A DNA stretch of 27,928 bases, taken from a virus. Every line of letters begins with the position of its first letter. Position 1 is the first letter of the stretch. Below are positions 1 to 27,928 of the stretch, one piece after another. The translations under genes were made by a program, and so were the position numbers. Under the pieces are notes generated by a model. The model saw only the letters and a program-made list of their open reading frames with translations, was not told where the DNA came from and did no database searches. The DNA is taken from positions 1-27,928 of IMG/VR virus record IMGVR_UViG_3300030012_000346; one strand, given 5' to 3'.

Positions 1-66
1 ATCTCTCTTCGAGTTCCGACTCTCGCGTCTTGGTGTCACCATTATATGGATACTATCAAAACAAAT

Positions 67-122
67 GTCAACATAATATTAAAAAAAAGTTCAACAAAAG
101 CTATCAACAATGTTCAACAAAA
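67..122. repeat. TCAACA direct-repeat cluster upstream of small terminase
   Basis: The first 219 bases have no convincing gene. They hold four copies of TCAACA followed by T or A, starting at 68, 91, 104 and 114. Two of them sit inside a perfect 11-base direct repeat, GTTCAACAAAA, at 89-99 and 112-122. The surroundings are A-rich. The position just before the small terminase would suit a binding or packaging-recognition site, but that is only inference. Low-complexity AT-rich sequence could produce such repeats by chance. Confidence 0.4.
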
Positions 123-219
123 TACATCAATAGCCAATAAAAAAAGGTGTATCAGCTTGAAAAAAAAAATTTAATAAATTATGTTAAAAAGATTAGAAAC
201 CATGAAAAAAGGTGTAGAA

Positions 220-693
220 ATGGTAGAAAAAAACGAATCAGAAAATAAGCCTGAGTTGGTGGTTTTGGATAGGCTTTCAGGGTTAACAGATAAGCAAGAA
301 AAATTTTGTCATTATATCAGTCAGGGCTTAGCTCAGAACGAAGCCTACATAAAATCAGGTTATAGCAGCAATCAAGCAGCCAAGACAATACACGAGAATG
401 CAAGTCGATTAATGGCTAATACCAAGATTGTAGCAAGGATTAGAGCCTTAACCATAGATAAAGCTGAAGATATCAGAACTAAGAGGGCAAGACTTGAAGC
501 CTACGTTTTGGAACGGCTAAGGCTAGAAGCAGAAAACGCAGAAAGTGACTCAGCAAGGGTTCAGAGTTTGCATTTAATTGGGAAAACAATTGGACTATTT
601 GTAGACAAAGTGGAAGTTGAAGAAGCAGATTCAGACCTACAAACACTAGAAAACAAGCTAAAAGAGAAGCTTGAAAAGTTAAAAGTCATATAA
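220..693 (+). CDS. terS: Small terminase subunit (TerS-like)
   Basis: Likely the DNA-recognition subunit of the packaging motor, which selects phage DNA and hands it to the large terminase. From the ATG at 220 it is 157 residues. Residues 22-75 form a helix-turn-helix-like region (LTDKQEKFCHYISQG, then EAYIKSGY and a run of helices) typical of Terminase_2-type small subunits. The rest is charged and helical, ending in a lysine/glutamate-rich tail that could oligomerise. I prefer the start at 220 because AAAAAAGG lies 7 bases upstream. In-frame ATGs at 181 and 202 have no clear ribosome-binding site. The position about 0.8 kb before the large terminase supports the call. Family assignment is from motif memory, with no search run. 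Confidence 0.8.
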   Translation: MVEKNESENKPELVVLDRLSGLTDKQEKFCHYISQGLAQNEAYIKSGYSSNQAAKTIHENASRLMANTKIVARIRALTIDKAEDIRTKRARLEAYVLERLRLEAENAESDSARVQSLHLIGKTIGLFVDKVEVEEADSDLQTLENKLKEKLEKLKVI

Positions 694-800
694 AACAATA
701 ACTTAGCTACAATAAGGCGCATAATCTACATTATGTTATTTTTTTTGGCACTAAATCACCTAAAAACCATAAAAAATAGAACCCACCTACCCCCACCCCC

Positions 801-836
801 CATGTATACGCACACACATACACGCATATATATATA
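801..836. other. 36-bp perfectly alternating pyrimidine-purine tract next to a C-rich run
   Basis: In the 181-base gap between the small terminase and the opposite-strand gene, bases 801-836 alternate pyrimidine and purine without a break (CATGTATACG, then CA, TA and CG steps). This kind of sequence can adopt left-handed Z-DNA or melt under supercoiling. It is directly preceded by a C-rich stretch at 781-800, with the matching G-runs on the other strand. No gene overlaps it. The structural potential is general knowledge; any role here is unknown. Confidence 0.6.
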
Positions 837-852
837 GTAATATGCTCAAACA

Positions 853-873
853 ATTTGGTAAAAAATGCCAAAT
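853..873 (-). terminator. Weak hairpin after the opposite-strand gene
   Basis: ATTTGG (853-858) and CCAAAT (868-873) form a 6-base inverted repeat around a 9-base loop, two bases past the stop codon of the minus-strand gene. Read on the minus strand, the loop holds six Ts. The stem is short and AT-rich, and no T-run follows it, so it is at best a weak terminator. The placement immediately after the stop is the main reason to list it. Confidence 0.25.
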
Positions 874-874
874 G

Positions 875-1105
875 TCACTTTGACGTTAATAAGGTATCTA
901 TTTTGTTTTCTAATCTGGATAGGTGTTCAAACAATCGGTTGATATCATCTTTGTGTTCAACCTTGTTCATGTATTGCTCTCTGGTTTTGTTGAGGAGAAT
1001 GTCGATACGCTTGATTTCGTCACGCTGTGTTTTGATGTACCATGCTAGTGGAGCTATCACTAAGGTGATTACAAGGTTCCACATTAAGAATGGTTCAATT
1101 ACCAC
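875..1105 (-). CDS. Small membrane protein with coiled coil, opposite strand
   Basis: This 76-residue protein is the only convincing minus-strand gene. It starts with GTG at 1105-1103. On that strand AAAGGAG lies 6 bases before the start, a near-perfect ribosome-binding site that settles both the start and the reality of the gene. Residues about 8-24 (MWNLVITLVIAPLAWYI) form one membrane segment. Residues about 25-74 are a charged, heptad-like helix (KTQRDEIKRIDILLNKTREQ and on). One membrane span followed by a coiled coil resembles inner-membrane spanins and some holin-associated proteins, and similar small proteins occur in marine phages. A lysis role is only a possibility. It faces away from the HNH/terminase operon across a palindrome-rich region, so it is probably transcribed separately. 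Confidence 0.78.
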   Translation of the reverse strand: MVIEPFLMWNLVITLVIAPLAWYIKTQRDEIKRIDILLNKTREQYMNKVEHKDDINRLFEHLSRLENKIDTLLTSK

Positions 1106-1126
1106 GATAAACTCCTTTCATGTTTT

Positions 1127-1232
1127 ACATGGTATACCATGTTTCTTTCCAAGGTATACCATAATACATATTATTTCATAATATGTTTGGTTAATCATGG
1201 TATGTGGTATACCATGATATATGGTTAATCAT
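1127..1232. promoter_or_regulatory. Palindromic operator-like cluster between divergent genes
   Basis: This intergenic stretch separates the minus-strand membrane gene from the HNH/large-terminase genes. It contains three copies of GGTATACCAT, at 1131-1140, 1153-1162 and 1206-1215; the first lies inside a perfect 16-base palindrome (ACATGGTATACCATGT, 1127-1142). It also has an inverted repeat ACATATTA/TAATATGT (1166-1173, 1179-1186) and two copies of TGGTTAATCAT (1188-1198, 1222-1232). Offsets between palindrome copies are 22 and 53 bases, close to 2 and 5 helical turns, so a dimeric regulator could bind them on one face. No clear -35/-10 pair stands out. Confidence 0.6.
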
Positions 1233-1251
1233 ATCTGTAAAGGAAAATCTT

Positions 1252-1458
1252 TTGTCTGAATACAAGAAATACCATTCCTCTGATAAAATGAAGAAGGAGA
1301 GGGCGTTACGGAATAAGAACCGTAGGGCAGCGATACGCCAAGGGAAAGTCAAGAAGGGTGATGGGAAACATATTGATCACAAGGATGGCAATCCTAAAAA
1401 CAATAGGAAAAAAAATCTTCGTGTGATATCAGGTAGGAAAAACCGAAAGAAGCAATAA
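1252..1458 (+). CDS. Small HNH endonuclease-like protein
   Basis: The product is 68 residues from a TTG start at 1252, chosen because AAAGGA lies 7 bases upstream and because the only earlier in-frame start, a GTG at 1204, falls inside the palindrome cluster. The first half is lysine/arginine-rich. The C-terminal half carries the HNH core: HIDHKDGNPKNNRKKNLRV, with the two histidines, the central asparagines and the NLRV strand. HNH proteins beside terminase genes cut DNA and, in HK97, help terminase cleave during packaging. This one is very short, so its activity is uncertain. Its stop overlaps the start of the large terminase by one base (TAATG), which suggests coupled translation and a packaging role. 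Confidence 0.75.
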   Translation: MSEYKKYHSSDKMKKERALRNKNRRAAIRQGKVKKGDGKHIDHKDGNPKNNRKKNLRVISGRKNRKKQ

Positions 1459-2966
1459 TGGAGTTATCCCAGTTCAAGGATAAGATTGATTTACTTCCTC
1501 TTGATCAAAAGAGGGAGATATTGGAATTACTAGAGAAGTATGAAGAAGCCAAGGACAGGGAGAGTGCCAAGGAGAGCTTTCTGCCTTTTGTGCATATGAT
1601 GTGGTCGGCATTTATTGGTGGTCCTCATCACAAGATTATGGCTGAGGCATTTGAGAAGGTGGCACGAGGGGAATTGAAGAGATTGATCATTAATATGCCC
1701 CCACGTCATACCAAGTCGGAGTTTGCCTCTTATTTGTTTCCTGCGTGGTTTCTTGGACAATACCCAGATAAAAAAATTATCCAGACGGCACATACGGCTG
1801 AGTTAGCCGTGGGTTTTGGTAGGAAGGTCAGAAACCTGATACAGTCACCAGATTATCAAAAGATATTCAAAGGCATAACCTTATCGGCTGACAGTAAGGC
1901 TGCAGGACGGTGGAGTACGAATAAGGGTGGCGATTATTTTGCGATTGGTGTTGGTGGTGCTGTAACTGGTAAGGGTGCTGATGTTTTAGTGATTGATGAT
2001 CCCCACTCGGAACAGGAGGCACAGTTAGGGCAGTATAACCCAGAAGTGTATGACAAGGTGTACGAATGGTATACATCAGGACCACGGCAGAGATTACAAC
2101 CAGGAGGAGCGATTATCTTGGTGATGACACGATGGGCAAAGAGGGATTTAACAGGTCAGATACTCCGAAGTATGGAGAACAAGTCAGGGATTGACGATTG
2201 GGAAGTTATTGAGTTGCCTGCGATTATGCCGTCAGGAAAGGCACTGTGGGGAGAGTTCTGGAAATTAGAGGAGTTGGAAAGCCTAAAAGCTGAATTGCCA
2301 GTTGCAAAATGGAATGCTCAGTATCAGCAAAATCCTACATCCGAAGAGGGAGCGTTAATAAAACGAGAATGGTGGCGATTGTGGGATAGCACCACCCCAC
2401 CTCCCTGTGAGGCGATAATACAATCGTGGGATACAGCGTTTTTGAAAACAGAACGTAGTGACTACAGTGCGTGTACCACTTGGGGTGTGTTTTACCACCC
2501 TGACGACACCACAGGTATAGAAAAGACACACTTGATACTACTTGATTCGTTTAAGGCAAAATTGGAGTTTCCAGAATTAAAACGAGCAGCGTATGACAAA
2601 TACATGGAGTGGGAGCCAGATCAGATGATTATTGAGGCAAAGGCATCAGGTGCGCCTTTGGTGTTTGAACTTCGTGCTATGGGTATACCTGTCACGGAGT
2701 TCACACCAACAAGAGGTAACGATAAGATTGCCAGAGTAAATGCCGTGACGGATTTGTTTTCGAGTGGCACTGTCTGGTATCCACCCACACGGTGGGCAGA
2801 TGAGGTTATAGAGGAATGTGCCTCTTTCCCTTCTGGCGATCACGATGACTTAGTTGACAGTACCACACAGGCTCTGTTAAGATTTCGCCAAGGTGGATGG
2901 GTTCGAGCAGAAAGCGATGACTGGGATGACGAACCAAAATACAGAAGACCAGTGGAATACTATTAG
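1458..2966 (+). CDS. terL: Large terminase subunit (ATPase and nuclease)
   Basis: This 502-residue protein pumps DNA into the prohead and cuts it. The N-terminal ATPase has a Walker A-like loop, PPRHTKSE (residues 81-88), a Walker B, DVLVIDDP (175-182), and a coupling-type TRW (224-226). The C-terminal RNase H-like nuclease shows the expected acidic residues: D325 in QSWDTAF, E393 in MIIEAKASG and the aspartates in GDHDDLVDS (461-466). This matches Terminase_6-type large subunits with a Terminase_6C nuclease, and the length is normal. It follows the HNH gene with a one-base overlap and precedes two small basic genes and the portal. All key motifs are intact, so it should be functional. Confidence 0.96.
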   Translation: MELSQFKDKIDLLPLDQKREILELLEKYEEAKDRESAKESFLPFVHMMWSAFIGGPHHKIMAEAFEKVARGELKRLIINMPPRHTKSEFASYLFPAWFLGQYPDKKIIQTAHTAELAVGFGRKVRNLIQSPDYQKIFKGITLSADSKAAGRWSTNKGGDYFAIGVGGAVTGKGADVLVIDDPHSEQEAQLGQYNPEVYDKVYEWYTSGPRQRLQPGGAIILVMTRWAKRDLTGQILRSMENKSGIDDWEVIELPAIMPSGKALWGEFWKLEELESLKAELPVAKWNAQYQQNPTSEEGALIKREWWRLWDSTTPPPCEAIIQSWDTAFLKTERSDYSACTTWGVFYHPDDTTGIEKTHLILLDSFKAKLEFPELKRAAYDKYMEWEPDQMIIEAKASGAPLVFELRAMGIPVTEFTPTRGNDKIARVNAVTDLFSSGTVWYPPTRWADEVIEECASFPSGDHDDLVDSTTQALLRFRQGGWVRAESDDWDDEPKYRRPVEYY

Positions 2967-2977
2967 GAGATAATTCA

Positions 2978-3199
2978 ATGACAAAAGACCTCGTAGATGC
3001 AAAAGCCGTAAGAAAGCTGATAAAAAATATAGATACGATGAAAGGAAAAGGTAGAGGCGAAACCTTAGACATTAAAGACCCTAAGTTCATGGATAAAATT
3101 ATGAAACAAATGAAACTTGGTAAAAAAGCAGGTGGTAAGGTTATGAAGATGCGTGGTGGTGGATTGGCTACTCAAGGAACCAAATTCAGCATAAGGTAA
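2978..3199 (+). CDS. Small basic protein with C-terminal MRGGG motif
   Basis: Function not recognised. It is 73 residues, rich in lysine, with a charged helical first half (DAKAVRKLIKNIDTMKGKG) and a glycine-rich tail, KVMKMRGGGLATQGTKFSIR. Small proteins with this kind of tail occur near the terminase and portal genes of marine phages. The KMRGGG motif recurs in the next gene, and TMRGGG occurs in the repeat protein at 12729. The gene sits 11 bases after the large terminase and 6 bases before its neighbour, with AGGAGA 8 bases before the ATG. A DNA- or virion-associated role is plausible from its charge and position but is only inference. Confidence 0.7.
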   Translation: MTKDLVDAKAVRKLIKNIDTMKGKGRGETLDIKDPKFMDKIMKQMKLGKKAGGKVMKMRGGGLATQGTKFSIR

Positions 3200-3205
3200 A
3201 TTACC

Positions 3206-3538
3206 ATGTCAGAAAAAAATAAAAAAAAGAATGGTATGACTTCCAAGGAAAAAGAAACCCTTATAGGCACAGTAGCAGGTTTAGGAACCAGTGGTGCAGT
3301 GCTTTACCCTTCAATAAAAAAACTTTCGAAGATGATGGAAGAAAATATGAAAAAAGAAAAGAGTGCCAGAAGAGCCAGAGTTGGTGGTGGTAACATAGCT
3401 TCTCAGTTTGGCATGGGTAAAAGAGGTGCAGAAAAAATGAGAAAAAGTCCTTTCGAGTTAAAGAAAGGTGGTGTAATTAAAATGCGTGGTGGTGGCATGA
3501 TTGCACAAGACAGAATGAAGCCAACAAAGATAGTTTAA
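3206..3538 (+). CDS. Basic protein with possible membrane segment and MRGGG tail
   Basis: Function not recognised. The 110-residue product begins with a lysine-rich stretch. A mildly hydrophobic, glycine-rich segment follows (GTVAGLGTSGAVLYP, about residues 22-36), then a strongly basic region (KKEKSARRARVGGG) and the tail VIKMRGGGMIAQDRMK. The hydrophobic stretch is too polar to call a membrane span with confidence. The tail is shared with the preceding gene, so the two may act together or derive from a common element. It ends one base before the portal start and is probably translated in series with it. Confidence 0.7.
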   Translation: MSEKNKKKNGMTSKEKETLIGTVAGLGTSGAVLYPSIKKLSKMMEENMKKEKSARRARVGGGNIASQFGMGKRGAEKMRKSPFELKKGGVIKMRGGGMIAQDRMKPTKIV

Positions 3539-3539
3539 C

Positions 3540-5954
3540 ATGGTAGTTGATAAACGATTAGAGCCTTTCGAGGTTGATATAGAAAGCAACCCTTCTGAAC
3601 AAGAGTTAAAAGTTGAAGTGGTAAATCCAGACGCTGTATCGATAGAAACAGAGGATGGTGGTGTCATCGTTGACTTTGAAGGTGATGTTACTGAGGATTT
3701 AGTCGGACCTGATCATAACTCAAACTTAGCAGAGTTTCTAGAAGATGGTGATCTTGAGAAGATGGCTGCTGATCTTATCGATGACTTTGAAAGCGATAGA
3801 ACATCACGAAACGAATGGTCACGATCCTACATCAAAGGTCTTGACTTGTTGGGCATGAAGATTGAAGAGCGATCTCAGCCGTGGCAAGGAGCATCAGGTG
3901 TATTTCACCCACTCCTAACAGAAGCTGTAGTGCGTTTTCAGGCACAGGCTATGGGGGAGATATTCCCACCATCAGGACCTGTACGCACAAAGATAGTTGG
4001 TAAAAACACAAAAGAAAAAACAGCACAGTCACAACGTGTTGAGCATGAGATGAATTATCTTCTGACAGAAGATATGACGGAGTATCGTGATGAAATGGAG
4101 CAAATGCTGTTTCGTTTGCCTCTAGCAGGCTCTGCTTTTAAGAAGGTGTATTACGATCCTATCATGGAAAGACCATGCTCCATGTTTGTACCTGCTGAAG
4201 ACTTTGTAGTCTCCTACGGTGCAAGTGATCTTATGTCTTGCCCACGGTATACGCATATCATGAAAAAGACAGAGAATGAAATCAAAGAGCTTATGGTGAA
4301 TGGTTTCTATCGTGAGGTTGAGTTGTCAGAGCCGTATCAAGACGAATCAGAAATACAGGAAAAGTATGACGAGATGGATGGGGCTGAACACGTTTATGAA
4401 GACGATGAGAGATACACTATTCTTGAGATGCACGTTGATGTTGATATGCCAGAGCCATTTCAGGATAGTGATGGGTTAGCAAGACCCTATGTCATTACGA
4501 TAGATAAGTCATCACGAGCCATATTATCCATTAGAAAGAACTGGTATGAAACCGATCCTAAGAAAACTAAGCGACAGCATTTTATTCATTATAGATATCT
4601 TCCTAGCCTTGGCTTTTATGGTACAGGACTTATTCATCTTATTGGTGGGTTGGCTAAATCGGCTACGTCCATACTGCGTCAGCTTATTGATGCAGGTACT
4701 CTATCGAATCTACCTGCTGGTCTTAAAGCTCGTGGTCTTAGGATTAAGGGGGATGATTCGCCTCTCATGCCTGGTGAGTTCAGGGATGTCGATGTTCCTG
4801 GTGGTGCGATACGAGATTCCATTACGTTTATACCTTATAAAGAACCATCCTCAGTATTATACCAGTTGTTGGGAAATATTGTGGAAGAAGGCAGACGAAT
4901 AGGTTCTGTTGCTGATGTACAGGTGGGTAACATGAACCCACAAGCTCCTGTCGGTACAACACTAGCCTTGTTAGAGCGATCCATGAAAGTGATGTCTGGG
5001 GTGCAAGCACGACTACACGCATCTCTTAAAAAAGAGTTACGCATACTAGCCAAGTGTATTCATGACTTCATGCCTCCAGAATATGCCTATGAAACAGAAG
5101 AGGGTAGCTTCTCACGAACAGAAGATTTTGACGGACGAGTGGATGTAATTCCAGTATCCGATCCGAATGCCTCTACAATGGCGCAACGAGTAACACAATA
5201 TCAGGCAGCTCTACAGTTAGCCCAACAAGCACCACAGCTATACGACATGGGAAAGCTACATCGACAAATGTTAGAAGTGCTAGGAATAAAAGATGCAGCC
5301 GATATTATCAAACTACCTGACGATATAAAGCCGAATGATCCAGTAACAGAAAACATGGCGATCATGAAGCAAGAACCTGTCAAGGCGTTCAAGTACCAAG
5401 ACCATGAAGCCCACATTGCTGTACATACTGCTGCTGCTCAAGATCCAAAAATACAGCAAATCATTGGTCAATCGCCATTTGCGTCTGCTATACAGAATGC
5501 CTTGGCAGCTCATATTACCGAACACGTTGCGTTCCAGTACAGAAAAGAGATAGAGAAACAGTTAGGTGTAGAAATGCCAGACGAAGATAAGCCTTTACCA
5601 CAGGACGTAGAGGAAGAATTGTCAAAACTAACGGCAGAAGCTGCTGCTAAAGTGTTGCAAAAAGGTCAAGCTGAGATGGCACAGGCTGAAGCAATGAAAA
5701 AACAGCAAGACCCACTTACAATTATACAGCAAAGAGAGTTAGCCTTGAAAGAAGCTGAGTTTGAACACAAAAAACAGCTTGATATTGCTAAATTACAGTC
5801 TGATGTACAGAAAACGAAGTCAAATGAGAAGATACAAGGGGCTAAATTAGGTATTCAGGTGGCTACAGAGGCTGATAAAGCTGAGAAAAAGGCTATAAAA
5901 GACGGTGTAGACATCGGATTAAGCCTTGCAAAGGACTTAACAACCGATGAATGA
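3540..5954 (+). CDS. Portal protein
   Basis: The 804-residue product is the likely portal, the ring at the capsid vertex through which DNA enters and leaves. It has an acidic N-terminus and then a conserved portal-like core: RNEWSRSYIKGLDLLGM near residue 93, SQPWQGASGVFHPLL near 112 and AMGEIFPPSGPVRTKIVG near 137. The region around residues 360-490 (GTGLIHLIGGLAKSATSILR, then NMNPQAPVGTTLALLE) resembles the stem and crown-forming part. The last 100 residues are a long lysine/glutamate/glutamine-rich coiled coil. Length fits the large portals of marine short-tailed phages. It lies straight after the terminase genes and before the scaffold and capsid genes. Identity rests on context plus motif memory. 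Confidence 0.9.
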   Translation: MVVDKRLEPFEVDIESNPSEQELKVEVVNPDAVSIETEDGGVIVDFEGDVTEDLVGPDHNSNLAEFLEDGDLEKMAADLIDDFESDRTSRNEWSRSYIKGLDLLGMKIEERSQPWQGASGVFHPLLTEAVVRFQAQAMGEIFPPSGPVRTKIVGKNTKEKTAQSQRVEHEMNYLLTEDMTEYRDEMEQMLFRLPLAGSAFKKVYYDPIMERPCSMFVPAEDFVVSYGASDLMSCPRYTHIMKKTENEIKELMVNGFYREVELSEPYQDESEIQEKYDEMDGAEHVYEDDERYTILEMHVDVDMPEPFQDSDGLARPYVITIDKSSRAILSIRKNWYETDPKKTKRQHFIHYRYLPSLGFYGTGLIHLIGGLAKSATSILRQLIDAGTLSNLPAGLKARGLRIKGDDSPLMPGEFRDVDVPGGAIRDSITFIPYKEPSSVLYQLLGNIVEEGRRIGSVADVQVGNMNPQAPVGTTLALLERSMKVMSGVQARLHASLKKELRILAKCIHDFMPPEYAYETEEGSFSRTEDFDGRVDVIPVSDPNASTMAQRVTQYQAALQLAQQAPQLYDMGKLHRQMLEVLGIKDAADIIKLPDDIKPNDPVTENMAIMKQEPVKAFKYQDHEAHIAVHTAAAQDPKIQQIIGQSPFASAIQNALAAHITEHVAFQYRKEIEKQLGVEMPDEDKPLPQDVEEELSKLTAEAAAKVLQKGQAEMAQAEAMKKQQDPLTIIQQRELALKEAEFEHKKQLDIAKLQSDVQKTKSNEKIQGAKLGIQVATEADKAEKKAIKDGVDIGLSLAKDLTTDE

Positions 5955-6132
5955 CGATTATGGGCTGATTTTAAAGAGAATCAGCGATCAAAAGACCCAA
6001 ATACAGGAACATTTGTGCATGGGAGGGGCAAAAACCTTCGATGAATACACCTCAATGGTTGGTGAATACAGAGGATTACTAAAAATAGAGCAAGAAATTT
6101 TAGACTTGCAAAAGAAAGCCATTGAGGATTAA
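5947..6132 (+). CDS. Small helical protein coupled to the portal gene
   Basis: Unrecognised 61-residue protein, mostly helical, with no signal peptide or membrane span (MNDDYGLILKRISDQKTQIQ at the start, LLKIEQEILDLQKKAIED at the end). Its ATG overlaps the last eight bases of the portal gene, a common sign of translational coupling. Small helical proteins in this position occur in related marine phages. A portal-assembly or head-completion role would fit the location, but nothing in the sequence proves it. Confidence 0.72.
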   Translation: MNDDYGLILKRISDQKTQIQEHLCMGGAKTFDEYTSMVGEYRGLLKIEQEILDLQKKAIED

Positions 6133-6193
6133 ATAATCTCAACGTACTTAAACGCAAGGCAACTGTGAGCCTAAATCACTGCATGAGGTTAAA

Positions 6194-6565
6194 ATGTATC
6201 AAGCTGTAAAGAAGGAAGATGATGAGAAAGTCGCTTCCAAGATGCCCCAACCAAAGGGTTACAAACTCCTAATATCCCCAGTTGAAGTAGATGAGAAAAC
6301 CGAAGGTGGCGTATATATGCCAGACGCATTGAGAGATGCTGAAGGTATAGCGTCAATCATAGGTTTTGTCGTTAGCATGGGTCCTGATGCTTATAAGGAT
6401 CAGGATAAGTTTCCAAACGGTCCATATTGTAAAGAGGGTGACTTTGTGATCTTTCGATCATATTCAGGTACTCGCTTTAAAATACACACACAGGAATTTA
6501 GATTAATCAATGATGACACTGTTGAAGCTGTTGTCGATGACCCAAGAGGATATAAAAGGATATGA
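6194..6565 (+). CDS. GroES-like co-chaperonin (Cpn10)
   Basis: The 123-residue product has the layout of the GroES/Cpn10 family, whose rings cap GroEL to fold trapped proteins. PKGYKLLISPVEVDEKTEGG (20-39) matches the first strands and the start of the mobile loop. The hydrophobic loop tip is VYM (40-42) where GroES has IVL. CKEGDFVIFRSYSGTRFKI (79-97) matches the strand pair near the GroES C-terminal half, and the end (FRLINDDTVEAVVDD) matches the last strand. About 18 extra residues precede the domain. GAGG lies 5 bases upstream of the start. Sitting between portal and scaffold, it may work with host GroEL to fold the capsid protein, as T4 gp31 does. That partner is inferred. Confidence 0.85.
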   Translation: MYQAVKKEDDEKVASKMPQPKGYKLLISPVEVDEKTEGGVYMPDALRDAEGIASIIGFVVSMGPDAYKDQDKFPNGPYCKEGDFVIFRSYSGTRFKIHTQEFRLINDDTVEAVVDDPRGYKRI

Positions 6566-7536
6566 ACGAAGTAGCAGAAAAAATTGAAGAGCAGGACACA
6601 CAACAAGATTTAGATTTTGGTGAAGATAAGCCTGTAGAAACAAAACAACAGGAAGAAACCTCTTTTGAGGTTGAGATTGTTGATGATAGACCTGAAGAAG
6701 ATAGGGTTCCAAAGCGAAAAGAAGATACGCAGCCTAAAGTTGAAGGTGATGAAGATGAAGCCAAAAACTATAGCGATAAGGTGCAAAAGCGTATCAAGGA
6801 GCTAAAATACGAGTATCATGAAGAGCGTAGAGCCAAAGAAGAAGCCTCTCGTCTACAAGAGGAGGCATTAAATTACGCTAAAAAACTTCAGAAAGAAAAC
6901 GAAGAACTTCGTAAAAGTCTATCTGATGGCGAGAGTGTTTTGATAAATCAAGCCAAAGGCAGAGTAGATGCACAGCTTGAAAAAGCCAAGATAGATTACA
7001 AAGAGGCTTACGAATCAGGTGATCCAGATAAACTTGCTGATGCGTCTGCTGAGTTAGCTAGAATACAAAATGAAAAATATCGTGTGGATACCTATACACC
7101 ACCAAAACAACCTGAGCCAAGGGTAGAGCAACCTAAGCCAATGCCTCAGCAACCCCAGAAACCAAAGGTGAGTCAGAGGGCTTTGGACTGGGCAAATGAG
7201 AATACATGGTTCAATAAAGATAGTCGAATGACCTCGTATGCCTTTGGTGTTCATGAAGAGTTGGTAAAAAAAGGTGTTGTCGGAGACAGCGAAGAGTATT
7301 ATAAAGAGATAGATAGGGAAATGCGAAAAGTTTTTCCAGACAAGTTTGACGATGTTATTGAAGATGAGGAAACGCAACAGAGTCAGACTGGCAACGTGGT
7401 TGCCCCCACTAAACGGAGTGCAAAAAAACCACGCACAGTGCGACTGACCTCAACCCAAGTGAACCTCGCAAGACGCTTGGGTCTCACAAAAGAGCAATAT
7501 GCAGCGCAATTAATGAAGGATCAAGGAAATGGCTGA
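6562..7536 (+). CDS. Scaffolding-like head assembly protein
   Basis: A 324-residue, highly charged protein without membrane segments. Residues 1-75 are very acidic (NEVAEKIEEQDTQQD, PEEDRVPKRKEDTQ). Residues about 75-170 form a long coiled coil (VQKRIKELKYEYHEERRAKE and on). A proline/glutamine linker follows, then a conserved segment SQRALDWANENTWFNKDSRM and REMRKVFPDKFDD. The C-terminus is basic. An acidic coiled-coil protein just upstream of the capsid gene, with a basic C-terminal end, is the usual plan of a tailed-phage scaffold, which shapes the prohead and then leaves. It overlaps the co-chaperonin gene by four bases (ATGA). The call rests mainly on position and composition. Confidence 0.75.
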   Translation: MNEVAEKIEEQDTQQDLDFGEDKPVETKQQEETSFEVEIVDDRPEEDRVPKRKEDTQPKVEGDEDEAKNYSDKVQKRIKELKYEYHEERRAKEEASRLQEEALNYAKKLQKENEELRKSLSDGESVLINQAKGRVDAQLEKAKIDYKEAYESGDPDKLADASAELARIQNEKYRVDTYTPPKQPEPRVEQPKPMPQQPQKPKVSQRALDWANENTWFNKDSRMTSYAFGVHEELVKKGVVGDSEEYYKEIDREMRKVFPDKFDDVIEDEETQQSQTGNVVAPTKRSAKKPRTVRLTSTQVNLARRLGLTKEQYAAQLMKDQGNG

Positions 7537-7963
7537 TAGAGAACCAAGAGATAACGAAACAAGAGAAATGGAATTTCGAAAGAAATCATGGGAAAGACCT
7601 ACGTTGTTACCAACACCTAATCCCAGACCTGGGGTTAAGTTTCGTTGGATACGAACAGCGATCATGGGTCAATCAGATAACCCTAATGTATCTGCAAGGT
7701 TTCGTGAAGGTTGGACACCTGTCTTAGCCAAAGACCATCCTGAGTTACACGTTATGTCTGACATCGATTCACGATGGAAAGACAATATTGAAATTGGTGG
7801 TCAGCTACTCTGTAGCATATCAACCGAAAAAGTAGAAGCTCGTAAGGAAGCCCACAAGGAAATGGCTAACAGGCAAATGGAATCTGTGGACAACTCTTTC
7901 TTGCGTAATAATGATCCTCGAATGCCAGTTCTGAAACCAGAGCGAAGCACTCGAACAACTTAA
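7529..7963 (+). CDS. Conserved head-region protein, function unknown
   Basis: A 144-residue soluble protein I recognise only as a type that recurs beside the scaffold gene in marine phages. It is charged at both ends. The central part, RPGVKFRWIRTAIMGQSDNP then RFREGWTPVLAKDHPELHVM, looks folded and is followed by a charged helix (TEKVEARKEAHKEMANRQME). It has no signal or membrane segment. The start overlaps the scaffold gene by eight bases, so expression is probably coupled. A minor head protein or assembly factor is the natural guess from position; no catalytic motif is visible. Confidence 0.75.
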   Translation: MADREPRDNETREMEFRKKSWERPTLLPTPNPRPGVKFRWIRTAIMGQSDNPNVSARFREGWTPVLAKDHPELHVMSDIDSRWKDNIEIGGQLLCSISTEKVEARKEAHKEMANRQMESVDNSFLRNNDPRMPVLKPERSTRTT

Positions 7964-7976
7964 TGGAGGTAGACAT

Positions 7977-8579
7977 ATGTCTAGCATATCTGCTCCTTTT
8001 GGGTTAAGACCAGTAGGAACATTAGGTGGCGAATACACTGGTGGTTTTCGTCAATATCCTATCCTATCCTCTCAATCCACAAGGATTTGTTACGGTGATG
8101 TCGTCAAGCTAAATGATGACGGTGGAACCACAACGATAGCGAAAGATACAGGCACAAGCACAGCAACGCCTATCGGTATCTTTCTAGGATGTCGTTATAT
8201 CGATGTAAGCACCAGTCAGCTTACATTTTCATCTCAATGGTCAGGCGCAGCTCATACCAGTGGTATGGCGTATGTTGCTGATGATCCAAACATTCTGTTT
8301 GCTGTACAAGCAGACGGAGCAGTAACTGATGATGATCTTGGTGCTAACGTAGAGTTAGAGCAGACAGCATCAAGTGCTACGTTTGGAATGTCTCGTGTCA
8401 GTATTGACATTAGCACAACAAACACAACTGCAGCTTTACCAGTAAGGATTGTTGATTTTCTTGGTGGTCACGATGGTGACGAAAGAGGAACTTCATTCCC
8501 AATCATGCTTTGTAAGTTTAATTCAGGGCATCAATTGGCAAGTGGTGGCACAAATGCTGCTGCACCAGGAGGAGGCTAA
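7977..8579 (+). CDS. Probable capsid decoration protein
   Basis: The 200-residue product is rich in threonine, serine, glycine and alanine with beta-strand-like segments, as expected of a virion surface protein. It opens with SSISAPFGLRPVGTLGGEYT and ends with a flexible tail (NAAAPGGG). Proteins with this N-terminus commonly lie directly before the major capsid gene in marine phages, where decoration proteins are encoded. GGAGG lies 7 bases before the ATG. Its last codons (CCAGGAGGAGGC) also serve as the ribosome-binding site of the capsid gene. The decoration role is inferred from position and composition. Confidence 0.7.
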   Translation: MSSISAPFGLRPVGTLGGEYTGGFRQYPILSSQSTRICYGDVVKLNDDGGTTTIAKDTGTSTATPIGIFLGCRYIDVSTSQLTFSSQWSGAAHTSGMAYVADDPNILFAVQADGAVTDDDLGANVELEQTASSATFGMSRVSIDISTTNTTAALPVRIVDFLGGHDGDERGTSFPIMLCKFNSGHQLASGGTNAAAPGGG

Positions 8580-8581
8580 TC

Positions 8582-9493
8582 ATGGCTGTAATGAGTAGAG
8601 CAAATCTCTTAAAAGAGTTACTCCCAGGTTTAAACGCATTGTTTGGACTAGAGTATGAAGGCTATGAAAACGAACACGCTGATATCTATGAAACTGAAAA
8701 CTCAGACAGAAGTTTTGAGGAAGAGGTGAAGCTATCAGGGTTCGGTGCAGCCCCAGTGAAGCAAGAAGGTGCAGCCATCTCTTACGATGTAGCACAAGAG
8801 TCATTCACTGCTCGTTTTAATCACGAGACAGTGGCTATGGGTTTCTCTATCACAGAGGAAGCTATGGAAGACAATTTGTATGACAGCCTATCAGCACGTT
8901 ATACAAAAGCACTTGCTAGAGCTATGGCTTACACAAAGCAAACAAAAGCAGCGTCACTTCTAAACACTGGTTTTGATACATTCACTTCTGGTGATGGAGC
9001 TTTTCTATTTAGTGACTCCCACGGAACCGTGGCAGGTGGTAATAATAGAAACCAACCATCAACAGCAGCAGACCTTAACGAAACATCTTTAGAGCAAGCT
9101 GTGATTGATATCGCAGCCTTCGTAGATGAAAGAGGTCTATTGATTGCAGCAAGACCAAGAAAGCTGATTGTTCCACCTGCATTGATGTTTACAGCTACAA
9201 GATTGCTACAAACAGATTTCAGAACAGGAACTGCTGATAATGACATTAACGCTATCAAGTCTAATGGGTCTATCCCAGAGGGCTTTGCTGTTAACCATTA
9301 TCTAACAGATAGTGATGCTTTCTTCATCATCACAGATGTTCCAAACGGAATGAAGCATTTCGTTAGAACTCCTATGGCTACTGGCATGGACGGAGATTTC
9401 AACACTGGAAACGTAAGATACAAAGCGAGAGAGAGATATTCTTTCGGTGTATCTGATCCACTTGGAATTTACGGTTCAACAGGAGCTGCGTAA
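8582..9493 (+). CDS. Major capsid protein
   Basis: The 303-residue product is the likely shell protein with the HK97 fold. The N-terminal arm (SRANLLKELLPGLNALFGL) is followed by an extended-loop region around residues 40-65 (SDRSFEEEVKLSGFGAAP). A long spine-like helix covers about residues 100-125 (YDSLSARYTKALARAMAYTK). PRKLIVPPALMFTATRLLQT (about 197-216) resembles the A-domain segment of Mu gpT-type capsid proteins. The end, SFGVSDPLGIYGS, is typical of these shells. AGGAGG lies 8 bases before the ATG, inside the end of the preceding gene. A GC-rich hairpin follows at 9506-9525. It sits between the scaffold/decoration genes and the connector genes, as expected. Confidence 0.92.
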   Translation: MAVMSRANLLKELLPGLNALFGLEYEGYENEHADIYETENSDRSFEEEVKLSGFGAAPVKQEGAAISYDVAQESFTARFNHETVAMGFSITEEAMEDNLYDSLSARYTKALARAMAYTKQTKAASLLNTGFDTFTSGDGAFLFSDSHGTVAGGNNRNQPSTAADLNETSLEQAVIDIAAFVDERGLLIAARPRKLIVPPALMFTATRLLQTDFRTGTADNDINAIKSNGSIPEGFAVNHYLTDSDAFFIITDVPNGMKHFVRTPMATGMDGDFNTGNVRYKARERYSFGVSDPLGIYGSTGAA

Positions 9494-9505
9494 ACTAGCA
9501 ACCTT

Positions 9506-9525
9506 GGGGGCGAGAAATCGCCCCC
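9506..9525 (+). terminator. GC-rich hairpin after the capsid gene
   Basis: GGGGGCGA (9506-9513) and TCGCCCCC (9518-9525) form a perfect 8-base stem closed by a GAAA tetraloop, 12 bases after the capsid stop. The sequence that follows, TTACAATTTC, is only partly T-rich. The hairpin could act as a leaky terminator that raises capsid mRNA relative to downstream genes, or it could protect the 3' end of the transcript. Partial terminators after capsid genes are common in phages. Confidence 0.7.
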
Positions 9526-9580
9526 TTACAATTTCACCTTGACAGCGTAAGCTGACATTTGCCACGACAAGGAGATTAAT

Positions 9581-10201
9581 ATGGGCAATACAACATTTTC
9601 AGGTCCAGTTAGAGCAACTGGAGGATTTAAAGCAGTAAACAAGAGTAGCACCACAGGTGCAATTACAGAGACAGGTTTTTCTGTAAATTCAACAGGTCAA
9701 CTCATTTCTATGGGTACACGAAAGATACAGTCTTTCGCAGGTACACTAGCAAGCACAAACGCAGCATCTGTAGCGTATGGAGATGGTGACTGCCTTGTAG
9801 AGTTGGGAACACTAAACGTAGATGCCCCTGATGATCTAGTAACACCATCAAAGATATTCGTACACAGAGCTTTGATTGGTATTACCACAGCAGCAGGTCA
9901 AACTCTTGCAGGTAACTTAGCATTGAGTTCTACTTCTGGAACAGCTACAAATGCAGCCGTATCAGGAACAGAGATCGTTGGTGCAGGTGTTACATCATTT
10001 AACGAACAGCTAAGTGCTACACAGTCTATCACAGAGATTGATATCAATTTTAACAACACAGCAGGTAACTATCACATCTTCGTGCCAAACGTAACGGCTG
10101 CTGTTGCAAATGTGCATCTATATGCTAGAGCGACAACGGCTGTTAATGCTGATATAACAGCAGGAAGATTTACAGTTGAACTAGAATATTCAGTATTCTA
10201 A
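9581..10201 (+). CDS. Probable virion structural protein (MGNTTFSGPVR type)
   Basis: This 206-residue protein is rich in threonine, alanine, serine and asparagine. It has many short beta strands and no membrane segment, consistent with a surface or head-fibre protein. Its opening, MGNTTFSGPVRATGGFKAV, is one I recognise from marine phage virion genes, often just after the capsid gene. The middle (LVTPSKIFVHRALIGITTAAGQ) and the end (HIFVPNVTAAVANVHLYARA) look like repeated sandwich strands. AAGGAGA lies upstream of the ATG. A decoration or head-fibre role is inferred; no enzymatic motif is visible. Confidence 0.7.
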   Translation: MGNTTFSGPVRATGGFKAVNKSSTTGAITETGFSVNSTGQLISMGTRKIQSFAGTLASTNAASVAYGDGDCLVELGTLNVDAPDDLVTPSKIFVHRALIGITTAAGQTLAGNLALSSTSGTATNAAVSGTEIVGAGVTSFNEQLSATQSITEIDINFNNTAGNYHIFVPNVTAAVANVHLYARATTAVNADITAGRFTVELEYSVF

Positions 10202-10212
10202 GGGGGTAAAAC

Positions 10213-10614
10213 ATGGCTGATGCAGTAACATCACAAACCCTTTTTGATGGCGACAAGCACGTTGTTATGAAATTTACAAACATTTCTGATGGCACAGGTG
10301 AGTCTGCTGTCAAGAAGGTTGATGTCAGTGCATTGGAATCAGATATAAATGGCAATACTTGTACGAGTGTTGCCATAGAGAAAATCTGGTGGCAGTGCAT
10401 AGGCATGAAGGTTAGAATGTTTTTCGATGCAACGTCTGATGCTTTTATAATAGAGTTAGGTGAAAATCAGAGTGGTCATCATGACTATAGTGAGTTTGGT
10501 GGTTTAAAAAATAACGCAGGTTCTGGAAAGACAGGTGATATTGACTTTACTACTGTAGGTCACTCTAGTGCTGATACATATACTGTCATTCTGAAGATGC
10601 GTAAAACATACTAA
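10213..10614 (+). CDS. Conserved virion-associated protein, function unknown
   Basis: A 133-residue beta-rich protein without signal or membrane segment. The core, KHVVMKFTNISDGTGESAVK followed by a KVDVSAL strand and IEKIWWQCIGMKVRMFFDAT, recurs in marine phages in the same neighbourhood, where it is taken as a structural protein. It follows the preceding virion gene by 11 bases with GGGGG at 10202-10206 as ribosome-binding site. It ends one base before a GTG-started gene. A role in the head-tail junction or capsid surface fits its position but is not shown by the sequence. Confidence 0.7.
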   Translation: MADAVTSQTLFDGDKHVVMKFTNISDGTGESAVKKVDVSALESDINGNTCTSVAIEKIWWQCIGMKVRMFFDATSDAFIIELGENQSGHHDYSEFGGLKNNAGSGKTGDIDFTTVGHSSADTYTVILKMRKTY

Positions 10615-10615
10615 C

Positions 10616-11119
10616 GTGTTCGATCCAGTAACTATCTCGGCTGCTGTCGCTACGGCAAGCACAGCCTTTAACGGCATAAAAAGGGCGTTTCAGGCAGGTC
10701 GTGATTTGGAATCCATGTCACAGGATTTATCCAGATGGATGGGTGCTGTTAGTGATGTGGATGCAGCTCACAAATCTGCCAAGAACCCTACCATGTTTCG
10801 TAAAGTATTTAGTGGGGGAAGTATTGAACAGGAGGCAATAGAAGCCTTTACTGCCAAAAAGCGTTTAGAAGAGCAACGCTACGAGCTTCAACAGTTTATT
10901 AAGTTTACACATGGAACAGCAGCTTGGGATGAACTTCTTCGTATGGAAGGTCAAATACGCAAAAGAAGGCAACAAGAGATATATGACAAGAAGATATTTA
11001 GAGAAAAAATCATTGGTATCGTGGCAATTAGCATTGTCCTTAGTGTTGGCTTGGCTGTTCTTGGTCTTTTCGTCTACACCCTTATGGGTTTCGACAGAGG
11101 ATGGTGGCTATCGGACTAG
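10616..11119 (+). CDS. C-tail-anchored membrane protein of the VFDPVT type
   Basis: The 167-residue product starts with GTG at 10616, right after the preceding stop; I keep this start because the opening FDPVTISAAVATASTAF is characteristic of a conserved marine phage family. Residues 1-125 are mainly helical and charged (RAFQAGRDLESMSQDLSRWM, then EEQRYELQQFIKFTHGTAAW). Residues about 132-157 are one strong membrane span (EKIIGIVAISIVLSVGLAVL and on), and a short tail with two tryptophans ends the protein. No ribosome-binding site is obvious, so it may depend on translation of the gene before it. Function unknown. The DNA for its membrane span also encodes the N-terminal membrane segment of the next gene in another frame. 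Confidence 0.75.
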   Translation: MFDPVTISAAVATASTAFNGIKRAFQAGRDLESMSQDLSRWMGAVSDVDAAHKSAKNPTMFRKVFSGGSIEQEAIEAFTAKKRLEEQRYELQQFIKFTHGTAAWDELLRMEGQIRKRRQQEIYDKKIFREKIIGIVAISIVLSVGLAVLGLFVYTLMGFDRGWWLSD

Positions 11120-11501
11120 GGATAAATGTGTCCGTAAAGATGGAGGGCAAGAAACATTTGAGTGGGTTTGCACTGACGGAGTTATTATTTATCTGGCACA
11201 GTCGGAGAATATCAAGCAATGTTTCACCTGTTTTCTAAAGAAGTTTAGTGATTGGACATGGGAACAGGAGATTAGACGAGGGGTTAGAGAAGACCCAAAG
11301 TACATAACCTGTAGGAGATATAAAAGAGTGCAAGCAAAAAATGGACAGCAAGTTTGTCTTTATAAAGGTGCAAACGACACATACACTCTAGTGGTCGAGG
11401 GAACCTGCCCAAATGAATATCGTTGTCGTTATGATCCACATAGTAAGCCTCCTAACATAGATCAAGTTTTAGACAGCTTGAATGATAGTTTTAAAAAATG
11501 A
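10983..11501 (+). CDS. Exported or membrane-anchored eight-cysteine protein
   Basis: Unrecognised 172-residue protein. From the ATG at 10983 it opens with a basic head (MTRRYLEKK) and a hydrophobic segment, LVSWQLALSLVLAWLFLVF, which would act as a signal anchor. The rest is hydrophilic with eight cysteines (DKC, WVC, KQC, FTC, ITC, QVC, GTC, YRC), an even number that suggests disulphides outside the cytoplasm. No start codon lies between the end of the overlapping gene (11119) and the first cysteines, so some overlap is unavoidable; ATG 10983 has only a weak AAGAGA upstream, and GTG 11043 or nearby TTGs are alternatives. The open frame extends back to 10911. Function unknown; an envelope role is inferred. 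Confidence 0.65.
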   Translation: MTRRYLEKKSLVSWQLALSLVLAWLFLVFSSTPLWVSTEDGGYRTRDKCVRKDGGQETFEWVCTDGVIIYLAQSENIKQCFTCFLKKFSDWTWEQEIRRGVREDPKYITCRRYKRVQAKNGQQVCLYKGANDTYTLVVEGTCPNEYRCRYDPHSKPPNIDQVLDSLNDSFKK

Positions 11502-11686
11502 AGACACTTGTATTTGCATTGGTAATTTTAGAAGGAACACAGATTTATGATGAATCTTTACAATATGGGAGCATTGATAAGTGTAGTTGGTATGCTAATA
11601 AGATAAACTTTTATAATGAAAGACAAACAAGAAATACATACTCAGCTTACTGTAAACCATTAGTGATTGAAAAGAATGAGGAATAA
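11498..11686 (+). CDS. Small putative secreted protein
   Basis: Unrecognised 62-residue protein. The N-terminus, MKTLVFALVILEGTQI, resembles a short signal peptide or a membrane-dipping segment, though the hydrophobic core is only about ten residues. The mature part is polar with two cysteines (DKCSW and AYCKP) that could pair. Its ATG overlaps the stop of the eight-cysteine gene (ATGA), so the two are translationally coupled and probably work in the same compartment. Together with the two genes before it, it forms a membrane/secreted block inside the structural region. The function is open: lysis, exclusion of other phages and virion entry are all possible. Confidence 0.6.
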   Translation: MKTLVFALVILEGTQIYDESLQYGSIDKCSWYANKINFYNERQTRNTYSAYCKPLVIEKNEE

Positions 11687-11716
11687 TATTATAAATGTAA
11701 GAGATTGGAGGCTCTA

Positions 11717-12397
11717 ATGGCAGTTGTAACACCAGACTTACCAGAGATATTTGAGGAAGCCTTTGAGAGAGCAGGGCTTGAAATGCGTTCTGGTTATGAC
11801 TTAAAGACAGCTAGACGTAGCTTTCAGATATTAACATTAGAGTGGCAAAACAGAGGGATAAATCTTTTTACCATAGAATCTGGCACATTATCTCTGTCAG
11901 CAGGCACAGCCACATACACTATGCCATCAGATACCATTGATATCATTGAGCATACAATTAGAACAGGCACAGGAACATCACAGCTAGATACGAATGTAAA
12001 TAGAATAAGTGTTTCTACGTTTGCCCAAAAATCAAATAAGAATACACAAGGTAAGCCAACACAGATATTTGTACAAAGACTAGCAGGCTCCACGACAGTC
12101 ACGTTGCACCCTGTTCCAGACACGACATACACGTTAGCCTTTTTTAGACTAAAGGGTATTGATAGTATTGCCTCTGGTATAACAGGAACCACAACGAGTT
12201 TTGTGCCACCACGGTTTGTGCCATGTCTTGTATCAGGATTGGCGTACTACATAGCTATGAAAAAGCCAGAAGTGGCTGATAGAGTTTCAGGATTAAAACA
12301 AGAGTATGAGTTTCAGTTTGAACTAGCAGCAGGGGAAGACACAGAGACAGCCTCTATAAAGTTTGTTCCCTACAACACATTCTTTACGAGTGTCTGA
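11717..12397 (+). CDS. Head-tail adaptor-like protein (first copy)
   Basis: The 226-residue product resembles the adaptor (gp4/SU10-type) proteins that bind below the portal ring. Helices come first (DLPEIFEEAFERAGLEMRSG, then LKTARRSFQILTLEWQNRGI). A beta-rich middle follows (FTIESGTLSLSAGTATYTMP and PTQIFVQRLAGSTTVTLHPV), and then C-terminal helices (GLAYYIAMKKPEVADRVSGL). I chose the ATG at 11717 because GGAGG lies 5 bases upstream; an upstream TTG at 11705 in the same frame lacks such a site. The layout matches the protein at 13694, so the phage may carry two adaptor-fold connectors. Identity is from fold-like pattern and position only. Confidence 0.7.
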   Translation: MAVVTPDLPEIFEEAFERAGLEMRSGYDLKTARRSFQILTLEWQNRGINLFTIESGTLSLSAGTATYTMPSDTIDIIEHTIRTGTGTSQLDTNVNRISVSTFAQKSNKNTQGKPTQIFVQRLAGSTTVTLHPVPDTTYTLAFFRLKGIDSIASGITGTTTSFVPPRFVPCLVSGLAYYIAMKKPEVADRVSGLKQEYEFQFELAAGEDTETASIKFVPYNTFFTSV

Positions 12398-12717
12398 TGG
12401 CTTACGCTAAGGGAAAATATGCTTTTGGAATATGCGATAGGACAGGTTTTCGTTATAAAATGGAAGACCTTGTATACGAGTTTACCAATGGTAAAAGAAA
12501 TGGTTTGAGGGTTGGAAGAGATGTGGTTGATCCAGATCATCCACAAAACTTTGTCGGTCAGATAAAGAGTGACGATCCTCAGTCCATAATTGATGCAAGA
12601 CCAGACCGAACAGAGCCTTTAGAGTTATCTGTTGGTGTTGCTCAGTTTGACGACTTCGATTTAAAAATATCGCCAATCTTTGGTCTGGTTGGCATTGTCA
12701 CGGTAACAACAAGCTAA
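12397..12717 (+). CDS. Conserved connector-region protein (CDRTGFRYK type)
   Basis: A 106-residue soluble protein of unknown function. It has a conserved opening, GKYAFGICDRTGFRYKMEDL, a motif RNGLRVGRDVVDPDHPQNF and a beta-rich end. I recognise this type from marine phages, where it follows the adaptor-like gene. The opening CDRTGF resembles the edge of a small folded domain but only one cysteine is present, so a zinc site is unlikely. Its start overlaps the previous stop by one base (TGATG), indicating coupled translation. A minor connector or tail role is inferred. Confidence 0.72.
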   Translation: MAYAKGKYAFGICDRTGFRYKMEDLVYEFTNGKRNGLRVGRDVVDPDHPQNFVGQIKSDDPQSIIDARPDRTEPLELSVGVAQFDDFDLKISPIFGLVGIVTVTTS

Positions 12718-12728
12718 GGAGATAAGAT

Positions 12729-13007
12729 ATGCCGATGAAAAGAAATAAAAAAGGAATGGCTAAAGGTGGAGCTATGAAGAAAAAGGGTATGGCAGCAGGT
12801 GGTAGAACCACTATGAAAAAACAAACCATGCGTGGTGGTGGAGCCATGAAGAAGAAGGGTTATGCTGTTGGTGGTGCTATGAAAAAGAAGGGCATGGCTA
12901 AAGGAGGCGTAATGAAGAAAAAGGGTATGGCAAAAGGAGGAGCCATGACTTTAGCTAAGATACGCTCTGCTGCTAAAGCCAAGGGATACAAACTAACTAA
13001 AGTATAA
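12729..13007 (+). CDS. Lysine/glycine/methionine repeat protein
   Basis: The 92-residue product is strongly basic and low in complexity. Residues 6-72 consist of six imperfect copies of an 11-residue unit (MKKKGMAKGGA; the second copy has two extra residues and the third reads MKKQTMRGGGA). A non-repetitive tail follows, LAKIRSAAKAKGYKLTKV, which looks like a short basic helix. AGGAGA lies 6 bases before the ATG. Proteins with such KKKGMAKGG runs are seen in marine phages but I know of no established function. Charge suggests contact with DNA or with acidic virion surfaces. The TMRGGG variant links it to the two small basic genes upstream of the portal. Confidence 0.78.
   Translation: MPMKRNKKGMAKGGAMKKKGMAAGGRTTMKKQTMRGGGAMKKKGYAVGGAMKKKGMAKGGVMKKKGMAKGGAMTLAKIRSAAKAKGYKLTKV
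12744..12944 (+). repeat. 33-bp tandem repeats encoding the KKKGMAKGG units
   Basis: Six imperfect tandem units, most of them 33 bases, lie inside the basic repeat gene. Copies five and six are nearly identical in DNA (ATGAAxAAxAAGGGxATGGC...), so the array probably grew by recent slippage or unequal exchange. Two units contain AAGGAGG four bases before an in-frame ATG (12901-12914 and 12934-12947). Confidence 0.85.
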
Positions 13008-13010
13008 AAT

Positions 13011-13697
13011 ATGCCTTATCTACAAAGTAACATCCCACACTTCAAGTGTTGGGTACGGAGGGAGTATACCCATAATCATCAGAAGTATCATGGGGAGTTC
13101 CTTCACGCTATGGCTATTGCCGTGACAACAATGCCAAACAGGTGTCTCAGTTTTCAAGTTGTTTTTACAGGTTGTGAGACTGATGATACCGATGAGCCTA
13201 ATGTGCATGGTGGAGCAATGTGGGCAAGAATGCCAATAACTGGTCTTGTCGCTGATACTCCAGTAGAGGAGTGGGCAGAACCGTTACCTGTCCACTACGC
13301 ACAGCCGTGGGATTGTTCCTCCCACACCCACGCAGTGTATGTTTTGGACAGAGCTACACCATGCCCTTGGTTGGCTAAAATAGGGGGAGAGTTTTATCCT
13401 GCTAAGTATTATTTTACTGTTGATTACGCAGAGAATGAAATAGCTGATGATCCTGCACAGCATAAGCAAAGTCATGTTTTAGAACTGTTAGACGCAGGTA
13501 AATGGACAGGAAACATAGTTGCATTGCCTAACAATAGAGTTCGTGTTACACATCCTGCATGGTTTGAAACAGGAGAAGGTCCTCCTGATTTCTTGCCATC
13601 ACAGCATATACACTACTCAAAGTCTGATTTAGATTATGTCTTGGATGTTAACCAGATTTTTGATAATCTATACGCACCCAATAAGAGCAAAAAATGA
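13011..13697 (+). CDS. Conserved tail-region protein (SNIPHFKCWVRREYTH type)
   Basis: The 228-residue protein is rich in aromatic residues, histidine and proline, without signal or membrane segment. Its opening, MPYLQSNIPHFKCWVRREYT, and blocks such as HGGAMWARMPITGLVAD, AQPWDCSSHTHAVYVLDRA and DDPAQHKQSHVLELLDAGKW are strongly conserved-looking; I recognise the type from marine phages, where it is of unknown function. The many histidines and aspartates could bind metal, but I cannot name an enzyme. It lies between two connector genes and overlaps the second adaptor by four bases (ATGA). A virion protein of the connector or proximal tail is the best guess. Confidence 0.75.
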   Translation: MPYLQSNIPHFKCWVRREYTHNHQKYHGEFLHAMAIAVTTMPNRCLSFQVVFTGCETDDTDEPNVHGGAMWARMPITGLVADTPVEEWAEPLPVHYAQPWDCSSHTHAVYVLDRATPCPWLAKIGGEFYPAKYYFTVDYAENEIADDPAQHKQSHVLELLDAGKWTGNIVALPNNRVRVTHPAWFETGEGPPDFLPSQHIHYSKSDLDYVLDVNQIFDNLYAPNKSKK

Positions 13698-14323
13698 ATT
13701 ATACAGAAATAACAAATGCGATCAAGGAATATACCGATAACACCGAAACTACTTTTGTTAATAATATTCCTAACTTCGTCAGGCAAACGGAAGAAAGAAT
13801 ATACCGATCTATTCTTATCCCAGAACTCAGAAAGAACGTAACCACATCCCTGACCACAAGTAACAGGTTTTTAGCAAAGCCAACCGATTTCTTAGCTGTG
13901 TTCTCTATTGCTGTTGTAGACGGCAGTAGTAACTACTCTTTCTTGTTACCAAAAGATGTAAACTTTATACGAGAGGCATATCCTGCAACAGGAACAACAG
14001 GACTTCCTTTGTATTATTCTTTGTTTGATGGGGATAACTTTTTGTTAGCTCCTACTCCAGATTCTACATACACGGTGCAACTGCACTATTACTATGATCC
14101 ACCATCTATCGTGACATCCTCTACATCATGGCTTGGTGATAATGCAGAGGCAACTTTGTTATATGGCACATTGGTAGAGGCATATACGTTTATGAAGGGT
14201 GAGGCTGATATAATATCATTCTACAAAACACGTTATGATGAGGCTATGGCAGGATTACAGCAACTTGCTGATGGCAGAAACAAAAGAGATAGTTATAGAA
14301 ACGGTGAAGCAAGGATAATGTAA
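13694..14323 (+). CDS. Head-tail adaptor-like protein (second copy)
   Basis: The 209-residue product looks like a gp4/SU10-type adaptor, which binds under the portal and passes DNA to the tail. It begins with helices, MNYTEITNAIKEYTDNTETT and FVRQTEERIYRSILIPELRK. A beta-rich middle follows (FLAKPTDFLAVFSIAVVDGS; SLFDGDNFLLAPTPDSTYTV). It ends with helices around residues 150-200 (NAEATLLYGTLVEAYTFMKG, then a charged helix). This plan is the usual one for these adaptors. The gene overlaps its neighbours at both ends (ATGA, TAATG). Of the two adaptor-like proteins, this fits the family best. Confidence 0.8.
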   Translation: MNYTEITNAIKEYTDNTETTFVNNIPNFVRQTEERIYRSILIPELRKNVTTSLTTSNRFLAKPTDFLAVFSIAVVDGSSNYSFLLPKDVNFIREAYPATGTTGLPLYYSLFDGDNFLLAPTPDSTYTVQLHYYYDPPSIVTSSTSWLGDNAEATLLYGTLVEAYTFMKGEADIISFYKTRYDEAMAGLQQLADGRNKRDSYRNGEARIM

Positions 14324-14607
14324 TGTTAATGGAACTACCTAAAACACCTATAGTTAATGTACATACAACAGAGAACAGAGGTTTTACACCAGAAGAAATA
14401 GCCAAGAGATGCTCTGATAAAATAGTAGAGGTAAGTGATACAGCTACTCCAGAAGTTAGAGAACAAGCAAGAGCTTTCAAAGAACATCTAGAAAAAGTTA
14501 TAGCGTTTTACATGAAAGAAGCTATAAAATCAGACAGAACAACTATTTACAATGCTATTAAAGATGCAGGACAAGAACAGCTTGCAGAACACATAAGGAG
14601 ACTATAA
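14323..14607 (+). CDS. Conserved small helical protein (TTENRGFTPEEIA type)
   Basis: A 94-residue soluble protein of unknown function. A short extended start (LPKTPIVNVHTTENRGF) leads into helices: TPEEIAKRCSDKIVEVSD, EVREQARAFKEHLEKVIAFY and SDRTTIYNAIKDAGQEQLAE. The family is familiar from marine phages next to tail genes, always without an assigned role. It overlaps both neighbours by one base (TAATG at 14323 and 14607), so it is tightly coupled in the operon. A tail-completion protein or assembly chaperone would suit its size and helical make-up, but this is a guess. Confidence 0.75.
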   Translation: MLMELPKTPIVNVHTTENRGFTPEEIAKRCSDKIVEVSDTATPEVREQARAFKEHLEKVIAFYMKEAIKSDRTTIYNAIKDAGQEQLAEHIRRL

Positions 14608-15038
14608 TGGCTATATCACAGGCAATGTGTACGTCTTTCAAGAAAGAACTACTAGAGGCAAAGCACAACTTTCTAAATAGTGGTGGTAATACTTTTAAAT
14701 TAGCCTTGTATACATCAAGTGCAAGTTTAGACGCAACCACCACAGCGTATACAACAAGTAATGAAGTTTCAGGAACAAACTACACGGCAAAGGGTGGAAC
14801 CTTAACAAGAGTAGACCCAAGTACATCAGGTACAACGGCTCTTACAGATTTTTCCGATCTTACATTTAGCAACGTAACGCTTACAGCTAGAGGAGCGTTA
14901 ATATTTAATGAAGACACTACTGGTGATACATCTGTTTGCGTCTTAGATTTTGGAGCAGATAAGTCGGCATCCTCTGGTGATTTTACAGTTGTATTCCCAA
15001 CGGCTGATTCAAGTAATGCGATAATAAGGATAGCCTAA
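14607..15038 (+). CDS. Probable tail or virion structural protein (AISQAMCTSFKKEL type)
   Basis: The 143-residue product opens with AISQAMCTSFKKELLEAKHN, a helix, then becomes a beta-rich, threonine/serine-rich domain (FKLALYTSSASLDATTTAYT; GALIFNEDTTGDTSVCVLDF). The type is widespread in marine phages, just before the large fibre gene, and is regarded as a structural protein. It has no signal or membrane segment. One-base overlaps on both sides link it to the helical gene and the fibre. Its position suggests it forms part of the base on which the fibres sit, which remains inference. Confidence 0.78.
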   Translation: MAISQAMCTSFKKELLEAKHNFLNSGGNTFKLALYTSSASLDATTTAYTTSNEVSGTNYTAKGGTLTRVDPSTSGTTALTDFSDLTFSNVTLTARGALIFNEDTTGDTSVCVLDFGADKSASSGDFTVVFPTADSSNAIIRIA

Positions 15039-16705
15039 TGGCATTTGTGATTGCAGATAGAGTTCGTGAAACGACAACGACAACAGGTACAGGAACGATC
15101 ACTCTCGCAGGTGCAGTCACTAACTTTGAAACTTTTGCTGCTAATCTATCTAATTCTGATACCACCTATTATGCTATTGTTGATAATACCAATAGTGATT
15201 TTGAGGTTGGTGTAGGAACATTTACAGCTTCTGGCACAACACTATCACGATCTGTTATAGCAAGCTCAAATAGTAATAATCTTGTAAATTTTGGTGCAGG
15301 AACTAAAGATGTATTTATCACAGTGCCTGCCAGTAAGATTGTTGTTGAAGATGGCAGTAACAATGTTGCCATAGGGGGAACTGTAACAGCCACAGCTTTT
15401 AGTGGTAGTGGTGCAGGTCTTACAGGTGTGGATGTAGTAAACGATTCGACTCCTCAGTTGGGAGGAGACTTAGATGCACAGAATAATGACATAGAAAATG
15501 TAGGGTTGATTGAATCAAAGGCAGAAGCAGGAATTTATGGAAGTTCATCATCTCCTGTAGAGTTTACAGTTACTGTTTCTAGCAAAACGTCTGCACATCC
15601 TTACAGTGGGGATGGTAGTGGCAACGCATATTTTATAAACGGTATAGAGTCACCTGCTATAACATTGCATGGGGTAGATTCTACAACGGCAAATTCAGAG
15701 TATCATTATAGGTTCACTCTAAGTTCTAGCGATATGTCTAGTCATCCGTTTAGACTTTATTTAGATGCAGCAAAGAACACAGCGTATACAACAGGGGTCA
15801 CAACAACTAGCACATATCTACAAATAGCCGTAACTAAAGATACTCCTAAGATTTTGTACTATCAGTGTAGCAGTCACGCCTACATGGGTAATTATGCTAT
15901 TGTTTTAGGGTCAACAAACTTTGCTGATGGAAACATCACGAATGTAGGTGACATATCTTTAGATTCTATAAGTCCAGACGCAACAGATATAAACGTAGCC
16001 GTGTCCGATAACTCAGCTACAGCTTTTACAATAAAACAAGGTTCAGATAACTATCTCGTTGTTGATACAGGAAATGGTGGTGAGTCTGTGGCGATAGGCA
16101 CAGGTGTATCAGGAACTGCCATATCCATAGGTCATTCAACATCAGAAACAACGGTAAACGATAATCTTACAGTTACAGGTGATTTAACGGTTAGTGGCAC
16201 AACTACAACTGTGGATACTACAAATACAACCATTAAGGATAGCTTATTAGAGCTAAACAGTGGAGCAACCTCAAACTCTAACGACTGTGGTATAGTTATC
16301 GAAAGAGGTTCAACTGGTGACAATGCCATATTAATGTGGGATGAGAGTGCTGATACATTTGTAGTGGGAACAACTACAGCCACTGGAGCATCTACAGGCA
16401 ACCTAACCGTTACAGACGGAGCTTTACAGGCAGGATCACTAGACATATCTGGTGACGTAGATGTAGATGGAACGCTTGAAGCTGATGCCATGACATTAAA
16501 TGGCACAACGATTACAACTACAGCAACGCTATCAACAGGCATATCAAATGGAAATGTTTTGGTTGCAAATGCAAATATAGTAGATAATGATTTTCTGAGA
16601 GTTGACGGAACAAGCATAGAGGGTTTAAGTGCCTCTGAGCTTTCAACACAAATAGGGGCAGCTACAACAGACGATATTATTGCATTAAGCATAGCGTTAG
16701 GATAA
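15038..16705 (+). CDS. Large tail fibre with a cupredoxin-like domain
   Basis: This 555-residue fibre protein is rich in threonine, serine, glycine and asparagine. Residues 1-160 are a familiar marine-phage fibre N-terminus (AFVIADRVRETTTTTGTG; GDLDAQNNDIENVGLIES). Residues about 176-291 form a distinct domain ending in YYQCSSHAYMGN, with H236 in SSHPFRLYL, C277, H280 and M283. That His...Cys-x2-His-x2-Met set, with strands around it, resembles a type 1 copper site of cupredoxins. Residues about 310-555 are beta-repeat fibre shaft (NLTVTGDLTVSGTTTTVD; GGESVAIGTGVSGTAISI) with a short hydrophobic end. It likely forms a trimeric receptor-binding or shaft fibre. Copper binding is inferred from the motif alone. 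Confidence 0.82.
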   Translation: MAFVIADRVRETTTTTGTGTITLAGAVTNFETFAANLSNSDTTYYAIVDNTNSDFEVGVGTFTASGTTLSRSVIASSNSNNLVNFGAGTKDVFITVPASKIVVEDGSNNVAIGGTVTATAFSGSGAGLTGVDVVNDSTPQLGGDLDAQNNDIENVGLIESKAEAGIYGSSSSPVEFTVTVSSKTSAHPYSGDGSGNAYFINGIESPAITLHGVDSTTANSEYHYRFTLSSSDMSSHPFRLYLDAAKNTAYTTGVTTTSTYLQIAVTKDTPKILYYQCSSHAYMGNYAIVLGSTNFADGNITNVGDISLDSISPDATDINVAVSDNSATAFTIKQGSDNYLVVDTGNGGESVAIGTGVSGTAISIGHSTSETTVNDNLTVTGDLTVSGTTTTVDTTNTTIKDSLLELNSGATSNSNDCGIVIERGSTGDNAILMWDESADTFVVGTTTATGASTGNLTVTDGALQAGSLDISGDVDVDGTLEADAMTLNGTTITTTATLSTGISNGNVLVANANIVDNDFLRVDGTSIEGLSASELSTQIGAATTDDIIALSIALG

Positions 16706-16717
16706 AGGAGAAAACAC

Positions 16718-17173
16718 ATGGCAAATGACGCAATAGCAAGCATACAGGCAACAATACTACCTGATGAGATAGCAAAGACTATCTCTGCTACTATGACGGT
16801 ATCACCAACCGATGACAACGACAAATGGTACTATAAAAAAACAAGTGTATCTAATACAGGCACTGAAGACTTGATAGCAGGTAACTATACGGATTACACA
16901 GCCGTAGATAATGATACAGCACCAACAGCCGTAGCGACAGGCGATAAAGTAAACTTCTTGTTTATTAAAAATATTGACACAAATAGCAGGAGTATCTTTG
17001 TATGTTTTGATGCAGGTACAGCATCTTCAAGTTTATCAGATGCAGTAACCATAGGTCCGAATGAGTTCTTTTGTGCAAGATTACCAAACACAACAGTAGC
17101 TGACATACACGCAATATCATCAGCATCCACAGCAGAGGTCATAGTTTGTGCGTTATTAGATGATGTAGGATAA
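16718..17173 (+). CDS. Small beta-rich tail-region protein
   Basis: Unrecognised beyond a likely virion role. The 151-residue product begins with a short helix-like stretch (NDAIASIQATILPDEIAKTI) and continues as a beta-rich domain, SATMTVSPTDDNDKWYYKKT, then NFLFIKNIDTNSRSIFVCFD and AVTIGPNEFFCARLPNTTVA. The segment about residues 80-150 reads like a compact sandwich domain of the sort seen in small tail proteins. AAAGGAG lies 7 bases before the ATG. It is followed four bases later by another small beta-rich protein with a similar layout, so the two may be partners. No catalytic motif is visible. Confidence 0.68.
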   Translation: MANDAIASIQATILPDEIAKTISATMTVSPTDDNDKWYYKKTSVSNTGTEDLIAGNYTDYTAVDNDTAPTAVATGDKVNFLFIKNIDTNSRSIFVCFDAGTASSSLSDAVTIGPNEFFCARLPNTTVADIHAISSASTAEVIVCALLDDVG

Positions 17174-17177
17174 AAAT

Positions 17178-17507
17178 ATGCCTAATACATTTAAAAACAA
17201 AATAAAGGATGGGAGCAACACATCGGCAAATGCTTTTGCAACGGTGTATACTTGTCCTGCAAGCACTACGACAGTTGTACTAAGCATCAATCTTTGTAAT
17301 ATTACATCAAGTCAGATCAATGCTAAAATAAGATTGGTAGGTGATGAGACAGGGCATCTTGGGTTTAACATACCCATACCTGCACAAAGTGCCTTTGAAT
17401 TTATGGCAGGTAATAAAACCATCATGCAAGCAGGACATAGTTTACAAGTATCTTCTAATACAGCAAACAGCCTTGATACAATCATTGGAATAATGGAGCA
17501 AACATAA
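17178..17507 (+). CDS. Small beta-sandwich-like tail protein
   Basis: A 109-residue protein: TFKNKIKDGSNTSANAFATV, VYTCPASTTTVVLSINLCNI, then KIRLVGDETGHLGFNIPIPA and a strand-rich end (GHSLQVSSNTANSLDTIIGI). The pattern of alternating strands without signal or membrane segment suits a small virion protein. The type is known from marine phages near fibre genes but has no assigned role. The preceding gene ends GTA-GGA-TAA, and that AGGA serves as its ribosome-binding site. Its stop overlaps the next start by one base (TAATG). It may form a collar or fibre-attachment element; this is inference. Confidence 0.7.
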   Translation: MPNTFKNKIKDGSNTSANAFATVYTCPASTTTVVLSINLCNITSSQINAKIRLVGDETGHLGFNIPIPAQSAFEFMAGNKTIMQAGHSLQVSSNTANSLDTIIGIMEQT

Positions 17508-17956
17508 TGCCGTATGTAGGAAGTCAAGTTGGTTCTAGTTTTTCATCAAGACCTGCAACGCAGGAGTTTAACGGAGATAACTCTACAACGGTCTTTACGT
17601 TAAACCAAACTGTTGCTCAAGAAGATATCGTAGTCAGCGTTGACGGTGTAATACAGGAGAGTGTAGACGCATTTACAGTGCCTAATGGTACAAACCTTAC
17701 ATTTACAGAAGCTCCATCAACTGGCACAGGTAATATCTTTGTTATGTATCTTGGTGCAACAGATACAAGCATCACGATACCCACACAGAACAAAGGTACG
17801 TTTAAGAATGGTGGTATGTTTAGAACTAACTCACAAACAGTAGATGTAAATACAACGATAGAAGCAACAGAGAATGCAACAGCTACAGGACCTTTGACAG
17901 TAGCATCTGGTATAACCATCACAGTAAACTCAGGGGGTAATCTAGCAATCATATGA
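17507..17956 (+). CDS. Short tail fibre of the MPYxG type (first copy)
   Basis: The 149-residue protein starts MPYVGSQVGSSFSSRP and has a beta-rich first domain (EFNGDNSTTVFTLNQTVAQE, then DIVVSVDGVIQESVDAFTVP and NIFVMYLGATDTSI), typical of fibre base domains. The last third (NATATGPLTVASGITITVNS) is a short beta-helix-like tip. A second protein with the same plan lies at 20767. Such proteins are frequent in marine phages and are taken as tail fibre or appendage proteins. Its stop overlaps the following C1q-like gene by four bases (ATGA). Exact position in the virion is unknown. Confidence 0.72.
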   Translation: MPYVGSQVGSSFSSRPATQEFNGDNSTTVFTLNQTVAQEDIVVSVDGVIQESVDAFTVPNGTNLTFTEAPSTGTGNIFVMYLGATDTSITIPTQNKGTFKNGGMFRTNSQTVDVNTTIEATENATATGPLTVASGITITVNSGGNLAII

Positions 17957-18459
17957 GCAATCTTCTAGTACAGAATATCAAGCACACGAATGGCACTGTG
18001 GCTCAGACTATTGATAGTAGTGGGAGAACATTAACTCCTGCAAGACCCTCATTTTTTGCTCATAGAACAGCCCAGGGGAATCAGAGTATTACTGGTGGTA
18101 ATTTTACACTAGCACAGTTAAATTTGGTAGAGCATAATATTGGTGGTCACTACAACACATCAACATATAAATTTACGTGTCCTATATCTGGGGTATATCA
18201 TTTTAGTGTTAATTTATACATTTATTCTGCTAACCAAACGGAAGCAAGAATTTATGTAAATGATACTGCAAGATACAGATTTGCTTCTGTAAAATTAGGA
18301 GCAGATAGAAACCCTCATGGGGCAGGAGGTAGCCTTACAATTCAACTTAATGCAAATGATACTGTTAGTGTTTATGGATACGCTAGTTCAAACGCAGACA
18401 TTTATGGTGGAGGTGATGTTTTGACAGCATCATTTTTTAGTGGGTTTTTAGTAGGATAA
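17953..18459 (+). CDS. C1q-like fibre tip protein (first of three)
   Basis: The 168-residue product has a short N-terminal tag, MSNLLVQNIKHTNGT, a linker with TIDSSGR (19-25) and a C1q/TNF-like jelly-roll domain (about 32-168). The domain signature HNIGGHYNTSTYKFTCPISG followed by VYHFSVNLY (61-89) fits the C1q consensus of a folded strand, a ...F..P..G.Y.F... core and a closing strand SFFSGFLVG. C1q-like heads form trimers and bind ligands, so this could be a receptor-binding tip. The tag is shared with five other proteins in this block. The first four bases overlap the previous gene. Confidence 0.78.
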   Translation: MSNLLVQNIKHTNGTVAQTIDSSGRTLTPARPSFFAHRTAQGNQSITGGNFTLAQLNLVEHNIGGHYNTSTYKFTCPISGVYHFSVNLYIYSANQTEARIYVNDTARYRFASVKLGADRNPHGAGGSLTIQLNANDTVSVYGYASSNADIYGGGDVLTASFFSGFLVG

Positions 18460-18462
18460 ACA

Positions 18463-18999
18463 ATGAGTACATTAAGAGTAGACAGCTTACAAGGACAGAC
18501 ACAAGATGGCACTTACAGGTATCTTGTTCAAATGAAACATTTTCAACTAACAACCTCACAAACAGAAACTATTGCAAGTGCAAATGCTGACCAAGCAATA
18601 AGTAATTTTACAGTAAACATAACCCCAACAAAGGCAAACTCAATTATTAAATTAGAAGCACAGCTATTTTTCGAAACTGCAAATGATAATCATGACACTA
18701 TATTCTTTTTTTATAGAGACAATACAAAATTAGCTCACACAGGAACTGTAAGTAATCAAAAAACTGGAATCGCAATGCCTTCAATCGGTTTTCATGGTGA
18801 TGACGATAATTCTACGGCTGAGATGTTGCACATGGGATATTTTGATTCTCCAAATACTACTTCCTCTATAGCATATAAATTAGGAATCAATACAGACGGA
18901 ACTAACAATGTATTTATAAATACAGTATTAGGCACAACCGACCAAAACAATTTTGAAAGAGGAGTATCTTGGATTTCAGCTATGGAGATTGCCCAATGA
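18463..18999 (+). CDS. Fibre protein, EIAQ-ending family (first of three)
   Basis: A 178-residue beta-rich protein. It starts with the tag MSTLRVDSLQGQTQDGT and ends MEIAQ. The middle contains FTVNITPTKANSIIKLEAQL, a strand pair seen in the two related genes (18996 and 21225), then FFFYRDNTKLAHTGTVSNQK and GMF-type strands. The plan (tag, beta sandwich, short hydrophobic end) fits a small appendage protein with a C-terminal interaction domain. Its ribosome-binding site is the AGGA in the end of the previous gene (GTA-GGA-TAA). Function is inferred from company: fibre genes on both sides. Confidence 0.7.
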   Translation: MSTLRVDSLQGQTQDGTYRYLVQMKHFQLTTSQTETIASANADQAISNFTVNITPTKANSIIKLEAQLFFETANDNHDTIFFFYRDNTKLAHTGTVSNQKTGIAMPSIGFHGDDDNSTAEMLHMGYFDSPNTTSSIAYKLGINTDGTNNVFINTVLGTTDQNNFERGVSWISAMEIAQ

Positions 19000-19496
19000 G
19001 TACACTATCAGTAGACACAATACAGGGTAAGACAACAGCAGGAACAGTTCAGATGCCTAGTGGTTCTGTGGTACAACTACAAAGTGCTACTCTCGCAGGT
19101 GCTACTCAATCTACTACTTCAACGAGTTTTACAGACACAGGTCTTACGTTAAATATAACCCCTAAATTTGCAAGCTCTAAAATTTTAGTATTGGTTCATC
19201 ATGGTATATCAATTGCATCCAATACCAACACAAGGGTTGATTTTAGGTGTATAGAGAATGGAAGTTCTACGGAAATTTATAGAATGGACTATCATGGGAA
19301 TGATGGGAATGCTGTATCAAACATTCAAAGAAACATGGGTGGAAGTGGTGTTTTTCAATGTTCAAATACAAATCAATTAACCTTCAAAACACAAGTGCAA
19401 AAAGCAAATTCTGGATCAGGTGAAGCAGGAAATATTTTTTACAATTGGTATAGTCAAAGTATACATACAATTCAAGCACTAGAGGTAGCACAATAG
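18996..19496 (+). CDS. Fibre protein, EIAQ-ending family (second of three)
   Basis: The 166-residue product starts at ATG 18996, overlapping the stop of the previous gene (ATGA); the frame is open further upstream to 18969, but that would run into the end of the preceding gene without a better start. It carries the tag MSTLSVDTIQGKTTAGTVQM, the core LTLNITPKFASSKILVLVHH and the end LEVAQ, the same plan as the genes at 18463 and 21225. The tag is nearly the same as that of its neighbour (MSTLxVD), so a tandem duplication followed by divergence of the domain is likely. An appendage or receptor-contact role is inferred. Confidence 0.72.
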   Translation: MSTLSVDTIQGKTTAGTVQMPSGSVVQLQSATLAGATQSTTSTSFTDTGLTLNITPKFASSKILVLVHHGISIASNTNTRVDFRCIENGSSTEIYRMDYHGNDGNAVSNIQRNMGGSGVFQCSNTNQLTFKTQVQKANSGSGEAGNIFYNWYSQSIHTIQALEVAQ

Positions 19497-19505
19497 GAGA
19501 AAACA

Positions 19506-19919
19506 ATGACAACAATATCAGAAGCATTAATGAGTTTAGGAGTTACAGAGTGGGTTCTTAGAGGAGAGCCTACAAATGAAGAAGAGTTCAACCAGATGTT
19601 TCGTAAGGTTACTGGAGCAGATGCAAATGGTTCAGCAATCGAAAGCTCAGACCCAAAGGACTGGGGTGTAAATTATGCACAGGTAGCAGGGGAAAAGACA
19701 CTACTGCAAAGCCGTGAGCCAATGCGATTGCTTCGTGTAGAACGAGACAGATTACTGGCAGAAACAGATTGGACTGCGTTAGGTGACGTAACCATGTCGA
19801 GTGCTATGAAAACCTATAGACAAGAGCTTAGAGACTTACCTGCAAACTCTGATCCAAAACTAGATAGTAATGGTGCATTAGACATGAGTAGTGTAAAGTT
19901 TCCAACTAAACCAAGCTAG
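19506..19919 (+). CDS. Tail fibre assembly chaperone-like protein
   Basis: The 137-residue product resembles phage tail assembly chaperones (Phage_tail_APC-like). The diagnostic part is RVERDRLLAETDWTALGDVT followed by MSSAMKTYRQELRDLPA (about 77-113), the usual R-DxLL-x-x-DW...YRqxLRdlP pattern. The first half (ALMSLGVTEWVLRGEPTNEE) has an N-terminal domain that resembles those joined to these chaperones. Such proteins help fibres fold and trimerise and are not usually in the final virion. AGGAGA lies upstream of the ATG. It sits in the middle of the fibre block, consistent with serving several fibres. Confidence 0.8.
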   Translation: MTTISEALMSLGVTEWVLRGEPTNEEEFNQMFRKVTGADANGSAIESSDPKDWGVNYAQVAGEKTLLQSREPMRLLRVERDRLLAETDWTALGDVTMSSAMKTYRQELRDLPANSDPKLDSNGALDMSSVKFPTKPS

Positions 19920-19928
19920 GAGTAAGAA

Positions 19929-20498
19929 GTGGCATTAACTAAAGTTAGAGGCGCAGGAGCAGAGGGTCTTACATTATCAAGTACGGCTCTTACCATAGCA
20001 AATGGTTTGACGCTTACAGATGGTAATGTGACACTTGCAAGTGGTCACGGTGTAGACTTTGCAGCTACAAGTGATAGTAATGCTACTATGAGTAATGAGT
20101 TACTTGATGACTATGAAGAGGGAACTTGGACTCCTCAATTTTCTTCTTCTGGTTATACCTATGGCTATGCTAATCAGGTAGGTTTTTATACAAAGGTAGG
20201 ACGTTCGGTGCATATTCAAGGAAGACTAGATACAAATAGTGTCAGTGGTAGTGGAACTAGTTCTGTTGGCATTATAGGTCTTCCCTATCCAACTGCCTCA
20301 TCCTTTGAAGCAGGAATGACTCCTATGCAGGCACAATGGGGGTCAGCAACTGCTAGAGTTATGCTTTATATAGGACCTTCCAGAAGCTATTTAACTTTAT
20401 ATGACAATACTATTAGCACCAACTATGCCTCATTAAAAGGCAATGAACTTGGGTCAAACGATGGCGTAATTTTTACATTTTCATATGTGACAGACTAA
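19929..20498 (+). CDS. Fibre protein with DDYEEGTWTP domain
   Basis: The 189-residue product starts with GTG at 19929, supported by GGAG 7 bases upstream. Residues 1-55 are a fibre-shaft-like leader (SSTALTIANGLTLTDGNVTL). From about residue 58 comes a widely spread tail-tip domain, ELLDDYEEGTWTPQFSSSGY, then YANQVGFYTKVGRSVHIQGR and strands to the end. I know this as a common C-terminal domain of marine phage fibre proteins, though its ligand is unknown. Here the shaft is very short, so it may be a tip that joins another fibre. It follows the assembly chaperone by nine bases. Confidence 0.78.
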   Translation: MALTKVRGAGAEGLTLSSTALTIANGLTLTDGNVTLASGHGVDFAATSDSNATMSNELLDDYEEGTWTPQFSSSGYTYGYANQVGFYTKVGRSVHIQGRLDTNSVSGSGTSSVGIIGLPYPTASSFEAGMTPMQAQWGSATARVMLYIGPSRSYLTLYDNTISTNYASLKGNELGSNDGVIFTFSYVTD

Positions 20499-20518
20499 CA
20501 CCCCATAGGGAGAAATAA

Positions 20519-20767
20519 ATGGCTATAACAAAAGAAGAAATACAAGATAAATTTGAGGTTGTGGGTGACTTCAAAATGATACAAGTGCGAACAGCAACGG
20601 TAATAAAAGAGGATGGTAAGGAAATATCACGTTCTTTTCATCGTCATGTGGTAGCTCCAGACAGCGACAGCACAAACGAAAGTGCAGATGTCAAAGCAAT
20701 GGTGGCACAGTTTCATACAGATGAAGTTAAGAAAGCATACGCTGACCATATAGCAAAGGAAGTCTAA
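20519..20767 (+). CDS. Small protein accompanying fibre genes
   Basis: Unrecognised 82-residue soluble protein. It has a strand-rich middle (FKMIQVRTATVIKEDGKEIS, then RSFHRHVVAPDSDSTNE) and a C-terminal helix (VKAMVAQFHTDEVKKAYADH). Similar small proteins are common next to tail fibre genes in marine phages, which suggests a helper or accessory role in fibre assembly. GGGAGA lies upstream of the ATG. Its stop overlaps the next gene by one base (TAATG). No catalytic residues stand out. Confidence 0.7.
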   Translation: MAITKEEIQDKFEVVGDFKMIQVRTATVIKEDGKEISRSFHRHVVAPDSDSTNESADVKAMVAQFHTDEVKKAYADHIAKEV

Positions 20768-21228
20768 TGCCCTATATAGGAAAAGCACCAAACCAAGGCG
20801 TTAGAACACGCTTCATATACCAAGCCACAGCAGGACAGACATCTTTTAGTGGTTCAGATGCCAATGCAAACGTATTGAGCTACAGCGATGGTGAGTATGT
20901 GGATGTTTATCAGAATGGTGTTTTACTTAAACCTGCAACAGATTACACAGCTACATCAGGCACTACGGCTGTCCTAGTAACAGGGGCATCATTAAATGAT
21001 GTAGTAGAGATTATAGTGTATGACGCTTTCTCTATAGCCAATAGCTACACCAAGTCAGAATCAGATACACGCTATCCTTTTCTTGGAAACGACAGTATAA
21101 TACGAACCAACGGCAACAGTATCACGGCAGACATAACAATACCTAGTGGTACAAACGGATTGTCAGCAGGACCTATAACAGTTACAAACGCTACAATCAC
21201 AGTTAACGGAGTGTATACAATAGTATGA
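20767..21228 (+). CDS. Short tail fibre of the MPYxG type (second copy)
   Basis: The 153-residue protein begins MPYIGKAPNQGVRTRFIYQA and continues QTSFSGSDANANVLSYSDGE, VDVYQNGVLLKPATDYTATS, then VVEIIVYDAFSIANSYTKSE. It is a familiar type of marine-phage fibre protein. The last third (SITADITIPSGTNGLSAGPI) forms a beta-helix-like tip similar to that of the gene at 17507, although the first domain differs in sequence. Two MPYxG proteins in one fibre block suggest duplication or an acquired cassette. It overlaps its neighbours at both ends (TAATG, ATGA). Confidence 0.74.
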   Translation: MPYIGKAPNQGVRTRFIYQATAGQTSFSGSDANANVLSYSDGEYVDVYQNGVLLKPATDYTATSGTTAVLVTGASLNDVVEIIVYDAFSIANSYTKSESDTRYPFLGNDSIIRTNGNSITADITIPSGTNGLSAGPITVTNATITVNGVYTIV

Positions 21229-21710
21229 CCAGTAGATTATTAGTAGATAAGATTGAGGGGAAAAGTACCTCTGGTACTATCAATATCCCAAATCACATTG
21301 TTCAAGTCGTGACACATACTTATTCTACTGCTTTTAGTTGGAATAGTAGTGGAGAAGTCACAACAACGTCTTTCTCAATTACGCCAAAAACAAGTACAAA
21401 TAAAATTCATTTATTTGGAGTATGCCCTCACTATAGTGCAGGGGATAGTAATGCTTGGAGTGCTACTTGGACTAATAATATTTTTAATGGGTCTACCAAA
21501 GTCTTTCAGTCTGAACATGATGGAATAATTACTGGGAACGTGGCTACAACAAGTACAGTTAGTTTTAACTGTCCTATAGCAACTAACGCAACAGCAGGAA
21601 CAACCATAACAATCACTCATAAAGTAAACCTCACATTAGGAACGGCAACGCATCAACTAAATCGTTCACCAAGAACAACAGAATTTATAGTAATGGAGAT
21701 AGCACAGTAA
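21225..21710 (+). CDS. Fibre protein, EIAQ-ending family (third of three)
   Basis: A 161-residue beta-rich protein with the tag MTSRLLVDKIEGKSTSGTIN, the core TSFSITPKTSTNKIHLFGVC and the end VMEIAQ, matching the plan of the genes at 18463 and 18996. It overlaps the MPYxG gene before it (ATGA) and the C1q-like gene after it (TAATG). The three family members differ strongly between tag and end, which suggests that the variable middle faces receptors or other partners. Appendage role is inferred. Confidence 0.7.
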   Translation: MTSRLLVDKIEGKSTSGTINIPNHIVQVVTHTYSTAFSWNSSGEVTTTSFSITPKTSTNKIHLFGVCPHYSAGDSNAWSATWTNNIFNGSTKVFQSEHDGIITGNVATTSTVSFNCPIATNATAGTTITITHKVNLTLGTATHQLNRSPRTTEFIVMEIAQ

Positions 21711-22255
21711 TGGCAAGCGAACTTCATGTAGATGCAATAAAACATTCTGGTGGCACAAGTGCCATGACTATTGATTCTAGTGGTCGTATTCTTACCCCAT
21801 CTAGACCTCACATTTCTTTTCAAGGAAATCCCTCACAAGGTAACTATACGATAGGTAACAGTGAAACTGTAGGAGCAACAAATGATGGAAATCCTGCTTG
21901 GGTAACTGATGAAGCATCATACTCAACTTATGGAGTATCTATCAATGATATAACTTATAACTCAGCAACAGGAAAACTTACACTCCCAATAACTGGACTT
22001 TATGTAGCATATTTTCAAATCTATAGAAATACTGATAATAATTATAGATTAAATATGCACCTTACTCTTTCTGGTGGGTCAGCACAAATAATATCAGCAG
22101 GACACTCTCCAAGTGGGGTTGGAACAACTAGCACATCACATATGTTTAAAGCAACAGCAAACAGCACTATACATTTCACACAATCCTCTGGTGCAGATAG
22201 AACAAACTATGGTGGTGCATATCACGAATATGGATACATTTATTTATTAGGATAA
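21710..22255 (+). CDS. C1q-like fibre tip protein (second of three)
   Basis: The 181-residue product has the tag MASELHVDAIKHSGGT, the linker TIDSSGR (20-26) and a jelly-roll domain. The C1q signature is YNSATGKLTLPITGLYVAYF (83-102), followed by strands and the closing YHEYGYIYLLG. The first strand region is longer and more divergent than in the gene at 17953. Trimeric C1q-like heads usually bind ligands at the tip, so a receptor-binding role is plausible. The last codons (TTA-GGA-TAA) give the next gene its ribosome-binding site. Confidence 0.74.
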   Translation: MASELHVDAIKHSGGTSAMTIDSSGRILTPSRPHISFQGNPSQGNYTIGNSETVGATNDGNPAWVTDEASYSTYGVSINDITYNSATGKLTLPITGLYVAYFQIYRNTDNNYRLNMHLTLSGGSAQIISAGHSPSGVGTTSTSHMFKATANSTIHFTQSSGADRTNYGGAYHEYGYIYLLG

Positions 22256-22258
22256 ACA

Positions 22259-22753
22259 ATGGCATCAATACTTAAAGTAAATACGATACAAGACGCAACG
22301 AACTCTACAACGGCTATGACCATTGATTCTAGTGGCAGAGTATCCCGTAGTCTAATTCCATCATTCAAAGCTTATAAAGCTTCAGCAGGAAATGTTACAT
22401 ACTCAGCTTCAGCAAGTATAAGTGCAGATTTTGATACTTTAGATTTTAATGTTGGAAGTCATTTTAACACTTCAACAGGAAAATTTACTGTTCCTATCGC
22501 AGGGTTGTATATGTTTGGTTTTGATTTATTTAATAATACTAGTGTCACGGCGTCAAAAAGAGTGAATTTAAGACTCAGTAGTGGTGAACAATTTGGGGGT
22601 CAAGGTCAAGCAGTAAAGAGTAATGACTTTGTGTTATCTGTCATAGAAGAAATGCCTGTAGGTGAGACTGTAGAGATTATTACTGCTTATGATGACACTA
22701 TTATTTATCATGGTCAAAATCATTCTTATTTTTGGGGATATTTTATAGGATAA
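22259..22753 (+). CDS. C1q-like fibre tip protein (third of three)
   Basis: The 164-residue product repeats the plan of its neighbour: tag MASILKVNTIQDATNSTT, linker TIDSSGR (21-27) and a C1q-like domain with FNVGSHFNTSTGKFTVPIAG then LYMFGFDLF (63-91) and the closing SYFWGYFIG. The two genes at 21710 and 22259 share the MASxLxV start and the linker even in DNA, so they likely arose by tandem duplication. The domain signature is closer to the gene at 17953. AGGATAA at the end of the previous gene serves as ribosome-binding site. Receptor binding is inferred. Confidence 0.77.
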   Translation: MASILKVNTIQDATNSTTAMTIDSSGRVSRSLIPSFKAYKASAGNVTYSASASISADFDTLDFNVGSHFNTSTGKFTVPIAGLYMFGFDLFNNTSVTASKRVNLRLSSGEQFGGQGQAVKSNDFVLSVIEEMPVGETVEIITAYDDTIIYHGQNHSYFWGYFIG

Positions 22754-22757
22754 CACC

Positions 22758-23852
22758 ATGAGCAAAGCAGCAGAATTAGCAAACCTTATAGGCAACATCA
22801 ACGCAGGTGGTGGTGGAGTAAACAGGAACTTGATTATTAATGGGAAAATGGCAATAAGCCAGAGATCAACCTCAGAAACTGGAAAAACAAGTGGTGCTTA
22901 TTACACTGTTGATAGATTTAGGACAGATCACAATGGGTTCACAGGAACATATACTCAAGCGACAGATGTTCCATCAGGTTACGGATTTTCGAATAGTTTT
23001 AAAATTGAAAATACTAATGTCGCAAGCAGTAATGGTGGCAGATTAAGAATTGATACACGGATTGAAGCACAAAACCTTAGAAACTCAGGTTGGGATTATA
23101 CAAACTCTTCAAGCTCTTTAAGTTATAACTGTTGGGTTAAATCAAGTGTAGCAGGAACATATTATGTAGGTTTTAGAACAGATGATGGAACTTCACGACA
23201 ATTTACAAAAGCATTTACAGTATCAGCAAATACATGGAGTAATGTTTCATTTGCCATTTCAGGCGATAGTAATCTTACCTTTAATAATGATAATGGAATG
23301 GGTGCTTTGCTTGCGATTCATGTTGACGAAACTACTGGTGAATCGGACAGTGGTCATACTTTGAATGGATGGCAAAATTATTCCACGTCAAGTAGAACTC
23401 CAGACTTTACTCAAAAATGGACGGAAACTGCAAATGCAACATTTTTAACAACAGGGTGGCAATTAGAAGTAGGACAAAATCCAACAGTTTTTGAACACGA
23501 GCCTTTTGAAACGACTCTTCATAAATGCCAACGCTTTTTTTATACGAGTTACGATTATGGGACGGATATTGGCACTGCTACTGCCAATGGGGCTTTAACT
23601 ATAAGACATGGCTCTGCTGATAATGTCATCCTTGATCGTGGATTACCAGTAGACCTTAGAGCTTCTGGAACTTTAACAACATATAGTCCTGGCACAGGTA
23701 CAAGTGGGAAAGGTCGTAATCATAATGATTCCACAGACATAAATATGTCACGTTTAACATCAGGAACAAAAAATGCAGCTGTTTATGGAGGAGGAAGTCC
23801 AGAGCAACATGATTGGATAACGTGTCATATAACAATAGATGCAGAACTTTAG
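22758..23852 (+). CDS. Tail fibre with NLIINGKMAISQR domain
   Basis: The 364-residue product begins with a helix (SKAAELANLIGNINAGGGG). Then comes a domain starting RNLIINGKMAISQRSTSETG and YTVDRFRTDHNG, which I recognise as a common tail fibre or appendage domain with a carbohydrate-binding-like sandwich. Around residues 230-260, FLTTGWQLEVGQNPTVFEHE and PFETTLHKCQRFFYTSYDYG form the familiar hinge to a C-terminal tip domain (about 262-364). This is probably a receptor-binding appendage and is the longest gene in the second half of the fibre block. AGGATAA at the end of the preceding gene provides the ribosome-binding site. Confidence 0.8.
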   Translation: MSKAAELANLIGNINAGGGGVNRNLIINGKMAISQRSTSETGKTSGAYYTVDRFRTDHNGFTGTYTQATDVPSGYGFSNSFKIENTNVASSNGGRLRIDTRIEAQNLRNSGWDYTNSSSSLSYNCWVKSSVAGTYYVGFRTDDGTSRQFTKAFTVSANTWSNVSFAISGDSNLTFNNDNGMGALLAIHVDETTGESDSGHTLNGWQNYSTSSRTPDFTQKWTETANATFLTTGWQLEVGQNPTVFEHEPFETTLHKCQRFFYTSYDYGTDIGTATANGALTIRHGSADNVILDRGLPVDLRASGTLTTYSPGTGTSGKGRNHNDSTDINMSRLTSGTKNAAVYGGGSPEQHDWITCHITIDAEL

Positions 23853-23859
23853 GATAAAA

Positions 23860-24036
23860 ATGAATATTACTTCAGCAAAATACGAAAAAGAACTAGGTAA
23901 TAATGAAATAACAAGCATTACAGTAGTTATTGATGGTATAACCAGTTTTGTACCACTAGACCCTGATAACAGGCACTACGCAGAAATAATGCGACAAGTA
24001 AAAGAAGGCACACTGACCATACAGGACGCTGACTAA
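23860..24036 (+). CDS. Small protein accompanying fibre genes (DPDNRHYAEIMRQV type)
   Basis: A 58-residue protein from ATG 23860, chosen because AGGA lies 6 bases upstream and the frame before it overlaps the end of the preceding fibre gene. It has the conserved-looking block VVIDGITSFVPLDPDNRHYA followed by EIMRQVKEGTLTIQDAD. I know this as a recurring small partner of fibre genes in marine phages. Its stop overlaps the next start by one base (TAATG). The short helical end suggests an assembly-helper role; unproven. Confidence 0.7.
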   Translation: MNITSAKYEKELGNNEITSITVVIDGITSFVPLDPDNRHYAEIMRQVKEGTLTIQDAD

Positions 24037-24413
24037 TGCTTGGCTTTAATGCCATATCAGAAGTCTCTATTGCAGAACTACCAGGTGCTTTTGTACCAGT
24101 ATCAAGCGTAACGCCTGAAAACATAGGTATAACAAGTGCGTTAGGTAGTGTTGGGGTCACAAGTTTTGGCGCAGCCGATGCGACAGGTGTATCAGCCACA
24201 ATGGTTCTTGGCACAGAGTTTAGCGTTACAGGAACAGCCAATATATCAATCACAGGATTATCAGCCATAGGTGAGTTAGGAAACGAAACAGTGTGGGGGT
24301 TAATTATTCCAGACGTAGGAAACACTTACACAAACATAACAACAGGTGCTTCACAGACATGGACAGAGATAAACACAGGAGCATCTCAAACATGGACAGA
24401 TGTTATACAATAG
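24036..24413 (+). CDS. Beta-rich fibre-region protein with TGASQTWT repeats
   Basis: The 125-residue protein opens MLGFNAISEVSIAELPGAFV, a start seen in related marine phage proteins. It continues in valine/threonine/glycine-rich strands (SVGVTSFGAADATGVSATMV; ISITGLSAIGELGNETVWGL) and ends in two near-identical copies of TTGASQTWTE (TNITTGASQTWTEI, NTGASQTWTDVIQ). The repeats lie at the C-terminus. The plan, strands then short tryptophan repeats, suits an appendage that displays an end for binding. No catalytic motif is visible. Confidence 0.7.
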   Translation: MLGFNAISEVSIAELPGAFVPVSSVTPENIGITSALGSVGVTSFGAADATGVSATMVLGTEFSVTGTANISITGLSAIGELGNETVWGLIIPDVGNTYTNITTGASQTWTEINTGASQTWTDVIQ

Positions 24414-24447
24414 ATTATAAAGGTTAAATAAGATTTAAGGAGAAGCA

Positions 24448-25731
24448 ATGCCAAGTACATATACAGACAACGGTGGTATAGAAAAGATCGGTCTTGGTGA
24501 AAAGGCAGGAGCTTGGGGAACCACCACAAATAACAACTTTGATATTATAGATAGACTGACCAACGGAGTTGGAGAGGTAACTTTATCAAGTAGTCCACAT
24601 TCTCTAACAACAAGTGATGGAAGCCTGTCAGATGGAATGTTTAAGGTTATAACTTTTAAAGGTTCTCCTGGTAGTTCTATTGCTGTCAGCATTGAGCCTA
24701 ATGATGCAGATAAACTTTACTTTGTTAGAAACGATTGTGGGCAGACGGTGGTTTTGAGACAAGGCACTCATAGTGGTGGTAGCGATCCCAGTGATACTGT
24801 TTTATCAAGAGCAGTAAGTATAGCTAATGGAGAGGCAGCTATAGTATTTGCTGATGGTGCAGGATCAGGAGCAACCGTAACAGATTTGTCAGCTTTGTTT
24901 CCTTTGAAGTCTGGAGTGGCAGCATCATTCACAACGATAACGGCAGGCACATCCATATTGCCTGACACTTCTGGTGGAGCAGACATAGGCTCTGCATCTG
25001 CTGAGTTTGGAGATATATACATAGCTGACGATAAGAAGATTAAGTTTGGTTCAGATCAAGATGTAACTATAGGTTACGATGAAACAACAAGCGACACCTT
25101 GCAAATAGCAGGTGGTGACATAAGTATAGCCGATGATAAAAAGTTATTCTTTGGAACCGACAAAGACGTAAGCATTGAGTATGATGAGGACGGCAATGAT
25201 ACCATGCTGATAACAGGTGACGTAGTGTTTGCCGATGGGTCAACATCTGTTGATATTAAGTCACACGATTTAAGTTCTAACGGACTAAAGCTAGACGGCA
25301 CTTTGGTTACAGCCAGTGCTGCTGAGATAAATAAATTAGATGGCGTGACACGAACAACATCACAAATAAACTCAGCTAGAAGTGGTACTGTTACAAGTGT
25401 AGCTACAGGAAATGGCTTAACTGGTGGCACAATAACAGGCTCTGGCACAGTGTCTCTAAAAAACAGTTTTCTAAACAATACGTCTTCAGCAATATCCTCA
25501 AGTACGACAACAAGTTTTACGGCAAGCACATATCCTACTTTTATTTCTGGTAGAACAGTTAGCACTGGTGGTGGTGCGTTTACAGTCACAGTTGGAGGAC
25601 AAGCCCACTCGTTAAGTATGCAAGATGGTGATGGAGGCACTTATGATGTTTTTGCTACTTTATTGCCAGCAGGTGCAACTATTTCTGGAAACTCATTCAT
25701 GTATGTAGCTGTTCAGTTAAGACCAGGTTGA
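24448..25731 (+). CDS. Tail fibre with repeated ADDKK...GxDxDVxIxYDE units
   Basis: A 427-residue fibre protein. The N-terminus (TYTDNGGIEKIGLGEKAGAW, then GTTTNNNFDIIDRL) is typical of fibre proteins that attach to the tail. Residues 192-220 and 227-255 are two copies of a repeat (IADDKKIKFGSDQDVTIGYD and IADDKKLFFGTDKDVSIEYD). Further shaft strands follow (TGDVVFADGSTSVDI), then a conserved AAEINKLDGVTRTTSQINSA and a C-terminal beta-rich tip. AAGGAG lies 5 bases before the ATG. It is followed after one base by the nozzle-like gene, so the fibre may attach near the tail tube. Receptor target unknown. Confidence 0.82.
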   Translation: MPSTYTDNGGIEKIGLGEKAGAWGTTTNNNFDIIDRLTNGVGEVTLSSSPHSLTTSDGSLSDGMFKVITFKGSPGSSIAVSIEPNDADKLYFVRNDCGQTVVLRQGTHSGGSDPSDTVLSRAVSIANGEAAIVFADGAGSGATVTDLSALFPLKSGVAASFTTITAGTSILPDTSGGADIGSASAEFGDIYIADDKKIKFGSDQDVTIGYDETTSDTLQIAGGDISIADDKKLFFGTDKDVSIEYDEDGNDTMLITGDVVFADGSTSVDIKSHDLSSNGLKLDGTLVTASAAEINKLDGVTRTTSQINSARSGTVTSVATGNGLTGGTITGSGTVSLKNSFLNNTSSAISSSTTTSFTASTYPTFISGRTVSTGGGAFTVTVGGQAHSLSMQDGDGGTYDVFATLLPAGATISGNSFMYVAVQLRPG

Positions 25732-25732
25732 T

Positions 25733-27850
25733 ATGCCCTTACAAAAACTACAATTCAGAGCAGGTATAAACAGAGACTCTACATCATACACTAACGAAGG
25801 TGGATGGTTTGATGGAGACAAAGTACGTTTTAGAAATGGCTTGCCTGAGAAGATAGGTGGTTGGACAAAATATTCTGATAGTCAGTTTGTAGGAACCTGT
25901 CGTGCCTTGCACACATGGACAGCATTAGATAACACAAACTTTATAGGCATAGGCACAAGTCAAAAGTATTACCTAAACGCAGGTGGTACTTACTACGACA
26001 TAACACCATTAAGGCTTACCACAGGTGGTGGTGATGTCACTTTCTCTGCAACAAATGGAAGTGGAACTATACAAGTGACAGACACAGATCATGGGGCAAA
26101 CCTTAATGACTTTGTTACTTTTACAAATGCAGCAGGATTAGGTGGTAACATAACAGCAGATGTTTTAAATCAAGAATATCAAATATCATCTGTTACAGCG
26201 TCAAACACCTACACAATAAATGCAAAAGATACTAGTGGTAATGGCGTGGTGGCAAATGGCTCAGACACAGGCAATGGTGGCAGTTCGACAGTAGGAGCGT
26301 ATCAGATCAATGTAGGGCTAGACGACAACTCATACGGCACAGGTTGGGGTGCAGGTATATGGGGTGGCATATCTGGATCGGCATCAACCACAGCAATAGA
26401 CGATGGAAGTGGTATTACAGCTTTAGACACTAGTGTAACAGTGGATTCATCAGCTAACTTTGAAACAACAGGATACTTGTTAATAGGAAGTGAGATAATC
26501 CAATACACAGGCAAAACATCTACAACATTTACAGGGTTACTAAGAGGATTGTTTGGAACAACGTCAGCCTCTCATGCTGATAATGCTACGGTTACAGAGG
26601 CACTAGGTGGTTGGGGTATGCCTGCAACGACAAACGTAGCAGGAGCTTTATTAAGACACTGGTCGCACGATAACTTTGGTGAAGACCTAGTTATGAATGT
26701 TAGAGATGGTGCGATATATTATTGGGATAAATCAGGTGGCACATCTACAAGAGCCGTAGAGATTACAACACTAGCAGGGTCTACCAATGCACCAACAATA
26801 GCCAAGAAGGTAATAGTCTCTGAAAGAGACAGACACGTTTTAGCCTTTGGTTGTGATAGTGAGACAGCAAGTGGTACACAAGACCCATTACTGATTCGTT
26901 TTGCATCACAGGAGAGCCTCACAGAATGGAATGCACTGCCAACAAACACGGCAGGTGAGTTGCGTATTGGTACAGGATCAGAGATTGTTACAGCCGTACA
27001 GACAAAACAACAGACACTTGTTATTACAGATGTATCGGTACACGCATTACAGTTTATCGGACCTCCGTTTACTTTTGGTATTACAGAGGTTGGTAGGAAC
27101 ACCACAATAATATCTGAGAACGCTGCCGTGGCTGTAGAGGAATCTGTATACTGGATGGGATACAGAGAGTTCTATGTGTACAACGGTCGAACACAAAAGC
27201 TCGTATGTCCTGTGCAGGACTTTGTGTTTAGTGATTTAAACAGAGATCAGGATACTAAGATTGTGGCAGGTCAGAATAGTGCATACTCTGAGGTATGGTG
27301 GTTCTACCCATCATCAAGTGCAACAGCTAACGATAGGTATGTAGTATATAACTATGAACAAAACATTTGGTATTATGGCACTCTCGCAAGAACAGCATGG
27401 GTAGATAGAGGTGTATTGTTATATCCCATAGCTGCCTCAACAGATAACTATCTCTACTATCAAGAGTTTGGTTTAGATGATGGATCACAGTCACCTGCAT
27501 CAGGCATTACATCGTTTATAGAATCAAGTCAGGTTACTATAGGAGATGGAGACAAGTTCTTCTTTGCAAGTAGGGTTATACCAGACATAACTTTTAGAGA
27601 GAGTACAAACGAAACACCACAGGTAAACTTGACGTTAAAGGCAAGAAGATTTCCTGGTGCAACATACAGCCAGACAGATACGAGTGCAGTAACGCAGTCA
27701 GCAAGCACACCAATAGAGTTATTCACTGAGAAGGCTGATATACGCCTCAGAGGGCGTTCTTTTGCTCTTAGACTAGAAAGTACAGCAACAGGAGTTTCAT
27801 GGCGTTTAGGAACCACTAGAGTTGATCTGAGGCAGGATGGTAGGCGATAA
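25733..27850 (+). CDS. Tail nozzle or tubular protein B-like protein
   Basis: The 705-residue product begins LQKLQFRAGINRDSTSYTNE and GGWFDGDKVRFRNGLPEKIG, the signature opening of a large family of podovirus-type tail proteins likened to P22 gp10 and T7 gp12 (nozzle or tail tubular protein B). It continues as a beta-rich protein with insert-like sandwich regions (about residues 95-160, DTDHGANLNDFVTFTNAAGL), and later blocks ESVYWMGYREFYVYNGRTQK and SEVWWFYPSSSATANDRYVV that also recur in the family. It probably forms the lower tail tube and seals the portal. It has no signal or membrane segment. Its stop overlaps the next start (TAATG). Confidence 0.82.
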   Translation: MPLQKLQFRAGINRDSTSYTNEGGWFDGDKVRFRNGLPEKIGGWTKYSDSQFVGTCRALHTWTALDNTNFIGIGTSQKYYLNAGGTYYDITPLRLTTGGGDVTFSATNGSGTIQVTDTDHGANLNDFVTFTNAAGLGGNITADVLNQEYQISSVTASNTYTINAKDTSGNGVVANGSDTGNGGSSTVGAYQINVGLDDNSYGTGWGAGIWGGISGSASTTAIDDGSGITALDTSVTVDSSANFETTGYLLIGSEIIQYTGKTSTTFTGLLRGLFGTTSASHADNATVTEALGGWGMPATTNVAGALLRHWSHDNFGEDLVMNVRDGAIYYWDKSGGTSTRAVEITTLAGSTNAPTIAKKVIVSERDRHVLAFGCDSETASGTQDPLLIRFASQESLTEWNALPTNTAGELRIGTGSEIVTAVQTKQQTLVITDVSVHALQFIGPPFTFGITEVGRNTTIISENAAVAVEESVYWMGYREFYVYNGRTQKLVCPVQDFVFSDLNRDQDTKIVAGQNSAYSEVWWFYPSSSATANDRYVVYNYEQNIWYYGTLARTAWVDRGVLLYPIAASTDNYLYYQEFGLDDGSQSPASGITSFIESSQVTIGDGDKFFFASRVIPDITFRESTNETPQVNLTLKARRFPGATYSQTDTSAVTQSASTPIELFTEKADIRLRGRSFALRLESTATGVSWRLGTTRVDLRQDGRR

Positions 27851-27928
27851 TGTCCACAAAAGTACCCATACCGTTTTTTCCATCTGCTCCAAACGAGTAT
27901 GATGCAAACTACATGGCACAGATCGTAA
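27850..27928 (+). CDS. Start of a further tail-region gene, cut by window end
   Basis: The frame opens at ATG 27850, overlapping the previous stop by one base, and runs to the end of the window without a stop, so only about 26 residues are visible: MSTKVPIPFFPSAPNEYDA then NYMAQIV. The opening PFFPSAPNEYDANYMAQIV resembles conserved marine phage proteins that follow the nozzle gene. With so little sequence I cannot name a function. It is probably another late virion or morphogenesis gene in the same operon. Confidence 0.6.
   Translation, partial: MSTKVPIPFFPSAPNEYDANYMAQIV

Follow-up and report, generated by a model that had tools for sequence, protein, structure and literature searches.

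A cupredoxin-type domain with a predicted type-1-like copper site in tail proteins of marine phages

The fibre gene and its genomic setting

The window, that is, the whole stretch of 27,928 nucleotides that was analysed, belongs to a virus record of 29,329 bases and contains phage structural genes, namely those for a terminase, a portal, a major head protein and tail components. The terminase is 51-57% identical to terminases of marine phages, for example those of the Pelagibacter phages HTVC027P and HTVC023P. The gene of interest is assigned to the phage tail fibres (Table 1), and its neighbours include members of further tail-fibre families and a tail assembly chaperone. The initial annotation of this DNA had singled out four residues of the fibre as a possible copper site, and all four, H236 (in SSHPFRLYL), C277, H280 and M283 (in YYQCSSHAYMGN), were located as described in the 555-residue reading frame, in which C277 is one of two cysteines in total. 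The separate beta domain proposed there also holds, with its boundaries fitting a model of nine strands over residues 174-290, and the fibre regions on either side are as ordinary as they had been said to be.

Table 1. Positions in the window of the tail fibre gene, its parts and the conserved residues of the embedded domain
Feature	Position	Strand	Evidence
Tail fibre gene, 555 aa	15038..16705	+	phrog_30742 tail fiber, E 4.1e-30; phrog_697 structural protein
N-terminal fibre part, residues 1-152, common to domain-less fibres	15038..15493	+	136-137/150 identical
Cupredoxin-type domain, residues 170-292	15545..15913	+	Nine-stranded model, Foldseek neighbours, profile chain to PF00127
H187, conserved His of the same domain	15596..15598	+	97% where aligned
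H236, predicted first copper ligand	15743..15745	+	Kept in 98/98
C277, predicted copper thiolate ligand	15866..15868	+	Kept in 98/98
H280, predicted copper ligand	15875..15877	+	Kept in 98/98
M283, predicted axial copper ligand	15884..15886	+	Kept in 97/98
C-terminal fibre part from NITNVGDI, common to domain-less fibres	15932..16702	+	First 110 residues 81-83% identical

Other genes of the window include one for an HNH_3 endonuclease that adjoins the terminase gene (1204-1458) and one for a GroES-like co-chaperonin (6194-6565; Cpn10, E 3.2e-13). A small Lys/Gly/Met repeat protein (KKKGMAKGGAM) is encoded between tail genes at 12729-13007. The product of 13011-13697, also amid tail genes, matches phrog_3704, which bears a 'ferredoxin'/auxiliary metabolic label (E 4.4e-26), but this label looks doubtful, with no ferredoxin match in a Pfam search. 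Finally, small fibre-like genes follow one another at positions 17953-23852; some of them encode C1q-type heads, and they have a common N-terminal motif (V..I......AMTIDSSGR) and are possibly an expanded receptor-binding array.

Predicted fold and conservation of the four residues

The AlphaFold2 model of the domain, obtained with 98 sequences, is a nine-stranded beta structure (mean pLDDT 89.7, pTM 0.84) on which five models agree. Comparison with solved structures using Foldseek identified rusticyanins as the best matches, and cupredoxin-type proteins, including nitrite reductase, nitrosocyanin, AcoP, multicopper oxidases and factor V, account for 43 of the best 50. The cupredoxin sandwich expected in the initial annotation is thus consistent with the composition of the solved neighbours, but the match is remote, with E-values from 1.7e-3 (7.9e-4 at best for an earlier, weaker model) and TM-scores of 0.38-0.49, all below 0.5, and the SO1698 peptidase, which is not a copper protein, is among the top matches. 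Even rusticyanin, a soluble periplasmic electron carrier, is distant from the window domain (TM-score 0.38-0.45, 9-13% identity).

Related places in viral contigs numbered 135 in the first search and at least 592 in a profile search, and cultured phages that infect SAR11, a Methylophilales bacterium, Prochlorococcus and Synechococcus have the domain too. When 98 diverse relatives, with identity down to 24%, were aligned over 131 columns, H236, C277 and H280 were invariant, representing three of the five invariant columns, and M283 is present in 97 of the 98 sequences. Ranked by conservation, all four positions are within the top 7 columns (for four named columns, P is about 3e-6). This conservation is not simply an artefact of the search because C277 was contained in none of the patterns used to find relatives and H236 in none of those of the first viral-contig search; H280 and M283 were present in one of the six patterns of that search. 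The window domain accordingly contains the ligand set that is characteristic of cupredoxins, a His together with Cys, His and Met near the last strand. H187, which is nearly invariant in the main clade, was considered as a fifth ligand and set aside: outgroups that have no H187 keep the other four residues, so that the general site does not include it.

The joint loss of these residues was assessed with a profile masked at the four ligand positions, which was applied to every reading frame of the collected loci. His, Cys, His and Met are all present in 187 of the 196 distinct copies. Among the nine others, two are cut at contig ends, the alignment of one (L227) reaches only to the Cys, the sequence reading C-x2-H-x3-M, and one, a bacterial or cellular paralogue (L204), has Ala in place of Met, the Met alone being lost among the four ligands. 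In the five remaining, degenerate copies (the first copy in L162, the first gp7 copies of P-HM2 and MED4-213, L234 and L231), the residues corresponding to H236, C277 and H280 are lost together. The independent variation that the initial annotation had regarded as evidence against a metal site is therefore not the pattern observed, and the ligands, being lost jointly, appear to behave as one unit, although independent losses are few (about four), which limits this inference. Judging by the degenerate copies, the sequence family tolerates loss of the ligand set. The paralogue that lacks Met283 lacks H187 as well.

Relationship to blue copper proteins and spread among phage tail proteins

When the window domain itself was the query, Pfam, PDB-sequence and profile searches yielded no significant match to copper proteins. 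In particular, there was no match to PF00127 (Copper-bind, cut-off 21.2 bits) up to an E-value of 1, and direct comparison of the window-domain profile with plastocyanins gave a weak hhalign probability of 34%. The assignment to blue copper proteins therefore rests on intermediates. The profile of the window family matches that of a cyanophage sister family with an hhalign probability of 99% (E 1e-18), and the four residues are kept in 66/66 distinct copies of the latter. A member of the sister family from P-SSM2 is 47% identical over 79 residues to a domain encoded in a marine Bacteroidetes single-cell genome (L255), which scores 31.8 bits against PF00127 (cut-off 21.2 bits) and matches 21 chains in the PDB, all of them plastocyanin, auracyanin, pseudoazurin, amicyanin or Cu-nitrite reductase (best E 0.0012). 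The His, Cys, His and Met are aligned at every link, from the window family through the sister family to L255 and PF00127, and homology of the window domain to proven blue copper proteins is thus traced through these intermediates. A further protein (L206), found directly by the phage profile, scores 21.3 bits against PF00127, barely over the cut-off. A P-SCSP2 fibre that contains the sister domain has no solved relative in the PDB.

Compared to amicyanin, pseudoazurin, plastocyanin and auracyanin of PF00127, the window domain has the same arrangement of a His on one strand and C-x2-H-x2-M ahead of the last strand, the latter with the spacing found in amicyanin. These proteins are separate exported electron carriers, in contrast to the window domain, which is located centrally within a tail fibre and has no PF00127 match of its own. 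The only Pfam family that is touched by many members of the domain is PF25489 (At5g54830-like), named after a plant protein of the DOMON/cytochrome b561 type, but the window domain, at 14.4 bits, is far under the cut-off of 27 bits, which is exceeded by relatives from Gallionellaceae and another gammaproteobacterium that keep the ligands (L205 and L207). In bacterial genomes, a first scan detected no relatives and a second one with a broader alignment detected 40, many of which are apparently phage genes in marine assemblies. In a group of gammaproteobacterial and Gallionellaceae proteins (L202-L210), an N-terminal, HDF-type version of the domain is followed by helical or YfdX-like regions, and these might be unnamed cellular copper proteins.

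The domain behaves as a mobile module. Among 52 complete fibre ORFs in which the N-terminal 150 residues are about 91% identical and the downstream part is 81-83% identical, the same site is occupied by the cupredoxin-type domain in 12 and by another segment of about 90 residues in 40. Cyanophage genomes may encode several copies. In cultured cyanophages the domain is central in fibres and C-terminal in gp9, the baseplate wedge-tail fibre connector, and gp7 and the proximal fibre contain it as well. Of five profile matches in P-SSM2, at least three contain all four ligands and one is degenerate. The initial annotation described such a domain on a phage tail as unusual, which is not the case: it is common in marine phages, hundreds of which carry it in tail proteins. 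The cultured carriers include P-SSM2, P-TIM68, Syn33, Bellamy, Melnitz and Mosig, and the sister family alone was found in 341 phage records, nearly all from marine cyanophages. Baseplate connectors, S8-protease-like proteins and T7-like fibres of cyanophages contain copies of this family (HPFYI type) with all four ligands (for example, gp9 of Syn33, L413, as well as L415 and L416). The domain is contained in phrog_30742 (tail fiber) and phrog_677 (baseplate wedge tail fiber connector), but these families are defined as whole tail proteins and no copper or cupredoxin function is named for them.

A copy without ligands is present in ORF130 of S-CREM2, which was detected in virions by mass spectrometry (PMC10665884, Table 3). 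This copy was the only one found in the S-CREM2 virion data, which do not include a ligand-bearing copy, so that the location of ligand-bearing copies in the virion is deduced from annotation.

In a comparison with predicted viral structures in BFVD, three proteins of Pithovirus and Marseillevirus relatives labelled 'Beta-sandwich protein' (A0A481Z6J5, A0A481Z7Q7 and A0A481YY19) match the model with TM-scores of 0.67-0.73. Some of these giant-virus proteins are only 124-133 aa long, and the structural similarity suggests that giant viruses may possess the domain as well.

Predicted copper binding and alternative explanations

We consider it fairly probable that residues 170-292 are a cupredoxin-type module, homologous to blue copper proteins, that is embedded in the fibre shaft, is predicted to hold type-1-like copper and would be a metal-stabilised beta-sandwich at the virion surface. 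At the level of sequence, the homology, the behaviour of the ligand set as one unit that is kept or lost, the modular insertion and the spread among tail and baseplate proteins of marine phages are all established. What remains of the cupredoxin reading put forward in the initial annotation is thus a domain derived from cupredoxins in which a type-1-like ligand set is conserved, although in terms of fold the match is a remote one.

Under the mechanism that we favour, one copper ion would be bound by H236, C277, H280 and M283 in a type-1-like site, and the domain might be a metal-stabilised beta-sandwich exposed on the virion. Given the very low level of free cytoplasmic copper, loading would probably occur after lysis, from the periplasm or from seawater. 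The domain might rigidify the fibre or offer the copper-site face to a partner on the host surface, and in this respect could be likened to the Ig-like or C1q-like modules of other phage fibres. Phage tails are known to bear Ig-like accessory domains, which are likewise mobile beta-sandwiches on tail proteins but contain no metal, whereas gp37 of T4 is a tail protein with metal that is held in His-x-His iron sites rather than by a type-1 copper set. Electron transfer is not part of the preferred explanation.

Several alternatives bear on this reading. The cupredoxin ancestry could be right and the site could hold Zn or Fe, or no metal at all, with the residues conserved because the fold or a surface for protein binding requires them and the domain functioning purely as a structural or adhesive insert. 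Ligand-less copies do exist in the same phages, and the presence of one in a virion protein, S-CREM2 ORF130, implies that members of the sequence family can function in the absence of the site; furthermore, metal sites that purely stabilise fibres are known elsewhere. However, a metal site accounts better than fold constraints for the retention or loss of the set as a unit, the type-1 copper set consists of Cys, two His and Met, with Met being a poor Zn ligand, and the same set is retained in the PF00127 relatives, so we regard this alternative as rather unlikely. The conservation and joint loss of the ligand set, together with the stepwise link to PF00127 members, along which all four residues align, leave a very small chance that the domain is an unrelated fibre beta-sandwich with a fortuitous His and C-x2-H-x2-M, even though it belongs to no Pfam copper family, its TM-scores are under 0.5 and some top structural matches, such as the SO1698 peptidase, are not copper proteins.

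It might also be proposed that the domain is redox-active, exchanging electrons with respiratory or surface proteins of the host, or detoxifying oxidants during adsorption. Electron carriers or redox enzymes make up both the PF00127 relatives and the structural neighbours, and the sister family is carried mostly by phages of cyanobacteria, organisms that use plastocyanin. Nevertheless, phages of SAR11, of methylotrophs and of cyanobacteria alike have the domain in fibres, gp7 and gp9, and no common redox partner is in view; no partner gene was found, and nothing in the window points to electron transfer. A redox role of the fibre domain is not supported, and we consider it very unlikely.

Blue-copper domains have so far been known as electron carriers. 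Cyanophages encode one such blue-copper protein, plastocyanin, as the auxiliary gene petE (PMC3037559), which differs from the proteins described here in being a separate photosynthetic electron carrier that is made in the cell and is no part of the virion. A literature search, mostly outside subscription journals, found no report linking cupredoxins with phage tails or cyanophage tails; what is new here is the setting in phage tail proteins, the fold and the site being already known. With the predicted module, a large set of regions labelled 'hypothetical' or 'tail fibre' gains a new name. If the preferred, copper-binding reading is correct, virions would carry copper, which would provide a testable link between trace-metal chemistry and phage adsorption. 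An unlikely, tentative extension is that blue-copper domains of marine phage fibres and baseplates would be loaded with copper that is used at host contact, in receptor recognition or as a metal-dependent trigger, and would be a copper counterpart of the proposed iron 'Ferrojan horse'. Ligand-bearing and ligand-less copies encoded in one genome offer a contrast by which a role of the metal can be separated from a role of the fold.
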